Below the pieces are notes generated by a model, which did no database searches, was not told the origin of the DNA, and saw nothing but the letters and a program-made list of their open reading frames with translations. Shown one piece after another: positions 1 to 64,000 of a DNA stretch of 64,000 bases (position 1 is the stretch's first letter; each line of letters opens with the position of its first letter). The stretch lies in contig NZ_AP028634.1 in NCBI RefSeq assembly GCF_033097485.1, positions 1,851,126 through 1,915,125 on the forward strand. Reading direction: 5' to 3'. This stretch comes from Pyrofollis japonicus (GTDB lineage Archaea; Thermoproteota; Thermoprotei_A; Sulfolobales; Pyrodictiaceae). Both the position numbers and the translations under genes were made by a program.

Positions 1-243
1 AAGGCTCTTTGAAAGTTCATCTGCAAGCTCGCGTAATAAACGCAACATCTTGGCGAGCTTGAGAGGATTCATTATCTCACTAACCGGGAATTTATCAACA
101 ATGATTTCTGCTTTGGTAGAAAGAAAACGAAATCTTCCTTCATATCCATTTATTTTCCAGTTAAGCTCAAAGAATGTCCTCGACAAATCTATCTCGTGTA
201 CTTTGTCATCAACCTCAATTCTTATACGGAGTTTCGGAACCAT
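1..243 (-). CDS. Unknown protein, C-terminus cut by window edge
   Basis: Only the first 81 codons lie in the window, so length and function cannot be judged. Start is ATG at 243, with a GGGG ribosome-binding site 7 nt upstream and a TATA-like box about 40 nt upstream. The visible part opens with an alternating hydrophobic/charged stretch (beta-like, PKLRIRIEVDDKVHEID), then a mixed segment and a helix rich in Leu, Arg and Lys (LKLAKMLRLLREL). No signal peptide, membrane segment or recognisable motif is visible. I do not recognise the family. Confidence 0.7.
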   Translation of the reverse strand, partial: MVPKLRIRIEVDDKVHEIDLSRTFFELNWKINGYEGRFRFLSTKAEIIVDKFPVSEIMNPLKLAKMLRLLRELADELSKSL

Positions 244-280
244 AAATAACCCCGCCGAAGATTGACTAGTCTACCTGCCT

Positions 281-291
281 ACTTAAAATAA
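281..291 (-). promoter_or_regulatory. TATA-box promoter of the edge-truncated gene
   Basis: On the minus strand the sequence TATTTTAAGT lies about 26 nt before the expected transcription start and 40 nt before ATG 243. It leaves a short leader carrying a GGGG ribosome-binding site. This is inferred from position and composition only. Confidence 0.45.
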
Positions 292-401
292 TGAACCATT
301 TTTAATTCAGACAATCTTTAATTCTTACGTATTTTTAAAGGGAAAAACATGGATAAAGGTTATTGACTATTTCATTATTTCCGAAGAGGATATATTGATG
401 T

Positions 402-578
402 CTACTGTTTCTCCTCTTCTTCTTTGTACACTGTTCGAATCGTTATTGTTCCCGAGATATTTGATAAGCTTATGTCTATGCGCTCTGGAGGCTTCTCTGC
501 CTTGCTTAGCATTTCGACAAACTTGGCTATTACTTCATCGTTTATATCTGCTTCCATGTTTATTTTTATTGTAGCCAT
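402..578 (-). CDS. Small acidic protein of unknown function (58 aa)
   Basis: ATG at 578 is preferred over an upstream in-frame start (602) because a GAGGTG ribosome-binding site sits 7 nt before it. The product starts MATIKINMEADI and has a beta-helix-beta character: a first strand, an amphipathic helix (EVIAKFVEMLSKA), a second strand pair (ISGTITIRTVY) and a charged tail (KEEEEKQ). There is no Cys, membrane segment or named motif. It could be a small regulator or adaptor, but I do not recognise a family. Confidence 0.6.
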   Translation of the reverse strand: MATIKINMEADINDEVIAKFVEMLSKAEKPPERIDISLSNISGTITIRTVYKEEEEKQ

Positions 579-686
579 AGGGTTGCACCTCGGCTTCGTC
601 AATTACTATTAATAGTTTGGAGAGTGTGTTAAGTTTTAACCCGGTTCCGAGAAAGACTGTACAGCTCAATTGACGACCGCCTAGTC

Positions 687-2003
687 TTATTTCATTGTCA
701 TAAGTGGTGCCCATATGGGTATTGAGAGCACGTACTGAATTATGAGCGAGAGTAGCACAAATGGGACGGAATATTTTAGAAACGTTTTTGGCGTGACCTT
801 ATATCCTGATTTCTCAGCCATTGCAACCGCGACATAAAGGGCTGGTGCAGCGGCAACAGTTAAGTTACTAGCAAGAGTGGCTGACCAAGCCATGCCCCAG
901 TACAGTGGCCAGGCGTTAACCCCGCTAAGTGTTGCGGCATCGCGCACGAGGTAGAGAAAAGTCAGCAAGAGAGCATCATGCTCAATTACGGATGCTAGTA
1001 ATGCGACAAGCCAATAGAACACTGTATAGGCTATATAGGGGCTTGCTTCTATGAAGCCTACGAAGTGTTCCGCTATTGAGCGGAGAACGTGGTTAACCTC
1101 AAGCCCGCCCACGAGGCCAAAGAGCGATGCATAGAAGAGTAGTGCACGCCATTCAACATGTTCTAAGGCTTTTTCGAAGCTAACACCTTTTGCAGAGGCC
1201 TTGTTGTATAGTTCTCCGATCAGCGAGGTGATTGCCGCACCCGCTATAGTTATGAAGCCCAATGGGGCTCCGAGAAGAGGCCTAATAGCCATACCTATAA
1301 CAGTTGCGATAAATCCTGCTAAGCCTATTGTTAAAACAGCCTTATTTATTTGCGAACCAGTCTCTGCCTCATCAAGCTTTACCATGCTCTCTGGCTCTCT
1401 CGCCACAAACAACATATACATAGACATTATGACGAGCAAGAATGTCACCGTGAGCAAGGGAAAACTACTCGGCCTACCATGGCTCCATATAAAGTCCAGG
1501 AATTCAGCCCCCGCAATGCTGTGGAGAAGCTGCGGTGGAAGATCACCCATCAGCAGAGCTGTGCCCATGAAGTTTGCAGAGAAGCCTATAAGGAGTATTG
1601 CCAAAACAGGATTGCCTCCTGCGCGGCGAGCTGCCTCGAGAACTATGGAGCCGAAAAGAAGAATTACGAGAACATTGTCAACAAATATAGATACAAAGCC
1701 AGCAAGAATAGCCATAGCTAGCAAAAACTTACGATAGCTCTTCACTCGTTTAGCAACTAGGGATACGACAGCCTCCGCAAAACCACCCTCAATCATATAG
1801 CCTGTTATAACCCACATACCAAGCAGTATCGCGATAACATTCCAGTCGATAATCCGAAACGCTTCAAGAGGACTATATTTGGTAAAGACGATCATAGCTA
1901 TTAAGCCAGCAAGGCCTGCAACACTTTCGTCTACAACTCTTAGAACTATAGCTGCCACAGTGATGGAGAAGATTATTGCTGCTATCGCCTCAGCAGCGGC
2001 CAA
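687..2003 (-). CDS. Ion transporter superfamily permease (ArsB/NhaD/SLC13-like)
   Basis: This is a polytopic membrane protein of 438 aa with about 11-12 hydrophobic segments spread over its whole length. It has the two-fold organisation of the ion transporter superfamily, which holds ArsB arsenite permeases, NhaD Na+/H+ antiporters and DASS (SLC13) carriers. Visible family signatures are the re-entrant region around residues 100-150 (FVDNVLVILLFGSIV, then LIGFSANFMGTALLMGDLPPQ) and the matching C-terminal half (IEHDALLLTF, NLTVAAAPALYVA). The substrate could be Na+/H+, arsenite or a carboxylate and cannot be decided from sequence. No arsR, arsA or other ars gene is adjacent. Start is TTG at 2003, with a TATA box about 40 nt upstream. 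Confidence 0.85.
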   Translation of the reverse strand: MAAAEAIAAIIFSITVAAIVLRVVDESVAGLAGLIAMIVFTKYSPLEAFRIIDWNVIAILLGMWVITGYMIEGGFAEAVVSLVAKRVKSYRKFLLAMAILAGFVSIFVDNVLVILLFGSIVLEAARRAGGNPVLAILLIGFSANFMGTALLMGDLPPQLLHSIAGAEFLDFIWSHGRPSSFPLLTVTFLLVIMSMYMLFVAREPESMVKLDEAETGSQINKAVLTIGLAGFIATVIGMAIRPLLGAPLGFITIAGAAITSLIGELYNKASAKGVSFEKALEHVEWRALLFYASLFGLVGGLEVNHVLRSIAEHFVGFIEASPYIAYTVFYWLVALLASVIEHDALLLTFLYLVRDAATLSGVNAWPLYWGMAWSATLASNLTVAAAPALYVAVAMAEKSGYKVTPKTFLKYSVPFVLLSLIIQYVLSIPIWAPLMTMK

Positions 2004-2041
2004 AATAGTTGACCCAAGCGCGGATAAAGGGGGTCAGCATC

Positions 2042-2051
2042 TCTAAATAAG
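2042..2051 (-). promoter_or_regulatory. TATA box upstream of the permease gene
   Basis: On the minus strand CTTATTTAGA is placed about 25 nt before a likely transcription start near 2020. This gives a leader of roughly 17 nt before TTG 2003. Inferred from motif and spacing. Confidence 0.4.
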
Positions 2052-2136
2052 TAACGCTTGTCACGCCAAATTCAGAAAACAAGTCTATAAAAATCTTGGC
2101 CAGGGCTTGGGGGGCAGAGCAAGCGCTTTAAAAAGC

Positions 2137-3471
2137 CTAGTGTCCAAGCAGAGCTAGTTCCAGTATCTTCTTTACTTCTATTTGCACGTCTATTGGGAGC
2201 TTGTTTATCACGGGCTCGAAGAACCCGTTTACTATCAGCCATGTGGCTTCTTCCTCGCTGAAACCCATAAGTGCCATGTAGTATAGTTTCTCGTAGCTTA
2301 TTCTACCAACACTTGCCTCATGGCTAAGTTCTGCGTCCTTTTCCTCTGAGCCTATTGCTGGCACTGTTATGCTCTTAGCGCGCTCTCCTATTATCAATGT
2401 GTTACAGCTCATGAAGCCGGTCGCGCCCTTGGCTCCGCGCGCTGCGTATATCTCGCCACGGAACTCTTCTTCCGCCTCATCTCTTACAACTGTGCGGTTA
2501 AGTATTTGGGCAGACGTCTTAGGCGCGTTGAGCCGTATTAGTGGCGCACTGTAGATCTTCTGCTTGTCGCGATAAAGCGCAATGTTCTGTATAACGGCTT
2601 TACTATTCTCTCCTTCGACATCTACACGCGGCGACGTATTGGACGTTGTCGAGTAGAATGCTATAGACGTTAGCTCCACGTATGCATTCCTGCCCTCGAC
2701 TATTGCGCGCTTAACAGGCATATGGTGGACCTCGCCTAGCCAATTATTTATGCTAGCAACATAGAGTCTTGCATTATCCTTTACAAATGCCTCTAATCCT
2801 CCTAAGTGAACAGCGTACCGTAGCGCTATTGGCGTTGTACATCCCTCTATCCAGTGAAGCTCAGCACCCTCCTCAAGGACTATTAGTGTGTGCTCGGTCT
2901 GGCCAAGACCCTCGCGGCCAATTATGAAGACGCCTTGGAGCGGCTGAGGTATCCTAACCCCTGCTGGTACATAGATGAAGGGGCCACCGGCCCAGAGCAT
3001 GACGTGATAAGCTGTCTTCCTGTTAAGCCTTGGATGAAGTGCTCGGAATGCATAGTCCTTTACTACGGGGTACTTCTTTACAGCCTCATCCATACTAGTG
3101 AATATTACGCCTTTTTTCTCGAAGAACTTTAGAACGGCCTTTACGAGCCTATTATCAACATCTATGCTAAATCCGCTAGCGAGGACTTCAAGTTCCTCAG
3201 GCTTTACGCCAAGCCTCTCTGCAGCACGAATAGCTTCTTCTGTCGGCAAAACAGGGTTTTCCAAGCTCTCAATGAAAGTCTTGTAGGTGACTCTTTCCAT
3301 GAAGGGGTCTATCCTTGGATCGGGTGGTGTAGACCGTAGATACTCGTATGCTTCAAGCCTTCGGCGAAGTACCCATTCAGGCTCCTCTCTCCTCTTGCTA
3401 AACTCTATGATATCGTCCCTGCTCAGCTCAGTCAGAGGCTTATCGGTTAAAGCAGCGTCCCGACTCCTCAT
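2137..3471 (-). CDS. sufB: SufB-family Fe-S cluster scaffold
   Basis: SufB is the scaffold on which Fe-S clusters are assembled together with the ATPase SufC in the cytoplasm. The 444-aa protein has the family's C-terminal beta-helix. It includes the segment SCNTLIIGE, whose Cys 356 aligns with the active Cys of E. coli SufB, and LSHEASVGRIS, whose His 384 and Glu 385 align with the other cluster ligands. The N-terminal part is helical. The gene overlaps the upstream sufC by 4 nt, so the two are translationally coupled. No sufD, sufS, sufE or iscU is near, so this is the minimal two-gene SUF arrangement common in archaea. SufB may therefore act as a homodimer in place of SufBD (inference). 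Confidence 0.95.
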   Translation of the reverse strand: MRSRDAALTDKPLTELSRDDIIEFSKRREEPEWVLRRRLEAYEYLRSTPPDPRIDPFMERVTYKTFIESLENPVLPTEEAIRAAERLGVKPEELEVLASGFSIDVDNRLVKAVLKFFEKKGVIFTSMDEAVKKYPVVKDYAFRALHPRLNRKTAYHVMLWAGGPFIYVPAGVRIPQPLQGVFIIGREGLGQTEHTLIVLEEGAELHWIEGCTTPIALRYAVHLGGLEAFVKDNARLYVASINNWLGEVHHMPVKRAIVEGRNAYVELTSIAFYSTTSNTSPRVDVEGENSKAVIQNIALYRDKQKIYSAPLIRLNAPKTSAQILNRTVVRDEAEEEFRGEIYAARGAKGATGFMSCNTLIIGERAKSITVPAIGSEEKDAELSHEASVGRISYEKLYYMALMGFSEEEATWLIVNGFFEPVINKLPIDVQIEVKKILELALLGH

Positions 3472-4220
3472 GGTTGTTTACCTCCACCACTTTTTTGGGC
3501 TATCCATGTATAGCCCTTCTCCTCGATAAGCTTGATTACTTCGAGCCCACCCTTCAAGACGATTCTACCATCATACATTACGTATACTTCATCCGGTTCA
3601 AGGTACTCGAATAAGCGAGGCTGATGCGATATGAGTATAACTATTGCTCCCTCGTCGCGAAGCTTCTTAATAGCCCTTGCTATCAAGGGCATGCTCTCAA
3701 CGTCGACTCCACTATCGGGTTCGTCGAGAAGCGCGACCTTTGGCTTCTGGGCAATAACTCTCACAAGTTCTAAGCGCTTGCGCTCTCCACCGCTCATCCC
3801 AACCATGAAGTAACGGTACAAGAAGTCTTCCGGCAAACCAACAATGGATAGAAGTTCTCGTGCCAGGCGGGAAGCTTCCTCCGATTTCGTTATCCCTCTA
3901 AATCTCTTGATTATTCTCGTCAAGATCTCAGCTACGCGGACTCCTTCTATCTCAATAGGCATCTGAACAGCCAGAGTTATACCTTTACGTGCTTTTTCAT
4001 GGGTCGGTAGCTTAGTGATATCTTCGCCATTTAGTACTATTCTTCCCTCAACTACGTAGCCTTGATGCCCCATAATAGCATTGACAAGACTACTCTTACC
4101 TGCCCCATTAGGCCCCATAATGACATATATTCCCGGCTTTGAGAAGCTAAGACTGACTCCCTTTACTACCTCCTTGCCATCGCTCACGTAGACTTTTACT
4201 TGTGAAACCTCAAACATCAT
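3468..4220 (-). CDS. sufC: SufC ABC-type ATPase of Fe-S assembly
   Basis: This is a cytoplasmic ABC ATPase that drives conformational change in the SufB scaffold. It is 250 aa, the usual length for SufC. Motifs visible: Walker A GPNGAGKSS (residues 36-44), ABC signature MSGGERKRLEL, Walker B VALLDEPDSGVD, and the switch His in LISHQPR. The gene is first in a two-gene operon and its TGA overlaps the ATG of sufB. ATG 4220 is preceded by GGGTG 6 nt upstream. A second Met follows immediately, so the exact first residue is uncertain by one codon. Confidence 0.96.
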   Translation of the reverse strand: MMFEVSQVKVYVSDGKEVVKGVSLSFSKPGIYVIMGPNGAGKSSLVNAIMGHQGYVVEGRIVLNGEDITKLPTHEKARKGITLAVQMPIEIEGVRVAEILTRIIKRFRGITKSEEASRLARELLSIVGLPEDFLYRYFMVGMSGGERKRLELVRVIAQKPKVALLDEPDSGVDVESMPLIARAIKKLRDEGAIVILISHQPRLFEYLEPDEVYVMYDGRIVLKGGLEVIKLIEEKGYTWIAQKSGGGKQP

Positions 4221-4290
4221 AGCAACACCCGCTTCTCTGCAACCTCAGCGCCTAGCACCAATGTTTCCCTACTAAGACTACTTTCACGCC

Positions 4291-4301
4291 TGTTAATAAA
4301 A
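4291..4301 (-). promoter_or_regulatory. TATA box of the sufCB operon
   Basis: The minus-strand sequence TTTTATTAACA lies about 70 nt before ATG 4220. A transcription start near 4268 would give a leader of about 48 nt containing GGGTG. Inferred from motif and spacing. Confidence 0.45.
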
Positions 4302-4474
4302 GTCTCTGCCAAAAGGTTACAGAAATATAGAAAGGTTGAAAACCTAACTATTTGCCATGCAGTCTATAGTTTAAGGCATTTACCTCGGAGAACGCTTGTA
4401 CATTTTCATCGATAAGCTGTTGACGGAGAATGATCTTTACCCCTAATTTACAAACAGATAAGGACTCACTATCT

Positions 4475-5551
4475 CTAGCTTTCGGGCGGAAGTTTACGAG
4501 ATTCTCCTACGAGGCGCCTATATCTAGCTATAGCGGGATTACGTATTTTGAATCTCTCTTCTGAGGATACGAGCCCACGCTCATGATACGATAACGACTC
4601 CCAGTAACCGTCTTCATAGTCCTCTAGCAGGATTATCTCTTGGACCCATTTTACGGCTTTCCAGCCATACAAGCTTGGAAAGAAAAGACGGGCCGGAAAC
4701 CCGTTCTCCCTGGTCAACGATTTACCATCTACATGTGTAGCCACTATTCCTTCCCGAAGCGCTATTTCTAGCGGGACTATTGATGCATAGCCTGAGACGC
4801 TTCTAGCCCCGAGCCATTTTGCGCCAGGCCTAACGCCTGCTTCTTCAAGGAGCTCCGCCAGGGGGACGCCGTGCCACTGTTTCGACTTAACACTCCATCC
4901 TGTTACGCAGTGGAAATCCTTCTCGCCGAGAGAGCGTGCCCTCTTCGCTAGCTCTTGGTAGCCCAACACAGTTTCCTCGTTGACAGCGCCCCTTATTCTT
5001 AGTCTCCAAGTTTCCGGCTTAACACTGGGTATACCTTCAGCCGCGTAGACTATGAAGCGGGGAACGACTACCTGCCCGGAGGGCTTTAGCTCCATGCTTA
5101 AAGGCTCAAGGAAAACGGTTTTCATCGTATAACCCTTACTTATCACTCGCTTATTTAGCAGCTCATCAGCTAGGTCTCCCTCAACACGATTGACTATACT
5201 ATCCACTAGAACACCACTAATGTTTATCACATATCCTCCGTTCTCGATAACCCGGAGCTCGCCTATACTCGTTCCACCGCCTAGGAGTTCGTAAGCATAA
5301 AGGTTGAATCGACGACCTATAAACTCCCAATGAACCTTGTTACCGAGCTCTAGGTGCAGGCCCAGGAGATCCGAGAGATACGAAGCAGCACTCTCGGCAA
5401 CCCTGACTACATCGCCATAGGTATCTATACTTTCTTCAACAACACATTCAAAGCTAAATGGTATACTGGTCCCAGCCATTAAGTTCTTGTTAAAACGCAC
5501 TAAGCATCCCAGTACCGGGCTCGCCAGCAAACCTCGCCACCTACTAGACAA
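4475..5551 (-). CDS. Sulfite-oxidase-fold molybdopterin oxidoreductase with extra N-terminal domain
   Basis: Residues from about 155 to the C-terminus match the sulfite oxidase/YedY (MsrP) molybdopterin-binding fold. Visible are LRIRGAVNEE, then DFHCVTGWSVKSKQWHGVPL with the conserved Mo-ligating Cys, then GARSVSGYASIVPLEIAL, then NGFPARLFFPSLYGWKAVKWVQEI. The first 150 residues form a separate domain I do not recognise. There is no Tat twin-arginine signal or leader, unlike periplasmic MsrP, so a cytoplasmic enzyme is likely. The substrate is unknown; no heme subunit is adjacent. The start is uncertain: TTG 5551 opens the frame, but GTG 5500 has a GGGATG site 5 nt upstream. It stands alone, divergent from the next gene. 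Confidence 0.8.
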   Translation of the reverse strand: MSSRWRGLLASPVLGCLVRFNKNLMAGTSIPFSFECVVEESIDTYGDVVRVAESAASYLSDLLGLHLELGNKVHWEFIGRRFNLYAYELLGGGTSIGELRVIENGGYVINISGVLVDSIVNRVEGDLADELLNKRVISKGYTMKTVFLEPLSMELKPSGQVVVPRFIVYAAEGIPSVKPETWRLRIRGAVNEETVLGYQELAKRARSLGEKDFHCVTGWSVKSKQWHGVPLAELLEEAGVRPGAKWLGARSVSGYASIVPLEIALREGIVATHVDGKSLTRENGFPARLFFPSLYGWKAVKWVQEIILLEDYEDGYWESLSYHERGLVSSEERFKIRNPAIARYRRLVGESRKLPPES

Positions 5552-5671
5552 GTACCGAGGCCAGAACGCTCTCGGAGAGTAAGCTTAAACATATCAAACA
5601 ACTGTTCTGAAACTCGTCTAAGGCGACTACTAGCTAGTAAGTCTTATGCCGTTAAAGCCGGGTGCAAAGAA

Positions 5672-6544
5672 TTGAGCACTTGTAACAAGATAGGCGATAT
5701 AGTAGTATGCATCGGGGATCTGTCAACAAATACGATTATCTATAGAGACATTGTTATTGATGCGTCCCTGAAACCAGCCTTTCTACCGACCAGGCCTCGA
5801 TACGTGCTCTTAACCCATGGCCACGCGGATCATTTCAGGTATGCAGCACTCTACCACGATATGGGTGCCCTAGTTGCTGCCCCTCGCCACTGCCTACCTC
5901 TCATAGAAAACCCTGCCATTAACCAGATGGCCACTATTGGGTGGGCCGGCCCCATCGATGAAGAGATGATAACGAAGTACTTTGTTGGCAGAGGAGTTCG
6001 CGTAGACACAGCACTTGAGCATGGCCACGTAATCGGCACTATTGAGGCCTTAGCGACGCCCGGTCATACACCAGGACACTTAGTATATATGATTGAAACT
6101 AGTTTGGGAAGGGTACTTGCGGCTGGCGATACGGTGCTCGGCAAAGACTATCTCGAAAAGACTCCTCTCCCGTATCATACTAGCACTATTTGGCTTGAGG
6201 GGAGCCTTAACAAGCTGAAAAGCCTCGATGCTGACATACTTGTGCCGGGCCACGGCTCGATAGCCGAGGGTAAGAGAGAGGTGCTCAGAGTCCTTGACTC
6301 TAACCTTGGCAAAATAGATCAGATGCTAAGGCTTGTTGAACAAGTCTTGCCGGGGAGGGACGAGGAGCCCGTCCACGCCGATGAAGTTGCAGCTAGGGTG
6401 GCGGAGGCCCTAGGGTATAGTCGTAGTAGGCGAGCATACTCCGTTCTCTCGCCTACTATCCGGGCCCTGCTCTTAGCGTTAAAGCGCAAAGGGAGAGCAG
6501 AGCTCCAAGTCCATAGAGGTGTCCTTGCGTGGAGAAGAAAATAG
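5672..6544 (+). CDS. Metallo-beta-lactamase-fold hydrolase
   Basis: This is a cytoplasmic metallohydrolase of 290 aa. The metal-binding motif THGHADHF sits at residues 48-55, with further ligands in PGHTPGHLVYM, AAGDTVLG and VPGHGS. These are the canonical HxHxDH-H-D-H series. About 60 C-terminal residues form a helical extension (PVHADEVAARVAEAL and onward) resembling the winged-helix-like tail seen in glyoxalase-II and LACTB2-type proteins, so hydrolase activity on a thioester or a nucleic acid is possible. Start is TTG 5672 with GGGTG upstream. The 3' end overlaps the next gene by 16 nt, which suggests co-expression. Confidence 0.85.
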   Translation: MSTCNKIGDIVVCIGDLSTNTIIYRDIVIDASLKPAFLPTRPRYVLLTHGHADHFRYAALYHDMGALVAAPRHCLPLIENPAINQMATIGWAGPIDEEMITKYFVGRGVRVDTALEHGHVIGTIEALATPGHTPGHLVYMIETSLGRVLAAGDTVLGKDYLEKTPLPYHTSTIWLEGSLNKLKSLDADILVPGHGSIAEGKREVLRVLDSNLGKIDQMLRLVEQVLPGRDEEPVHADEVAARVAEALGYSRSRRAYSVLSPTIRALLLALKRKGRAELQVHRGVLAWRRK

Positions 6545-7608
6545 GGCCTCCAGCCAGGCTCTGGGAACCGGTGCGCGATAAGCCGGGATTTGCACGGTGC
6601 CTTGTCTGCGAGCGGCGCTGTCCAATAGCACCTGGTGCGCGGGGCGCATGTGGAAACTATATCAACATTAATGGAAAGCTTTACCACCTCGGCTATGGGA
6701 GGATAAGCGCTGCGGAGAGCCGCCCAATAGAGATCAAGCCGCTCTTCCATTACTGGCCAAACAGCACCGCCCTAACGTTCTCGGGATGGGGCTGCAACTT
6801 CTACTGCCCCTGGTGCCAGAACCACAGCCTCAGCTTCCGCCACCCCCAGCCCGACGACCCGGTAGTTGAGCCGGAGATACTTGTCCGCGAGGCTCTGCGA
6901 GGAGGAGACGAGGGCTTATGCGCGAGCTTCAATGAGCCAGCCACGCTCTTCGACTACCTAGTGGATGTTTTCGAACTGGGGAAGAGGCACGGCCTATACG
7001 CCACGGTCGTGACGAACGGCTACTTCACCCTAAAGGCGCTAGACATGCTCATCGAGGCAGGAGTTGACGGCTGGAGCATAGATATCAAGGGCTGTCCAAA
7101 GCTCCGCGAAAAGCGAATACTGGCCCCCATAAACCATGAATATGTCTTCCGCAATGCGCGCAGAGTGCTCGATCGCGGCGGCCACGTGGAAATGGTCCAC
7201 CTAGTGGTCACCGGGACAAATGATGACCCAGAGTGCTTCGAATGGATAATAGACAAGCACATACAATACCTGGGACACAGTACACCGCTCCACATAAACC
7301 GCTACTACCCGGCCCACCGCTGGGACAAACCACCAACACCCATAGCCAAGCTCCTAGAATGGAGAAACAAGGCAAAGAAGGCCGGGATAGAACACATCTA
7401 CGTAGGCAACATCGGCAACCCCGAACTAGAAACAACAAGGTGCCCGCGATGCGGCAAAGTACTAATAAGGCGGGAAAGGTACCGCGTCACATACTTCAAC
7501 CTAGACTGTAGCAACGGTAAGTGCAAGTGCCCAAGGTGTGGCTACCCTATCCCGCTACGAGGAAAATACGTTGGAAACAAGCTATGGGTCCCACGAGTAC
7601 TCCTCTAA
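6529..7608 (+). CDS. amrS: AmrS-like radical SAM enzyme (AmmeMemoRadiSam family)
   Basis: This radical SAM protein of 359 aa is related to pyruvate-formate-lyase activating enzymes. The [4Fe-4S]-binding CxxxCxxC is CNFYCPWC (Cys 89, 93, 96), followed by NEPATLF and TNGYFT. A Cys set near the N-terminus (Cys 24, 27, 31, 41) and a zinc-ribbon-like C-terminus (CPRCGK, then CKCPRCGY) are typical of the AmmeMemoRadiSam system protein B branch. The family's reaction is not established. The partner AMMECR1 and Memo genes are not in this window. Translation starts at GTG 6529, inside the end of the metallo-beta-lactamase gene. Confidence 0.88.
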   Translation: MEKKIGPPARLWEPVRDKPGFARCLVCERRCPIAPGARGACGNYININGKLYHLGYGRISAAESRPIEIKPLFHYWPNSTALTFSGWGCNFYCPWCQNHSLSFRHPQPDDPVVEPEILVREALRGGDEGLCASFNEPATLFDYLVDVFELGKRHGLYATVVTNGYFTLKALDMLIEAGVDGWSIDIKGCPKLREKRILAPINHEYVFRNARRVLDRGGHVEMVHLVVTGTNDDPECFEWIIDKHIQYLGHSTPLHINRYYPAHRWDKPPTPIAKLLEWRNKAKKAGIEHIYVGNIGNPELETTRCPRCGKVLIRRERYRVTYFNLDCSNGKCKCPRCGYPIPLRGKYVGNKLWVPRVLL

Positions 7609-7699
7609 ACTGACACGGCGAAGACCAAATAATATACACCACTCCTCCAACCATAAATCACGGAACCAGCGGCCCGCCGAGAACAAAGCGGACTAGGAT

Positions 7700-7777
7700 G
7701 GGCCCGTAGCTCAGCCAGGACAGAGCGCCGGCCTCCGGAGCCGGAGGTCCCGGGTTCAAATCCCGGCGGGCCCGCCA
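7700..7777 (+). tRNA. tRNA-Arg (anticodon CCG), CCA encoded
   Basis: A complete cloverleaf is readable: acceptor GGGCCCG paired with CGGGCCC, anticodon stem CCGGC/GCCGG with loop CTCCGGA (anticodon CCG at 7735-7737), T-arm CCGGG-TTCAAAT-CCCGG, discriminator G and an encoded CCA at 7775-7777. No intron. The anticodon CCG reads arginine CGG codons. Confidence 0.97.
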
Positions 7778-7789
7778 CATCTTCTAAAA

Positions 7790-8016
7790 TTGCTCTCTTT
7801 TGGGGAGCGTATTGGACGAGGCTACTTGCTAAGATTGGCTCCGCTGGCGCTGAAGTCTATAGATATTGTTTCAACAGTTTATAGCAAGCCCGCTAGGCTT
7901 GTGAAGCTATGCATAGAGCCGGAGGGATGTGTCTACCTTGAGCAGCCAGAGGAACTCACCTACAAGAAATCGAAAGGCTTGTTGAGGATGCATTAAGGCG
8001 CGGCCTGGAATCTTAA
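7790..8016 (+). pseudogene. Small gene with probable single-base frameshift
   Basis: A 68-codon frame opens at TTG 7790, 12 nt after the tRNA-Arg CCA, and stops at 7996. Its text is protein-like (RIGRGYLLRLAPLALKSID, then VKLCIEPEGCVYLEQPEELTY). Near 7965 the coherent reading passes to the neighbouring frame. That frame continues as an amphipathic helix (EIERLVEDALRRGLES) and stops at 8016. One extra base in TACAAGAAATC, making TACAAGGAAATC, would restore a single frame of about 75 residues reading ELTYKEIERLVEDAL. It is either a sequencing error or a recent loss. I do not recognise the product. Confidence 0.5.
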
Positions 8017-8032
8017 AGAGGTGTTTGGAAAA

Positions 8033-8278
8033 CTATGGTCTGTGCTTAAATGCTCTCTTTGCTAGATGTTTGGCCTTGCAAACCCTATACCTATTATAGT
8101 ATACCAGTGCAGCCACTAACGATATTATGAATACGGCGAAGAAGATTATAGCCGCAAAGACTAGCGTTTTAGCCGACGTGGCATAGTAACTGAATATGCC
8201 TGCCAACAACGCGAACACGATGCTGACGAGCAGCCATATAAATGCTTGCCTTCGAGGTCGCCAACAAATATCAAGCAT
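8033..8278 (-). CDS. Small membrane protein, two transmembrane segments
   Basis: The 81-aa product has two hydrophobic stretches, roughly residues 13-31 (IWLLVSIVFALLAGIFSYY) and 38-60 (VFAAIIFFAVFIISLVAAL). They are separated by a short polar turn and followed by a basic tail (RVCKAKHLAKRAFKHRP), so both ends are probably cytoplasmic. Family unknown. It lies next to the membrane-anchored duplicated-domain protein on the same strand, but 247 nt separate them, so co-transcription is not certain. Confidence 0.6.
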   Translation of the reverse strand: MLDICWRPRRQAFIWLLVSIVFALLAGIFSYYATSAKTLVFAAIIFFAVFIISLVAALVYYNRYRVCKAKHLAKRAFKHRP

Positions 8279-8525
8279 TTAGACTTTCCCATCATTGTAG
8301 ATTAAGCTGAGGCTAAAAAGCACAGCGTTTCCTGTGCAATCTTTTATGTTAAGCGTACTAAAGCTAAAAGTTCCAAAGTTCCTAGAATTAGAAACTAAAT
8401 AAAAATTATAGAACTTGTTCAAGCTTAATAAAAATTCTCCGATGATTAACATTCACTATTTGGCCTAAGCCAGTTATTAGGGGAGTCCCGAACTATTTGT
8501 AATAGTAGGCTAGCACGGCTTTGCT

Positions 8526-9635
8526 TCAATTTAGTTTGATTAACGTTACTATGAGTTTGACTGGTGCTGATGCTACTTCATTACCGTTTTCATCCGTGAT
8601 GGTGTTCTTCGTGTTAAGGACTAGGCTGTATAGTATGCCATTTTTTACTGCGAGTACTCCTTTGGCTTCGTTACCGTTGAATTTTATGTCGCTTTTTGTG
8701 AGCTTAGGGTTGAATAGGAAATAGGGTATCTGATCTGGTGTTGGCTCGGCTGCTATGTTTGTGCAGACTTCTTTGTTTTCGGGATATCCTAGGGCTTCCT
8801 CTGTGAGCTGCTTAGCTTGCGCTAGGTCGCCTTGTTTAATGTCCACTATAGAGTACTTTATGCAAGCCGTATCTGCGGTCCTTCTTACTACGCTTACATT
8901 TACTGTGTAGTCTAGGTTTACTGTTCCGGCTGGTTTTCCTGTTACTATGTCTATTTGGTGTATTTCCCATTGGAATCTATATGTTATTTCATGTACGTCC
9001 AGAGATGATGGTTCGCTCTTGCCCTTGCTTGTCGTGCTTGTTGTTTTGCTTGTTGGCTTTGCACTGCTCTGTGCGCCTACGAATTTCATATCTATTGTTG
9101 CCGGAGCCGCTGTGCCGCTCGCTGAGCGATAAGTTGTCTCCATGTGGAAGCTTCGTAGTACTCCAAATACGTATTTGTAGCTATACTTGTAGCCGTTCTC
9201 AGCCTTCTTTGCCGCCACTGTTGTACTACTACTAACGAGAGGAAACCAAGGCTTATGGCTCTTGTCTTCCGTGCTAAGTGGCGTACATGTCGGTGTGCCC
9301 TCTTTTGCGCCATATGCTTGCTCCATGAAATTGTAGGCGTCTGATGCACTGCCCTCTGTAACGCTTGTCACCTTGTAAGTATAGCATATCGTATTGCTAG
9401 TTTTCTTGACGACGTGAAAGTCTACTGCGAAGCTAGTCTTTTTGTTAATAGGTTCTCCTACGCTTATCACATAGTTATATGCGAATGAATTGCTATTTTC
9501 TGATGTTACATCTGTTTTTGAAGGACCAGTAACAGCCTTTACTATATCCATGGGTCCTAGTCCGGTGAAGAACCAGGTTGCAGCGAAGAACACTGCGCCG
9601 AGAATAATTATTGCTCCAAGAATCTTTCCTAACAT
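8526..9635 (-). CDS. Membrane-anchored extracytoplasmic protein with tandem duplicated domain
   Basis: The 369-aa product has one N-terminal hydrophobic segment (residues 4-25) acting as a signal or anchor, then an extracytoplasmic part low in charge and rich in Thr and Ser. Two domains of about 140 residues repeat each other. KKTSNTICYTYKVTSVTEG with a second Cys at CTPLS matches RRTADTACIKYSIVDIKQG with CTNIA, and both are followed by a Pro-rich PWFPLV/PYFLFN block. Each copy has one Cys pair at the same spacing, which suggests a disulfide. A Ser/Thr/Lys linker (about residues 195-215) joins them. The family is unknown to me; a cell-surface or S-layer-associated role is inferred from topology. 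Confidence 0.75.
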   Translation of the reverse strand: MLGKILGAIIILGAVFFAATWFFTGLGPMDIVKAVTGPSKTDVTSENSNSFAYNYVISVGEPINKKTSFAVDFHVVKKTSNTICYTYKVTSVTEGSASDAYNFMEQAYGAKEGTPTCTPLSTEDKSHKPWFPLVSSSTTVAAKKAENGYKYSYKYVFGVLRSFHMETTYRSASGTAAPATIDMKFVGAQSSAKPTSKTTSTTSKGKSEPSSLDVHEITYRFQWEIHQIDIVTGKPAGTVNLDYTVNVSVVRRTADTACIKYSIVDIKQGDLAQAKQLTEEALGYPENKEVCTNIAAEPTPDQIPYFLFNPKLTKSDIKFNGNEAKGVLAVKNGILYSLVLNTKNTITDENGNEVASAPVKLIVTLIKLN

Positions 9636-9860
9636 AGTTTACCACAAACATTTAGTCAAGTATAGATGGGTCGTATCTAGATAATAAGTCTGCCTATAAA
9701 TACGTAGCTGAGCACAATCCCGTACTAGGACCCTTAGCGGGAACAAGGAGTTCCACAATATACTCAACAGCTTTCCTCTGCTCACCTATACAAAGAAGAG
9801 CAAGAGGCTAACAAGATTAGAATTAACTGAGATGGAAGAACCAGGGTTAGGTCCGAGAGT

Positions 9861-9870
9861 TCTATATAAG
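9861..9870 (+). promoter_or_regulatory. TATA box of the DUF488 gene
   Basis: TCTATATAAG lies about 45 nt before GTG 9913. A transcription start near 9892 would give a leader of about 20 nt. Position and sequence fit an archaeal TATA promoter well. Confidence 0.55.
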
Positions 9871-9912
9871 ATGAGTTCTCGGTTTACATAGCTAATACGC
9901 GGAGACGTTGAC

Positions 9913-10461
9913 GTGAATGCTATTAGGAGAATAGTCTATACTCTCGGCCACAGTACGCGCAGTCTACAAGAATTTTTTGATATATTGAGCTATTACGGTG
10001 TCGAACTGGTTATTGATGTACGCCGCTGGCCCACAAGTAGGAGGTTTCCCTGGTTTCGTAAAGAGGTTCTCGAGAAGGAGCTTCGAGAAAGGGGTTATAT
10101 TTATCTCTGGATGGGTGATGTGCTTGGAGGCTATCGTAGGATCGGGATAGATGTGCCGGAAGGTGTTGAAGGGGCTTCATGCTTCACGTCAGAGGGGTTT
10201 CGGGCATATGCGCTCTATGTGACTCTCGTCGAAGACGCATGGCGAGCCGTCCTGCGCTTAGAGGAGCTTGCACGCCAATATCGCACTGTCATTATTTGTA
10301 AGGAGCGCCTGCCATGGCGCTGTCATCGTAAGATACTGGCTGATATACTAGAGCTACACGGGTTTAAGGTAAAACATGTTATTGAAAAAGGACGTGTTAT
10401 TTCTCATAGACTCTCTAGGTGCGTTAAGCTTAGAAGTGATGGAAGAGCGATCTACGAGTGA
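9913..10461 (+). CDS. DUF488 family protein
   Basis: This is a soluble protein of 182 aa. It has the family's opening (IVYTLGHSTRSLQEFFDIL), the segment ELVIDVRRWPTSRRFPWF, the aromatic motif YIYLWMGDVLGGYR and the C-terminal cysteine motif (CKERLPWRCHRKILADIL). DUF488 proteins have no settled function; the Cys/His pair suggests metal binding or nuclease-like chemistry (inference). Start is GTG 9913 behind a good TATA box. The gene is single and converges on the oxidase genes. Confidence 0.85.
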   Translation: MNAIRRIVYTLGHSTRSLQEFFDILSYYGVELVIDVRRWPTSRRFPWFRKEVLEKELRERGYIYLWMGDVLGGYRRIGIDVPEGVEGASCFTSEGFRAYALYVTLVEDAWRAVLRLEELARQYRTVIICKERLPWRCHRKILADILELHGFKVKHVIEKGRVISHRLSRCVKLRSDGRAIYE

Positions 10462-10541
10462 TAAGTAGCTTCGGTATAGCGATGAGTGAAAAATAATGCG
10501 AAGAAAGGGGTAAAACGCTTAGATTTGTATCGATTACTTTG

Positions 10542-11894
10542 CTAGTATTCTTCCGCTATCGCTTCTTCGACCTTCTTCGGAGAGCTTGGCCGAAGCAGTA
10601 TGTAGAATACCAGGTATGCGGCAGCTGCTAGTAGGAATACTAGGAAGCCGATAGTGAGGGCTACTACTGATCCCTCGACTGCTATCTCGTTTACGGGATT
10701 TACTTCTGGGAAGTACTTGTCTATGCCAAGGCCCTGGAGAATCTTGGATACTGTAGGTGTTTTGTCGAGTAGAACTATACTGTTTATCTTGCTTACTACT
10801 TCTGGCAGCGAGCTAGCAGGTATACTTATACCGTATTTTGCTAGGTCTGTGGGCTGTATGTGGCCTGCTAGGACGTCAGGCCATACTGCTACGAAGAACG
10901 GGTACTGGCTGAATGCGTTAAGGTATTCTCCTGCAGCCACGGTTAAGAGTGCCGCTACACCAGCATAGAGCAGTATCCTACCATGAGTCCTGCTTATTCT
11001 TCCACTCATTACTGCTTTAAAGGCATATGCCACCGCGACTATTTGGAACAAGAATAGTAGCATCTTTAGCACGAACAGCCATGATACGTCATAGTATGCT
11101 TTACCGTATCCTACTTTCAATCCAAGGGTTGCAAAGACGTTGTTGAACTTATATGGTATATTTTCTAGGCTAAAGGCGTACCAGAGGCCTAGTAACAGCA
11201 TTAACGCAAGCCCTACGGCTGCTGGCTTTGCCATCATCCTGGCTACTTTGAGTGAAACTTGTTTCTCGGCCTCACTGTTTACTATGAAGTACTTGTAGGC
11301 ATATGCCCCCATCACTACGAGGAACGTTGTCGTGAATGCTGCTACAATGCTCTTGACGTAGAGCGGTATGTAGGTTGGGTTCTTCAAGATAGCTGCCGCC
11401 ACATCTAGATAGAACTTCTTTGCGGCAGGATCGTAGCCTAACCCTGCAGGGATGTTTAGGAAGGCGAAGACTGCCCTGAAGCCGAGGGGTATTAGGAGCG
11501 CCGATATTCCTAGCAAGAAGCCTATGAAGTAGTGAGTCCCTCTACTCCACCTATCCCAGCCGTACCAGAACGCTGAAATCGCGAAGAAGTGGAGGGCTAT
11601 CATGACTATGGCTATACCGAACGGGATCATCGCGATGTCTCCGGCAAAGCCTATGAATCCCGGATAATAGCTTAGCAGGAATACTGTAAACGCTGTACCG
11701 AATACTCCTGCAACGCCATAGGTGGCCGCGTAAAACCTCATAAGGCTCCTAGCTACTTGCTCAAGGTCTTTCTCGCCCCGATCGGCTCTCCACTTTAAAT
11801 ATGGTACCAGCCACGCTAGCCCTATTCCCAAGTTAACCATTGTTATATGGAGCCCGAACGTTAACGCCAGGAATGCCGGGGCAAGCCCTACCAT
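10542..11894 (-). CDS. cydA': CydA' - second cytochrome bd subunit I paralogue
   Basis: This is an integral membrane protein of 450 aa, homologous to the oxidase subunit I encoded just upstream. It keeps the N-terminal heme-ligand His (LTFGLHITMVNLGIGLAWL, His 16) and the helix pair AISAFWYGWDRWSRG. It lacks the two acidic residues that line the proton path in the CydA counterpart (IPFGIAIVMIALHFF here) and has no GRxPW quinol-loop motif. Paired genes of this type form the archaeal CydAA' oxygen reductase, in which two superfamily paralogues associate instead of CydA with CydB. No cydB is visible nearby. The gene lies 67 nt downstream of cydA on the same strand. CydA' is presumably the structural partner (inference). 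Confidence 0.88.
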   Translation of the reverse strand: MVGLAPAFLALTFGLHITMVNLGIGLAWLVPYLKWRADRGEKDLEQVARSLMRFYAATYGVAGVFGTAFTVFLLSYYPGFIGFAGDIAMIPFGIAIVMIALHFFAISAFWYGWDRWSRGTHYFIGFLLGISALLIPLGFRAVFAFLNIPAGLGYDPAAKKFYLDVAAAILKNPTYIPLYVKSIVAAFTTTFLVVMGAYAYKYFIVNSEAEKQVSLKVARMMAKPAAVGLALMLLLGLWYAFSLENIPYKFNNVFATLGLKVGYGKAYYDVSWLFVLKMLLFLFQIVAVAYAFKAVMSGRISRTHGRILLYAGVAALLTVAAGEYLNAFSQYPFFVAVWPDVLAGHIQPTDLAKYGISIPASSLPEVVSKINSIVLLDKTPTVSKILQGLGIDKYFPEVNPVNEIAVEGSVVALTIGFLVFLLAAAAYLVFYILLRPSSPKKVEEAIAEEY

Positions 11895-11961
11895 GATGCA
11901 TCACCTACCTTCATTGAAATGTTTTGAAGACTTGACCAGAATCATAAATCACCTAAAAAAG

Positions 11962-13752
11962 CTATTGTGGCTTGGGCTTCCCTGGAACCCATAGGACCTT
12001 ATAGACGGCATAAATTAGCGCAATACCCACGCTTATGTAGAAGAGCGCGACGAGCACTACTTGCCACAGCGGTGCAGGATTGAATGTATGTGCAACATCA
12101 ACTGTCATTACACTGTATATGCTCCAGGGCTTTCTACCGACTTCTCTCACGAACCAACCCATAGTACTTACGAGCTGTGCTAGGAATGCTGCTACTGGCG
12201 CGAGTAATAACAGAGTCCTTGATGGTAGTTCGCCCCTTATCCTCAGAGCGTTAAGGAGCTTGTCCACGAAGCTCCAACTATTCCTAATAGCTATCAGGGC
12301 CACTATTAGCCCGTATAGCCCTATTAGGATGCCGAGTCCTATCTTTGTATAGTAGACATAATGGATTATTATTGGAGGCCTGCAGTCCTCTACTGGCGGT
12401 GTTCCTGCGAGCTTGCACTTACAATAATCGGCGGGTATCTTATCGTACACTGGTAGCTTGGCATTCATTGAGCCATACGCTATTAGCGGCATTATCTTAT
12501 CTGCCCCGAGCAGCTTCGAGAGACTCAAGATGTGCTCGCTTGTGCCCTCCATTGCCGCAAACTTCTCTGGATTCCACTCAGCAACAGCCCTGCCCATTTC
12601 ATGACCAGCAATGAATCCCTGGTAAGCTATCACTATGGCTGCAAATACTGCTGCAAACTTGAATGCTTTTACAACGTATCTGCGGTACTCGGGATCAGCG
12701 TTCTCCGGCATTCTTAGCAATCTTAGCGCATAGCCTGCGAGCACCGTGAATCCTGAGACAGTGAGAGCAGAACCTATTGTATGCATAAGCGTTGCGAGAT
12801 ATACTGGGCTCTTGAACGTCACACTCATGAATCCTATTTTCTTTATTGTTGTCATAAGTATGTAGTCTAGTACATTCTTGACCGGTATATTTAGCAGCAT
12901 CTGCAACCCATCATTCATGCCGGCAAGAGAGGCTGCTGGAACTCCAAGCTTTGTTGCGATTTCTCTAACAACTTCTGGGTGCGATGCAAGGAACTTGACA
13001 GTGGTCATGTTCACGAAGCCGCCTTTGACTAAAATGCTTTCTCCAAGCGTGGCTCCTGTCCAAGCTTCTCTTACGAGCTGTTGCACGACCTTGGCAGGTA
13101 TAGCTACTTTAACCGCGTTGCCACTAGCACCTAGTATTTCTACTCCTCCTGCCTTTAGCGCTGTAATATTTAGTAAAGGCACTATATCGTTGGGCACGTA
13201 TACAGTCATTTTTGGATAGCCCTGTGAATACAAATACGTGCCATCAGGTTTGTATGCTGGCAGCACACCAGTAGGTGCAACCATGTAGCTATTCACACTT
13301 AGAATCATTGAGGCACTATACCACGCTCCTAGGAATCCTAGAAATGCGACGGCCGCTAGTGCTCTAGGCGATAGCTTGTTCCATCCATACCAGAGCATAT
13401 AAATGAATACTACTTCCATTAGAAACGCAAATATCTCAGCATATAACGGGAAGTAGATGTAGCGTCCCGCTGCCTCTGTTAGATGAGGCCATATGAGTAC
13501 TAGGCCGAACTCGCTAGCAGTTCCCGTGGCAGCGCCAACAGCGAACACTATTACGAAGCCCTTTGCGAGCGTTCTCGCGAATCTTAGCCATGCCTTGTCT
13601 TTGCTACGATTATAGAGTAGCAGCGCAATAAACGCCATAAATGGTAGTCCTAAAACGTACTGCAGGATAGCCCAGTGAATCTCTATACCGATGAACGATA
13701 ATGCCCTATCAACCGTAGCCGGATACGATGACCAGTGAGCAACAGCGCTCAT
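11962..13752 (-). CDS. cydA: CydA - quinol-oxidising cytochrome bd oxidase subunit I (CydAA' type)
   Basis: This is the catalytic subunit of a membrane oxygen reductase: it oxidises quinol and reduces O2 to water. Visible features (596-aa numbering) are the heme-ligand His 26 in IGIEIHWAILQY, acidic residues Glu 106 and Glu 113 in PLYAEIFAFLMEVVF, and the quinol-site and heme-ligand segment GWFVREVGRKPW (Glu 537, GRKPW 539-543). About nine transmembrane helices are present. A long insertion around residues 145-300 replaces the usual Q-loop region. ATG 13752 is chosen over an upstream TTG because GGGTGA lies 5 nt before it. A TATA-like GTATTTAAAC lies about 80 nt upstream. Co-transcribed with cydA'. 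Confidence 0.93.
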   Translation of the reverse strand: MSAVAHWSSYPATVDRALSFIGIEIHWAILQYVLGLPFMAFIALLLYNRSKDKAWLRFARTLAKGFVIVFAVGAATGTASEFGLVLIWPHLTEAAGRYIYFPLYAEIFAFLMEVVFIYMLWYGWNKLSPRALAAVAFLGFLGAWYSASMILSVNSYMVAPTGVLPAYKPDGTYLYSQGYPKMTVYVPNDIVPLLNITALKAGGVEILGASGNAVKVAIPAKVVQQLVREAWTGATLGESILVKGGFVNMTTVKFLASHPEVVREIATKLGVPAASLAGMNDGLQMLLNIPVKNVLDYILMTTIKKIGFMSVTFKSPVYLATLMHTIGSALTVSGFTVLAGYALRLLRMPENADPEYRRYVVKAFKFAAVFAAIVIAYQGFIAGHEMGRAVAEWNPEKFAAMEGTSEHILSLSKLLGADKIMPLIAYGSMNAKLPVYDKIPADYCKCKLAGTPPVEDCRPPIIIHYVYYTKIGLGILIGLYGLIVALIAIRNSWSFVDKLLNALRIRGELPSRTLLLLAPVAAFLAQLVSTMGWFVREVGRKPWSIYSVMTVDVAHTFNPAPLWQVVLVALFYISVGIALIYAVYKVLWVPGKPKPQ

Positions 13753-13970
13753 AAAAATCACCCGCCGTTGCAAAGATTACCGTACCATTGTTCCGGGAAC
13801 AGAGTTTCTATCACGAAACTAGTTTAAATACGTGATTTTAACACTCTCAATCCTGTTTCCATTACTAGGCCGAAGAAGTAACGATTTCGAATTACTAAGC
13901 AGAACTGATTATAGCCCCCTTACGACAAAATACGGTAAAGAGGGCTCGGTAAAAACAACCTATTATTATC

Positions 13971-14738
13971 TTACTTCTTCTCCGTCGCCTTGACCATAGC
14001 CTCTGCAAGTTCCCGCATCTTAGCCTCAGGATCGCTTGCCTTCATTACGGCAGAGGCCACAAGTACGCCCACAGTACCGAGCCTTATCGCTGCAGCGGCA
14101 TCCTCGCCATTAGTTATCCCTGCCCCCGTCAGTACAGGTACATCGGGATTAACCATTCTGACGAGCTTTAGCGTATTTGTCACGACCTCGGGCTTCGCTT
14201 TCGAAACAGGTATTCCTGTCCCTATGAGCTCGGGAGGCTCTATTGCTATCATGGTGGGGGATAACGCGGCTACCGCAGCCGCTGCTGTTGGTGTATCTGC
14301 ACAGACCAGTGTCTCTAGTCCAAGCTGTGTAGCTCTTCTCACAGCCCTATCTATATCACTTAGCACTAGTCGATGCTCACTATGGTTTAGCAATGTCCCC
14401 TGAGCACCAGCCTCCTTTACAGCCTCAACAGGCAAGTAACCGGTATGTGCACCTGGCTCATAGGGGTCAACGTGCTGGGCATATACTACTGCCTTGTCTA
14501 CGACCTCGCTGATACGAGTTATCTCAGTGGCCGGAACGGCTATCACAACTCTAACCGTGCCATGATATTCTTCAGCGACTCTTTCCGCACTAAGGGCTAT
14601 CGCTAGACCTTTGTCTCCAAATGCTGTTGGATACGCCTTATAGTTTACAACGAGAGTAGCAATCCAGTCATACTTTTTCTTAGTCTTTGTCTCGGAAACC
14701 ATTCTCGCATGTAGCCCCGATAGAAGAACCGTTCCCAT
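13971..14738 (-). CDS. tpiA: Triosephosphate isomerase
   Basis: This cytoplasmic enzyme interconverts dihydroxyacetone phosphate and glyceraldehyde 3-phosphate. The archaeal short form is recognisable: the substrate Lys in LVVNYKAYPTA, catalytic His in LLNHSEHRL, catalytic Glu in IAIEPPELIGTG, and the phosphate-binding loops GAGITNGEDA and GVLVASAVM. At 255 aa it is longer than the usual 225-230. Translation may therefore start at the internal ATG 14702 (MVSETKTKKKYDW) rather than ATG 14738, although GGGTGG lies upstream of 14738. The TATA box sits inside a palindrome. The FBP aldolase/phosphatase gene next to it belongs to the same gluconeogenic route. Confidence 0.95.
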   Translation of the reverse strand: MGTVLLSGLHARMVSETKTKKKYDWIATLVVNYKAYPTAFGDKGLAIALSAERVAEEYHGTVRVVIAVPATEITRISEVVDKAVVYAQHVDPYEPGAHTGYLPVEAVKEAGAQGTLLNHSEHRLVLSDIDRAVRRATQLGLETLVCADTPTAAAAVAALSPTMIAIEPPELIGTGIPVSKAKPEVVTNTLKLVRMVNPDVPVLTGAGITNGEDAAAAIRLGTVGVLVASAVMKASDPEAKMRELAEAMVKATEKK

Positions 14739-14790
14739 CTATGTAGCCACCCTACTAGTTGCGGGAACTCATAGTAGACAAGGAGAGAAG

Positions 14791-14805
14791 CAGTATATAA
14801 TACTG
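14791..14805 (-). promoter_or_regulatory. Promoter of tpiA embedded in a palindrome
   Basis: CAGTATATAATACTG has arms CAGTAT and ATACTG inverted around a 3-nt centre and overlies the TATA box. It lies about 55 nt before ATG 14738. A dimeric regulator binding here would occlude the TATA box (inference). Confidence 0.5.
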
Positions 14806-14997
14806 TTTGGAATGATTAACACTTTGCAATGCGAAAACTGTAAGGCTCGGTGAGGAGGTACACGTCATCACGGCACTAGCAGCTCGCCAGCTCATCCTCA
14901 TAGCCAGACTACTAATTCACAAAAGCAAGAATTATTAAAATAATAAAAGTATAAGGGATTGTGCCGATAAAAACACTACTAAAGCACTAAGACGTTT

Positions 14998-16182
14998 TTA
15001 GTCGTGTACTTCTTCCGTTCCACTTAGCATCTCGCTGTGCTTTACCTTGGGCTTAATGTACTTCTCGTAATCCTTTGCTTCCTGGAACCTGTTCTTGAGC
15101 TTCTCTAGCACTTGCGGTAGTGTAGTGTACTCCATTTCCTCGGGGCCTAGGCGGTGAGGCATGAATGGGCCGTGGCGCCTCATGTAATCTGCTATCATCT
15201 GTGCTAGTCTCCTTGTCTCGTCGAACGCTGGGTCATCGAATAGGTCTACTGGGCCTATTAGCCTACCCTTGGTTACGTTGAAGCCTAGTCCCACAATCCT
15301 TGGTGGGCCATCGAACCTGGTACACTTAGCGTCTTTGAGGCCTACCGGCATTAGTGGGCCCCAGTGGCTTCCTCTCATCCAGCCAGCTACTAGGTGTGGG
15401 AAGCTGAATGGTTCTAGTATTTCGCCTAGTGCGGGGAAGCCGCTCTGCGCTCTTACAATTGCTACGGGGTCGTCCTTTCCTACATAGCGGCCTGCTATCA
15501 GGTTTAGCCTCTCGACGCTGACCACAGCACCAATTTCGTTGTCACTCTTCCTGAACACCCTCTTGATTACGTAGCGGCCCGGCGTACCTATCAGAGCCAA
15601 GAGATCATACATTTCTTCAGGGGCGTTGAGTATTACGTACTTGCCCTCCATTACGTCTAGTACTTCGAATTTGAAGCCGTCATGCATTCTCGGGTCAATT
15701 ACGAGGCCTGCAGTATTGAATGGATCGGCGAATATCTTGAAGAGCGGGAAGTTGAAGGCACCTGGCTCCGTCTTGTCAGCCATGAATATTACTATTGGCT
15801 CGCTCTTTCTCTCCACAATCTCCATTTCTGCCACGCCAGGGCCAAGCCCTCTAACGTTGCCAGAGAACGCGTCGCTCAACAAGTCTTGGCCTGCTGCGTA
15901 AAGGCCTAGTTCCTTTGCAACTTCCGCGGCCTTCTTGAAAGCATCCCATGCAAGTCCATGTATGTCTGGGTTATCTACACCCTTGCGATGAGTCATTATG
16001 AGCTGTAGGTCATCTCCCACGTGTGTGACAAAATAGTCTATAATTAGCCCCTTCCTCTTTGCTTCCGCGAGAACTCTTGAAGCTGCAGCCATTGTATCTG
16101 GATGAACCTTGTGATGCCCAGCAATGCTACCGATATCTGCTTTTATAACGCTAATAGTTACCTTACGCTCTTCTGCACTCAT
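14998..16182 (-). CDS. fbp: Fructose-1,6-bisphosphate aldolase/phosphatase
   Basis: This bifunctional archaeal gluconeogenic enzyme condenses triose phosphates to fructose 1,6-bisphosphate and dephosphorylates it in one active site. The 394-aa protein begins with the family signature SVIKADIGSIAGHHKVHPD, whose Asp and His residues bind Mg2+. It continues with FVTHVGDDLQLIMTH, DLLSDAFSGNVRGLGPG and RGSHWGPLMPVG, all diagnostic. ATG 16182 is chosen because the family starts directly before the conserved strand; upstream in-frame codons give a non-conserved extension. With neighbouring tpiA it supplies hexose phosphate from trioses. Confidence 0.96.
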   Translation of the reverse strand: MSAEERKVTISVIKADIGSIAGHHKVHPDTMAAASRVLAEAKRKGLIIDYFVTHVGDDLQLIMTHRKGVDNPDIHGLAWDAFKKAAEVAKELGLYAAGQDLLSDAFSGNVRGLGPGVAEMEIVERKSEPIVIFMADKTEPGAFNFPLFKIFADPFNTAGLVIDPRMHDGFKFEVLDVMEGKYVILNAPEEMYDLLALIGTPGRYVIKRVFRKSDNEIGAVVSVERLNLIAGRYVGKDDPVAIVRAQSGFPALGEILEPFSFPHLVAGWMRGSHWGPLMPVGLKDAKCTRFDGPPRIVGLGFNVTKGRLIGPVDLFDDPAFDETRRLAQMIADYMRRHGPFMPHRLGPEEMEYTTLPQVLEKLKNRFQEAKDYEKYIKPKVKHSEMLSGTEEVHD

Positions 16183-17071
16183 ATCCCTACACCCATGTAT
16201 CGCAACTACTACGACTATACTCTCCACACTATTATGGAGACACCCGCCTATTAACAGCTTTGCACCATGGATTGCCCAATAAGTGCTTGATTTTCACAAA
16301 TTGCTCTTATTTCCTAAATAGCGTCATATATTATTCTTAATTAAAGTGATAAAGATCATGAAAAGAAAAATAGCAAAAGAAAACACGGTATAACTACGTG
16401 CTGTAGTCTCACATAGTATTAGTTAAGAGAAAGAATACTTATCTTAATTCTAGGCAAAAGGAATTAAACATTAACGACGCTTTCTGAGCCAAGTAATATA
16501 GTTGATTCAGGCAGATCTCTTTGAGGCACCATTATCTATACAGGATAAGGTGCGTCTATCTCCATTAAGCTTGTACTACGTCATAACTATTTTTGCTTAA
16601 TCCATATCGTGGGAGGGATATAGTCTTACAATAATTTACATAAGTGTTAGTTGATATTAGATGCTCAGCTTAGTTCTACAGGCGAAGTAGGACATAGGGC
16701 TAGAACACCGCACAGGAACCACGGTTGCGCACCGTAGCCGTTGTTGCGCTGTACTACCCTGCACCACGTCGTTCATAAGGATTTAAACTTTTACAAATAT
16801 AATTTATACTCTAAAATTATCTAAAATAAATAGTTAATCAATATGAATAATGTTATTGGGATATCATAAGTCCATAGCATACAAGCAGCATGTATAAAGA
16901 CATAATACAAGCCTCAGAGATATTGTTTCAATCAAGATACTTTATGAATGGTCCGTTGAATTGGTCATGATTATGCTATAGTCTTTTCAACGGCTTGTTC
17001 AAGGCTAAAACAGTCATTTAAGTAATTAATACTTGTAATACTTGTTACGCGAAATCTATAGAGGCCTAAGC
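16183..17071. other. Long A/T-rich intergenic gap with hairpins
   Basis: This is the only stretch over 300 nt without a convincing gene. It is A/T-rich except for a GC-rich island at about 16680-16770. Three inverted repeats stand out. GCACC-a-TTATC pairs with GATAAGGTGC (16526-16553, 7-nt loop), ACGGT-tgcgc-ACCGT lies at 16721-16735, and CCGTTGAA pairs with TTCAACGG (16953-16993, 25-nt loop). The left part must contain the promoter of the FBP aldolase/phosphatase gene (a GTTAATAG box near 16250). No tRNA, C/D-box or protein-coding signal was found. A small RNA or a cis-acting DNA element is possible. Confidence 0.5.
16526..16553. repeat. Inverted repeat / hairpin in long gap
   Basis: The left arm GCACC plus TTATC (one unpaired A between them) pairs perfectly with GATAAGGTGC across the 7-nt loop tatacag. 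Ten base pairs in an A/T-rich gap is a clear structure. Its function is unknown. Confidence 0.6.
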
Positions 17072-17722
17072 TCAGTAAGCAGGGCTCATTCGTCCAAGTA
17101 AGGAAATTGTGCCCCCTTTCAAGGAGAGTTTGAGAACGGTTGGTGGATCCAAAACATCGTCTATACGTGCTCCAATGCTCCGCCCTATCTCTTGAAAAGC
17201 ATAGATAAGTATTGGAAGTTCTCCCCAGATGCGTTTACTCCTAATGCTCTCTATTAGCCTTTGAAACCTCCTTGTTATGTACCTGGCTAGGGGTGCTAGG
17301 AGCTCTTTGGAGCTCCTAGCGATGTTGATAAAATTCCTTTTTGCTTTTCTTCGGGCTCCCTGTGTTAGGCCCTTAGGTGCATATATTGTATAGATTATGT
17401 CGGCGCTTTCGAACAGCTTTCCCCTAATCTTTTCAACGTGTCTCCTCATGGATCGCATTCTTTGCTCTAGTTGGCTTGGCGATAGAGGGCGAGACCGCTG
17501 AGTACTAATATAGTATACCAATACTAGGGGTTTTGATGCTGGAAGATCGATAACCAGTATTGAGACAGTGTAGTCTCTAGACGTGTATATCTTCGTAGGT
17601 TTTCTTATTAGTCGTGTAACTTGGCTCCATAGAGTAGAATAGCGCTTTGTAGCTCTTAGCAATGGTACTATGAACTGATTTACTACTTGTAAGCGTTCCT
17701 CGACTCGCTGTAGCGGCAGCAT
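17072..17722 (-). CDS. Unknown basic protein (216 aa)
   Basis: This is a soluble, strongly basic protein with no membrane segment or recognisable motif. The N-terminal third is helical. A beta-rich part follows (YTVSILVIDLPASKPLVLVYYI), then a long Arg-rich helical region (LEQRMRSMRRHVEKIRG, ARRKAKRNFINIARSS, YITRRFQRLIESIRSKR). The charge suggests nucleic-acid or ribosome binding (inference). A TATA-like AGTATAAATGG lies too close to ATG 17722 for normal spacing. Translation may therefore start at TTG 17692, which has GAGG 5 nt upstream. Three copies of CCTGTSAGG lie upstream of the gene. Confidence 0.65.
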   Translation of the reverse strand: MLPLQRVEERLQVVNQFIVPLLRATKRYSTLWSQVTRLIRKPTKIYTSRDYTVSILVIDLPASKPLVLVYYISTQRSRPLSPSQLEQRMRSMRRHVEKIRGKLFESADIIYTIYAPKGLTQGARRKAKRNFINIARSSKELLAPLARYITRRFQRLIESIRSKRIWGELPILIYAFQEIGRSIGARIDDVLDPPTVLKLSLKGGTISLLGRMSPAY

Positions 17723-17783
17723 TGTTTATCCATTTATACTTACGGGCTACCTTACGGCTAAGTAGTATTGTATGAATAATTAT

Positions 17784-17863
17784 CCTGTGAGGAGTTTTGG
17801 AGCCGTTTTCAGGAGTAGTAAGAAAATGTTTGCCTGTCAGGTTTCACGAATTATCCTGTCAGG
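17784..17863. repeat. Three copies of near-palindrome CCTGTSAGG
   Basis: CCTGTGAGG (17784-17792), CCTGTCAGG (17833-17841) and CCTGTCAGG (17855-17863) lie between the ABCE1 stop codon and the unknown basic-protein gene. The first and third are preceded by the same AATTAT. The 9-mer reads almost the same on both strands, as expected for a dimeric regulator site. The last copy overlaps the ABCE1 stop codon. Confidence 0.5.
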
Positions 17864-19700
17864 CTGATTGCTGCTTCTCTTCTTTCTCGCCCGGGCTTGG
17901 GATATAGTAGTATTTTCCTAGACGGCGCTGAAGCCTATCAAGATAGCTTCCTTCCTTATTTATTCTCGGCCTGCCTGTTTCTGGGTCTTTTCTAATCGTT
18001 ATTCCTATGTCTGCGAGAAACTTGTTCATTCCCTCATGCAGAGGTAGCGGTTTTAGTGCGTATCCGTGGCGTCCAGGGATCCCGGTAAACACTATCACTC
18101 GGTTAGATATGTAGTCTTGTACGGCTATGTCGTGTTCTACAACGATTGCTGCAGCCTTTCTAGCCTCTGTGAGTCGCTTGATGGCCTTTGCCACTACTAA
18201 GCGCTCTTCTACATCCAGGTAAGCCGAAGGCTCGTCGAGCAAGTATATGTCTGCCTCCTTTGCAAGGGCTACAGCTACGGCTACCTTCTGCAGTTCTCCG
18301 CCGCTTAGTTCGCCGACTTTTCTATCAAGGAACTTGTCAAGGCCTAGTCTCTTTACTATTTCAACGTTTATCCAGCTCCCCGGAGAAAGTGCTGACGGGT
18401 TTACATCGCGCAGAAGCTCTTCAACTGTCTTATCTTCGCCAAGGGTTTGTGGACTAAGTCTCTGTGGTTTATAGCTGACCTTTAGCTGTTCGCCTGGCTT
18501 GACGATTTCGCCCTCTTTTGGGTCTATTTCTCCTGCTAGCGTGCGCACAAATGTCGTCTTACCTATTGCATTTGGGCCTAGGATTCCCAGGACTTCTCCT
18601 TCGTAAAGCTCTCCGGGCTCAGCTTCAAGAGTGAATCCGTTGAGCTCAATTACTAGCCTTCTCCACTCTATGTATTTTCGTGTGCCTGGTTGTGCAACTA
18701 TCTCTGAGGGATTTATGGTGTATCGTATGGGCTCGTTTCTAATTCTCATGTTCTCTGCTGGTAGGTAGCCTTTTAGGAAATGATTTATCCCTGCGCCAAC
18801 AGCGTATGGTTTTGAAGCGATGCCGTAGACCCCGGGTTCGCCGTACATTATCACTACGTGGTCGGACAAGTAGTCAAGCATAGCTATATCGTGCTCTACT
18901 ACGACGACATAGCTTCCCTTTGGCACATAGTTCCTTATAACTCTCGCAACGTTAACCCTTTCTCTCACGTCAAGATAGCTTCCGGGCTCGTCAAATAGGT
19001 AGAGATTTGCATCCTTACTGAGAACAGCGGCTATGAGAAATCTTTGAAGCTCTCCACCGCTTAAAACTCTAATATCCTTGTCTAAAGCATTCCTGAGACC
19101 TAGTTCTTTTACGAGATCTCTCCATATTCCTCTCTCATCTGCTCGTTCGAGGAGCTGCGCAACCGTTCCCTTGACTCTGCGTGGAACAATGTCAATGTAC
19201 TGTATCTTGTGGGCAGGCCTTATCTTACCCTCCTTTAAGGCGCGGAAATAATTCTGTATTTCTGTGCCCCTAAAGCGCCTTATAATCTCATCCCATGAGG
19301 GTTCTTGCCCTGGTTGGCCTAGGTTTGGCCTAAGCTCGCCTGCTAATATCCTTAGGGCGGTTGTCTTGCCTGTACCGTTCTTACCTAGTATACCAAGAAC
19401 CTTTCCTTCTCGGGGAACCGGCAATCCATATAGCTTGAACCCGTTTACACCGTGCCGATGAATAAGCATTTTTTCAAGCTCGTCTGGCAGATTAACTATA
19501 TATATTGCTTTAAACGGGCATTTTCTCACACAGATTCCGCAACCAATACAAGTCTCTTCATAAATCACAGGCTTCTTTCTAGAAGGATCCATTTCAATAG
19601 CCTTGCCGCCGGTCTTGTTAACTGGGCAGAATACTATACACTCCTGGTTACACTTGTTCGGCTTACAAAGCTCGTAGTCGATTACAGCAACCCTTACCAA
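17859..19700 (-). CDS. abce1: ABCE1 / Rli1 ribosome-recycling ATPase
   Basis: This protein splits ribosomes into subunits after termination, using two ATPase domains and two Fe-S clusters. The 613-aa length is typical. The N-terminal ferredoxin-like domain (residues 1-75) shows the two cysteine sets CKPNKCNQECIVFCPVNK and CIGCGICVRKCPF. NBD1 has LGKNGTGKTT, LSGGELQRFLIAA and LYLFDEPGSYLD. NBD2 has LGPNAIGKTT, LSGGELQKVAVAV and IYLLDEPSAYLD. The linker has the usual conserved segments. It depends on Fe-S assembly, supplied by sufBC elsewhere in the window. Start GTG or ATG at 19700. It is transcribed alone. Confidence 0.97.
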   Translation of the reverse strand: MVRVAVIDYELCKPNKCNQECIVFCPVNKTGGKAIEMDPSRKKPVIYEETCIGCGICVRKCPFKAIYIVNLPDELEKMLIHRHGVNGFKLYGLPVPREGKVLGILGKNGTGKTTALRILAGELRPNLGQPGQEPSWDEIIRRFRGTEIQNYFRALKEGKIRPAHKIQYIDIVPRRVKGTVAQLLERADERGIWRDLVKELGLRNALDKDIRVLSGGELQRFLIAAVLSKDANLYLFDEPGSYLDVRERVNVARVIRNYVPKGSYVVVVEHDIAMLDYLSDHVVIMYGEPGVYGIASKPYAVGAGINHFLKGYLPAENMRIRNEPIRYTINPSEIVAQPGTRKYIEWRRLVIELNGFTLEAEPGELYEGEVLGILGPNAIGKTTFVRTLAGEIDPKEGEIVKPGEQLKVSYKPQRLSPQTLGEDKTVEELLRDVNPSALSPGSWINVEIVKRLGLDKFLDRKVGELSGGELQKVAVAVALAKEADIYLLDEPSAYLDVEERLVVAKAIKRLTEARKAAAIVVEHDIAVQDYISNRVIVFTGIPGRHGYALKPLPLHEGMNKFLADIGITIRKDPETGRPRINKEGSYLDRLQRRLGKYYYIPSPGEKEEKQQSA

Positions 19701-19797
19701 GCTCTAACCCCGATTCACACGCCCTATCTCAAAGAAGGATTAATTCAAACTATGCCTGCTTCATTCATTTACAGTCCGTGCCGAGTCTAAGGGGACT

Positions 19798-20043
19798 ATG
19801 TTATTAACCGCTACTGATCTAGAACAAGCGTGGATGAAGAGTGGTGACGGCACAGAGCACGAAAAATACACTTTACTGTTCAAAAACCGTGCAATGAAGA
19901 AAGCAAGGTTGGCTGAAAATTATTACCACTCCTCTTCTTCCCACTCCTCCTCTTCTTCCTCTTCCTCCCACCACTCTTCTTCTTCCTCCTCTTCTTCCCA
20001 CCATTCCTCCTCTTCTTCTAAAACAAGCCATCTCATTGTATGA
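19798..20043 (+). CDS. Possible Ser/His-repeat protein (81 aa), antisense to the Glu/Trp frame
   Basis: ATG 19798 has GGGG 4 nt upstream and an A/T-rich TTAATTC about 55 nt upstream. The first 43 residues look like an ordinary soluble peptide (TATDLEQAWMKSG, KYTLLFKNRAMKKARLAE). The rest is blocks of Ser separated by His (SSSSSSSSHH repeated), which comes from the pyrimidine strand of the 30-bp repeat. Poly-Ser is unusual for a hyperthermophile. The complementary strand encodes a Glu/Trp peptide over the same bases, and I cannot decide from sequence which is translated. Confidence 0.35.
   Translation: MLLTATDLEQAWMKSGDGTEHEKYTLLFKNRAMKKARLAENYYHSSSSHSSSSSSSSHHSSSSSSSSHHSSSSSKTSHLIV
19923..20036 (-). 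CDS. Possible 37-aa Glu/Trp-repeat microprotein
   Basis: The frame starts at ATG 20036 (GAGG 11 nt upstream) and ends at TAA 19923. After a short head (MRWLVL) the product consists only of Glu and Trp: blocks of 5, 8, 8 and 4 Glu separated by WW, WW and W, and ending in W. The pattern comes from a 30-bp tandem repeat. Both GAA and GAG are used, so it is not a simple trinucleotide expansion. It lies 146 nt downstream of the Cgi121 gene and 222 nt upstream of ABCE1, all on the same strand. If made, it would be extremely acidic and aromatic. The opposite strand has its own candidate frame. Confidence 0.4.
   Translation of the reverse strand: MRWLVLEEEEEWWEEEEEEEEWWEEEEEEEEWEEEEW
19929..20028. 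repeat. 30-bp imperfect tandem repeat, purine/pyrimidine-asymmetric tract
   Basis: On the minus strand two 30-nt units each begin TGGTGG and continue with Glu-codon purines (GAAGAAGAGGAG and variants). They are followed by a half unit TGG-(GAR)4-TGG. About 100 bp is almost all purine on one strand and pyrimidine on the other. Such tracts are prone to slippage and can form triplex DNA. Confidence 0.75.
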
Positions 20044-20182
20044 TTTCCCTCAAATCAGCTTCTTGTCCGTAATGTGGGTAACTGTGGCAGATGTTTTTAG
20101 CACTTTTCCCACATATCTCTTCTAGAGAAATAATCTACGATATAATGTAATCCGATGCAATAATGCTGGTATCGTGCTATAT

Positions 20183-20698
20183 CTAGCTAGGCTGTATTCT
20201 GTAAAGCCGCTCCTCAATAGGGTAAACCGAAATACGCGTCAAGGATAACGGGTCAGAACTCTGCGGGAACTTACACCTAATTGCCTTAAGCGTTTCTAGC
20301 ACCCTCCTCAACCTTTCAAGATTACTCGAAACAAGAATGGCAATTACCTTCTCGTTCCTTCTTGCACCACATCTTGCGGCAACCGTTCCAAGATTCTTTT
20401 CTCTGCACAACACACTTAGTGCTTCTAAGCCCTTGTGACGCGCACGCCTAAATCCATGCCTTATTAATGCATAGGCCGATATCGTTGCAGAGAAGAGTGC
20501 TTCAAGGCCATGTTTAACAGCTAAGTCATACGGTACAAACACTATCAGGTCGTAATCCTCTTTAAAAAACTGTAATGCTTTTTCAGCATGTTCATCGAAC
20601 AGTGTGCAAAGAACCGCCAAATAAATATTATTTAGACCTGGCAGGCGGATACTATAGAGCTTTCCTCGCCCTGAGTATTCTCCTGATAAACTCAACAT
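20183..20698 (-). CDS. cgi121: Cgi121-like KEOPS subunit
   Basis: KEOPS makes N6-threonylcarbamoyladenosine at tRNA position 37; Cgi121 binds the tRNA end. The 171-aa protein fits the family in the core GLEALFSATISAYALIRHG then RRARHKGLEALSVLCREKN then VAARCGARRNEKVIAILV. This matches the usual order helix, 'A-x-K-x-x-x-E-x-L' helix, and beta strand before a C-terminal helix. Identification rests on this pattern, not on a search. ATG 20698 has GGTGA just upstream; GTG 20704 is an alternative. The gene overlaps the upstream phosphoribosyltransferase by about 47 nt. The KEOPS catalytic gene kae1 begins at the right end of the window. Confidence 0.7.
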   Translation of the reverse strand: MLSLSGEYSGRGKLYSIRLPGLNNIYLAVLCTLFDEHAEKALQFFKEDYDLIVFVPYDLAVKHGLEALFSATISAYALIRHGFRRARHKGLEALSVLCREKNLGTVAARCGARRNEKVIAILVSSNLERLRRVLETLKAIRCKFPQSSDPLSLTRISVYPIEERLYRIQPS

Positions 20699-21242
20699 TG
20701 TCACCTGTTATTCTAGCAACTTCTTCAGCGCTATACCCCTTCCTAGTTATAAGTTCTTCAATAGTTTCTGCCTTGTCCCACGGGAATATAATCCAGGCAT
20801 CTGTTTCCTCAGCATAAAAATCTGGGCGATGCATAGACCATGGTTTTAGGTAAAGTGCTGCAGTCAAAATCTTCTTAGGACCGTAATGATTAAGGAAGTT
20901 TACTGCAATGTTTAGTGTTTTACCCGTATCGGCTACGTCATCTACTATTAGTACAACCTTGTCACGTATATCAACTATAAGTGGCTGCGTAACTACTGGT
21001 CTCTCAGCAGTCTCGCCGATTGAGCGATAAAACTTAACCTCAAGGGCTCCCATCTCGGCTACGCCTAAGTAGTCGGAAAGCAGTCTTGCAGGTATCCACC
21101 CTCCTCTAAGAACACCAACTATTATATCAACGTGCTTGACGCGAGTTCTTACTTCTTCAGCTATTCTTACACAGTGTTCTTCAACGTCTTTCCATGTAAT
21201 CGGCTTAAACTTAATAGGTTCAGGATGACCATATTCAACCAT
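20652..21242 (-). CDS. Type I phosphoribosyltransferase (xanthine/hypoxanthine-guanine type)
   Basis: This cytoplasmic purine-salvage-type enzyme transfers the phosphoribosyl group from PRPP to a base. The 196-aa protein shows the diagnostic PRPP loop VVLIVDDVADTGKTL, preceded by the flexible region EVKFYRSIGETAERPVV and the N-terminal VDIIVGVLRGGWIPARLLSD. The exact base cannot be read; archaeal members of this group are usually annotated as Gpt- or Hpt-like. ATG 21242 is followed by a normal start. The promoter lies in the A/T-rich 21250-21420 region (ATATTTAAAC near 21310). It is the first gene of a pair with cgi121. Confidence 0.88.
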   Translation of the reverse strand: MVEYGHPEPIKFKPITWKDVEEHCVRIAEEVRTRVKHVDIIVGVLRGGWIPARLLSDYLGVAEMGALEVKFYRSIGETAERPVVTQPLIVDIRDKVVLIVDDVADTGKTLNIAVNFLNHYGPKKILTAALYLKPWSMHRPDFYAEETDAWIIFPWDKAETIEELITRKGYSAEEVARITGDNVEFIRRILRARKAL

Positions 21243-21422
21243 TACTCTTTCACCGGATAATTACACAGTATACCCTTTTGAAGCTCAGCCTCTTAGTAAT
21301 AAGGTGTTTAAATATATGATTAGTTATCTAATTAGATTATTTTAAAATATTTAAATAAATCGAGAGCAATCTTTTTGTTAAATTAGAATTCTAAAATGTT
21401 TTAGTTAGGCTTGTTTGTCTTC

Positions 21423-21770
21423 TTACTCTTCTCCGCTTGTTCTCTTTTCCTCCTCAAGGGCTTTTGTTACAGCTTCAGTAGTTACAGCTCCCTCCTTCTG
21501 CTCTATAGGGGCTTGTGCGAGTAGTGACTCACGTATTTCTTCTGCTCTTTGTTGCTCAAGTAGCATTTGTAACCTTCCGGTTCTCTTATAGAGCCTTATA
21601 AGCCTTGTAACATAGCCAGCGATTTGGTTTCGCAGCTTCTTTGACCCTGTTTCAACGAGTCTGGCGACAACCTTCTTGTTATGCTCAAAGTCGTCAGTGA
21701 ATAGGTCTGGGTACATAGCTACTAGTCGTCTCGCCGTTCTTTTAACTAGGCCTATTCGTACTTTGCCCAA
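21423..21770 (-). CDS. rps17e: Ribosomal protein eS17 (S17e)
   Basis: Small-subunit ribosomal protein. The family core is clear: [36 protein letters not shown] and [17 protein letters not shown]. After it comes an acidic, Glu/Ala-rich tail of about 45 residues ending TSGEE, longer than the compact euryarchaeal form. TTG 21770 is chosen because the family begins with this GKVR segment and GGGGGA lies 6 nt upstream. The longer frame up to 21833 would run into the region just upstream of the divergent thermosome promoter. Transcribed divergently from the thermosome gene. Confidence 0.93.
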
Positions 21771-21844
21771 CTGGTTCCCCCGTGCTACACGACGCACTGT
21801 GGTCGGAGTTATTAATAGTGTAGGTATAGCCATTGTGAGAAAGC

Positions 21845-21853
21845 TTTATATAG
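21845..21853 (+). promoter_or_regulatory. TATA promoter of the thermosome gene
   Basis: TTTATATAG preceded by AAAGC (BRE-like) lies 63-71 nt before ATG 21916. A start site near 21875 would leave a leader of about 40 nt with GGGGGAG just before the ATG. Confidence 0.6.
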
Positions 21854-21915
21854 AAGCGGCTGGGAAGGCAACCTACACACGGCTAAGAGAGGGTAGACAA
21901 GACGGGGGAGCACTC

Positions 21916-23622
21916 ATGGCCACGCCTGCACGTGTTGCTACAGTCGAACCAACTGGCGTCCCGGTACTAATTCTCAAGGAGGGCACACAGAGGACCTACG
22001 GCAGGGAAGCTCTCCGTGCAAACATAATGATCGTGCGCGCCATAGCCGAAACACTAAGAACGACATATGGTCCAAAAGGCATGGACAAGATGCTAGTTGA
22101 CAGCCTAGGCGACATAACGATAACCAACGACGGCGCCACGATTCTTGACAAGATGGATGTACAGCACCCGACAGCAAAACTAGTAGTACAGGTAGCCAAG
22201 GGCCAGGACGAAGAAGTAGGCGATGGTACAAAGACATCGGTTATATTCGCTGGCGAACTCCTCAGAGTCGCTGAGGAACTTCTCGACAAGAACGTCCATC
22301 CAACAGTAATAGTTAGCGGCTTCAAGAAGGCCTCCGAGGAAGCAGTAAAAAGACTATATGAGATCGCGGAGCCAATAGACATAAACGACGACGAGACTCT
22401 CAAGAAGATAGCAATGACGAGCCTCACAAGCAAAGCTGTCCACGGTGCACGCGAGTACCTTGCAGAAATAGCCGTCAAAGCAGTAAGGCAGGTGACAGAG
22501 AAGCGTGGCGACAGATGGTACATTGATCTAGACAGTATACAGATAATCAAGAAACACGGTGGCAGCCTAAGGGACACGCAGCTGATATACGGCATTGTTC
22601 TTGATAAGGAGGTTGTGCATCCTGGTATGCCTAAGAGGGTTGAGAATGCTTACATAGTGTTGCTAGACGCACCACTAGAAGTAGAAAAGCCAGAAATTGA
22701 CGCCGAGATAAGAATCAGTGACCCAACATACCTCAAGAAGTTCCTCGAAGAAGAGGAGAAGATACTCAGCAACTATGTTGAGAAGATTTATGAGGTTGCT
22801 GTTGAGCGTATGAAGAGAGATGGCTTGGAGCCTGGTAAGGCAGGCATCGTCGTCATAACCCAGAAGGGTATCGATGAGGTAGCACAACACTTCCTAGCAA
22901 AGAAAGGAATAATGGCAGTAAGAAGAGTAAAGAGAAGCGACATCGAGAAGGTAGCAAAGGCTACAGGTGCAAAGATAGTAAGCAATATCGAGGACCTCTC
23001 GCCAGACGACTTAGGCTTCGCAAAGCTAGTAGAAGAGAGGAAAGTCGGAGAAGACAAGATGATATTCATAGAGGGATGCCCCAACCCCAAAGCAGTAACC
23101 ATACTTATACGCGGTGGCCTCGAGAGGCTTGTTGATGAGGCTGAAAGGAGTCTAAACGATGCACTCCATGCAGTAGCCGATGCAATAAGGGATGGGAAGA
23201 TAGTGGCAGGCGGCGGTGCAGTAGAGGTTGAGCTAGCAAAGTACCTCAGAGAAATAGCGCCAAAGATTGGTGGAAAAGAACAGCTAGCAGTGGAAGCATT
23301 TGCTAGGGCGCTTGAAGGCCTACCGATGGCACTAGCTGAGAACGCTGGTCTAGACCCAGTAGAGATAATAATGAAGCTAAGAGCTGCCCATGCTAAGCCT
23401 GAGGGCAAGTGGCACGGAATCAACGTGTTCAAGGGCGAAGTCGAGGACATGATGAAGCTGGGAGTAATAGAGCCAGTAAGCGTTAAGGCTAATGCGATCA
23501 AGGCAGGAACAGAAGCAGCAATCATGGTTCTAAGGATCGACGACATTATTGCAGCTGCTAGAAGAAAGGAGGAAGAAGAAAAAGAGAAGAAGGGCGGCGG
23601 CGAAGAGGAAAGCGAAGAGTAA
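21916..23622 (+). CDS. thsA: Thermosome subunit (group II chaperonin)
   Basis: ATP-driven protein-folding chaperonin of the archaeal cytoplasm, forming double rings. The 568-aa sequence has family landmarks: [30 protein letters not shown], the ATP-binding [15 protein letters not shown], the apical and lid domain in the middle, and [14 protein letters not shown] near residue 435. It ends in an acidic, Gly-containing tail ([12 protein letters not shown]), common in thermosomes. ATG 21916 follows GGGGGAG by 5 nt; the frame is open further upstream but runs through the promoter. No intein is present. Confidence 0.97.
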
Positions 23623-23740
23623 ACTTGACCCCTAGCTTTTTATAACCAAGTCTATTATTGAAATCACTATTAAACTACTCGTGGTTTTTGGCTATACCTT
23701 TCTCCGTAGCCGCGCTCTTAGCACAATAGGTTCTTAAACA

Positions 23741-23801
23741 CTAAATACTGGGAATCTGAGATTCTGCTGAAGGAGGCTTTGGGAAGGTATCCAGTATTTA
23801 G
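23741..23801. repeat. 11-bp inverted repeat enclosing a nested hairpin
   Basis: CTAAATACTGG (23741-23751) is the exact inverse of CCAGTATTTAG (23791-23801), with 39 nt between. Inside lies GAATC-tga-GATTC (23752-23764). The right arm overlaps a TATA-like AGTATTTAG placed correctly for the next gene, whose TTG start lies 32 nt downstream. Confidence 0.65.
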
Positions 23802-23833
23802 ATATGATTTACTGTTGAGAAGTGTGATCAAAT

Positions 23834-24433
23834 TTGGCAATAGATAGTGTTACGAGCAGCACTAAGACGATTATACTTTTTGGTGTACCAGGTACAGGGA
23901 AAACAGTACTTGGATCGAGGATTGCTAGGCGGACTAGCCGGCGTTTTGTCACACTAAGCTGGATTGTGCTTTGGCATGGTTTATGGAGCCAATATGATAG
24001 GGATAGAAGGAGTTTTGTGATAGAGTATGAAGGCCTCGTTAATAAGCTTAAAGAATATCGGGGATATATTATAGAAACACATTGGCTAGAGCCCTTCCTT
24101 GATGCGGGGGTTGCTGATATAATCGTATTTACTCGTGTCCATCCACTTGTTCTTTATGAGAGACTTTCTAGACGTAATTGGCCTCAAAGAAAAATAGTAG
24201 AAAATGTTGAAGCCGAGCTGTTGGGATCTCTCATAGGTGAAGCCTTGGAGGCTATTCGAAAGGGAGCACTTGTTATCGAAATTGATACAAGTCGTATAAC
24301 TCCGGAAGAAGCTGTAGAGAAAGTTATTGCCGCTATTAGAGTATCTGAAAGTAAGTGCTGCATTAATTGGCTAGATTCTCTAAGTCCACAAGAATTAGAG
24401 AAGATAATGAGAATAATAGAGCGTTATACCTAG
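23834..24433 (+). CDS. AK6/Fap7-type adenylate kinase (putative)
   Basis: This P-loop kinase of 199 aa has Walker A FGVPGTGKTVLGSRIA and a segment YIIETHWLEPFL at the position of the NMP-binding site. IVFTRVHPLVLYERLSRRNWPQRKIVENVEAEL is the signature of the AK6/hCINAP/Fap7 group. These enzymes phosphorylate AMP and, as Fap7, assist final 18S/16S rRNA maturation. The protein is slightly longer than usual because of about 40 extra helical residues at the C-terminus. Start is TTG 23834. It begins a five-gene run with the following genes, all on the plus strand with small gaps. Confidence 0.85.
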   Translation: MAIDSVTSSTKTIILFGVPGTGKTVLGSRIARRTSRRFVTLSWIVLWHGLWSQYDRDRRSFVIEYEGLVNKLKEYRGYIIETHWLEPFLDAGVADIIVFTRVHPLVLYERLSRRNWPQRKIVENVEAELLGSLIGEALEAIRKGALVIEIDTSRITPEEAVEKVIAAIRVSESKCCINWLDSLSPQELEKIMRIIERYT

Positions 24434-24445
24434 GAGGCAAGCGGG

Positions 24446-25099
24446 GTGTCGCGTTTGGAACTCAGGGGCCTGGAGAAGATAGAGCTTAGTAGCTTCTCTA
24501 AGCATGTAAGAAGTATTGTATCGAGTATTGATAATGTGCTATCTAGGCGTGAAGAAATACGCGATACTCTGATAAAGAATGGACGTGATATAATACGATT
24601 ATCGGGCTGGGCCATAAATGCTATTCATAGAGGATTACTGGAGGATGCAAAGAAGCACATAGACCAAATGGATGAAATAGTCAAGGAGTTTGTTAGCCTT
24701 GCATCAACTGATTCGTTTCTCAGAGAAAGCGGCTTCGTATACAATGTGTTATCAGAATATGTTGAAGCTAAAGCATTCTATAGCCTACTTGTAGAAGGCT
24801 ATTTGCCCCGCCCCGAAGAGCTAGGTGTTTCCGAAGTTCCCTATCTACAAGGTCTCGGAGATACACTTGGTGAGCTTAGACGTCTCGCACTTGATCTTAT
24901 GAGGATCGGCCATCTTAGTATAGCTGAAAAAATACTTGACATAATGGAGACGATGTACTATGAGCTGAGGGCTTTAGAATATCCTGATGCGTTAATGCCT
25001 GGCGTCAGGCACAAGGTTGATGTTGCTCGGCGATTAATCGATGATACAAAGTCTCTCCTATTGGCGATAAAGGCTAGGATGGGCGGTTCTACGTCTTGA
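24446..25099 (+). CDS. Translin family protein
   Basis: This all-helical RNA/DNA-binding protein is related to eukaryotic translin/TRAX, which forms the RNA-degrading C3PO complex. The 217-aa sequence shows the family's helices: RDIIRLSGWAINAIHRG, VPYLQGLGDTLGELRRLALDLMRIG and YYELRALEYPDALMPG, then RHKVDVARRLIDDTKSLL. GTG 24446 has a strong AGGAGG 8 nt upstream. The stop TGA overlaps the TTG start of the next gene (TTGA at 25096), indicating coupled translation. An RNA-processing role fits its neighbours (AK6, PUA, TgtA). Confidence 0.88.
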   Translation: MSRLELRGLEKIELSSFSKHVRSIVSSIDNVLSRREEIRDTLIKNGRDIIRLSGWAINAIHRGLLEDAKKHIDQMDEIVKEFVSLASTDSFLRESGFVYNVLSEYVEAKAFYSLLVEGYLPRPEELGVSEVPYLQGLGDTLGELRRLALDLMRIGHLSIAEKILDIMETMYYELRALEYPDALMPGVRHKVDVARRLIDDTKSLLLAIKARMGGSTS

Positions 25100-25422
25100 A
25101 GAAAATGAACCCTCTTGAAGCATTTAGGTATGTGCTTTGTAAATACATGAAGGATCGTGGTGAACTAGTGCTTAGCATGGCGCATGCTAGTGGACAGAAG
25201 AAGCTTAAGATATATCTTTACGGCTTGTGGCGCCGCCATCGTGTATGGGAAACTGGATATGCTCGTTTCACCGATGTTCTAGCACAAATAGTTTCTGAAG
25301 AAAAGTTCCTAAAAGAACTGCGCGAAATCGGGATTGAAGACATTAGGTTAGACTCAAGGGATCCATTCATCGTTGTAGACCTTGAAAAGATTAGTAAAAG
25401 GCTCAGATGCGATGAATCCTAA
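25096..25422 (+). CDS. Unknown small protein (108 aa) coupled to translin
   Basis: This is a soluble, basic protein of about 105-108 residues with no motif I recognise. The N-terminus is helical (NPLEAFRYVLCKYMKDRG), the middle very basic and aromatic (KLKIYLYGLWRRHRVWETGYARF), the C-terminus mixed alpha/beta (DSRDPFIVVDLEKISKRL). Start is TTG 25096 overlapping the translin stop, or ATG 25105. The tight coupling suggests it works with translin, perhaps as an RNA-binding partner (inference). Confidence 0.65.
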   Translation: MKKMNPLEAFRYVLCKYMKDRGELVLSMAHASGQKKLKIYLYGLWRRHRVWETGYARFTDVLAQIVSEEKFLKELREIGIEDIRLDSRDPFIVVDLEKISKRLRCDES

Positions 25423-25439
25423 GAAAAAGGGTTAGAAAA

Positions 25440-25910
25440 TTGCGGCTAAGGCGTGCAACCCGATCTGAGGTATTAAGACTTCGAGCTATAGCAGACTATC
25501 AGTTCGGCTATCCCGCAGGTGATTTACTAATACCCGATGATGTAATTGTAGGTATTTCGCCAGCCACGCGGAGAATAAGAGAGATTTATGGCTCAGAGGG
25601 ACTCCTGGCTGTTCTCCGGGCACATGATTATCTGTACTCATTATCCATTAATGGTGCTCGTCGCCTTCTCGCTTTACCTGAGCCAAGGCTTAGAGCAATT
25701 GTAAATAGTAATGAAATTAGTAAAAGCATTCCCTGCTATAAGATAATAAGTATTGATGAAGAGCTTCGACCCGGCGACGAAGTAATAATATTGTCGGAGG
25801 AAAAAGAATTGCTTGGCATTGGAAGGCTCCGTTTATCGCCTCTAGAAATAAGAGAGGGCTGCGGTAGCGAAGCCATACGTGTGCGCAAGAGGGTTAGAAA
25901 GGAGGAGTAA
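25440..25910 (+). CDS. Free-standing PUA-domain protein, likely C-terminal part of a split TgtA
   Basis: The 156-aa protein starts with RRATRSEVLRLRAIADYQFGYPAGD, which resembles the domain before the PUA module in archaeosine tRNA-guanine transglycosylases and ArcS. It ends with a PUA-like module (YKIISIDEELRPGDEVIILSE, ELLGIGRLRLSPLEI). The catalytic TgtA encoded 0.8 kb away on the other strand lacks exactly this part. I infer that this protein supplies the tRNA-binding PUA domain in trans. It could instead serve another RNA-modification enzyme. Start is TTG 25440, 17 nt after the previous gene. Confidence 0.75.
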   Translation: MRLRRATRSEVLRLRAIADYQFGYPAGDLLIPDDVIVGISPATRRIREIYGSEGLLAVLRAHDYLYSLSINGARRLLALPEPRLRAIVNSNEISKSIPCYKIISIDEELRPGDEVIILSEEKELLGIGRLRLSPLEIREGCGSEAIRVRKRVRKEE

Positions 25911-25937
25911 CTAAGAACAATGAAGGGGTGTAGCTAT

Positions 25938-26681
25938 ATGGGCACGTATAATGTCTATAGATTTAAGACTATCAAGGTATACTTTTCTGACGAGTTTAAA
26001 AACAGCGAGTTCTTTATCACCGGATTCAAAGGATTTGGAGCAGTAGGGTATCTCGCAACGGTTCATTTGGCTAATCAGCCTTATTGTCAAAAAGCCGGCT
26101 TTGTAGCAACAAAATATATGCCGGAAGAAGCTTCGCCGGATGAGAAAGGAGTAGTAGGGCCATTTACGCTATATTATTGTGAAAACAATGGTAAGAAATT
26201 CGGTGTGCTTGTGAACCACGATATTCCTGTTGTTCAAGAAAGAAGCAGGTTTGCAGAAGCTATAGTGAATTTCGTTTCGTGGCTAAAGATTAGTGAAGCA
26301 GTGCTCATCGGAGGCTTCGATGCACGGCTTCGTGAAAAGGATGAAAAGCTACGCTGGGTTGCGACATCGGCTTACGGTAGACAGTTAAGCGAGCCCCGGA
26401 TGAGCAAGGGGCTTTATGTTGTTGGTCCTCTCGCCCTTCTCCTACTATATGCGGAGATCTATAACTATCCAGCACTAGCCATACTGCCGTACACTGAGGC
26501 TATGAGGCCTGATCCACGTGCAGCAGCGGTAGCTATTGAGAAAATTAATGAATTATATGGAGTAAATATTAGCACAGCCGAACTGCTTGAAGAGGCAAAG
26601 AAGATTGAGGAAACAATAGCGATGCTTGAGAAACAGCAACAAATGCTATCATCGCCTGCGCCAGAAAGATCGTATATGTAG
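25938..26681 (+). CDS. PAC2 family protein (proteasome-assembly-chaperone-like)
   Basis: This soluble alpha/beta protein of 247 aa belongs to the PAC2 superfamily. It has the phosphorylase-like core (FFITGFKGFGAVGYLATVHLA, FGVLVNHDIPVVQER, AVLIGGFDARLREKD, GPLALLLLYAEIYNYPALAILPY) and ends in a coiled-coil-like helix (LLEEAKKIEETIAMLEKQQQ). Archaeal PAC2 proteins are linked to proteasome core assembly, but the function of this subgroup is not proved. ATG 25938 is preferred to ATG 25920 because GGGGTG lies 8 nt before it. Its stop codon directly abuts the stop codon of the convergent tgtA. Confidence 0.85.
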   Translation: MGTYNVYRFKTIKVYFSDEFKNSEFFITGFKGFGAVGYLATVHLANQPYCQKAGFVATKYMPEEASPDEKGVVGPFTLYYCENNGKKFGVLVNHDIPVVQERSRFAEAIVNFVSWLKISEAVLIGGFDARLREKDEKLRWVATSAYGRQLSEPRMSKGLYVVGPLALLLLYAEIYNYPALAILPYTEAMRPDPRAAAVAIEKINELYGVNISTAELLEEAKKIEETIAMLEKQQQMLSSPAPERSYM

Positions 26682-28271
26682 TCAGGACTTCTTGTTACAA
26701 TCTTTTTCAAAGATTTCTACTGGTAAGCCTTTTTCGCTTAGACGGTCAATAATCGCCCGTGAGACGGCATTATTCGGCTGCATCCCTTTACAGACGACAA
26801 TGACGATCTTATTATACGTGGCTTTATTCCTTGTAATGTAGTCTTCAACGATTTTTGCCGTTTTGCTAATCACTTCTTCATATGGGTAGATGTTCGCCTC
26901 AAATTGTGAGAGCGGATACGTTTCTGCAAGTTCTTCTGGTATAATGCCAATATATTGTATATATCCAACTATATGTGCATTGTGCTCGTTAAACATTTTT
27001 CTTATCTCTCTATAAATTGTTGAATTCGTAAACGGTTTTGCATCTGGATCTATAGGGAGCAGGACTAAGGTGCCCCTTTTCCTAGGCCTATAACGTGTTA
27101 GAATTGAATTATAATGATATTTTATCCTAGGGTTAAAGAGACTTTCGGGCCCGTATAAGAAGATTCCTTTAGCTTTATTGCTCTTAATACGAGGAGACAC
27201 TTTTTCTAAGAATTCCACGTAGTGTCGGAAATTAGCAAAGGCTTTTGCGAGTGAGGGGTGTGCCCGGCTTTTTTCTTCTAAGAGTTCCCATAGCCTTCCT
27301 TCCCTTATAGCTGTTTTAACTTCGTTTATCGCTTGGCGCAGGACATACAAGTTATGTAATGCTAGTAGTCGTGTTCTTTCGGCTTTCGGCATTTCTAGTA
27401 ATTCCTTGGGCGTATGTTTTGTACAAACTGGGCAGCTGCATGGAAACTCTTCGAGTTCTTCAAGTCTATATGTGCGTCGAAGCGTCATATATCTATTGTC
27501 TCTTGCGTATAGGATATAAGATGCCGAATCAAACATATCTGCTCCAAGAGCAACAGCGAATGGAATCACCATGGGGTGTCCTGCGCCAAATAAGTGTAGC
27601 GGCTTAGTAAGGGGCAAGTTAGTGCGTGCCGTAAACAGCATGTCAAGGAGAGTAGGGTAGTCATATCTCTCTAGTAGAACTGTTGGACTCCCTAAGGCGT
27701 ATAACTGATAGTATGGGAGTCTTGCGGATTCTTTTGCGCTTTTCTCTACGAGGTCTCTAAAGGGACCCCCTTGTACCGGTAGAACCCAAACGCGTTTGTC
27801 TGCATCTATTTGGTGGACGGCCTCTTGGGCTCGTCTAAGAGTTTCTTGGACACTGTACTCGGCTTGCTTTCGGTCCCGAGCATTCCCAGTAGGTATGTCT
27901 AGAATTACGGCAATATCGCTTCCGATTGCTTTTTCGAATTCAATTACTTCTTTCGGTTTTATTTCTATGTCTCCATATTCAAGTATTTGATATGCACCTG
28001 AATCAGTCATTATAATACCGTTAAATCCTAGTACGCCGTGTACTCCTCTTTCGAGGGCTTCTTTTCGAAGCCGTTTCCATAACAAGTATGCATTTGTAAT
28101 TACTGCTCTGAACCCAGCTTTCTCGATTTCCTCGATAGGTACCTCTTGTCTTACGACGTCTATGACAGGAAGTAGTGCTGGTGTCTCAAGCACTCCATGT
28201 GGCGTATAGAGTTTTCCTATCCTGCCGCCAAGGTCTTTATCCTTTATCTCGAAGAAACCTATTTGTTTCAA
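26682..28271 (-). CDS. tgtA: Archaeosine tRNA-guanine transglycosylase, catalytic part (no PUA domain)
   Basis: This enzyme replaces guanine 15 of tRNA with preQ0 on the way to archaeosine. The N-terminal catalytic TIM barrel is intact: ITNAYLLWKR, the nucleophile region IIMTDSGAYQILEYG, VLPVQGGPFRDLV and LHLFGAGHPMVIPFAVALGADMFDSASY. The zinc site CPVCTKHTPKELLEM keeps CxCxxC-H (CSCPVC). The protein ends at 529 aa, after a domain like C1, without the C-terminal PUA of the usual 600-plus-residue enzyme. The PUA-domain gene nearby may complete it. Its start overlaps the end of the SmAP3 gene by 4 nt, so the two are coupled. Confidence 0.93.
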   Translation of the reverse strand: MKQIGFFEIKDKDLGGRIGKLYTPHGVLETPALLPVIDVVRQEVPIEEIEKAGFRAVITNAYLLWKRLRKEALERGVHGVLGFNGIIMTDSGAYQILEYGDIEIKPKEVIEFEKAIGSDIAVILDIPTGNARDRKQAEYSVQETLRRAQEAVHQIDADKRVWVLPVQGGPFRDLVEKSAKESARLPYYQLYALGSPTVLLERYDYPTLLDMLFTARTNLPLTKPLHLFGAGHPMVIPFAVALGADMFDSASYILYARDNRYMTLRRTYRLEELEEFPCSCPVCTKHTPKELLEMPKAERTRLLALHNLYVLRQAINEVKTAIREGRLWELLEEKSRAHPSLAKAFANFRHYVEFLEKVSPRIKSNKAKGIFLYGPESLFNPRIKYHYNSILTRYRPRKRGTLVLLPIDPDAKPFTNSTIYREIRKMFNEHNAHIVGYIQYIGIIPEELAETYPLSQFEANIYPYEEVISKTAKIVEDYITRNKATYNKIVIVVCKGMQPNNAVSRAIIDRLSEKGLPVEIFEKDCNKKS

Positions 28272-28726
28272 CGGAGCGGTTCTCCCCTCTTTTTGGCCTC
28301 AAGATATTCTTTGAGTACGTAATTAACCTTTGCCGCGAGGGGGCCAGCCCCTTCAACGCCTTCCGCGGTTACACGTATACTATTATATATCATTACTACG
28401 CCTGCATCCGGGTACACCCTTATAGCATCAGGTCTGAGTCCAAGCTTCTTGGCAACATAGTCCGCAAATTCTCTGGGATCAAATATCGTTGTCTCGTAGG
28501 CTCTTATTTCGGCTATTACTCTTCCCATTATAAATAGCCTCGGTATTGTCTGGTCATCAACCTTTACATCACTAAGCACGAGGTTCATTTCTGGATGCTC
28601 GAAGCCGAGAAGGCGGCCAACGTACTTTCTGCCATCTATGAGCACAACTTCAACCCTCTTACCGATAAGGTTTGATAGTTCTGTTAGAAAGCGCCTCGAT
28701 GACGGAGGAGCAATCATTGAAGCCAT
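28268..28726 (-). CDS. Sm-like archaeal protein SmAP3
   Basis: The N-terminal half is an Sm/LSm fold with both Sm motifs: RVEVVLIDGRKYVGRLLGFEHPEMNLVLSDV (Sm1) and PRLFIMGRVIAEIRA (Sm2). The C-terminal half (DPREFADYVAKKLGL, AGVVMIYNSIRVTAEG) is an extra alpha/beta domain, as in the crenarchaeal SmAP3 group. Sm rings bind U-rich RNA. ATG 28726 is chosen because the TATA box at 28763-28773 places transcription start downstream of the longer GTG 28756 start, and GGTG precedes 28726. It overlaps tgtA, linking RNA binding and tRNA modification. Confidence 0.85.
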   Translation of the reverse strand: MASMIAPPSSRRFLTELSNLIGKRVEVVLIDGRKYVGRLLGFEHPEMNLVLSDVKVDDQTIPRLFIMGRVIAEIRAYETTIFDPREFADYVAKKLGLRPDAIRVYPDAGVVMIYNSIRVTAEGVEGAGPLAAKVNYVLKEYLEAKKRGEPLR

Positions 28727-28762
28727 TACTACTACACCGGCTTTATCCAGAGACACTTAGCT

Positions 28763-28773
28763 AAATATATAGG
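28763..28773 (-). promoter_or_regulatory. TATA promoter of the smap3-tgtA operon
   Basis: The minus-strand TATATATTTAG places transcription start near 28742, 16 nt before ATG 28726. This supports the shorter start of the Sm-like protein. Confidence 0.55.
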
Positions 28774-28848
28774 TAGGGCTAATCGTGCCCTTACCGGCTA
28801 ACATATTTGGGTCTCTGTAACTCCTCAAACCGCAACTGGGTGTACGAG

Positions 28849-29226
28849 ATGCCGGAGCAAGAAGAAATAGTTAAGTTTACGGGAATAGTTGAGGATATTG
28901 AAAAAGAGCTTATTCCAAGGCTATTTATAGCTAGGATAAAGAGTGATGATAATGAGTACATCGTAGAGATGGACATGCATAAGGACCTAATATTGTTTAA
29001 CAAGGGCTCGCGGGTTGAAGTCGTCCTTTCCCGGTCTACACCGAGCTATAGGGATGGCGTTGACTTCGTTGGAGTAGGCACAGTTGTCTCTAAGAGAAAG
29101 GAAGATGATAACTCTATAGCGTTTCTCGTATCGATCGGCGGGCTTCTCTTCAAGATAAAGTCTAGAAAAGAACTTGATCTAGAGCCAACTGAAAGGATAT
29201 ACGTAAAGATTGCTCCTCTATCATGA
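28849..29226 (+). CDS. rpo8: RNA polymerase subunit Rpo8 (RpoG)
   Basis: This is the archaeal counterpart of eukaryotic RPB8, found in Crenarchaeota and Korarchaeota but not in most Euryarchaeota. The 125-aa protein has the OB-fold strand pattern with recognisable blocks: FTGIVEDIEKELIPRLFIARI, MDMHKDLILFNKGSRVEVVLS and GVDFVGVGTVVSKRK, and ends GGLLFKIKSRKELDLEP. ATG 28849 follows GGGTG by 6 nt, and a TATA-like ACATATTTGG lies about 45 nt upstream; the frame to 28807 would precede the transcription start. It is divergent from smap3. Confidence 0.8.
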   Translation: MPEQEEIVKFTGIVEDIEKELIPRLFIARIKSDDNEYIVEMDMHKDLILFNKGSRVEVVLSRSTPSYRDGVDFVGVGTVVSKRKEDDNSIAFLVSIGGLLFKIKSRKELDLEPTERIYVKIAPLS

Positions 29227-29402
29227 ATGTTGGCTAGTATTTCTTAAGCCCTATTTTGCGGAGACACGTTCGGAGAACACACTGCCCCAAGCCTTAACAG
29301 CCAAAACCTACAATAAGTAGGGGGGCCTCGGCTTTAGCTAGGCCTAGCCCAGCATCTGGCCTCATTATCCCATTACTATTTCTACTCTTCTCGATACTCG
29401 CG

Positions 29403-29825
29403 ATGTCCATTTCATTAGGAAGGTTGACTTTTTTAATGAATATATTGAGTATATTTAAAAGCAGCAAAACAAGCCTTATACTAATTCTCTTCATGGTTAT
29501 TATACTAGCGATTACTGTGTTAATAACTCTAAGGCTTAGAAGCAATATAGGCACGCGGTGCATAAACGTAGTTGCATCAAGGATATCCCCCTATAGCAGA
29601 TTACTTAGCGACACAGCATATCTTTCAAAAATTGTCGCAAGCATATCGGCAGAATATGGTGAAGTCCTAGTAAGTGGGCCTTCAGAGAACGGCTTTACTA
29701 TATGCATTAGAAAAGGAAATGACAAACTATTAGAAGAAGTTATCAAACTAATTAACAGAAATACATCTGTACTATTTGCATACAAAGCAAAAGAAAATCC
29801 TAAAGCAAAGTCTAAGCATGCTTAA
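29403..29825 (+). CDS. Unknown protein with N-terminal membrane segments
   Basis: The 140-aa product has one clear transmembrane helix (LILILFMVIILAITVLITL, about residues 25-43) and possibly a weaker one before it. A soluble alpha/beta domain of about 90 residues follows (SRLLSDTAYLSKIVASISA, EVLVSGPSENGFTICIRKG, LLEEVIKLINRN), ending in a Lys-rich tail. The frame stays open and hydrophobic upstream of ATG 29403 (IPLLFLLFSIL) but no start codon is seen there. Family unknown. It lies in its own transcription unit before tRNA-Tyr. Confidence 0.6.
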   Translation: MSISLGRLTFLMNILSIFKSSKTSLILILFMVIILAITVLITLRLRSNIGTRCINVVASRISPYSRLLSDTAYLSKIVASISAEYGEVLVSGPSENGFTICIRKGNDKLLEEVIKLINRNTSVLFAYKAKENPKAKSKHA

Positions 29826-29909
29826 GGAACAGACGTTGAACATTTTTGACCAAAAACCTTAAACCCGCCTAACTGTATAGTGACCAGTATTACATGGCGG
29901 TCCACGGAT

Positions 29910-30080
29910 CCCGCCGTAGCTCAGCGGCAGAGCGCCCGGCTGTAGGTGGGGCTCCAGGCCCCCCGCGCGCCCAACACCCCCAGTAAGGGGGTGGGATGAG
30001 GGCGCGCCGGCCAATAGGAAAGGGGGCCTGGGGGAGCAGATACCGGGTGGTCCGGGGTTCGAATCCCCGCGGCGGGACCA
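29910..30080 (+). tRNA. tRNA-Tyr (anticodon GTA) with 96-nt intron, CCA encoded
   Basis: Exons give a full cloverleaf: acceptor CCCGCCG with CGGCGGG (the C1-G72 pair expected of archaeal tRNA-Tyr), D-arm GCTC-GAGC, anticodon stem CCCGG/CCGGG, anticodon GTA at 29942-29944, T-arm CGGGG-TTCGAAT-CCCCG, discriminator A, encoded CCA at 30078-30080. The intron interrupts the anticodon loop after position 37. A TATA-like CTTAAACC lies about 45 nt upstream. Confidence 0.95.
29946..30041 (+). other. tRNA-Tyr intron, strongly structured
   Basis: This is a 96-nt intron at the canonical 37/38 position, longer than common archaeal introns of 15-50 nt. It can fold almost completely. GCTCC-AGGCCCCC pairs with GGGGGCCT-GGGGGAGC, enclosing GCGCGCCC/GGGCGCGC and, at the tip, ACCCCC-agtaa-GGGGGT. 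Exact ends may shift by a base depending on the bulge-helix-bulge motif. Confidence 0.8.
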
Positions 30081-30186
30081 CCCAACCCGGCTCCCCGCAT
30101 CCCGGCCTTACTTCTTTCACACAAACTGATTAGCTCTCCTAAGCTCTATCCAGAACTCTCTATAACAGTATATAATACGGTCAAAG

Positions 30187-30220
30187 AGAAGCAAGAAAGT
30201 GGTACTTATTGCTTGCTTCT
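30187..30220. repeat. 9-bp inverted repeat downstream of aCPSF2
   Basis: AGAAGCAAG (30187-30195) and CTTGCTTCT (30212-30220) are exact inverses around a 16-nt loop, 34 nt after the aCPSF2 stop codon. It may be a 3'-end hairpin of that transcript. Confidence 0.5.
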
Positions 30221-30253
30221 TTAGCTGCCTAGTATAATAGTTTTGTATAAGTT

Positions 30254-31528
30254 TTATATTTCATACTCTTTTTCGTTTTCTGCAATGATAACGTCTTCCG
30301 CTGCTTCTTCTAATTCAACTGTCTTTGCAAAACCCTCAGCTACGTCAGCCTCGCTGTGAACTATTATGAGTTTTGAAGGGCTTAATTTCTTAACCACGTC
30401 GAGAAGAACATCTCTGTCTGCATGACTGCTGAAATCAAGCCACTCGACCCTTGCTTTTACTGGTTCCTCGGTATCCGGCATCAAGCCTTCCTCTAATATT
30501 CGCCTGCCGGGTGATCCAGGTGCCTGGAAACTCACCATGACGACAGCATTTCTCGGGTTTCTTCCAATACGTTTAAGGTAATAAAGACTTGGTCCGCCTT
30601 TAAGCATGCCTGCAGATGCAATTATTATCGACGGGTGCTTCCATGCACGGTTTCGGTCTCTCCATCCTCTTACAATGTTAAAGTTTTCATAGGCTTTCCT
30701 TAAGAGATCCGGATTATTTATATAATCGCTATTCTCTAGAAATATCTCAGTAATTTGTCTTATCATTCCATCAACATAGACTGGCACGGGTGGATCATAT
30801 TTAGCTAGTATCATCATTATTTCTTGTCCACGCGCAATGCTAAAAGCCGGTATAAGAACCGTTCCTTTCTTGTCAATAGTTTCTTCTATTATTGAGATAA
30901 GCCTTTTCTCTGCTTTTTCGCGTGGAGGATGCCTTGTTGTTCCATATGTTGCTTCCATTATGAGTACGTCAACTTTTCCTATCAAGTCTATATGAGCTGG
31001 CTTCATCAGCTTTGTCTCAATATTGTTTAGATCTCCCGTGAACGCGATTCTCTCTCCATTAGCATTTAGCACTGTTATCATACTACCCGGTATATGTCCA
31101 GCAGAATAGAACTCTGCCTCCATATCATTGCCTAAGGCTATTTTCTGCCCGTATCTCACAGTCTCGGTGTTCTCTAAGAGAGCTTTTACTTCTCGATGTT
31201 CATATGGAGAATAGTAGCCATTAAGTTTCAGAAAGTCTTCAAGCATTAGTTTAGCCATTTGTTTGGTCGGCCTCGTAGCATACACCTTAGGAGATCCTGA
31301 AATGAAGTAAAGTGGTGCAGTGCCTATATGGTCTAGGTGAGCGTGGCTGAGAATTATAGCGTCAACATATTTTGGCGGATATGTTGCAGCGAAAACCGGC
31401 CTGTCTTCGTCGTCGAAGTTTACGCCAGCATCAAGCAAAACACCTTTCGGGGAGTTACTTCTCCTTACGAGAACTGATAGTCTTCCTACTTCTTTACCTC
31501 CACCGAGTATTTTAACTGAGTACTTCAT
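30254..31528 (-). CDS. aCPSF2 beta-CASP ribonuclease
   Basis: Metallo-beta-lactamase/beta-CASP RNase related to eukaryotic CPSF73. The 424-aa protein has the zinc motif SHAHLDHIGTAP, AGHIPGS, TGDLNN, the beta-CASP motifs (MEATYG, PAFSIARGQE, SAGMLKGGPS) and the terminal WLDFSSHADR. It lacks the two N-terminal KH domains of aCPSF1, which makes it the short paralogue aCPSF2. Roles known for the group are RNA cleavage, and for aCPSF1 transcription 3'-end formation. The start follows GGGGTGATG closely. It faces the plus-strand tRNA-Tyr and diverges from the NAC gene. Confidence 0.93.
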   Translation of the reverse strand: MKYSVKILGGGKEVGRLSVLVRRSNSPKGVLLDAGVNFDDEDRPVFAATYPPKYVDAIILSHAHLDHIGTAPLYFISGSPKVYATRPTKQMAKLMLEDFLKLNGYYSPYEHREVKALLENTETVRYGQKIALGNDMEAEFYSAGHIPGSMITVLNANGERIAFTGDLNNIETKLMKPAHIDLIGKVDVLIMEATYGTTRHPPREKAEKRLISIIEETIDKKGTVLIPAFSIARGQEIMMILAKYDPPVPVYVDGMIRQITEIFLENSDYINNPDLLRKAYENFNIVRGWRDRNRAWKHPSIIIASAGMLKGGPSLYYLKRIGRNPRNAVVMVSFQAPGSPGRRILEEGLMPDTEEPVKARVEWLDFSSHADRDVLLDVVKKLSPSKLIIVHSEADVAEGFAKTVELEEAAEDVIIAENEKEYEI

Positions 31529-31620
31529 TTCATAACATCACCCCTTATACTCTTACAATGATATCTCTGGCCTCTGCTAAATGGTGGTGTAGACCCTTGT
31601 GGTTGAAAGGATGCAAACTA

Positions 31621-31631
31621 ACTATTATAAA
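31621..31631 (+). promoter_or_regulatory. TATA box of the NAC gene
   Basis: ACTATTATAAA centred near 31626 predicts transcription start near 31652. This lies after ATG 31637 but before ATG 31670, favouring the latter as start codon. Confidence 0.45.
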
Positions 31632-31669
31632 CTCTAATGAAGCATCGTTTCCTAGGGGGCAGGAAGAGA

Positions 31670-32062
31670 ATGTTTCGCTTTGACCCTAAAGAGCTTCGCA
31701 AGCAGCTCAAACGCCTAGGGCTAAGGGACGTAAAAATTGAAGCGGTTAATGCAGAGGAAGTCGTCATACATACTGCCGAGGGAAAGGAGCTGGTAATTAT
31801 ATCGCCACAAGTTCTCTTGATGCGAATGAAGGGGGGTGCCGTCATGCTCCAGGTAATGGGTCAGGGTATTGAAGAGCGTGAAATAGCTATTAGTGAGCCG
31901 GCAGGAGAACAAATAAGCGAGGAAGATGCAAGATTTGTTGCAGAACAGACAGGAGTCAGTATCGAAGAAGCTAAACAAGCACTTCAAGAAGCTGGAGGCG
32001 ATATAGCAGCAGCAATAATGCTTATTGAGGAGAGAAAGCGAGCGCTCGAAGATTCTTCGTAA
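31670..32062 (+). CDS. nac: Archaeal nascent polypeptide-associated complex protein (NAC)
   Basis: Homodimeric chaperone at the ribosomal exit tunnel. The 130-aa sequence has a basic ribosome-binding N-terminus (FDPKELRKQLKRLGL), the NAC beta-domain (VKIEAVNAEEVVIHT, ELVIISPQVLLMRMKGG) and a C-terminal UBA domain (SEEDARFVAEQTGVSIEEAKQALQEAGGDIAAAIMLI). These are the full archaeal arrangement. ATG 31670 has GGCAGGAAGAG directly upstream and fits the TATA box. The last 41 nt overlap the end of the convergent HTH regulator gene. Confidence 0.95.
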   Translation: MFRFDPKELRKQLKRLGLRDVKIEAVNAEEVVIHTAEGKELVIISPQVLLMRMKGGAVMLQVMGQGIEEREIAISEPAGEQISEEDARFVAEQTGVSIEEAKQALQEAGGDIAAAIMLIEERKRALEDSS

Positions 32063-32753
32063 GCTCTTCAACATCTCTTGCCGTACTAAGTATAACGGGC
32101 AAGTTTTCTGACTCGGCTATCCAAGCGGCGAGATAGTCAAGCCTACGCGTTCCATGAAGAACTATAACAGCAGGCTTAATTGTAGACACGCGTAAAGCTA
32201 TCATCGGGCTCCTACCACTCGTAACCTTAGTAAACACTACTACCCGTTGAGACGTAGAGCCGAGAAGATAGAAGAACTCGTTACCAGCAAGGCTAAGAAT
32301 AGCCTTAATACTATCGACTATGGTATAGCCGTAAACTCTTTGTTCTTCGATAAAAGAGTTTACCGGAATGCCGCGAACAGCTTTAATGACATCGTCTATC
32401 CTAACACCATGCTCGAACTCAGCCATATCGATAACTGCGCTTAGGTAGTGTATCTGAAAATTCTTAGCAAGCCTAAGCACAGTAACCCAGCCATGCTCAG
32501 CATCAATCTCTATGAGTGCTTCAACAAACCTCCTAACAAAGGAAGATCCTGGAACACGGCGCCCTTTCTCATAGTCGCTTATAACGCTTGGGCTAACCCC
32601 CATGTGATGAGCAACTTCAAGCTGACTTGCACCAAACAGTTCACGCCACTTCCTCATCACGCTGCCAGGCTTGTTGCTCAGCACTATCTCCCCAGCAATA
32701 TGGCGGGCAATATAGTCAACGACTGCCCGAGGAGGCCACACAAGGCTAGACAA
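32022..32753 (-). CDS. Archaeal HTH (XRE-type) transcriptional regulator
   Basis: This regulator of about 243 aa has a Cro/CI-type helix-turn-helix (GASQLEVAHHMGVSPSVISDYEKGRRVPG) after an N-terminal segment (YIARHIAGEIVLSNKPGSVMRKWRELF). The pattern matches a conserved archaeal family of single-copy regulators. The C-terminal 140 residues form a mixed alpha/beta domain (FFYLLGSTSQRVVVFTKV, KPAVIVLHGTRRLDYLAAWIAE) that may bind a ligand. The frame is open to ATG 32813, 5 nt from tRNA-Ser. However, a minus-strand TATA (AGTATTATAG at about 32795-32804) predicts a transcript starting near 32772, and TTG 32753 has GGGTGG upstream. Its end overlaps nac. Confidence 0.8.
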   Translation of the reverse strand: MSSLVWPPRAVVDYIARHIAGEIVLSNKPGSVMRKWRELFGASQLEVAHHMGVSPSVISDYEKGRRVPGSSFVRRFVEALIEIDAEHGWVTVLRLAKNFQIHYLSAVIDMAEFEHGVRIDDVIKAVRGIPVNSFIEEQRVYGYTIVDSIKAILSLAGNEFFYLLGSTSQRVVVFTKVTSGRSPMIALRVSTIKPAVIVLHGTRRLDYLAAWIAESENLPVILSTARDVEELTKNLRALAFSPQ

Positions 32754-32817
32754 AACGCTAACCACCCGAGAAAGACTTAAACCACCCCAACAAACTATAA
32801 TACTCTCTTTCATGGAT

Positions 32818-32904
32818 GCCGGGGTCGCCTAGCCTGGTAGGGCGCCGGCCTGCTAAGCCGGTGGGGGTTACCCCGCGCGGGTTCAAATCCCGCCCCCGGC
32901 GCCA
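32818..32904 (+). tRNA. tRNA-Ser (anticodon GCT), CCA encoded
   Basis: Acceptor GCCGGGG pairs with CCCCGGC. The anticodon stem CCGGC/GCCGG carries loop CTGCTAA (anticodon GCT). The long variable arm GGGGG...CCCC is typical of serine tRNA; T-arm CGGG-TTCAAAT-CCCG, discriminator G, encoded CCA at 32902-32904. No intron. Confidence 0.97.
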
Positions 32905-33052
32905 CCCAAACAGCAAGCCCCACCGGCCATTGACCAACTTCTATATCGAAATCCACCGTCTTCCATGGTTTAATTCAATATGCGTATATAGTGCCCTTGT
33001 TATGTAATGCAAAATGTAATCTAATATGAAATTAATCTTGTCTGAGATAAAT

Positions 33053-33061
33053 TATATAAAA
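33053..33061 (+). promoter_or_regulatory. TATA promoter of the 213-aa unknown gene
   Basis: TATATAAAA in an A/T-rich stretch lies 44-52 nt before ATG 33105. Predicted transcription start near 33083 gives a leader of about 20 nt. It is one of the clearest TATA boxes in the window. Confidence 0.6.
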
Positions 33062-33104
33062 GGGGTTAATCTCTTACTATGATATTAGGAAAATAATAAG
33101 ATAG

Positions 33105-33746
33105 ATGAGAACTAATACCCCAGAGTACTGGGGGGTAAAAGTGAAGGCGCTGGATGAGCGTAAAGTGAGGGCGGCTAGTGTGAACTATATAATTAAAGGT
33201 GTAGGTAAGATGAATACAGAGTGGAGGGATATAAATAGAGTACTAATGACTATTAACGCCATAGTGCTTGGCTATCAAGTAGTTATAGGTAAGACTCTAG
33301 GCAAAAGCTTCGGCGGCATGACGCAAATGCTCCTCCGAGAAGTTGGTAATCTCCTTTCGGATATTGTTGATCAGCTAGTAGGCGATATAGAGTATAGCGA
33401 AGAAAAGTTAGTTGAAGCAATAGAGAGAAGTCTTGTCGCGACCGGAATAGCAAAAGACGTTAAAGTAGAGGAGCTGCCTTCTGAAGTGAAGCACAGCTAT
33501 GTGTTACGTCGTTTCTCAATAAAGATTACAGATAGCATATTTAAGCCAATATATAAGGTACTTTCAAAGTATGGCTACAAAGAGTTTCCTCTAAGCCCTG
33601 AGGGAATGCTTGTTGCAGCAGTTGTACTCAAAGTATTAAAGCAGAGCAATAAAAGTGCAAAGCTTAACATGAAAGCGAGGTTACCCACAAGTGAAGACGA
33701 GGCACTAGAGATAATTGTTGAACAGATAATTCCTTCAAGAACTTGA
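33105..33746 (+). CDS. Unknown protein (213 aa) with strong promoter
   Basis: This soluble protein has no Cys and no recognised motif. The first 35 residues are polar (SVNYIIKGVGKMNTEWRDI). A helical stretch rich in Gly, Leu and Met follows (VLMTINAIVLGYQVVIGKTLGKSFGGMTQMLLREVGNLLSDIV), then acidic and mixed helices, and a C-terminal part with GMLVAAVVLKVLK and EDEALEIIVEQI. Internally it resembles small helical archaeal proteins with a ligand-binding fold, but I would not assign one. It is monocistronic, with a near-consensus TATA box, so it is probably well expressed. Confidence 0.7.
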   Translation: MRTNTPEYWGVKVKALDERKVRAASVNYIIKGVGKMNTEWRDINRVLMTINAIVLGYQVVIGKTLGKSFGGMTQMLLREVGNLLSDIVDQLVGDIEYSEEKLVEAIERSLVATGIAKDVKVEELPSEVKHSYVLRRFSIKITDSIFKPIYKVLSKYGYKEFPLSPEGMLVAAVVLKVLKQSNKSAKLNMKARLPTSEDEALEIIVEQIIPSRT

Positions 33747-33887
33747 AGATAAGGTTGTAATTAAATTACCCTCTTATATCATAGTTTTCTTCTAAAAAGT
33801 TACTATACTAAAGTTATGATACTTAAACTGAACAACTAGTCATACCAGAGTACATTTTTCTACTGCATTAGCTCAGCTACTCTATAC

Positions 33888-35024
33888 TTGGTGCATGCTG
33901 TGGTATATGAGAATAGACTGGAAAAGCTCATTACTATAGCTGAGGAGGAAAATGTTTCATCTATTCTGGTTTCTCAGCCGCCGAACGTGTTCTACTTTAC
34001 AGGTTATCGTGGAGCAGGTATGCTGCTGTATAGCAGAAACACTGGCTTCGTACTGCTTACTCCGCCGCTTGAATATCTAAACGCTATGCATAGTTTAGAG
34101 GAGACGGGTCTTCTAGATAAGATAGAGGTAATTGCATATCAGCCTTACGGCTTACCCGAGGACCTATTGCTTGCTCCAAGCCAGAAAGTGCTGCAAAAGA
34201 GCCTTGTTGACGCAATTGTACATCTTATAGGCGAAGGCTCTAAAACGGGAACAGATCTTAACAGCCTAGCTCTATTTCAAGACCTTTCCAAGAAACTTCA
34301 ACTAACATCCGTCACAGATAGAATAGTGAGACTTAGAATGGTTAAAGAACAGTGGGAGCTTGAACGAATAGAAACAGCTATATCGATTGCAGAAGAGGCT
34401 CTACGAGCAGCTATTGAAAACCTCGACTATGGTGTATCTGAGCAAGAAATAGCAGGAATAATAGAGTATACTTTTCGAGCACTCGGCGCAGACGATCATT
34501 CATTCCCACCAATAGTTGCCTTTGGCGAGAACACCGTTTATCCCCATGCAATGCCTTCACGTCGTCGCCGCCTAGAGCCGGGCATGCCGGTATTGATAGA
34601 CCTTGGCGCAATATACAAGGGATATTGTAGTGATATGACGAGAACACTTGTGTTAGATGAGGGCCCAGAAGGTTTTCGAGAAGCAGCTGAGGCTGTTCTA
34701 GAGTCTGTTGAAGAAGCTATTGATACCGTAGCTCCAGGTATTAAGGCAGGCGAAGTAGATGCGAGGGCGAGAGAAGTATTGAGAAAACATGGCCTTGCAT
34801 ACTACTTTAACCATAGCTTAGGACACGGTGTCGGAATAGAAATACATGAGCCTCCACGCATTAGCTTCGGCAGCGATGTGGTGCTAGAACCTGGCATGGT
34901 AATTACTATAGAGCCGGGCGTCTACATACCAGGAAAATACGGCGTACGAATTGAGGAAATGATTCTGGTAACAAAGAAGGGAGCTAAGAAGCTAACTCAA
35001 TATCCTTCCCGCCTCTGGCTCTGA
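33888..35024 (+). CDS. pepQ: Xaa-Pro peptidase (M24 family)
   Basis: Cytoplasmic metallopeptidase that removes or cleaves residues next to proline. The 378-aa protein has an N-terminal creatinase-like domain (SSILVSQPPNVFYFTGYRGAGM) and a C-terminal pita-bread domain. Metal ligands are visible: PVLIDLGAIYKGYCSDMTRT (two Asp), FNHSLGHGVGIEIHEPP (His), MVITIEPGVY (Glu) and GVRIEEM (Glu). HAMPSRRR supplies the substrate His. Start is TTG 33888 or the adjoining GTG 33891. It is monocistronic. Confidence 0.92.
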   Translation: MVHAVVYENRLEKLITIAEEENVSSILVSQPPNVFYFTGYRGAGMLLYSRNTGFVLLTPPLEYLNAMHSLEETGLLDKIEVIAYQPYGLPEDLLLAPSQKVLQKSLVDAIVHLIGEGSKTGTDLNSLALFQDLSKKLQLTSVTDRIVRLRMVKEQWELERIETAISIAEEALRAAIENLDYGVSEQEIAGIIEYTFRALGADDHSFPPIVAFGENTVYPHAMPSRRRRLEPGMPVLIDLGAIYKGYCSDMTRTLVLDEGPEGFREAAEAVLESVEEAIDTVAPGIKAGEVDARAREVLRKHGLAYYFNHSLGHGVGIEIHEPPRISFGSDVVLEPGMVITIEPGVYIPGKYGVRIEEMILVTKKGAKKLTQYPSRLWL

Positions 35025-35188
35025 CATTTTATAATATTCTAAAACTACTCCTAAATCTCGTAGATGATATGACGAGACTAGCATTAATTATTTAGTAATA
35101 TTATTGCCAAAAGTGTAGCTTGGAGAACGCCATCCATAGGTTTGTGACAGAATGTTAGCCTGCTCCTAGATGTAATGAGGTGCCTACA

Positions 35189-36355
35189 ATGGTTTACGGT
35201 GTTGCTGAGCTTCCACTACACGGTGGACATGTACCACCATGGCTAGCCGCCTATATGAGGAGGCTTGCTAAGGCAATTCTCGAGGCTATGGTAGAGCTTC
35301 ATGGTGTTTCAAAAACGGTGAGATTCTTCGCCGACCCTATATGGTTTCAAGCATTCAATAATTCCATAGGTATGGACTGGGATAGTAGTGGCTCTACAAC
35401 TGTAACCATTGGTATCGTTAAGCAGGTGCTTGCTGAGTCCAACTTAGGAATTAAGATTGCTGGAGGCAAGGGGAAGAAGGCACGCGAGACGCCTATGGAG
35501 TTAAAGACTATTGGTGACGAGCTAGGCTTGTCATCCAATACTGTTGAATACCTGGTAAGTGTTTCAAGGCTAAGCGCTAAGACGGATACAGTACTGCTTC
35601 AAGACGGATACCAGCTTTATCACCATTCCGTGCTTGTTGCTGAGACAGGTGATTGGGTAGTAATACAGCAAGGAATGAACACCGAGGTAAAGCTTGCTAG
35701 GCGCTATCATTGGATGGGGCCACTTCCCCCTATACCGAGCTTGGAGCCTCATAGCGGTATAGCTGCCGCTAGAAGAGAACAAGCGGTTATTGATTTGACA
35801 AGTAAGAGAAGCCTGGAGGCAAGAGGCGTCATAGTTGACTTGTGTAAAGAGAATCCGAGGAAAATTATACGCGAGATATTGGAAGCCCATCGCCTAGCTA
35901 AAGGTATAGCCCCGCTAACTATGTGGATTAGCGGCGAGATGAGGGATAGAATCAACATTGTAAGACGCGTGTACAAACCGCAACAAAAACCACCTAGGAG
36001 CATAGAAAAAGTGCTCCAAAGAATCTACGAAATACAGCCCAAGAACGTTGAAGAACTCATACTCATAGAGGGGGTAGGTCCCTCGACCTTGCGAAGCCTT
36101 GCACTCGTAGCAGAGCTAATATACGGTGTCCCAGTTAGTCATGAGGATCCAGCCCGCCAACCAATAGACCCATTTAGATATGCATATATCGTTGGCGGAA
36201 AAGACGGTGTGCCGTTCCCATTCAGAACCGATTATGCCCGCAAAGTCCTAGAATTTCTTGAAAATGTTGTTAAAGAGGCAAAGTTAGATGAAAAGCATAG
36301 GAGAAGAGTCATAGAGAGGATAAAAGCACTTGCAAACCTTTTGCCAAAATATTAG
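35189..36355 (+). CDS. DUF763 family protein
   Basis: The 388-aa archaeal/bacterial protein of unknown activity is recognisable by its start ([16 protein letters not shown]), [34 protein letters not shown], and the central block [26 protein letters not shown]. Near residue 290 it has a helix-hairpin-helix DNA-binding motif ([27 protein letters not shown]), and it ends with a helical region. A DNA-repair or nucleotide-related role is suspected. ATG 35189 follows GAGGTG by 6 nt; an upstream GTG would lie inside that ribosome-binding site. Its last 4 nt overlap the convergent eS8 gene. Confidence 0.88.
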
Positions 36356-36747
36356 GCCTTCTTCTCAAGAAGTATAGCATTAATTACTCCATCCTGGCCG
36401 GGCCTCGATGTAACGACAGCTTTTCCAAGCTCAGTTTCTATAATAGTTCCCTTAGTTATGATACCGGATCTAACGTACTGTGGATTAGCAGGTGTTTCTA
36501 GAACGCGCAGTATCTTAACTTTCTTAGCCGTATTTGTTGAAGGATCGACAACATTAGCATATGCTGCTTTTTTCAGCCTAACCTTGGTGTTTCCTCCCCT
36601 AACCCGGATAATCTTTCTAGCCTCAGCTACGTCGAGCCTCGTAAATGTCGGGAAACGCCCCATCCAGTACTTTCTCTTAACCTTCTGGTGACGCCTCTTT
36701 TTACCACCGGTCGGCTTCTTTAGGTCATTTCCTTGATAAATGCCCAT
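36352..36747 (-). CDS. rps8e: Ribosomal protein eS8 (S8e)
   Basis: Small-subunit ribosomal protein, 131 aa, the normal archaeal length. The N-terminal signature [20 protein letters not shown] and the family segments [40 protein letters not shown] and [15 protein letters not shown] are all present. Last gene of a minus-strand operon that begins with the ketopantoate reductase-like gene. Confidence 0.97.
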
Positions 36748-36781
36748 ATTCCTTTACCCCCGAAGCCAACCACAGAAGGGT

Positions 36782-37372
36782 TCAGCTTATTAAGTTCTCT
36801 CTGCTGAGCTTGTCTCTTACCTCTTCTACTGTTGGGAGTTCAGGATATAATTGAGGGTTGAGTCTCGGCACAAGAGCCATAATTAGTGCATTTCGCGTTA
36901 AATCTGTACGAGTGATTAGTCCGTGTGTGAGGTACCCGATTAGGCCAAGTTTTTTGCCAATGTTTTTCCTCTTTGTAGCCTCTGATGCTATGGTGCCGAG
37001 TTCAACGCCTTTCTTAATCATCCCGAGCCATCGGCGCGGTAGTGGGAATACCTGGCTGAGCCCGATAGACACCTTGTCCTCGCTATCAACGATAATTGCT
37101 GCTTGTAGCTCTAGGGGCTCCACCGCGGTAATTATTGCACCTGCTTCAATGCCAACACCGTAATCTGCACCCGTTTTCTCACGTGCGCCTAGAGCTCTAT
37201 TGAGAGCTCCTTCTATTATCTCTTTGAGCCCTATTGGCTGAGGGGGTACCCCGCTTGGCACACTAGTACTGATAACCTCTGCCTCGCAGAGCATCTTGAA
37301 AACAGTCTTAACAGCGTTGACTTTGACGGGGTTAAGCGAGCCTACAGCGACTCTGCACCACTTGCTTTCCAT
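36782..37372 (-). CDS. DUF84 inosine/xanthosine triphosphatase
   Basis: House-cleaning enzyme that hydrolyses non-canonical purine nucleoside triphosphates (ITP, XTP). The 196-aa sequence shows the YjjX/DUF84 signatures VAVGSLNPVKVNAVKTVF, VPSGVPPQPIGLKEIIEGALNRA, GADYGVGIEAGAI and GLIGYLTHGLITRTDLTRNALIMALVP. It is about 20 residues longer than the bacterial form. It lies 34 nt upstream of eS8 and 31 nt downstream of the m5C methyltransferase on the same strand, so probably in one operon. Confidence 0.9.
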   Translation of the reverse strand: MESKWCRVAVGSLNPVKVNAVKTVFKMLCEAEVISTSVPSGVPPQPIGLKEIIEGALNRALGAREKTGADYGVGIEAGAIITAVEPLELQAAIIVDSEDKVSIGLSQVFPLPRRWLGMIKKGVELGTIASEATKRKNIGKKLGLIGYLTHGLITRTDLTRNALIMALVPRLNPQLYPELPTVEEVRDKLSRENLIS

Positions 37373-37403
37373 GATGACGCGACCCTAGAGGTCTACATAA
37401 TGT

Positions 37404-38756
37404 CTAGACTTCTTTTTTCTTTTCAAGTAAAGCGTAGAAGAAGCCGCTAGTATCATGTCTATGAGGCCAGGACCTCATAGTTCCGGGTAGAAGCGGTGAA
37501 GCCTCATAAGGGTCCTCTAAGGGTACTAGTTCGAATCCTTTAACGTTTGCTAAGAACCATTCTATGTTTCTTTCTCCTTCCTCGGGCAAAATACTGCACA
37601 CAGTGTACAATAGTCTACCGCCTGGCTTAAGGAGCTTAGCTGCCTCTAGAAGCATTGCCCTCTGTTTAGCAACGTGGTCTTTAATTGTTTTCTCGCTCAG
37701 CCTCCAGCGCGCCTCCGGGTACTTGGCCAGCGAGCCCGTACTAGTACATGGAGGATCGAGTAGTACTCGGTCAGCTCTTCCTCGTAGAAGCAGCGATGCC
37801 TTCCTAGCATCTCCTGCAACAATATGAATAGAGCTATGCGTGCCGGTACGTAATGCGAGTTCGCGGAGCCTTAGTAAGCGGTCATGACGTATATCCATTG
37901 CCACTACTAGAGCCAAGTTGTGGGCAAGCTCGGCTAAGTGTGTAGTCTTTCCGCCCGGCGCGGCACAGAGATCGTATATTGTCTCCCCCGGCCTGGCTCC
38001 AAGTAAGTACCCTGCAGCTGCACTGGCCTCGTCTTGGGGCACGACTTTTCCTTCCCTAAGTCCTCTGAACTTCTGGTAGTCAAGACTGCCTCGATACCTT
38101 ATGTGGTTGGGAACTCTCTCACTAGGCCAAGCCTCTACTCCGAGGCTTTGAAGCTCGCTGAGAACCTCTTCGAGCCGTGCCTTCAAGGTATTGACACGGA
38201 ATCCTAGCAACGGGTTTCGCGTATTAATGCTCTTAGCAAACTCCTCTATTTCGTTCCATGACAAAAGGCGGCGTAGAGCATCAATGAGTATCCATGGCAT
38301 GGAGTACTTGTATTCGAGTTCTTCCCTCCGATTCCTAGGCCTCCACGGATTTGAGCGTAAGCCCTTATACAGCTTAATCACATTGTCTGCCTCTTCTACA
38401 CCGAAGCGCTTAGACAAAAACCTTGATATAAAATAGAGAAGCCTCTCATTGAAATCCTCGTCACCGGCCTCATCAAACTGAGCCAGAACAACAGACAGCC
38501 TCAGAGCTTGACGTATAGCAGAAGGCTTACGAGACGGATTAATTCCAATCCTTTCAGCTATAGTCCTATCGAGTATGCCCTGAAGCCTATAGAGTCGATA
38601 CATGAGAGCAGTAAATACCCTATCGTATTTTGAGCCGAGAAGCCCATACTTTTTGAAAACCCTTCTCTTGACTTCTTGAAACGGCTTATAATGCTCCGAG
38701 AGCTCCAAGGCCTCTATAAGGGCCTTTGCATGTACCCGTTCTACTCGCAGCACCAT
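37404..38756 (-). CDS. RsmB/NSUN-type RNA (cytosine-5) methyltransferase
   Basis: SAM-dependent methyltransferase forming 5-methylcytosine in rRNA or tRNA. Residues 1-150 form an N-terminal helical domain like NusB/RsmB. The catalytic domain (about 220-450) has the SAM motif YDLCAAPGGKTTHLAEL and DPPCTSTGSLAKYPEARW with one catalytic Cys. The second catalytic Cys is in LYTVCSILPEEGE. The target is not evident; the NusB-like domain favours rRNA. Start at 38756 lies 2 nt downstream of the preceding stop codon, so it is co-transcribed with the reductase gene upstream. Confidence 0.9.
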   Translation of the reverse strand: MVLRVERVHAKALIEALELSEHYKPFQEVKRRVFKKYGLLGSKYDRVFTALMYRLYRLQGILDRTIAERIGINPSRKPSAIRQALRLSVVLAQFDEAGDEDFNERLLYFISRFLSKRFGVEEADNVIKLYKGLRSNPWRPRNRREELEYKYSMPWILIDALRRLLSWNEIEEFAKSINTRNPLLGFRVNTLKARLEEVLSELQSLGVEAWPSERVPNHIRYRGSLDYQKFRGLREGKVVPQDEASAAAGYLLGARPGETIYDLCAAPGGKTTHLAELAHNLALVVAMDIRHDRLLRLRELALRTGTHSSIHIVAGDARKASLLLRGRADRVLLDPPCTSTGSLAKYPEARWRLSEKTIKDHVAKQRAMLLEAAKLLKPGGRLLYTVCSILPEEGERNIEWFLANVKGFELVPLEDPYEASPLLPGTMRSWPHRHDTSGFFYALLEKKKEV

Positions 38757-38758
38757 GC

Positions 38759-39655
38759 CTAGCTGCCCACCATGCTCTCCTCCAATGCCTTAACGATCAT
38801 GTACACAGAGTCATTATAGGGTACGAGGAGTCTTTTTTCCAGAGCCTCTCGAAGCAAAACACCATTAATATAATCTATCTCAGTCCTTATGCGGGCCTCT
38901 ATGTCTTGAAGCATCCGAGGAACACAGCCACGTAGAGAGAGAAGCGTCTCAAGGGCACCCGTTCTAAGCGATATATTGTTTTCCCTTGCTACAAGCTCAG
39001 CTTCTCGCCACAATTGCTCAACAATTCCACGTGCATACTTGTTTTGCTTTATTCTTGAGACCGGTATGCCAATTATGGTTGAAACTGGTTGTACTGCAAG
39101 ATTTGCGGCAAAATAATTCCATACAGCGTCTTCGAGCCTCTTGTTCTCCGAGACAGTGAGCCCCAAGGATTTAAGCCCATTAACTATATACTCGCATATT
39201 TCTCCACTACCTGAAACCTCTACTTGACCCAAGCCAACCCATTCAGCAATTGATGGCCCAATTCGTCTAACGCAAGTATAGAGCGCGAGAAACTCTGGAT
39301 CTAATCCACTACTTTTAGCCACTCGTAGAACGTAGATGCTTGGTTGAAGAAATATGTGCTCAGTGTTCCTTCCTAAAATACGCGTCACAAAAGTTGCCAC
39401 TTTTTCAAGGTCGTTAAGCCTAGATGCATATATGACACCGTCGTAGCCCTTTCTCATAAAGCTTATGTGAGCCGCTGATACTTTTGCTGAGGCCTCTCCA
39501 CGCCCAGTAACCCTTATGACGCCGTCATCTCTAAGTATTTCGACAACATCTTGATCACGCATACAGTACAATGTAGTTACAAGGCCTTGGCTTGCAAGGG
39601 CAACAGACACGAGCAGCCCTACAGCTCCACAACCGATTACAGCTACTCTTGGCAT
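38759..39655 (-). CDS. panE: Ketopantoate reductase (PanE/ApbA family)
   Basis: NADPH-dependent reductase making pantoate for coenzyme A. The 298-aa protein has the Rossmann motif VAVIGCGAVGLLVSVALA at the start. The family's second half follows: DAVWNYFAANLAVQPVSTIIGIPV, with the substrate-binding Asn and the usual Lys region, and PRMLQDIEARIRTEIDYINGVL. ATG 39655 is chosen because the Rossmann motif begins there and GGGGAAGG lies just upstream. The window also encodes dephospho-CoA kinase, a later step of the same pathway. Confidence 0.87.
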   Translation of the reverse strand: MPRVAVIGCGAVGLLVSVALASQGLVTTLYCMRDQDVVEILRDDGVIRVTGRGEASAKVSAAHISFMRKGYDGVIYASRLNDLEKVATFVTRILGRNTEHIFLQPSIYVLRVAKSSGLDPEFLALYTCVRRIGPSIAEWVGLGQVEVSGSGEICEYIVNGLKSLGLTVSENKRLEDAVWNYFAANLAVQPVSTIIGIPVSRIKQNKYARGIVEQLWREAELVARENNISLRTGALETLLSLRGCVPRMLQDIEARIRTEIDYINGVLLREALEKRLLVPYNDSVYMIVKALEESMVGS

Positions 39656-39776
39656 AATCCTTCCCCTGGGTATTACGGCCCCACTCCCTTTTAACCCGAG
39701 GAGCGCGCTCATACTCTAAGATATTCAAGTAGCAAGATTAAGGGGGCCCGCCCCCGCCTAAAAGAGGGCTTCTGGG

Positions 39777-40193
39777 ATGCTAAAGCGGCTAGGCACGGTA
39801 CTCCACCAAGCACGTAACGGGTACATAGTGGTTAAACTCGATCTTGAGGACAGCAAATTACCGCCGCTAAACGTTCCAGTATTCGACGAAGAAATGAATA
39901 AAGTAGGTACCTTGCTCGATATAATAGGGCCGATCAAGGACCCCTATGCAGTCGTAAAGCCTGCAACGAAGGAAACACGTATCGAAAAAGGCAGCAAGCT
40001 TTACTATCGGCCACCAAAGCCGCGCAAGAAGCCTCAAAGGCGAGCATCTAGGAGAAAGATAGGGCAAAAGGGGGCCAGGCCAATACAAAGAGCTAGGAAG
40101 GAGGCGCCTAGGAGGAAGGCTTCATTAAAGCAGCCTCGTAAGAGGGGGCGGGCCCGTCGCGGAGAAAAGAAAGGCCGGGGCGCGAGGAAATGA
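39777..40193 (+). CDS. gar1: Gar1, H/ACA ribonucleoprotein subunit
   Basis: Component of the H/ACA particle that makes pseudouridine in rRNA, with Cbf5, Nop10 and L7Ae. Residues 1-80 are the Gar1 beta-barrel (KRLGTVLHQARNGYIVVKL, VPVFDEEMNKVGTLLDIIGPIKDPYAVVKP). The C-terminal 60 residues form a very basic Lys/Arg/Ala/Pro tail (RARKEAPRRKASLKQPRKRG), an extension longer than the usual archaeal Gar1. It overlaps the TFB start by 4 nt, the widely conserved archaeal gar1-tfb pair. Confidence 0.93.
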   Translation: MLKRLGTVLHQARNGYIVVKLDLEDSKLPPLNVPVFDEEMNKVGTLLDIIGPIKDPYAVVKPATKETRIEKGSKLYYRPPKPRKKPQRRASRRKIGQKGARPIQRARKEAPRRKASLKQPRKRGRARRGEKKGRGARK

Positions 40194-41074
40194 GTTCAAA
40201 TACCCTTGTATGCCCTAATTGTGGTGCACCTTTACGTCTTTATGCACATAGACTTCCTGATGGAAGGCTTGTTTGCAGCAAGTGCGGATACGTTATTGAA
40301 GAATCGCCTATAGATCTGGGGCCAGAGTGGAGGAGCTTTAACGAAGAAGACCGTGCAAGACGAAGCAGGGTAGGAGCACCCTTAACAGCAAGGATACACG
40401 ACCAAGGATTAACAACATACATATATGCAAAGCGTACCGAGCTGAGAGCTAGAAAGCTCGTTGCGTTGCAAGCTAACTTGCGTAGCCACGGCCAGAAAAA
40501 ACTAATAAGCATATTGCAAGAAGCAAACCGTGCAGCAAGTAAGCTCCGCCTACCAAGCCGCGTCTCTGAGACTATGGCTAGAATACTGAGACAGCTCTAC
40601 AATACGGGCATTTTGCGCAAAAACAATATCTCTGAATACATTGCTGCTGCAGCTGTTATTGCTGCGAGAATAGAGAAGCATCCACTAACCATGAGAGATA
40701 CTGCAGAAGTGCTTGGAGTAAACGAACAAGATGTTTGGAGGGCGTATAGACGTATAGTAACGAAGCTCCGAGTACGACCAGCAGCGCCTCCACGTCCACA
40801 GATGTTTGTGTCGAGGATAGCATCAAAACTCAATGTCAGCGGCGAAGTCGAAACCCTTGCAATGAGGTTTGCAACCCTATTAGTAAGCACAGGCCTCGCT
40901 CAGGGAAAGCCACCAGAGGCGCTTGCAGCAGCATCAGTATACCTTGCCTCAATACTCCTTGATCAGAAGAGAAACCAGCTAGCAGTAGCACGTACAATTA
41001 ACGTAACTGACGCAACAATTCGTAACCGGTACAGAGACATAGTTGATAACTTCTACATTGAAGTACGCTTATAG
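40190..41074 (+). CDS. tfb: Transcription factor B (TFB/TFIIB)
   Basis: General initiation factor that joins TBP and recruits RNA polymerase. The 294-aa protein has the N-terminal zinc ribbon CPNCGAPLRLYAHRLPDGRLVCSKCGYV, the B-reader/linker (GPEWRSFNEEDRARRSRVGAP) and two cyclin-like repeats. The repeats include EANRAASKLRLPSRVSETMARIL and the C-terminal recognition helix region DATIRNRYRDIVDNF. Residues after the zinc ribbon show the typical 'RSR' segment. Translationally coupled to gar1. Confidence 0.97.
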   Translation: MSSNTLVCPNCGAPLRLYAHRLPDGRLVCSKCGYVIEESPIDLGPEWRSFNEEDRARRSRVGAPLTARIHDQGLTTYIYAKRTELRARKLVALQANLRSHGQKKLISILQEANRAASKLRLPSRVSETMARILRQLYNTGILRKNNISEYIAAAAVIAARIEKHPLTMRDTAEVLGVNEQDVWRAYRRIVTKLRVRPAAPPRPQMFVSRIASKLNVSGEVETLAMRFATLLVSTGLAQGKPPEALAAASVYLASILLDQKRNQLAVARTINVTDATIRNRYRDIVDNFYIEVRL

Positions 41075-41210
41075 CTTTTTCACGCTAACGTCATAAACCT
41101 AAATTCGAGGAGTATTGTACCCACAGCTCTGCGATGTTTTGAATTTAGTACTGTTTTAAAACCAGATAGAGTTATAGGGTGGCAGCAAGAATACTATAAT
41201 AGAACGGATT

Positions 41211-41260
41211 AGCTTCCCCGTATACTAGCGTCCACTCCAAGCGCGAGATATACGGGAGCT
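41211..41260. repeat. Long imperfect inverted repeat between tfb and TFE-beta gene
   Basis: The left arm AGCTTCCCCGTATACTAGCG (41211-41230) and right arm CGCGAGATATACGGGAGCT (41242-41260) pair over about 18 bp with two small bulges and one mismatch, around an 11-nt loop. It lies 137 nt after the TFB stop and 39 nt before the next start codon. It may be a terminator hairpin, an operator, or part of an RNA leader. Confidence 0.65.
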
Positions 41261-41298
41261 AGAATAAAATGTCCGTAGAAAGGCGGTGATGGAGAACC

Positions 41299-41733
41299 TT
41301 GTCAGCTATAATAGATTCGCCGGTCGGAGGGTCGCGTAGAACAAATCTTGAAGAAATCGAAGCTAAGGCTCTCGAACTAATAAAGGAACGTGGAGACGAA
41401 GGCATATACCAGCATGAGCTCTGGAAGCTGCTGGGCCTAGATAGTCGTGAAGGTTCACGATTAGCACTTCGCTTGCTTAAAAAAGGGCTAATAGTACGTG
41501 AACCAACAGTTCATAACGGCAGACGTACATACAAGCTATTCTTAGCAAAACAGGTCAAGAAGCGGCCAAAGATAAGCGTGAAGATAGGTAGTGCTTTGGA
41601 GGTACCGTGTTTCACTTGCAAAAACATAGATAAGTGCCACAATGGCGGATTCTATGATCCATCTACATGCCCTATTCTAGCCGCATGGCTTAACTCGAAA
41701 ATAAACAGGTTCCGCATGCTTCTTTCAGAGTAA
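41299..41733 (+). CDS. TFE-beta / RPC34-like transcription factor with Fe-S motif
   Basis: Crenarchaeal homologue of Pol III subunit RPC34/hRPC39, the beta subunit of archaeal TFE. The 144-aa protein has a winged helix (ELIKERGDEGIYQHELWKLLGLDSREGSRLALRLLKKGLI). The C-terminal cysteine motif is Cys 104, Cys 107, Cys 113, Cys 124 in EVPCFTCKNIDKC and DPSTCPILAAWL, which binds a cubane [4Fe-4S] cluster in characterised homologues. The close spacing match to hRPC39 is the main evidence. Start is TTG 41299 with GGAG 4 nt upstream. It lies 0.2 kb after tfb, so two initiation factors are neighbours. Confidence 0.88.
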   Translation: MSAIIDSPVGGSRRTNLEEIEAKALELIKERGDEGIYQHELWKLLGLDSREGSRLALRLLKKGLIVREPTVHNGRRTYKLFLAKQVKKRPKISVKIGSALEVPCFTCKNIDKCHNGGFYDPSTCPILAAWLNSKINRFRMLLSE

Positions 41734-41808
41734 TAAACAAAGGCCTATCCCTCATAAAAGCTTGCATAGATCTTAGGATATAGTGTAAATTATTATTGTA
41801 TAAAATTA

Positions 41809-43044
41809 TTATTCTCGCGTCTGTCTCTGCACAGCTATCTCTAGAACCGTGTCTACAACCTCATTATGTGGAGCATTTGTCTTAAAGCCACGAGGATCGA
41901 AATGTGTACGTGCAGCTTGGAAGCCTTTTCTACGCAGTGCTTCAACAACCTCTACTGGCTTCGGCATGCTGTAATGCAACATACTGCATATCTTGTCAAG
42001 CCTATAGTATGGCTTCTCTATGCTGCACTCATCCAGGAGCATTGTAAGAAGCTTTTCTACCCTTCTCTTCTCAGCAAGCTTGGCGCCTTCAGATTCGCGA
42101 AGCATTAGTTCCACGATTTCACGTTCACATAGAGGCCCCTTGTAGAGAGGCCCAACAATTATAGCAGGTGCGCCGCAATTAGGACATCGTTTACTAATCT
42201 CATCGACGTAGCCCGTATAGTTGCAAATCGGGCAATATACGCCATAGCTAAGCCTTTCCAGGGATTCATCGGCTCTTCTTGCACCCTTTTGGAGCTCGGC
42301 GAAAACCCTCACATAGTAGTCCGTATAATAAGCTAGCAGTATACGTGCACCATACTCGTGAGCAGCAGCCCTTCTAATTATATAGCCAGCAAGTATTCTA
42401 ACAGCTTGCTCCTTTTCCCAGGCAGTCCTACCGGGAACAACGTCATACTTTCTGCGCAAAGCCCTAGGATGAGTGCCCGACAAAGGAGCGGTATCTGTCG
42501 CGGTTGCTGCTATAACTCCGCGCGTGCCTAAGGACTCTATAGCAATGTCTAGAAAGGGCAGAGGCGAGCCAAAGGGATCAATATCTACTAAGACTGGTCT
42601 AGTGCCCCGCCTCGCGAGTTTCGCCATAAACTCGTTAGCATCGCTCAAGAAGAACCATACTCGTTCGCTGGCATCGTTCATCATAGCGTTTAACGATGCT
42701 AACCTCACAGCCGCAGGGCTCAGATCAGCAGCATACACAGTAGCATCAGCCTCAACAGCATAGCGTAATGCGCGAACACCGCTGCCAGCAAGCGGCTCAA
42801 AAACTACTACATTCTCTAGCCCCCTTAGCTGCCTATAGGCGCGAAGGAATAGAATCGAGAGGTCACGGTTCAACGCCATTCTTGGATTATAGAAGACCGG
42901 AGCCCAGGCAGGCTCATAGACACCGTCTGGCCTCCGATAGGCATCACGCCTAGGAACAATGACATGGACACTACCCTCCTCTATAACTTCTACTGGGTAA
43001 CCAAGCCTCTCCTCAATAACCTTTAATGTTTCCCTGCCGAGCAT
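41809..43044 (-). CDS. trm1: tRNA (guanine-26-N2) dimethyltransferase Trm1
   Basis: SAM-dependent enzyme forming N2,N2-dimethylguanosine at tRNA position 26. The 411-aa protein has the methyltransferase motifs VVFEPLAGSGVRALRYA and VLVDIDPFGSPLPFLD, then ATATDTAPLSGTHPRALRRKYD, and a zinc site made of CPICNYTG with CPNCGAP around residues 270-295. The C-terminal helical domain carries the usual Pro/Lys-rich segments. It is divergent from the transporter gene and convergent with the TFE-beta gene. Confidence 0.95.
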   Translation of the reverse strand: MLGRETLKVIEERLGYPVEVIEEGSVHVIVPRRDAYRRPDGVYEPAWAPVFYNPRMALNRDLSILFLRAYRQLRGLENVVVFEPLAGSGVRALRYAVEADATVYAADLSPAAVRLASLNAMMNDASERVWFFLSDANEFMAKLARRGTRPVLVDIDPFGSPLPFLDIAIESLGTRGVIAATATDTAPLSGTHPRALRRKYDVVPGRTAWEKEQAVRILAGYIIRRAAAHEYGARILLAYYTDYYVRVFAELQKGARRADESLERLSYGVYCPICNYTGYVDEISKRCPNCGAPAIIVGPLYKGPLCEREIVELMLRESEGAKLAEKRRVEKLLTMLLDECSIEKPYYRLDKICSMLHYSMPKPVEVVEALRRKGFQAARTHFDPRGFKTNAPHNEVVDTVLEIAVQRQTRE

Positions 43045-43127
43045 TTGTTGACACCTTGCCTAGTCCTAATCCTGCTAAAAAGCTGTGAGCAGCTTTCTCT
43101 GGTTCTTGTACTGCGCATTCGTAGCAC

Positions 43128-44060
43128 TTGCCGGAGAAATCTTATCTCCACATGGGAACCCTGTGCCCGTGGGGCAAAAGAGTATTGCTCGAAAAATACT
43201 ACGCAGTCGCATTTCTCTCCGGCCTACTCTTTGGCATCAGCGATGGCCTTGTAAGGGCGGCTTCAAGGACGCTTAGTCCACATGTAAATCTCCTCATAAG
43301 TCTTCTTGTTGGAACGCCTTTACTCTGGTTAGCTGTGCTAATTCGCGGAGTAGAGTCACTGGCGAGTAGCGCTATTCTAGCCTACGTTATTGCGGGATTA
43401 CTTAACTTTGTTCTGGGACGGCTGCTCTTTTACATGGCTGTAGCAGCCCTCGGTGCCGCTACAGCGACAATTGTAACTAGCCCCGTTACGGCAATCTCTG
43501 CTCTTCTTGCATGGCCCTTCCTAGGCGAAGCTCTGTCAACCCTTCAGCTTATAGGGCTAGTGCTCTTCATGGCCGCAATCTACCTAGCATCTTCAAAGCC
43601 AAGCGGGAATCCTTTCCAGGGACTACATCATACAAAAGGTGTGCTGGCAGGGATTTCTGCGAGCCTCGTCTTTGCCTCATCAACTCTACTAGTAAGGTAT
43701 GCAGCCTATAACGGCGGTGACCCGTTTGAAGGTACAGCTATCTCATACACAGTAGCAATACCCTTTGCAGCAATACTTGTCCATAGACGCCGTGAGTATG
43801 GAAAACTTGCAGGGCTTGGAAAAGAACATGCATACATGATAATGGCAGCAGTATGTGTAGCTCTTGCTCAATTATCACGTTATTATTCATTAACAGGGCT
43901 TAGTGTCGCAAAAGTAGTGGTACTAATAGGGCTATTTCCCCTACATACAGTATTGTTTGTCCATGTTTTAGGGAAAAGGGTTGAAGAAAAACCAACCATT
44001 AGGCATCTCTTGGCAGCGATCTTAGCTACAATAGCGATAACGCTAGTGAATCGTGGATAG
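43128..44060 (+). CDS. EamA/DMT family membrane transporter
   Basis: Integral membrane protein of 310 aa with about ten hydrophobic helices arranged as two EamA repeats of roughly 140 residues. The repeats are marked by AAITIV-like ends (AATATIVTSPVTAISALLAWPFLGE, then GLSVAKVVVLIGLFPLHTVLF). DMT-family members export or import small metabolites such as amino acids, nucleotide sugars or drugs; the substrate here is unknown. Start is TTG 43128 or, equally plausibly, ATG 43152 (MGTLCPWGKRVLLEKYY). Its own transcription unit ends about 60 nt before tRNA-Thr. Confidence 0.85.
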   Translation: MPEKSYLHMGTLCPWGKRVLLEKYYAVAFLSGLLFGISDGLVRAASRTLSPHVNLLISLLVGTPLLWLAVLIRGVESLASSAILAYVIAGLLNFVLGRLLFYMAVAALGAATATIVTSPVTAISALLAWPFLGEALSTLQLIGLVLFMAAIYLASSKPSGNPFQGLHHTKGVLAGISASLVFASSTLLVRYAAYNGGDPFEGTAISYTVAIPFAAILVHRRREYGKLAGLGKEHAYMIMAAVCVALAQLSRYYSLTGLSVAKVVVLIGLFPLHTVLFVHVLGKRVEEKPTIRHLLAAILATIAITLVNRG

Positions 44061-44122
44061 CTTTACAATTTAACCGCAAAAAACTTAACAGCGTTAACTA
44101 ATAGCTATGTTCTCCCACGGAG

Positions 44123-44200
44123 GCCGCCGTAGCTCAGCCTGGTTGGAGCGCCGCCCTGGTAAGGCGGAGGTCCCGGGTTCAAATCCCGGCGGCGGCTCCA
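44123..44200 (+). tRNA. tRNA-Thr (anticodon GGT), CCA encoded
   Basis: Acceptor GCCGCCG pairs with CGGCGGC. The anticodon stem CCGCC/GGCGG carries loop CTGGTAA (anticodon GGT). T-arm CCGGG-TTCAAAT-CCCGG, discriminator T as expected for archaeal threonine tRNA, encoded CCA at 44198-44200. No intron. Confidence 0.97.
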
Positions 44201-44274
44201 AACACGCTACTGCGGGCCTTCAATTCGTCCTCGGCTTCTGTAACTCCTTAGGGCGAAGGCACTATTCTATACTC

Positions 44275-44994
44275 TTATTCGTAATTTCTGATAATGATCT
44301 TGTAATCGCTGGTTATAGTTATTGTTGATCCCGTTTTAACATTACAGAATTTCTCCGGGTAACGTGTTGCAACATAGTGCTTTGCCCTAGAGCCGCTGCA
44401 ATGCGCGGGACAAATGTAGTCGGCCAAGTCAGCTAACTTATCGAGTCTCCAGGTCTCTGGCTCATGGAAACCGCCAATGACCATTAAGATTGGTAAACCA
44501 GTCAAGCTGTATAGCTTTTCTGCAAGAGTATCGACTCCGGGATGACTGCAGCCAACAATAACTACTAATCTGTCGCCGAGACTTATGCCGAGAGCTTGCT
44601 CATAGAAGCTGGTCCATGCTTCGAGAGGCCCTGATGAATAGAAACCTGGAGCTATCTCTCCTGGTTCCCTGACTATCTTCAATGCTAGAGGTAATCCATG
44701 GGCCCAAGATGTTTCACCGGGCGGTGCATAGACCGGCAACCCAGGCTTTGCTTTCGCGACAGCAGAGAAACCGCCATAATGGTCTCCGTGATGATGACTA
44801 AGGAACCCGAAATCCAGGAACGAGAAATCAACACCAAGTCTTTTTGCATTGTAACTAATTACCTCAGGGCTCGTGTCGGCATCAAAGAGAACTCGTCTCC
44901 CATTTGCCTCTATGTATAGGCTCCATCCCCACTCATTAAGAAGCCCAGGAGCACCAACGTTGTCATTTAGAATAATTGCCCTCATGAGAAGCAT
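44275..44994 (-). CDS. Metallo-beta-lactamase-fold protein (dihydropterin-type MBL group)
   Basis: The 239-aa metallohydrolase belongs to the group that includes the RFA-P synthase-like MBL proteins. The metal-binding motif LSHHHGDHYGGF sits near residue 64, preceded by a D-x-x-TSPEVI strand. Other ligands are in VVIVGCSHPGVD, VIGGFHEPETW and ICPAHCSGSRAKHYVA, the usual pattern of this group with a Cys-His-Pro. Substrate unknown; methanopterin-related phosphate chemistry has been proposed for relatives. ATG 44994 has GGTGAGG 6 nt upstream. It faces tRNA-Thr and is monocistronic. Confidence 0.83.
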   Translation of the reverse strand: MLLMRAIILNDNVGAPGLLNEWGWSLYIEANGRRVLFDADTSPEVISYNAKRLGVDFSFLDFGFLSHHHGDHYGGFSAVAKAKPGLPVYAPPGETSWAHGLPLALKIVREPGEIAPGFYSSGPLEAWTSFYEQALGISLGDRLVVIVGCSHPGVDTLAEKLYSLTGLPILMVIGGFHEPETWRLDKLADLADYICPAHCSGSRAKHYVATRYPEKFCNVKTGSTITITSDYKIIIRNYE

Positions 44995-45132
44995 TTAAGG
45001 CCTCACCAAGTAAAAGGTAGGGTAATAGTCTCGTATTATTTTACGTACCTTAAGCGAAAATATAAGGTAGAATCATGTTGGTCTTTGGCTATCAATTAAG
45101 AAGTACTGAAAAAGGGCGAAGCGTACTCGTTG

Positions 45133-45402
45133 TCACCCTAGCTTATCCTCGATCTCCTTGTCAAGAACTACTAAGCTTCCACACTTATCCTTAAGCTGCT
45201 TAACGAAATCTATTCCCTTATCAATGTCTTCAAACACTAGCGTGTATAGGTATCTAGGCGTCCTAGCCTTAACCTTCAATACCTTAATCCTCTTGCGCCC
45301 CTCCTCTGTCTCGACTCGCCGATAGCCTAGCTTGACTCTGCACTCCCTAGCACGTTCAACTACCTTTAGAAATTCGTCCTCGCTCTTTAGCTCAACGGGC
45401 AT
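45133..45402 (-). CDS. rpl38e: Ribosomal protein eL38 (L38e)
   Basis: Small basic large-subunit protein of 89 aa found in Crenarchaeota and eukaryotes. The start MPVELKSEDEFLKVVERARECRVK and the strand segment KVKARTPRYLYTLVFEDI correspond to the family's start and its central R-T-x-R-x-L-Y-T strand. It has an insertion (YRRVETEEGRKRI) after residue 25 and an acidic C-terminal end, so it is about ten residues longer than typical. Assignment is from these two segments. ATG 45402 starts the gene; it sits alone in a region with tRNA-Pro divergent. Confidence 0.8.
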   Translation of the reverse strand: MPVELKSEDEFLKVVERARECRVKLGYRRVETEEGRKRIKVLKVKARTPRYLYTLVFEDIDKGIDFVKQLKDKCGSLVVLDKEIEDKLG

Positions 45403-45532
45403 AGCGTTATCCCCGATGCCTCAGCGTGTACTGGGTGCCTCTAAAAGCGTACTGTCTCCCATGCTTCGATAAAGAAAAATAACCCGAGATAAAAGTACAG
45501 AGTACTTCGATACGGTTGGGAGGAGCTTAGGC

Positions 45533-45641
45533 GGGCCCGTCGTCTAGCTTGGTAGGATGCGGGGTACCCGGCTCCCGCACATGGGGCCGAGCCCGACTCG
45601 GGACCCCGTGGTCCCGGGTTCAAATCCCGGCGGGCCCACCA
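45533..45641 (+). tRNA. tRNA-Pro (anticodon CGG) with noncanonical intron, CCA encoded
   Basis: Acceptor GGGCCCG pairs with CGGGCCC. Removing 32 nt after anticodon-stem nt 31 gives stem CGGGG/CCCCG with loop CTCGGGA, so anticodon CGG at 45599-45601 (proline). T-arm CCGGG-TTCAAAT-CCCGG, discriminator A, encoded CCA at 45639-45641. The D-arm GTCTAGCTTGGTAGGAT is typical of archaeal tRNA-Pro. The intron position is inferred from pairing. Confidence 0.9.
45565..45596 (+). other. tRNA-Pro intron at the stem-loop junction
   Basis: The 32-nt intron lies between positions 31 and 32 instead of the usual 37/38. It contains a 7-bp hairpin, CGGCTCC-cgcacat-GGGGCCG. Ends may slide by one or two bases because of sequence repetition at the junction. 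Confidence 0.7.
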
Positions 45642-45783
45642 CTACTTCTCCCGCATCTTTTGTTCACTAATCAACAGCTCAGCTTTAGAATCAAGGAAAT
45701 AATCATTATATTTGAAAGGTATGATTATATCGCAAAGATAGTAGTTTTGTAGTGGGATACTAACACTAATTAATAGGCGTAGC

Positions 45784-45792
45784 AATTATATG
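45784..45792 (+). promoter_or_regulatory. TATA promoter of citrate synthase
   Basis: AATTATATG centred at 45788 predicts transcription start near 45814. This makes a nearly leaderless mRNA and favours ATG 45821 over GTG 45797. Confidence 0.5.
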
Positions 45793-45820
45793 AAACGTGG
45801 AGAGTTACAGGCTGGTCATA

Positions 45821-47017
45821 ATGTGTGGGCAGAAAACCGAGGCTAAGAAAGAAACAAAGGAAACAAAGGCAGAACCACAGTACATTAGGATACCCAAGGG
45901 CTGTGTAAACGTAATAGTCGATACAACCAAGATATCATATGTTGACCCTAAGGGCCAGATAACAATAATCCGTGGTTACAGAATAGATGATCTAGGCAAG
46001 CATGCGAGCTTCGAAGAAGCTGCTTACCTGGTCCTATTCGGCAGGCTTCCGTGTGAAGACGAGCTCAAAGAGTTTAGTAAGAAACTTAACTCCGAAAGAT
46101 GGCTACCCGTAAAGGTAATAGACGCACTTAAGCAAATCCCTCCCTTCGCCCACCCCATGTTCTATGGCTCCTACGGTCTCCTACTTCTAGGCATGTATGA
46201 CCCTGATGAAGGAGACTTAAGCATTGATAAGCTCTATGATAGAGCAATACGTATCATCGCAAAGCTTCCACTCTTATTTATAAATGGGTGGCACCTCTCA
46301 CGCTATGGCCGCCTAATTGAACCCGATAGATCACTAAACCACGCTAAAGACGTGCTTCGAATGATACGTGGAGGCAACATGCCTACTGATACCGAGGCAA
46401 GGGCCTTTGAATCAAGCCTCGTACTCTATATGGATCACGGCTTCAACGCTTCAACCTTTACTACAAGAGTTATAGCCTCAACGCTTAGCGACATGTATTC
46501 AGCTATAGCAGGAGCAATAGGAGCACTAAAAGGCCCGCTTCACGGAGGGGCGAACCAGAAAGCAATCGAAATGTTGCTAGAAATAGGATCACCTGAAAAC
46601 GTTAGATGGTATGTTGAGGAGAAGCTAAAACGACACGAGAAGATAATGGGATTCGGGCACCGTGTCTATAAGCTTCATGATCCGAGAACTGATGTCTTAA
46701 GAGAATGGCTCGAAAAGCTTGCAGAGACAAGCGGCGAGGCCAAGAAATTCCTCGATATGATAAACGAGCTAGAGAAAACTATGTGGGAGCTAAAGAGGAT
46801 ACCGAGCAACATTGATCTGTACACTGGTGCACTATACTATCTCCTAAAGATACCCAAGGAATTCTATACACCAATATTCGCGATAGGCAGGGTAGTTGGC
46901 TGGACTGCTCACTACATCGAGCAAGTAAGCAATAACAAGATTATCAGGCCAAAGGAGGACTACGACGGACCACGGGGCTTGACTTATAAGCCTCTAGAAG
47001 AAAGATGTAAGAGGTAA
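45821..47017 (+). CDS. gltA: Citrate synthase
   Basis: Condenses acetyl-CoA and oxaloacetate to citrate. The 398-aa archaeal-type enzyme carries the catalytic motifs GGANQKAIEML (with the conserved GPLHGG before it), MGFGHRVYK (catalytic His and substrate Arg) and the later Asp in NIDLYTGALYYLL. After a polar, Lys-rich N-terminus of about 30 residues, the fold begins with CVNVIVDTTKISYVD. ATG 45821 is chosen because the TATA box leaves no room for transcription of GTG 45797. It converges on isocitrate dehydrogenase, with a bidirectional terminator between them. Confidence 0.96.
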   Translation: MCGQKTEAKKETKETKAEPQYIRIPKGCVNVIVDTTKISYVDPKGQITIIRGYRIDDLGKHASFEEAAYLVLFGRLPCEDELKEFSKKLNSERWLPVKVIDALKQIPPFAHPMFYGSYGLLLLGMYDPDEGDLSIDKLYDRAIRIIAKLPLLFINGWHLSRYGRLIEPDRSLNHAKDVLRMIRGGNMPTDTEARAFESSLVLYMDHGFNASTFTTRVIASTLSDMYSAIAGAIGALKGPLHGGANQKAIEMLLEIGSPENVRWYVEEKLKRHEKIMGFGHRVYKLHDPRTDVLREWLEKLAETSGEAKKFLDMINELEKTMWELKRIPSNIDLYTGALYYLLKIPKEFYTPIFAIGRVVGWTAHYIEQVSNNKIIRPKEDYDGPRGLTYKPLEERCKR

Positions 47018-47052
47018 TTTTTCCAAAATATGGAAAAAATTATTTTTCTTCC
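47018..47052. terminator. Bidirectional terminator between citrate synthase and isocitrate dehydrogenase
   Basis: TTTTTCCA (47018-47025) and TGGAAAAA (47031-47038) are inverted around AAATA, and T-runs follow on both strands (ATTTTTCTTCC on plus, TTTTTCC on minus). The 22-nt gap lies between two convergent stop codons, so both genes can terminate here. Confidence 0.65.
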
Positions 47053-48326
47053 TTTATGTAGTTTATTAGGACTTCTGTGTACTCGCTTGTACGTAGCGGT
47101 TTAACACCGGGCATATGCCTTGCTAGGTCCTGCGTAACTTTCTTTTCCTTAATAGCTCTCTTTATCGCGTTGTGTATTAAGTCAGCGGCTTCTTTCCATC
47201 CCAGCACATGTTTTAGAAGCAGTGTACCACTGAGTATCTCTGCTGTTGGATTAGCCAGATCTTTGCCCGCATACTTGGGTGCAGTCCCGTGAACAGGCTC
47301 AGCTACCGAGATGAAATCTCCCGAATTCATGCCGGCAGCCATCCCTATTCCTCCGACAAGGGCATTTGCCTCGTCACTTATGTAGTCTCCATTAACGTTT
47401 GGTGCAACTATTACCTCGTAGTCCCACGGCCGCGTAATTATCTGTTGGAGCATATTGTCAGCTATCCTATCATTCACTAATATTTTTCCTTCGGGGAGTT
47501 TACCCTCGTATTTAGTATAGAGTTCGTCCTCTGTTATAACGTAGTCACGGAACTCTGTAACAGCGACCTCGTAGGCCCATTGCCTAAAGGCGCCTTCCGT
47601 GTACTTCATTATGTTTCCTTTATGCATTATGGTTACTATTTTGTTACCATTCTCTATCGCCCATCTTAGTGCCTTTCTCATTAAGCGCTGGGTAGCAAAT
47701 TTTGAGATAGGCTTTATACCTATTCCAGCGTCTTCTCGAAGAACAATACCGAACTCCTTCTTGAGAAACTCGCGTAGCTTCTTAGCCTCTGGGCTGTCAG
47801 CAGGCCACTCTATCCCCGCGTAAAGGTCCTCGGTGTTTTCACGAAATATGACAAAGTTGTCGTGTTCTGCATAGCAGTGTGGCGCTGGTTGACCGAAATA
47901 ATAGACTGGCCTAATATTAGCGTAAAGATCAAGCGCCTGCCTTATAGCCACGTTTAGGCTTCTATAGCCTCCTCCAACCGGTGTCTCAAGGGGGCCCTTG
48001 AGGGCAACGAGTGCATATCTAATACCGTTTAACGTATCTTGCGGAAGAAGTTCACCGTAGATCTTCATGGCTTTATGACCAGCGTAGAGTTCCCACCAAA
48101 CTATTTTCCTTTTACCGCCATAAGCCTTCTCAACGGCTGCATCGATCACCTTTCGCGCGGCTGTTACTATCTCTGGGCCTATTCCGTCACCCTCAATGTA
48201 GGCAACTATCGGCTTATCGGGGATAACTAGCCTTCCATCTACTATTTTTATTCGTTCTCCTTCCTCTGGTGGCTTGACTTTCTCAAATCGTGGCTCAAAT
48301 TTTTCGATAGAATCGTATTCGCCCAA
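47040..48326 (-). CDS. icd: Isocitrate dehydrogenase, NADP-type
   Basis: Oxidatively decarboxylates isocitrate to 2-oxoglutarate. The 428-aa protein has the phosphate/substrate loop region RSLNVAIRQALDLYANIRPVYYF, with the active Ser and the Arg residues of the isocitrate site. NTEDLYAGIEW, the Mg2+-binding Asp in NDRIADNMLQQII, and the cofactor loop VHGTAPKYAGKDLANPTAEI are also seen; Lys plus a basic residue in that loop favour NADP. The start TTG 48326 has GAGGGAG 8 nt upstream. Together with citrate synthase and aconitase it forms the citrate-to-oxoglutarate arm. Confidence 0.95.
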   Translation of the reverse strand: MGEYDSIEKFEPRFEKVKPPEEGERIKIVDGRLVIPDKPIVAYIEGDGIGPEIVTAARKVIDAAVEKAYGGKRKIVWWELYAGHKAMKIYGELLPQDTLNGIRYALVALKGPLETPVGGGYRSLNVAIRQALDLYANIRPVYYFGQPAPHCYAEHDNFVIFRENTEDLYAGIEWPADSPEAKKLREFLKKEFGIVLREDAGIGIKPISKFATQRLMRKALRWAIENGNKIVTIMHKGNIMKYTEGAFRQWAYEVAVTEFRDYVITEDELYTKYEGKLPEGKILVNDRIADNMLQQIITRPWDYEVIVAPNVNGDYISDEANALVGGIGMAAGMNSGDFISVAEPVHGTAPKYAGKDLANPTAEILSGTLLLKHVLGWKEAADLIHNAIKRAIKEKKVTQDLARHMPGVKPLRTSEYTEVLINYIKEEK

Positions 48327-48500
48327 AAATAATCTCCCTCAATTATTGTCTCGATTCTATTATTTGCATACTGGAAGTTAATAGTATTGTTACCCCGCCT
48401 ACAGTAGAATGATTGTAGCGCTTAGACGAGACTACTTTGATAAACCCCATTAATATTACACCTCTACGTGAAGAGAGCGTTTTAATGAGGTGCTGTTCTT

Positions 48501-51227
48501 TTGTCAAAGAGCGACATTATTGCTAAAGAGATCCTTGAATCGCCTATCGGAAAGGTTGCCGTTTATCGGCTTGATAGACTTGAGGAGGCTGGATTAACGA
48601 AAATATCACGGCTTCCGTATACTATCAGGATTTTGCTTGAGAATGTTGCCCGAAACTATGATGGAAAAACCGTCACAGAGGAGGATGTTAGAACAGTTGC
48701 TTCTTGGCCTCAAGGAGCGGGCGATAAGGTAATTCCCTTTATGCCCTCAAGAGCAATACTTCAAGACTATACTGGTGTACCTGCCGTCGTAGACCTGGCT
48801 GCGATGAGAGACGTGGCTGCAGAGTTTGGCTGCAATCCGAGGATAATTGATACTCACATACCGGCCCACCTCATTATTGATCATAGTATCAGTGTTGATT
48901 ACTTTGGTACTTCATATGCGCTCTATAGGAACATGGAGCTCGAGTTCAAGAGGTATAAGGAACGCTACCGCCTCCTAAAATGGGCTCAGCAGGCTTTCGG
49001 AAACCTCAAGGTAGTACCGCCAGGTAAAGGCATAATCCACCAAGTAAACATTGAGTATCTCGCAAAGGTCGTAATGACGAAGAAGATCAATGGCGAAACA
49101 ATAGCATATCCAGACAGCGTTATAGGAGCCGATTCTCATACTACCATGATAAATGGAATCGGCGTTCTCGGCTGGGGCGCTGGCGGTATAGAAGTTGAAG
49201 CTGTCATGCTGGGACAGCCATACTACATGATACTGCCCGAGGTTATAGGTGTCAAACTAGTAGGCGAGCCACGTGAAGGAGTAACTCCAACAGACATAGT
49301 GCTCGCTATCACCGAGTTCCTACGAAAGAACGTTGAAACCGTAGGCCGCTTTGTAGAATTCTATGGGCCCGGCCTTAAGTACCTGCTCGCATTCGACAGA
49401 GCAACTATAGCGAACATGGCGCCCGAGTACGGCAGCACTACCGGATTCTTCCCAGTAGACGAGGAGACGCTTGCTTTCCTCCGCCTCACAGGACGCGACC
49501 CGGAGCATGTGCGCTTTGTGGAATGGTATACAAGACTTCAACACCTCTTTTACACAGATAATGAACCGGAGCCAGAGTATAGCATCAAGCTAGAGTTCGA
49601 CCTATCAAGCGTTGAGCCCTCCATAGCCGGCCCAGCTCACCCGGACGAGCGGGTAAGTCTAAAAGAGGCCAAGAAACGCTTCAGAGAAGTTCTTGCAAAG
49701 TACTTCGAAGAGGCAAAGAAGAAAGGCCTTAATGTGCCAGAGAAGGGCGTCAAGATAAGCTTTGACGGAGAAGAGTACGAGGTACCACACGGAGCAGTCG
49801 CTATAGCAGCCATAACAAGCTGTACTAACACGTCAAACCCGCACGTAATGATAGGCGCAGGACTTGTCGCGAAAAAAGCCGTCGAAAGAGGACTAACGAG
49901 AAAACCATGGGTGAAGACAAGCCTTTCACCCGGTAGCCGCGTAGTCGTCGAGTACCTGCGCCAGACCGGCCTAAGCCAATACCTTGAGGCACTAGGCTTC
50001 CACGTCGTAGGTTTCGGCTGCATGACATGCATAGGCAATAGCGGCCCACTAATACCCCAAGTGGAGAAGGCCATTCGCGAGCAAGGCCTCTTCGCTACAT
50101 CAGTGCTGAGCGGTAATCGCAACTTCCTTGGAAGAGTCCACCCACTAACACGGGGTAACTACCTAGCGTCCCCAATGCTCGTTGTAGCCTACGCTCTAAA
50201 GGGAACCATAGACTGGGACCCCGAGACAGAGCCCATAGACTATGATCCAAACGGCGAGCCCGTATACTTGAAAGATATATGGCCAAGCACATCAGAGATT
50301 AAGAAAATGATAAGAGAATACGTGAGCCCGGACCTCTACAAGAAAATCTACAAGGACATATACAAGGGCACGGAGCAGTGGGAGAAGCTAGAGGCTCCAA
50401 GTGGCGATCTCTACGCATGGGACCCATCTTCAACATTCATACAGAAACCACCATTCTTCGAAGGCTTCACCCTCGAGCCTCCAAAGCCTAGCGACATAAT
50501 AGGCGCAAGAGTCCTAGTAATGCTTGGCGACAAGGTAACAACGGACCATATTTCACCAGCCGGGCCGATTCCTCCGGACAGCCCTGCTGGCAAATACCTA
50601 ATAGAGCATGGTGTAAAGCCATCCGAATTCGGAACATATGGCGCAAGAAGAGGCAATCACGAAGTCATGATGAGAGGAACATTCGCAAACCCGAGGATAA
50701 AGAACCTGCTAGTAGACCGAGAAGGAGGATACACGATTTACTGGCCCACAGGAGAAATAATGACCGTATATGATGCGGCAATGAGGTATAAAGAGCAAGG
50801 AATACCGCTAATAGTGATAGCCGGCAAGCGCTATGGTGCCGGAAGCAGCCGTGACTGGGCAGCAAAGGGCCCATACCTCTTAGGAGTCAAAGCCGTAATA
50901 GCGGAGAGCTTTGAGCGCATACATCGAAGCAACTTGGTAGGCATGGGGATACTGCCTCTTCAATTCATGCCAGGCCAGAATGCGAAGACGCTCGGCCTAA
51001 GGGGAGACGAGGTCTACGACATTATAGGGATAAGTGAGGGCCTCGAGCCACGCAAGAAGCTAAAAGTAATAGCGCGCAGACCGGATGGAACTAAGATAGA
51101 ATTCGAGGTAGTTGCCCGCCTCGACAACTGGGTAGAAGTAGAGTATTACAAGCATAGCGGTATACTACACTACGTGCTTAGAAATATGATAAAGAAGTGC
51201 CTCGAGCAAAAGAAGCACCAAAAGTAA
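48501..51227 (+). CDS. acn: Aconitate hydratase (AcnA type)
   Basis: Isomerises citrate to isocitrate using a [4Fe-4S] cluster. The 908-aa protein matches the AcnA/IRP branch: DLAAMRDVAAEFG, GADSHTTMINGIGVLGWGAGGIEVEAVMLGQP, cluster Cys in AITSCTNTSNP and VGFGCMTCIGNSGPL, then GKVTTDHISPAG-like GDKVTTDHISPAGP and GAGSSRDWAAKGPYLLGVKAVIAESFERIHRSNL. Start TTG 48501 has GAGGTG 8 nt upstream. Divergent from icd across a 174-nt promoter region. Confidence 0.97.
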   Translation: MSKSDIIAKEILESPIGKVAVYRLDRLEEAGLTKISRLPYTIRILLENVARNYDGKTVTEEDVRTVASWPQGAGDKVIPFMPSRAILQDYTGVPAVVDLAAMRDVAAEFGCNPRIIDTHIPAHLIIDHSISVDYFGTSYALYRNMELEFKRYKERYRLLKWAQQAFGNLKVVPPGKGIIHQVNIEYLAKVVMTKKINGETIAYPDSVIGADSHTTMINGIGVLGWGAGGIEVEAVMLGQPYYMILPEVIGVKLVGEPREGVTPTDIVLAITEFLRKNVETVGRFVEFYGPGLKYLLAFDRATIANMAPEYGSTTGFFPVDEETLAFLRLTGRDPEHVRFVEWYTRLQHLFYTDNEPEPEYSIKLEFDLSSVEPSIAGPAHPDERVSLKEAKKRFREVLAKYFEEAKKKGLNVPEKGVKISFDGEEYEVPHGAVAIAAITSCTNTSNPHVMIGAGLVAKKAVERGLTRKPWVKTSLSPGSRVVVEYLRQTGLSQYLEALGFHVVGFGCMTCIGNSGPLIPQVEKAIREQGLFATSVLSGNRNFLGRVHPLTRGNYLASPMLVVAYALKGTIDWDPETEPIDYDPNGEPVYLKDIWPSTSEIKKMIREYVSPDLYKKIYKDIYKGTEQWEKLEAPSGDLYAWDPSSTFIQKPPFFEGFTLEPPKPSDIIGARVLVMLGDKVTTDHISPAGPIPPDSPAGKYLIEHGVKPSEFGTYGARRGNHEVMMRGTFANPRIKNLLVDREGGYTIYWPTGEIMTVYDAAMRYKEQGIPLIVIAGKRYGAGSSRDWAAKGPYLLGVKAVIAESFERIHRSNLVGMGILPLQFMPGQNAKTLGLRGDEVYDIIGISEGLEPRKKLKVIARRPDGTKIEFEVVARLDNWVEVEYYKHSGILHYVLRNMIKKCLEQKKHQK

Positions 51228-51354
51228 GCCTTTTTATTAGGAACACTTTGTTCTTAGTTCCTCCCTTCATATTATTTATGTTGCAAAATAGTAGCGTTGT
51301 ACACAACGTAACCAATACTAGGTAACATGCTTGTGAACATAAACGGGGACACTT

Positions 51355-52113
51355 ATGCCAATAGTGTCTGAGAAGCTCCTTGCGCCAGTAGATGTTATCG
51401 TTGATAGCCGAGAGGCATCCAAGAACAAAGATATCGTGGAAAAGATTAAGCAGAAAGGAGTCAAGGTTGCAGTGATGGAGCTACAAGCTGGTGATTACTA
51501 TATACTAGCACCCGATCCGTCCAAGGCATTACTTGTTGAGCGGAAAACAGTACTTGACCTAGCCAATAGTATAAGGGATAACAGGATATGGGACCAGGCA
51601 AAGCGGCTCAGCGAAGCGGCTCGCCACGATGGTGTAAGGCCCGTAATTGTTCTTGAAGGATGGCTTGGCCTAATAGAGAAGAAGACCAAGTGGAATCTGA
51701 CTGCAGTGCTTAGAATAATTGACGAGCTCGTTCTTGACTGGGGTATACCGGTTATACCTACCAACAATAAGGATGCGACAGCAGCATGGATAGCAGCAAA
51801 AGCAAAGAGTCTTGGAAAAACAGAGGAGAAGCGCATACTTCGCTTACGTGTTGAAAAGAAACCGATGTCTCTAAACGATAGAATCTTATACGTTGCTGAG
51901 GGCATTGTAGGCCCTATTCTTGCAAGGAGATTACTAATGCATTTTGGAACATTGAGGAGAATAGCGAATGCAAGCATAAACGAGCTTATGAAGGTCGAAG
52001 GTATAGGCGAGATTAGGGCTAGAGAAATTTATGCGATATTCAATACTCCGTGGAAGCCGTCTAGTGCAGATAAAGGACAAGATCCCCGTGGAAAGTCTCC
52101 TGCTGGGAAGTGA
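51355..52113 (+). CDS. xpf: XPF/Mus81-type structure-specific endonuclease
   Basis: Crenarchaeal short XPF without the helicase domain, cleaving 3'-flap and branched DNA and normally working with PCNA. The 252-aa protein carries the nuclease motif DVIVDSREASKNKDIV, then GDYYILA, and VERKTVLDLANSI with Asp, ERK and Asp forming the catalytic center. Two helix-hairpin-helix motifs at the C-terminus (GIVGPILARRLLMHFGTLRRI, MKVEGIGEIRAREIYAIFNT) bind the DNA. The basic tail has no clear PIP box. Monocistronic. Confidence 0.93.
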   Translation: MPIVSEKLLAPVDVIVDSREASKNKDIVEKIKQKGVKVAVMELQAGDYYILAPDPSKALLVERKTVLDLANSIRDNRIWDQAKRLSEAARHDGVRPVIVLEGWLGLIEKKTKWNLTAVLRIIDELVLDWGIPVIPTNNKDATAAWIAAKAKSLGKTEEKRILRLRVEKKPMSLNDRILYVAEGIVGPILARRLLMHFGTLRRIANASINELMKVEGIGEIRAREIYAIFNTPWKPSSADKGQDPRGKSPAGK

Positions 52114-52178
52114 TAAGGAATTGTTTGGAAAAAGAGGCGCGATTTTCTGAATTAAAATGCAGTTTAATGTTAATAGGG

Positions 52179-52424
52179 TTACTCTTGTATTTCTTCCATG
52201 TGGATTATGGAGACGGGGCAGCTCTCTACTGCTGACTGTACACAGTCCTTCAGATCCTCTGGGACGACACCTTCTGCGGGGTTGTTTGGATCAGTCCTCC
52301 ACTTGGCAACTATTTGGCTCTTTCCATCCTCTTCGCTCATCTCGAAGACGTCTGGGCAGAGGCTTACACATACCATGTCTGCAATGCACTGGTCTCGGTC
52401 TATCCAGACGCGTATCTTGGCCAC
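52179..52424 (-). CDS. Ferredoxin with Asp-ligated [4Fe-4S] cluster
   Basis: Small cytoplasmic electron carrier of 81 aa. The cluster motif CIADMVCVSLCP has Asp 16 where the second Cys normally is, giving Cys 13, Asp 16, Cys 19 plus Cys 69 (ESCPVSII) as ligands. Cys 23 and Cys 61 remain for a disulfide, the arrangement known from Pyrococcus furiosus ferredoxin. GTG 52424 is chosen because GGTGA lies 5 nt upstream and a TATA box at 52460-52467 fits a transcription start just before it; a longer upstream frame opens at 52484. It faces the XPF gene. Confidence 0.9.
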   Translation of the reverse strand: MAKIRVWIDRDQCIADMVCVSLCPDVFEMSEEDGKSQIVAKWRTDPNNPAEGVVPEDLKDCVQSAVESCPVSIIHMEEIQE

Positions 52425-52459
52425 GGTTTTCACCGTGATATTCTTGACACGAATGAGGG

Positions 52460-52467
52460 ATATAAGT
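52460..52467 (-). promoter_or_regulatory. TATA box of the ferredoxin gene
   Basis: The minus-strand CTTATATC is located 36-43 nt before GTG 52424, giving a short leader with GGTGA. Supports the shorter start. Confidence 0.5.
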
Positions 52468-52530
52468 GCTTCCGTTTGTGTCATCTAGGGTATTGTAGTA
52501 ACCCAGCGACTTATGTAACACGCGTTAATA

Positions 52531-53085
52531 TTAGTGTTTGCAAATTTGCTTCAATAGTACTAGTCTATCATGACCTGTTTCAAATAACTCCGCACAGTCT
52601 TCAAGAACGCAGAGACCAGTGAGGGCAGCAATTATAGCATCTTCTTCGTGTCTGCTTCTGGGTCTACGAGGTAGAGATACATTAAGTTCTTCAAGAAGCT
52701 GGCTAAACGAACAACCGCTTATTTTTAAAGAACTCGAAGGATGAGTCTCAACAACGATTATGCCAGCTACCTCCAACATTCTCTTCAATCTTATAGCTCT
52801 CTCGGCGAGCATAATCATTGACCTCATTGTGAGTGGTAAAAACCGAGCCCCCTTTGCCATAGCCATTCGCTCAACGTCTCTGAAGCCTCGTCCTCGTGGA
52901 GGAAAAGAAAGCGGTGCGTCAACAACGACTAGCCCGACCCTATGGTGCATAATCGGGTCTACTACGTCTTCATCGCTAAAAACCTCTTCAAGGAAAATAA
53001 TAGAGCGCGTGGCTGTATCAAGTATTGCTAACCCTGTGGGGCGTCGATGTATTGCAGCTAAGTCTAGTCCAGCAATGCGCCGCAT
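52531..53085 (-). CDS. DUF429 family predicted RNase H-like protein
   Basis: The 184-aa protein has the ribonuclease-H-like fold of DUF429. It starts with a conserved Asp strand (IAGLDLAAIHRRPTGLAIL), then VGLVVVDAPLSFPPRGRGFRDVERMA, and a C-terminal ETHPSSSLKISG with EEDAIIAALTGLC. These give the Asp/Glu residues expected of a two-metal site. Activity of the family is unproved. It starts within the last 22 nt of the DHH gene upstream, so it is translationally coupled to a RecJ-like phosphoesterase. Confidence 0.83.
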   Translation of the reverse strand: MRRIAGLDLAAIHRRPTGLAILDTATRSIIFLEEVFSDEDVVDPIMHHRVGLVVVDAPLSFPPRGRGFRDVERMAMAKGARFLPLTMRSMIMLAERAIRLKRMLEVAGIIVVETHPSSSLKISGCSFSQLLEELNVSLPRRPRSRHEEDAIIAALTGLCVLEDCAELFETGHDRLVLLKQICKH

Positions 53086-54059
53086 CCACCCAGCCTCTCC
53101 ATGGCGCTTAAAACCTGCTTCTTGGCTTCATGAAGTCTTACTTTCGGCCAGAAAATGGAGAGCAACTTTTTAGGCAAGGATAATTTAAGAGGCGCTCCCG
53201 CGGCGCGTGGGTGGCCCCCACCACCAAGCTCATACGCAACTTTCTGAACATTAGCCTTTATCGATCTGAGGCTTATTCCGGTACCCCTTTTGCGAACGAT
53301 TACCGCTATGTCTCCCTGAAACCTATAGAGAAGACTATTGCCAAGAATGCTTGCATTTGGAGGCCCCGGATCCTTCAGTACAAAGACGATTCTACAGCCG
53401 TGTATTTCAACTACTTCCGTATTGCGGAGAGCCTTGTTGAACCCATTGAGCTCCTTGTTAAGGTATTCTTGTAGTGCTTCATCTAGATCAGGCCACCATA
53501 TTGCTCCTTCTGCAAAACCTTTGACAAGAACCCTTTTCCACTTATCGCCTTTAGGCCCCCTATACCTACCAACGATGCGATAGAGCTTAGGAGCCCAAGG
53601 ATCGTCCCATTTCCATAGATCAGCCGCGCATGTTGCGCGAACAAGCATCTCAATGAAATCATCTGTTTGTGACTCGAGCTCGTCCGGCGCGTACTTGGCC
53701 ACAACGCCAGCAGCGCAAGTAGAGGTATCGACGTGTACGTGGACTCCTAGACCAGCCAGCTCCTTGACCCACTCGTCGCGCCAGCGATGATGGTCGTACC
53801 ATTCAACTCTTACACCATTAGAAACGAGCCTTTTTAATTGAGCAGTTATTTCGCTGAAGGTGTCAGCATTAGGGCCTAAATCCATTACAGCGATGCGCTG
53901 TAGCCTTTGGGAAGTATTGCTTAACGTCTTATGTAATTTATACGGCTCAGTAAATGCTACATCTACGTCCTCGCCGAGCTCTCCGCCGTGGAGCCGTAGG
54001 TATATCGCAGCAGAAGCTACTCCATCTAAATCCGTATGCGTTATTATCAGTGTTGACAA
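53064..54059 (-). CDS. DHH family phosphoesterase
   Basis: Member of the DHH superfamily, which contains RecJ-like exonucleases, oligoribonucleases and polyphosphatases. The 331-aa protein has ITHTDLDGVASAAIYLR (first metal site), AVMDLGPNAD and VEWYDHHRW (the DHH motif). The C-terminal DHHA1-like domain is marked by YELGGGGHPRAAGAPL. Candidate activities are GAN-like exonuclease or oligonucleotide degradation; archaeal relatives include the GINS-associated nuclease. It forms an operon with the DUF429 gene. Confidence 0.87.
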   Translation of the reverse strand: MSTLIITHTDLDGVASAAIYLRLHGGELGEDVDVAFTEPYKLHKTLSNTSQRLQRIAVMDLGPNADTFSEITAQLKRLVSNGVRVEWYDHHRWRDEWVKELAGLGVHVHVDTSTCAAGVVAKYAPDELESQTDDFIEMLVRATCAADLWKWDDPWAPKLYRIVGRYRGPKGDKWKRVLVKGFAEGAIWWPDLDEALQEYLNKELNGFNKALRNTEVVEIHGCRIVFVLKDPGPPNASILGNSLLYRFQGDIAVIVRKRGTGISLRSIKANVQKVAYELGGGGHPRAAGAPLKLSLPKKLLSIFWPKVRLHEAKKQVLSAMERLGGCGALLD

Positions 54060-54141
54060 CCTACATCACCCAGTAAACGTGATTGAGCAGCTATGCCGCG
54101 GAGAAGAGCAATAATGCCCAAGACGCAGGCTTCTAGGGGCC

Positions 54142-54197
54142 TCAGTGACGCCGACCCCGCACATGTCGAGGATTTTCGCCTCGGTGTTCGTCATCAC
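54142..54197 (-). ncRNA. Candidate box C/D small RNA
   Basis: The minus-strand sequence has box C GTGATGA (54191-54197) and box D CTGA (54142-54145) 45 nt apart, the size of archaeal C/D sRNAs, in a gap between divergent genes. Internal C'/D' boxes are degenerate and flanking terminal pairing is poor, so this is tentative. Confidence 0.3.
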
Positions 54198-54262
54198 CGG
54201 TCCTGTCAGTTAGTAACGCTTACCTCTCTAAGGTTATTAGCTATTCGCGTGTAAAAGGGGGC

Positions 54263-55171
54263 TTGGGGACTTCTGGCAAGGTGTACTGTGCATTGAGTTT
54301 TTCAAGTATTATCAACGCTGACAGGGTACGTCGAGTGGGAGAAGCACTTAGTCGCATTCCGCTAGATGCAGTACACGTTATTGAGTCTAATGACCCTCAG
54401 TACACAGCTGTAAAGAAAATTATAGAGAAGTGTGGTCCACGTGGAGTGGCCCTTGTCGTAGCTAACGCGCTCATAAGCTACCGACTTAGCCTTCCAGGAG
54501 AAAACTATTGGCTCGAATATGCAAACTACCTATCAACAGAAGGCTGCGATAACGACATCTCTATCATTATCTCAAGATTCCTTGCAATCAGCCGAGGCAA
54601 CCGCATGCTTCACAGACAGAAACTTTCAAGAATACAGAAGGCATCAAGGGCTCTTCAATCAATATCTGTAAATCCATTACTGTTCCGCGATCTGAGATTG
54701 CTCGTTAATAGAATAGCGGCAAGTCTTGGAGCAAGGCCTTGGGAGAAAACAATAGTCTTTGCCGCAAAAATGGCCTACTATGCCTATCGAGCACTCGGAA
54801 TTAATGTTAAAAACGCCGAGGAAATACCGTTACCTATTGATAGGCGTGTTGCGCTTCTAACAAGTACTTCAGGGCTCATAGTTGCCGAGCCAGAGATAAT
54901 ACTTCAAAGGCTACGCGACGAAGCGATTACAGCATGGAGACGTGTATCCGAGATATCAGGTATGCCAGCTTTGCACCTTGATGCAGTAATATGGTTGCCG
55001 GCAAAGGGTATTGAAAAATATCTCAAGATGGGTATTGAGGCAGCCCGTGAAGAGTACGCGAAACGCCTCGTAGACTATAGTCAAGGCCTAATAAAATGGG
55101 ATGTTGCTAAACGCGTTGCAACCGAGATATTATATTACGATATCTTTTCAAAGAGTAAATCCAAGAAATAA
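54263..55171 (+). CDS. ogg: Archaeal 8-oxoguanine DNA glycosylase/lyase (AGOG)
   Basis: Base-excision repair enzyme removing 8-oxoguanine and cutting the strand. The 302-aa protein has family features: YTAVKKIIEKCGPRGVALVVANALISYRLSLPGENYWLEYANYLS, the region with the catalytic Lys (GARPWEKTIVFAAKMAYYAYRALG), and ALHLDAVIWLPAKG with the second active-site Asp. It is longer than the 256-aa Pyrobaculum enzyme because of a C-terminal extension (EAAREEYAKRLVDYS and onward). Its last 37 nt overlap the end of the convergent M28-like gene. Confidence 0.88.
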   Translation: MGTSGKVYCALSFSSIINADRVRRVGEALSRIPLDAVHVIESNDPQYTAVKKIIEKCGPRGVALVVANALISYRLSLPGENYWLEYANYLSTEGCDNDISIIISRFLAISRGNRMLHRQKLSRIQKASRALQSISVNPLLFRDLRLLVNRIAASLGARPWEKTIVFAAKMAYYAYRALGINVKNAEEIPLPIDRRVALLTSTSGLIVAEPEIILQRLRDEAITAWRRVSEISGMPALHLDAVIWLPAKGIEKYLKMGIEAAREEYAKRLVDYSQGLIKWDVAKRVATEILYYDIFSKSKSKK

Positions 55172-56646
55172 TATCTCTCTAGCTCGTGCTCTATCCGTGA
55201 CGATGCTATATAGGCCAAGTGTCTTATAAGCTCGCGGTGCTCAGAATCTCCAGCCACATTGAGGCCTTTAAACACATTCCCGCCAGCTATATCGGAGCAT
55301 GACTCAACCCTCTCATCGACGCATCCAAGGGGCGGGAAAGTGACATAACTAACGCTATGTTTCTCCCTCTTTTCGAGATCCATTAGCCTAAAGCCGCTCC
55401 TAATCAGCATGCGGCAAACGCTCAACCCTTTAATAATATCCAATGAGTCGTTGAGCTTGTCTATGAGACGTTTAAACTTATAAACAGTGTTTCTTAAAGG
55501 GAGACTAGGAAGCACGAGCGCTCTTTCATAAAAGTACTTCATGCACTCGTCGACTAAAGAGCGCCACCAAGCGGGGCTCTTTACATTGTTGAGAACATTT
55601 TCGATACCATGTGGCTTGTTATCAAAGTTCTTACCATTGCCTCGGAAAACTATCGCTGGAATACCGTTTATTAATTGAAACCAGACAGCACTGCTCCAAA
55701 GCGAACCCCCTTCATGTCTTGCAGAGTGTCCAGTGATATTGGTAAGCGGTGGTATTGCTAAACTCTGCACCTTATCCGAGTACTCGAAGTTCTCAAACCA
55801 AATAACAAGTCCAGCATATGTATTTAACAACATCCTCCTTATAGTCATGTTGTAGAGACGTGCCCCGTACCCGGTATGATATGAAGGATGAAGTGGATCG
55901 CCTAGAGCATTAGCAGAGACAATGAGTAGCCTAGAATTTACATTATTTTTCACTAGTTTTAGAAATATTTTAAGCGCGTTGATTACCCCACGCTTGCTGT
56001 TTCCTCGGAGAAAATCGGTGCTTGACCCTACAAGTATAAAGGGTCTTTCGGCTGGCGATTTACTCCACGCCTCAATAATATAGCCAGTACTAGCTATTCT
56101 TCTGCTATCTACGTTGATCTTTATGCGGCCTACTTTACCGTCTAGATGCGAGTTAGTAGAGAGTACGGGCACTATGCCGGCGCAGATATTTGTAATAGTG
56201 AATGGTGGCTCCGTAGCAATGCTCCTCAGAGTTTTCGGCGAATGAAGAATTATAGCTTGCGGTTTTCTAGCAGCGAGTTCCGCGTATACTTGCTTATAAT
56301 GACTAAGAGAGTTGGAAATTATGTCCCTTCTTACTAGGACAATGTATTGTGAAAGATTTGTTAATGCTCTTGCTTCTTCGAAGGTGATTAATGGAGCCTC
56401 AATTGGTTCTTTTATGGTTTTGCACATGGGCCAGAGCAGTGCCCTAACCTCATTACCCGAATAAGCTATTGACGATTTCTCGTGCCATGAACTCACTTTG
56501 ATCTTTGTCACAGTGTACTCGATGTCGCTAATTTTATCCAGGATGTTTACAATGTATTCCACTAGCTCTTCTTCAAATCTTGACCCAGGCAGGATCTCGT
56601 CTATGTTCTCGAGGTACTCTACGAGTCGTTCGAATTCTTGTGACAT
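55135..56646 (-). CDS. M28-peptidase-like protein, probably inactive
   Basis: The 503-aa protein has the outline of M28 aminopeptidases: N-terminal helices, a PA-like segment (AIILHSPKTLRSIATEPPFTITN), then a core FILVGSSTDFLRGNSKRGVINALKIFLKLVKNN and LLIVSANALGDPLHPSYHTGYGARLYN. The zinc ligands expected around the H-x-D and D-x-x-x-G motifs are replaced (GSSTDF and SKRGV). The fold may therefore be kept while catalysis is lost, as in other degenerate M28 relatives. This is inference. ATG 56646 is chosen over TTG 56670 by the TATA box near 56690. It overlaps the AGOG gene at its 3' end. Confidence 0.6.
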   Translation of the reverse strand: MSQEFERLVEYLENIDEILPGSRFEEELVEYIVNILDKISDIEYTVTKIKVSSWHEKSSIAYSGNEVRALLWPMCKTIKEPIEAPLITFEEARALTNLSQYIVLVRRDIISNSLSHYKQVYAELAARKPQAIILHSPKTLRSIATEPPFTITNICAGIVPVLSTNSHLDGKVGRIKINVDSRRIASTGYIIEAWSKSPAERPFILVGSSTDFLRGNSKRGVINALKIFLKLVKNNVNSRLLIVSANALGDPLHPSYHTGYGARLYNMTIRRMLLNTYAGLVIWFENFEYSDKVQSLAIPPLTNITGHSARHEGGSLWSSAVWFQLINGIPAIVFRGNGKNFDNKPHGIENVLNNVKSPAWWRSLVDECMKYFYERALVLPSLPLRNTVYKFKRLIDKLNDSLDIIKGLSVCRMLIRSGFRLMDLEKREKHSVSYVTFPPLGCVDERVESCSDIAGGNVFKGLNVAGDSEHRELIRHLAYIASSRIEHELERYYFLDLLFEKIS

Positions 56647-56746
56647 GTGCAATTGTTGCACCGAGACCAAGTAGCTGCGATGCTGAACTGTAAATAGACA
56701 CAGTAATGTAAAATCACATAGTCATAATTTAAAAATGAGTTGTTTG

Positions 56747-58561
56747 CTAGAGCGTTATGGCAAATGCCGGGTTTTGTTTCCTCTTTATCTTTAGTATTTC
56801 TTTGAGCACCATCATCTCGTCATCACTTAGTTCATTCTTGTACTTTGTGAGCCATAGTATTGCGTGCCTCTCCGGTATATCAGTATAAAGTACGTCTCCT
56901 TCATCTATGTGCCTTCCGACGAGTACGTGGCCTTTTATCGAGATTGCGACGGCCATTCCTGCGCGTGCTTCTTGCACGGTCTTTCCACGGTCTTGTATCT
57001 GCATTATTGTGCCTATTCGTTTACCGTCTTCCCTCATTAATGGGTAGCCTGGCTTGATGATACCTCCAAGTACTTCTACACCGACGATGGCAGGGTTGCT
57101 GCGCCTAAATACATAGCCGGGGATTATCCTTATCTTGCCCGGCCTAATTAGCTGTTCGAGCTCTTTTCGTTTCTCTGCTTCTATTTGTTCTTTGTACCAT
57201 TTCTCGAAGTCCTCGAGAAGCCGGTAGATCACGTTATTGGTGAATATCTTTATGCCGTGTTTTCTGGCCTCTTCTTCTGCTTCAGGAAGGGTCTTCACGT
57301 TAAATGCTAGTATTACCGCATAGAACTTGTTAATTTCCTTGCTTGCAACAGCTTCAATCACATCGCGCTTTGCAACAGGGCCTACGTCCGCATATCGTAT
57401 CGGTATGCCTCTCCTCCTGAGTGTTTCTACCAGGGCTTCAAGGCTTCCAAGCGTGTCTGCCTTTACTACAACTCCTTCCTTATCGGTCTTAATTCTGAGC
57501 GATTCTATCTCCTTCATCACATGCGTTGCTAGCTTCTTTGCCTCTTCTTCATCTTGGGCAACAAGTATCGGCGCACCCGCTACAGCTTCCTCAAGGCCTG
57601 GAGCAACTATCCTCACACCCGCAGCAGCGTATACCTCCTCTACGGGCTCAAGCTCTCTCTTAGCCACACGAATCTCTTGAAGAGGCTTAGGCATCAGCAG
57701 TGCACGTACACGTGTTATAACTGGGCCATTGAGCCCACCAGTAACTATTATGTCGCCTCTGCGTAGAACACCATCGTAGATTATTACATCGGCGGCCGTG
57801 CCCATGCCTGGTTGTTCTCTAATCTCTAGTATGACGCCTTTGGCTGGGCCCTCAGCGAAACGTAGTCTATGCTGTAGATAGCGTTGCGTAAGACCTGCTA
57901 AAACAGCCAGCAGCTCCGGAATGCCTTCGCCCGTCTTCGCGGAGACAGGTACCACTGCCACTGTTCTCGTAAAGTCTTTTACCCTATCAAAGCGGTCGGC
58001 CTGGAATCCTTGCTCGTAGAGCTTTGCTACGACGTTATCCCATAGTCTTCTCTCAAGCTCCTCCTGAACCCGCGGCGCCTGCTTCTGGTACGATACTAGG
58101 AAGGGTTCGTTCGGATGCGGCTTCCAGCCCGGGATTTTATCTATCTTGTTGGCGGCAACGATGAAGGGCACCTTTCTTTGGCGTAGTATCTCTATTGATT
58201 CGTAAGTTTGCTGCTGGAACCCCTCATTTATATCTACAACCAAGATTGCGAAGTCTGCTACGCTGCCCCCTCTTCTCCTAAGATTTGTGAAGACCTCGTG
58301 GCCAGGCGTGTCTATGAACAATAAGCCAGGAATTATCAGCTTGAATGGAATTATCTTTTTCAGTGGCTCGGCGAGTTTCTCAATAACGCTTGCAGGTACA
58401 AGGCTTGCACCAACGTGCTGAGTTATTAACCCAGGTTCTTTAGCAGTAACAGTTGTTCCACGGATTCTGTCAAGAAGCGTTGTCTTACCGTGGTCAACGT
58501 GGCCGAGGACAACAACAATTGGTTGTCTTAGTCGTTTACCGCTCTGCTTCTCTGCGCTCAT
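56747..58561 (-). CDS. infB: Translation initiation factor aIF5B (IF2/eIF5B)
   Basis: GTPase that joins ribosomal subunits. The 604-aa archaeal protein has G1 VLGHVDHGKTTLLD, G3 FIDTPGHEVF and G4 VAANKIDKI. A beta-barrel domain follows, with family blocks AEGPAKGVILEIREQPGMGTAADVIIY and VVKADTLGSLEALVETL, then the C-terminal domains with VFRRSNPAIVGVEVLGGIIKPG. No intein. The start is preceded by GGGGGTG. It is divergent from the eS6 gene. Confidence 0.97.
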   Translation of the reverse strand: MSAEKQSGKRLRQPIVVVLGHVDHGKTTLLDRIRGTTVTAKEPGLITQHVGASLVPASVIEKLAEPLKKIIPFKLIIPGLLFIDTPGHEVFTNLRRRGGSVADFAILVVDINEGFQQQTYESIEILRQRKVPFIVAANKIDKIPGWKPHPNEPFLVSYQKQAPRVQEELERRLWDNVVAKLYEQGFQADRFDRVKDFTRTVAVVPVSAKTGEGIPELLAVLAGLTQRYLQHRLRFAEGPAKGVILEIREQPGMGTAADVIIYDGVLRRGDIIVTGGLNGPVITRVRALLMPKPLQEIRVAKRELEPVEEVYAAAGVRIVAPGLEEAVAGAPILVAQDEEEAKKLATHVMKEIESLRIKTDKEGVVVKADTLGSLEALVETLRRRGIPIRYADVGPVAKRDVIEAVASKEINKFYAVILAFNVKTLPEAEEEARKHGIKIFTNNVIYRLLEDFEKWYKEQIEAEKRKELEQLIRPGKIRIIPGYVFRRSNPAIVGVEVLGGIIKPGYPLMREDGKRIGTIMQIQDRGKTVQEARAGMAVAISIKGHVLVGRHIDEGDVLYTDIPERHAILWLTKYKNELSDDEMMVLKEILKIKRKQNPAFAITL

Positions 58562-58684
58562 ACCCTAACACCCCCTTAAACCTTCTTGCACACAGCCCCT
58601 CTATAATGAGTGTCTCTCTTTCTCTGCGACGCTCGATCATTAAACCTAGCTTCGATATCCCTTACCGCCTTTACAGCGAGAGGG

Positions 58685-58690
58685 TATAAG
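58685..58690 (+). promoter_or_regulatory. TATA box of the eS6 gene
   Basis: TATAAG preceded by AGGG lies about 100 nt before ATG 58791. Predicted transcription start near 58712 gives an unusually long leader of about 80 nt with two hairpins. Confidence 0.45.
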
Positions 58691-58720
58691 AAGGGGCAGT
58701 GAATGAAGCTTCCTCCCGAG

Positions 58721-58761
58721 CCCTCCCTCTTGGGGAGGGGATGCTGGGCCCACTAGGGCCC
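58721..58761 (+). promoter_or_regulatory. Two GC-rich hairpins in the eS6 leader
   Basis: CCCTCCC (58721-58727) pairs with GGGAGGG (58733-58739). Immediately after, GGGCCC-acta-GGGCCC (58746-58761) forms a second hairpin. They end 29 nt before the eS6 start codon. Stable structures of this kind in a leader may control ribosomal-protein translation. Confidence 0.6.
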
Positions 58762-58790
58762 GGGGATGAACCACTAGGGGGTAGTACGTC

Positions 58791-59441
58791 ATGCCTGAGT
58801 TCAAGGTCGTAATCTCGGATCCAAAGGCAGGAGCAGATATACCCGAGATCAAGGTAAAGGTTAAGGGAGACGAAAACATAGAATATGGTGATGCAGAGAA
58901 GTCTCAGAAAAAGCTGCCAATCTGTAAGGCCAATCCAGAACTAGTCAAGAAGCTAAACGCCGAGCACGGCATTATAACTATAAGGATACGCAAAGAGGAG
59001 AAAAAAATCAAGCATACTTGTAAAGTTGTTGAAGACGAGTCCATACCTCCCGACGAGGTCAGAGTAAGCCTCGAATGGCTCGGCGACGCAACCGGCGCGG
59101 AGGAAGCTGAAGGCGTTGCTTTTCGCGCAAAAGCGTGGCAAATAACTATAGCGAGTCCCCAAGCGGACCAGCTGATAGGGCTCAAGATCGGAGACAAGTT
59201 TGACGGCTCACTTGTGGGGCTACCTGGCTACCAGCTAGAGATACGTGGAGGAAGCGATAATAGCGGTTTTCCGATGCTGCCAACGCTTCCAGGGCCGGTA
59301 AAGAAGAAGGTACTATTGTCAGGGCCGCCTGGCTTCCATCCCAGAGAGAAGGGAGAACGCAGAAGAAAGACTGTTCGCGGTAACACGGTAACGCATGATA
59401 CAGTCCAAATTAATACTGTAATAGTTTATTCAAAGAAGTAG
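58791..59441 (+). CDS. rps6e: Ribosomal protein eS6 (S6e)
   Basis: Small-subunit protein of 216 aa. The core starts FKVVISDPKAGADIP and there is the family hallmark IGLKIGDKFDGSLVGLPGYQLEIRGGSDNSGFPMLP, followed by PGPVKKKVLLSGPPGFHPREKGERRRKTVRGN. The middle carries an extra domain of about 80 residues (KEEKKIKHTCKVVEDESIPPD...) that is not in the shortest archaeal versions. ATG 58791 opens the gene; the leader is long and structured. aIF2-gamma follows on the same strand. Confidence 0.96.
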   Translation: MPEFKVVISDPKAGADIPEIKVKVKGDENIEYGDAEKSQKKLPICKANPELVKKLNAEHGIITIRIRKEEKKIKHTCKVVEDESIPPDEVRVSLEWLGDATGAEEAEGVAFRAKAWQITIASPQADQLIGLKIGDKFDGSLVGLPGYQLEIRGGSDNSGFPMLPTLPGPVKKKVLLSGPPGFHPREKGERRRKTVRGNTVTHDTVQINTVIVYSKK

Positions 59442-59590
59442 CTCTGCTAGATATTCTCGCTGAGTGAAGGTCTTGCATGTGTTTTTATCATTGTTCTCCT
59501 TTACACGATGTTTTTCCTGCACTTCTGTAAGTGTCTCAGTTTTGCTCTTATAGGGGTAGGCTAGTAGCTTGAAGGTATGGGGTGGTTTCT

Positions 59591-60856
59591 GTGGCGAGAC
59601 TTGATATGGACGAGATTGAGGCGCAGCGCCGCCGGCAACCAGAGATGAATATTGGTACTGCTGGCCACGTTGACCATGGCAAGACGACGCTTGTTCAAGC
59701 ACTGACTGGTGTCTGGACCGCAAAGCACAGCGAGGAATTGAAGAGAGGTATGACGATAAAGCTCGGCTACGCCGAGGGTGAAATATGGTACTGCGAGGGC
59801 GCAGAACCCCCTGATGCTTATCAGCCTTTCCCCGAGAATTGCCCCGAAGGAACAGTCCCCAAGCTTCTACGAAAAGTCTCATACGTTGATGCACCAGGTC
59901 ACGAAATATTGATGGCTACAATGCTTTCTGGCGCGGCACTGATGGATGGAGCGTTACTAGTCATCGCTGCTAACGAGAAGTGTCCTCAGCCTCAGACCCG
60001 TGAACACTTTGCTGCATTAGATATCGTAGGTGTTCATGACATAGTTGTTGTTCAGAACAAAGTCGACGTCGTTACACCGGAAAGAGCTAAGGAGAGCTAT
60101 AATGAGATAAAAGAGTTCCTTAAAGGAACATTTGCCGAAAACGCTCCAATAATACCCGTCAGTGCGCTACACCGCGTAAACATTGATGCCCTTCTCATGG
60201 CAATGGAGTACTTCCTCCCAACTCCTAAGCGTGACCCCTCTAAGCCCCCTCTGATGTTCATAGCCAGAAGCTTCGACGTTAACAAGCCCGGTACACCGGT
60301 CGAAGAACTTAAAGGAGGAGTTGTCGGCGGATCGTTGATTCAAGGAGTCCTACGCGTAGGCGACGAAATAGAAATTGCACCAGGTATACGTGTTGAAGAG
60401 AGAGGAAGAGTCCGCTATGAGCCAGTAGTAACAGAGGTAGTGAGCCTTCGCTTCGGCAACCTAGAGTTCGACGAGGCACGTCCAGGCGGACTAGTAGCTG
60501 TTGGAACAAAGCTTGACCCCGCAATAACCAAAGCGGATAACCTAGTAGGAAACGTCCTAGGTAGACCAGGTCACCTTCCTCCGGTTATGAATAGTCTTCG
60601 CATAGAGTACAAGCTGCTCGAAAGAGTTGTCGGTACTAAGGAGCTGGTTAAAGTCCCGCCCATGAGGCAGCGGGAAATCGTCATGCTTACAGTTGGTACA
60701 GCAGTAACTCTTGGAATAATAACGAAACTTAGCAAAGACGAAATGGAAGTCGCGCTTCGCAGGCCAGTAGTGGCATGGGATGGTGCGAGAGTTGCTATAT
60801 CGAGGCAAATCATGGGGCGTTGGAGGCTCGTAGGTTGGGGTATAGTCAGAGAATAA
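59591..60856 (+). CDS. eif2g: Translation initiation factor aIF2 gamma
   Basis: GTPase core of aIF2 that carries Met-tRNAi to the ribosome. The 421-aa protein has GHVDHGKTTLVQALTG, the switch regions, DAPGHEILMATMLSGAALMDGALLVIAA, QNKVDVV (G4) and PVSALHRVNID (G5). The two beta-barrels include PVEELKGGVVGGSLIQGVLRVGDEIEIAPG. An insertion around residues 60-80 carries Cys residues (YCEGAEPP, FPENCPEG), as expected for the zinc-containing archaeal protein. GTG 59591 follows GGGGTGG by 5 nt. It overlaps the next gene by 22 nt. Confidence 0.97.
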   Translation: MARLDMDEIEAQRRRQPEMNIGTAGHVDHGKTTLVQALTGVWTAKHSEELKRGMTIKLGYAEGEIWYCEGAEPPDAYQPFPENCPEGTVPKLLRKVSYVDAPGHEILMATMLSGAALMDGALLVIAANEKCPQPQTREHFAALDIVGVHDIVVVQNKVDVVTPERAKESYNEIKEFLKGTFAENAPIIPVSALHRVNIDALLMAMEYFLPTPKRDPSKPPLMFIARSFDVNKPGTPVEELKGGVVGGSLIQGVLRVGDEIEIAPGIRVEERGRVRYEPVVTEVVSLRFGNLEFDEARPGGLVAVGTKLDPAITKADNLVGNVLGRPGHLPPVMNSLRIEYKLLERVVGTKELVKVPPMRQREIVMLTVGTAVTLGIITKLSKDEMEVALRRPVVAWDGARVAISRQIMGRWRLVGWGIVRE

Positions 60857-61245
60857 GACGCATAATACTAGATACTAGTGCCCTCATGCTTCTCTACGAT
60901 GGTGTGCAAGTTTTTGAAGAGGCGGAAGAACTACTTCTCTCAAAACCTGAATGCATTGTGCCCAAACCGGTTATCGAGGAGCTTGAAAGAATAGCATCGG
61001 CTAAGGATAAGACCTTGCATCAACGAAGAGCAGCTCGTCTAGCGCTTCAGGTAATGGAAAAGAAGGGCTGTAAGATAGTAGACGTAGGGCAGAGTGCTGA
61101 CGATGCAATAATAGAGCTTGCAAGAGCGTTGAAAGATGCTGTGGTTGTGACGGCGGATAATGAGCTTAGGAGGAGGCTGCGCGAGCTAGGCCTTCCAAAC
61201 ATTTACTATAGGAAGTCACGACACGGCCTAATGCTCGAGGCATGA
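60835..61245 (+). CDS. PIN-domain ribonuclease (Fcf1/Utp23-like)
   Basis: Small PIN-domain nuclease of 136 aa with the acidic catalytic residues: ILDTSALMLLYDGVQVF at the start, VPKPVIEELERIAS in the middle, and ADDAIIELARALKDAVVVTADNELRRRLREL at the end. The same protein follows the aIF2-gamma gene in many archaea and is related to the rRNA-processing nucleases Fcf1 and Utp23. Start TTG 60835 lies inside the end of the aIF2-gamma gene, so it is translationally coupled. Role in rRNA maturation is inferred. Confidence 0.88.
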   Translation: MGYSQRIRRIILDTSALMLLYDGVQVFEEAEELLLSKPECIVPKPVIEELERIASAKDKTLHQRRAARLALQVMEKKGCKIVDVGQSADDAIIELARALKDAVVVTADNELRRRLRELGLPNIYYRKSRHGLMLEA

Positions 61246-61367
61246 ATGCATTTATTAGTGGGAGCTGTTAAGCCTAGCATCTATCTATTAATACTTCCTG
61301 TACCCCTTGTACGCATAGCGGCACTTCCTAAGCGGTATGTCTCGGAAATGGCGGCGAGGGTGACAAA

Positions 61368-61931
61368 TTGTACGTCGTTTACCGGGTTAAGGACGTTGTA
61401 AGGATTCCACCAAGCCTCTTTGGAGCACCTCTCGAGGAAGCAGCGCTACGGGTGTTAACGGAAAGGTACGTTGGCTTTGTCCACCCAGATATGGGGATCA
61501 TAGTTGCTATTTTCGATGTAAATGTTGATCCTAATGGACGCATACTTCCAGGCGATGGTGCAACATATCATGACTCGGAGTATAGCGTCCTCGCATTTAA
61601 GCCTCGTGTCAAGGAAGTCGTTGAAGGAGTTGTTGTCAATGCACAGCAATACGGTATCTGGGTTAACCTAGGCCCGATAGAAGGGTTTGCACATATAACC
61701 CAGCTAATGGACGACCACGTTATATTTGACCAGCAGCGTAGGGCGATGATAGGCGAGAAGACGAGAAAAATCATAGAAGTCGGGAATGTTGTGAGAGCGC
61801 GAGTAGTATCCGTATCAATGCCTACAGAGCCTACTTTGAGGCCAAGAGTACAACTAACGTTAAGACAACCATATCTCGGCCGCCCTGAATGGTATAAACA
61901 GGGCAAGAAAAAGGAAGAAGAGCAGTCATAA
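61368..61931 (+). CDS. rpo7: RNA polymerase subunit Rpo7 (RpoE1)
   Basis: Stalk subunit of RNA polymerase, partner of Rpo4, homologue of RPB7. The 187-aa protein has an N-terminal truncated RNP-like domain (MYVVYRVKDVVRIPPSLFGAPLEEAALRVL) and the S1/OB domain (VKEVVEGVVVNAQQYGIWVNLGPIEGFAHITQLMDDHVIFD). Basic residues end the protein. Start TTG 61368 is preceded by GAGGGTGAC. It is followed by spt4, the usual archaeal order. Confidence 0.95.
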   Translation: MYVVYRVKDVVRIPPSLFGAPLEEAALRVLTERYVGFVHPDMGIIVAIFDVNVDPNGRILPGDGATYHDSEYSVLAFKPRVKEVVEGVVVNAQQYGIWVNLGPIEGFAHITQLMDDHVIFDQQRRAMIGEKTRKIIEVGNVVRARVVSVSMPTEPTLRPRVQLTLRQPYLGRPEWYKQGKKKEEEQS

Positions 61932-62009
61932 CAACCTTATCAGTTCAAAGCTATAGGAAAAGCTCATAGTGAATACTGCTCTGTTTAATTATGTAGAAGG
62001 TGTTTGGAT

Positions 62010-62225
62010 ATGAGTGTCCGAAGAGCCCGTCTTCCACCATTCAAGGCATGTAGGAAGTGTAAAAGCTTAGTGCCACGTGAGGCTACACGCTGCCCAGTAT
62101 GCGGCTCAACGGATCTTTCTGATGATTGGGAAGGCGCGGTAATAATTATTGATCCCGAGAAGTCGAAGATAGCGAAAACCCTTGGGCTCGAAAAGCCTGG
62201 TAGGTATGCGATTAAGGTAAGATAA
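62010..62225 (+). CDS. spt4: Transcription elongation factor Spt4 (RpoE2)
   Basis: Zinc-binding elongation factor that pairs with Spt5. The 71-aa protein has a zinc ribbon FKACRKCKSLVPREATRCPVCGS (C-x2-C and C-x2-C) then DDWEGAVIIIDPEKSKIAK, the Spt4 core. ATG 62010 is preferred over TTG 62004 because GGTG lies 7 nt before it. The stop TAA shares its last base with the ATG of the next gene, so the two are coupled. Confidence 0.93.
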   Translation: MSVRRARLPPFKACRKCKSLVPREATRCPVCGSTDLSDDWEGAVIIIDPEKSKIAKTLGLEKPGRYAIKVR

Positions 62226-62788
62226 TGCTGAGGAACCGAGCAGCCGTGAGCTATGTTAGCTTGTTTTTCCCGACAGATCTATGTCTTCCAGCCAGTATGA
62301 GGGCGTATCTCTCATCAACCCCTCCCCGCGCTAAGCTGGTAGGAAGCATACTTTTGGCTAGAGATAAGCTGCGCTATAAGCGGGTCATAAGTGTAGGTGA
62401 TCATGTTACTCAGCAGCTTCTCGTCAGCGGGATAACGCCCTGGGTAGCAATCTATGACTGTGTAGAACGCCGCCAGAAGAGGAGTTGCCCAAAGATAGCG
62501 AGCCATAGAGAAGTTGCTGTAGAGAATCCGCGCTCAACATTGACGCTTGGTGCGCTCAAGGCTATAGAGGAGGCGCTAAGGGAAGGAAACACGTCTATCC
62601 GCGTAATAGGTGAGGAGGACCTCTTGGCCCTGCCTGCAGCGCTCTATGCACCAATAGGTGCATACATTGTTTACGGGATGCCAGGACTGGCAGCTGTTCT
62701 GATTAAGGTTGACTACGAGCATAAACGTTCAGCCGCCAATCTGTTGCGATTCTTTCTTCCCTGCCCAGCTAAGGGTAAAAAGGAATAA
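62225..62788 (+). CDS. GTP-dependent dephospho-CoA kinase (DUF359)
   Basis: Last step of archaeal coenzyme A synthesis: phosphorylation of dephospho-CoA using GTP. The 187-aa protein has the DUF359 core KRVISVGDHVTQQLLVSGITPWVAIYDCVERR, with the conserved GD-V-T, G-x-x-P and D-x-x-x-R residues, and VRVIGEEDLLALPAALYAP-like IRVIGEEDLLALPAALYAPIG. The C-terminal strand is YIVYGMPGLAAVLIKV. It starts on the stop codon of spt4. Confidence 0.9.
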   Translation: MLRNRAAVSYVSLFFPTDLCLPASMRAYLSSTPPRAKLVGSILLARDKLRYKRVISVGDHVTQQLLVSGITPWVAIYDCVERRQKRSCPKIASHREVAVENPRSTLTLGALKAIEEALREGNTSIRVIGEEDLLALPAALYAPIGAYIVYGMPGLAAVLIKVDYEHKRSAANLLRFFLPCPAKGKKE

Positions 62789-62789
62789 A

Positions 62790-62816
62790 CCCGCAGGGGC
62801 AAACACGCTCTGCGGG
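62790..62816 (+). repeat. 7-bp hairpin between dephospho-CoA kinase and eS24 genes
   Basis: CCCGCAG (62790-62796) and CTGCGGG (62810-62816) are exact inverses around a 13-nt loop, right after the kinase stop codon and 35 nt before the eS24 start. It may be a processing or attenuation site. Confidence 0.5.
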
Positions 62817-62851
62817 AGAACACTATAGACTGCACGGCGGGGTGCCTGCAA

Positions 62852-63232
62852 GTGTCACAGCAAATACCGCGTGAAGTAATCGAGATGTTTATACCAAAGG
62901 GGTCTAAGAAGCTTGAAGTAGACCTAGGTGAAGGCTACGAGGTATATGTTACTAAGGACTGGTATAACCCGCTTATCAAGAGAAGAGAAATTGATGCAAC
63001 TATAATACATGTTGGAAAGCCAACACCAAGCCGCATGAAACTTAGAACACAGTTCGCCAAGGCGCTGAATGTTGACTTTAAGCGCGTCTATATCAGAAGC
63101 GTTAAGTCAGAGTACGGAGTAGGCATTAGCCGCATCGAAGTACACGTGTATGACGACGTGGAAAGAGCGCTGCAATTCGAGCCAAAATACATTATAGAAC
63201 GCAACAAGCTCCCAGAGGAAATGGAGGAATAA
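62852..63232 (+). CDS. rps24e: Ribosomal protein eS24 (S24e)
   Basis: Small-subunit protein of 126 aa. The family core is present: YVTKDWYNPLIKRREIDATIIHVGKPTPSRMKLRTQFAKALNVD and VYIRSVKSEYGVGISRIEVHVYDD, with the expected basic/aromatic positions. The start GTG 62852 is preceded by GGGGTG 8 nt upstream. Together with eS27 it makes a two-gene ribosomal unit before kae1. Confidence 0.95.
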   Translation: MSQQIPREVIEMFIPKGSKKLEVDLGEGYEVYVTKDWYNPLIKRREIDATIIHVGKPTPSRMKLRTQFAKALNVDFKRVYIRSVKSEYGVGISRIEVHVYDDVERALQFEPKYIIERNKLPEEMEE

Positions 63233-63283
63233 CCCCTATAAAGGTGATTGAGACAAGAAAATCGCCTGGGTGGTGAAGAAGCA

Positions 63284-63475
63284 ATGGCAAAGGAGGGACT
63301 TAAACTATACGTCCATCGCCTCTACGAGTACGATTACAACACGGGAACCATAAAGAGGAAGAACAAGATATGCCCACGATGCGGAAGCTTCATGGCGTTC
63401 CACAAGTATCCCGTCCCGAGGTGGCACTGTGGTAAATGTGGACACACCGAGTTCGTTAGGGAAGCCAAGAGGTGA
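63284..63475 (+). CDS. rps27ae: Ribosomal protein eS31 (S27ae)
   Basis: Small-subunit zinc-binding protein, 63 aa, corresponding to the ribosomal part of eukaryotic ubiquitin-S27a. Zinc ligands are [28 protein letters not shown] (C-x2-C and C-x2-C). The start ATG 63284 follows GGTGAAG; an upstream in-frame start (63248) would add a 12-residue tail not found in the family. It lies directly before kae1 on the same strand. Confidence 0.95.
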
Positions 63476-64000
63476 TCCTCGTAAGCTTTATCCTCGTCTC
63501 GAATGGGAGAAGGATGCAATAGTTCTCGGCATAGAGTCAACTGCACACACGTTTGGCGTAGGCATAGCCTCTACTCACGAACCCTATATTCTTTCAAGTG
63601 TACGCGACACGTATCGCCCCAAAGAGGGGGGCATTCATCCTAGAGAAGCGGCGAGCCACCATGCACGTGTAGCTCCTCATGTCTTAGCCGAAGCACTTCG
63701 CAGTGCAGGAGTCAGTATCAAAGATGTTGATGCAATAGCAGTAGCTCTTGGCCCTGGACTAGGCCCGGCTCTAAGAATAGGTGCTACCATAGCTAGAGGA
63801 CTAGCAGCATACTACTCGAAGTCCCTCGTACCGGTAAACCACGCAGTAGCCCATATAGAGATAGGCCGCCTCTACACCGGTTTTCACGACCCCCTCGTCC
63901 TCTACGTCTCGGGAGGCAACACAATGGTTGCGGCATTTGCTAAGAAGAGATACCGTGTTTTCGGCGAGACTATAGACATTGCTCTCGGCAATCTTCTTGA
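63438..64000 (+). CDS. kae1: Kae1 tRNA threonylcarbamoyladenosine synthase, cut by window end; start anomalous
   Basis: Catalytic KEOPS subunit making t6A37. From 63519 the reading is an unmistakable Kae1: [39 protein letters not shown] with the metal His pair, [34 protein letters not shown] and VSGGNTM. The gene continues past the window. The only canonical in-frame start is GTG 63438, inside the eS31 gene; it adds 27 odd residues. Just before IVLG lies a perfect-looking site (GGAGAAGG then ATGCAA) that stops at once; one extra A would give MQIVLGIES. A one-base deletion is therefore likely. Confidence 0.9.

Follow-up and report, generated by a model that had tools for sequence, protein, structure and literature searches.

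ABCE1 and the translational GTPases are bound by the C-terminal tail of aP1, the archaeal ribosomal stalk protein. Acidic-aromatic motifs are also found in eukaryotic factors, such as the N-terminal acidic Trp motif of eIF3j and transcription activation domains. In yeast, Lto1 is the adaptor for Rli1 (ABCE1), and its conserved C-terminal Trp binds the CIA targeting complex (PMC4523923). Clients and adaptors of that complex are recognized by a C-terminal tripeptide with a terminal Trp or Phe; a C-terminal extension abolishes the recognition in yeast, and the motif is missing from the archaeal homologues compared (PNAS 2023, PMC10623007). Acidic nascent chains, for their part, destabilize ribosomes in bacteria and yeast (PMC9718836).

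We compared these systems with a short minus-strand ORF in a 64,000-nucleotide stretch of the Pyrofollis japonicus genome, the whole of which is called the window here. After a short head the ORF codes only for Glu and Trp, and we refer to it as E/W. It lies among the following features:

17859..19700, minus strand: ABCE1 (Rli1), the ribosome-recycling ATPase, conserved linked gene (Pfam Fer4_RLI and ABC_tran)
19882..19886, minus strand: oligo-T (T5 on the minus strand), candidate E/W terminator (sequence reading)
19923..20036, minus strand: E/W microprotein gene, 37 aa, ATG to TAA (orthologues; purifying selection)
20047..20051, minus strand: candidate Shine-Dalgarno (SD) sequence GAGGG, 10 nt before the E/W ATG (sequence reading)
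20183..20704, minus strand: Cgi121-like (KEOPS) gene directly upstream of E/W (position; congener identity)
20652..21242, minus strand: phosphoribosyltransferase, in conserved gene order (Pfam PF00156; synteny)
21423..21833, minus strand: ribosomal protein S17e, in conserved gene order (Pfam PF00833; synteny)

The ORF translates as MRWLVLEEEEEWWEEEEEEEEWWEEEEEEEEWEEEEW, followed by a TAA stop, with the layout MRWLVL-E5-WW-E8-WW-E8-W-E4-W. Our rereading agrees with the initial annotation in its minus-strand Glu blocks of 5, 8, 8 and 4 and in its mixture of GAA and GAG codons; the terminal Trp was missing from that list of blocks and is among the best conserved features of the family. The 30-bp tandem repeat reported there is the strongest in the window (TRF period 30, 19941-20018, 2.6 copies, score 121). 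The flanking genes had been named as a KEOPS subunit and ABCE1, and both names hold, ABCE1 by its Pfam domains and Cgi121 by position, congener and an equivalent gene elsewhere. The Cgi121-like copy in the window has no Pfam match; it is 39% identical to the gene of a congener, and its equivalent at another locus is PF08617 (CGI-121). The gene order in the window's family is S17e, phosphoribosyltransferase, Cgi121-like, E/W, ABCE1. No clear TATA is claimed for the E/W gene in the window, so that here it may share a transcript with the Cgi121-like gene.

Like the aP1 tail, itself an ABCE1 ligand, the E/W protein is an acidic stretch with hydrophobic residues. The aP1 tail, however, is part of a folded ribosomal protein and has a C-terminal hydrophobic motif, whereas E/W is free-standing and Trp-based; the 37-aa protein has neither the N-terminal dimerization domain nor the C-terminal hydrophobic motif of aP1, and the resemblance is not one of shown homology. 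The aP1 tail is not known to contain Trp, and the likeness to the stalk is therefore only in charge and hydrophobicity. The motifs of eIF3j and the activation domains share with E/W a Trp within acidic runs but are parts of larger proteins and lack a two-letter composition.

Searches of Pfam, NCBIfam and the PDB gave no match to the E/W protein. An HMM built from a 19-member alignment recovered only one of 15 genomes tried, most of which have known copies, so tools of this kind can hardly detect proteins with this composition. The silence of the homology tools is probably explained by composition filters. Because the HMM recovered so few genomes, family counts were taken from DNA patterns instead. 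A search of the texts of 5.4 million papers found no EEEEWWEEEE-like string, and neither ABCE1 nor this ORF appears, under the terms searched, in the text of a 2025 RNA atlas of S. acidocaldarius.

At the DNA level, 15 of 19 whole genomes of relatives gave a match. Fourteen loci were fetched; 13 are E/W tracts ending at Trp or Glu, and the one from genome G015 is a longer E-rich frame. The pattern E2-WW-E4 is found in 30 of 398 genomes of the phylum versus none with the reversed-pattern control. Among 84,980 species it is found in 76 stretches, all from archaeal records: Pyrodictium, Pyrolobus, Ignisphaera, Staphylothermus, Fervidicoccus, Zestosphaera, other Desulfurococcales, Sulfolobales, MAGs of Thermoproteota and Thermoprotei, and one Njordarchaeota MAG. 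A single-Trp pattern occurs in 105 of the 214 genomes of the order. E4-W-stop matched 152 of the 398 phylum genomes, versus about 15 with control matches, and the loci read are acidic/Trp ORFs of 20-70 aa, except for L194, L196, L285 and L287-L289, which look like chance or unresolved frames. The E2-WW-E4 and E4-W-stop counts both far exceed chance. E/W genes are present in most families of the order and in many other families of the phylum. None of the many genomes of families f14 and f50 has an E4-W-stop match, and the ABCE1 loci read in these two families (L240, L241, L244, L247, L248) have no E/W-like ORF. In viral contigs, a single match lies inside a 457-aa terminase-like frame and was taken as chance.

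Across the phylum we gathered 175 distinct relatives. Their median length is 28 aa; Glu makes up 68% of the residues and Trp 17%. The last residue is Trp in 151, Glu in 18 and Phe in five. The ORF at 19923-20036 on the minus strand is a member of this phylum-wide family, in which proteins of mostly 20-50 aa have acidic runs (Glu, some Asp) punctuated by Trp or by Phe, Leu or Ile and nearly always end in ...EEEW or ...EEEEW. It has the features by which we ourselves define the family: a length of mostly 20-50 aa, a tail with at least 60% Glu/Asp, spaced Trp or other aromatics, and a Trp at or adjoining the stop.

An SD-like motif precedes 71% of the 175 ORFs, compared with 20% of shuffled sequences. 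Upstream TATA-like elements (55% of relatives versus 15% shuffled) and a T5 within 70 nt downstream (79% versus 26%) are enriched as well, the latter at a similar rate in ABCE1-linked (78%), unlinked (82%) and divergent loci. By these signals, the typical E/W copy has the look of a small unit that is transcribed and translated on its own. We consider it almost certain that the family consists of real, translated genes, given the signals and the selection on the reading frame.

That selection was measured within the tract. We compared 31 close pairs that have their Trp residues at identical positions; of the 138 differences in the tract, 137 are synonymous, and all lie at wobble positions. In 13 disjoint close pairs there are 52 synonymous changes (GAA/GAG swaps) to one nonsynonymous change, where neutrality would give a synonymous share of 0.10-0.24 (P below 1e-30). 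With 52 of 53 tract changes being synonymous GAA/GAG swaps, the coding strand is fixed. Selection only on the Ser codons of the opposite strand is rejected (P from ~1e-4 with a transition bias of 8 to below 1e-14 with a bias of 2 or less), because Ser codons tolerate all four bases at the wobble position and would permit transversions there. In the whole family, the wobble base of GAN codons is A 1949 times, G 1541 times and T or C 146 times, and 868 of 869 TGN codons are TGG. Purifying selection acts in the E/W frame. The initial annotation had called selection on the protein plausible; the 52:1 ratio in disjoint pairs and the phylum-wide conservation now support it strongly. A repeat number and frame that change freely and run into stops had been named there as a refuting outcome; instead, repeat number varies in whole codons, in frame and with the same stop-adjacent ending.

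The initial annotation had also offered a Ser/His product from the opposite strand. The open frame is there (19798-20043, plus strand), where it mirrors the minus-strand frame, GAR being read as TCY in a shifted frame and WW as His-His; it is open because TCY and CAY share their wobble bases with GAR and TGG. The product does not hold up, as its head is not common to congeners (no ATG is found in the two read) and the wobble is limited to A/G. More broadly, the locus might code for no protein and be a low-complexity purine repeat, a Ser/His gene or an RNA element such as an SD-like sponge. GAR tracts are indeed purine-rich and SD-like, and the window does contain an open Ser/His frame. However, the synonymous bias in disjoint pairs, the wobble nearly limited to A/G, the lack of a conserved Ser/His head in congeners and an Rfam scan of the locus that returned nothing make this very improbable.

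The diverged members from family f10 also contradict a purely nucleotide-level explanation. All nine f10 ABCE1 loci carry an E/W version, for example LVFEEDWEEEFDEFEEEEDWEEEEFEEEEW, on the same strand and 29-51 nt upstream of ABCE1; in eight of the nine, GGTG is found six bases before the likely start codon. The tract in these proteins is Glu/Asp with Trp, Phe, Leu or Ile. GAT/GAC, TTT and ATA codons break the purine tract, yet the acidic and aromatic character and the SD-start-stop frame are kept, which argues for selection on the protein and not on the DNA. We therefore rejected the Ser/His gene and the DNA-only repeat on the synonymous bias, the A/G wobble and these diverged forms. In a comparison with solved structures, the ABCE1 of one f10 genome was very close to chain 6tmf, which we take to be the Sulfolobus (Saccharolobus) solfataricus ABCE1; chain 5yv5_A was also among the matches. 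As f10 includes a close relative of Saccharolobus solfataricus, the E/W gene should be testable by ordinary Sulfolobus genetics. Other families diverge in their own ways, with a form REEEEWEEEEELWEEFEEEWEEEEEW in f21 and longer forms with Phe, Leu and Ile in f6.

We then considered how E/W is placed relative to ABCE1, using 162 ORFs whose loci were found by pattern and not via ABCE1. Of the 162 loci, 104 have ABCE1 no more than 1.2 kb away, though the loci share ancestry and are not phylogenetically independent. ABCE1 is downstream on the same strand in 87, divergent in 17, elsewhere in two, and not in the fetched stretch in 56, where that stretch was often only 3 kb. E/W is 56-1030 nt upstream of ABCE1 in the same-strand loci, with a median of 144 nt. 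In several families a TFS-like zinc-ribbon gene is found between the two. In distant families ABCE1 stays while the other neighbor changes; named by eye, it is an isoaspartyl-peptidase-like gene or another gene in place of Cgi121. In Staphylothermus-type loci the E/W unit keeps its place but is inverted as a whole, and in families f21, f22, f34 and f6 the gene is away from ABCE1, adjoining the S-adenosylmethionine decarboxylase gene in f21. Part of the ABCE1 linkage within the order is inherited gene order. Gene neighborhoods suggest that E/W is probably linked to ABCE1 in function.

Inverted copies between the gene in the Cgi121 position and TFS/ABCE1 were seen at L027-L030, L034, L058, L071, L072, L091, L106, L116, L121, L122, L126 and L127. 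They are convergent with the gene in the Cgi121 position and keep their own SD and start, often with a T-run.

The short distance upstream of ABCE1 (29-51 nt in f10, a median of 144 nt in same-strand loci overall) is consistent with E/W being a cis-acting leader or attenuator, in which the acidic chain would destabilize ribosomes and its translation would report recycling capacity and set ABCE1 expression. Such destabilization is an attribute of acidic nascent chains (PMC9718836), and E/W is likewise a short ORF with acidic residues in a row close to its N-terminus. That effect, however, is in cis, on the chain being synthesized, while many E/W genes are inverted relative to ABCE1 or lie apart from it. 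A same-strand upstream position is found in the window and in 87 loci but does not hold for the family as a whole, with 17 loci divergent from ABCE1 and many unlinked; a TFS-like gene intervenes in others, and oligo-T as frequent in unlinked as in linked loci leaves no attenuator signature for ABCE1. We regard a leader role as improbable; with some copies inverted and others unlinked, E/W cannot in general be a simple cis leader of ABCE1. A cis role confined to the same-strand lineages would survive, being compatible with the present data.

E/W could instead have a function unrelated to ABCE1, as a general nucleic-acid mimic or acidic chaperone that at high temperature buffers basic proteins of chromatin, of the ribosome or with RNA-binding activity; its proximity to ABCE1 would then reflect inherited gene order. 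The extreme acidity with stacking Trp residues, the single small gene, the independent location in f21, f22, f34 and f6 and the f14 and f50 genomes without an E4-W-stop match all fit such a role. The link with ABCE1, however, outlasts changes of the other neighbor in distant families, and the small length offers little for a bulk buffer. We consider this rather unlikely. The initial annotation had proposed a role with basic proteins, as decoy or storage partner; that is possible, and the comparative data point more specifically to ABCE1.

The best explanation overall may be that the phylum-wide E/W microprotein acts in trans by binding to ABCE1 or to the ribosomal complex of ABCE1, to which we give a little less than even confidence. 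That the gene can be inverted and keep its signals intact points to a diffusible product, and the conserved proximity argues for a role with ABCE1. In the specific mode that we tentatively propose, the peptide, extended or weakly helical, would be a trans-acting, multivalent acidic-aromatic ligand, most likely of ABCE1 or the ABCE1-bound ribosomal subunit, and would bind much as the aP1 stalk tail does. Its acidic runs would dock on basic surfaces, its Trp side chains would enter hydrophobic or stacking pockets, and binding would tune the recruitment, ATPase or release of ABCE1 in ribosome recycling. Length and repeat number that vary in whole codons fit avidity and an extended multivalent peptide better than a fixed fold. 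AlphaFold modeled a single helix with a pLDDT of 90.5, which for one low-complexity sequence is driven by composition and is weak structural evidence. E/W might be viewed, again tentatively, as a trans-acting protein dedicated to ABCE1-driven ribosome recycling, as its regulator or cofactor, inherited across most of the phylum, apparently absent from f14 and f50 and overlooked because homology tools filter out such a composition.

The same partner would be engaged differently if E/W were an Fe-S adaptor, bringing an archaeal Fe-S carrier (e.g. a Cia2/MIP18-like PF01883 protein) to ABCE1 through its C-terminal acidic-Trp-COOH, as Lto1 does for Rli1 in eukaryotes. The parallel with the Lto1 C-terminal Trp and the CIA tripeptide (PMC4523923, PMC10623007) lies in the acidic-Trp terminus and in the proposed partner, and the counts agree with it, as 151 of 175 E/W proteins end in Trp and five in Phe. 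Yet Lto1 is eukaryotic and has a deca-GX3 domain, and the tripeptide, [LIM]-[DES]-[WF], begins with Leu, Ile or Met, which E/W proteins lack: the window protein ends E-E-W, with Glu at -3. Moreover, 18 of the 175 end in Glu (e.g. EEEEE* or EEEEWE*, * being the stop), although an extension abolishes recognition in yeast, and the archaeal homologues compared in PNAS 2023 are without the motif. PF01883 is present in 12 of 13 relatives searched, including all eight complete ones, but also in 13 of 14 control prokaryotes, making its presence uninformative. By analogy with yeast an adaptor role is conceivable but unlikely.

If E/W does act in trans on ABCE1, it would be an overlooked component of archaeal translation and of ABCE1-driven ribosome recycling. 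The family is a conserved one with a near-minimal alphabet, largely missed by standard homology search because of its low complexity and length under 50 aa. It bears on the minimum sequence for a functional protein, on the number of hidden genes and, via ABCE1, on ribosome recycling in archaea.

Three further loci or groups of loci stood out. The Njordarchaeota MAG B77_G9 (L114) has S17e, phosphoribosyltransferase, Cgi121-like, E/W, TFS and ABCE1, in the order found in the Thermoproteota families f11 and f12; this is either a misbinned contig or a deeper ancestry of the cluster. The shortest candidate member is a 12-aa protein, MRWFEEEWEEEW (L152, genome G460), with an SD-like GGGTG upstream, and if real is possibly among the shortest conserved proteins. 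Genome G041, from f21, has two copies (L252 and L253) of a Cys-containing protein of ~100 aa, the head of which has no Pfam or phage match. Its tail, EEEEELWEEFEEEWEQEDEWEEEWEEEEEW, is very like the free E/W microprotein of f21, suggesting that the E/W-like tail may be a portable module.
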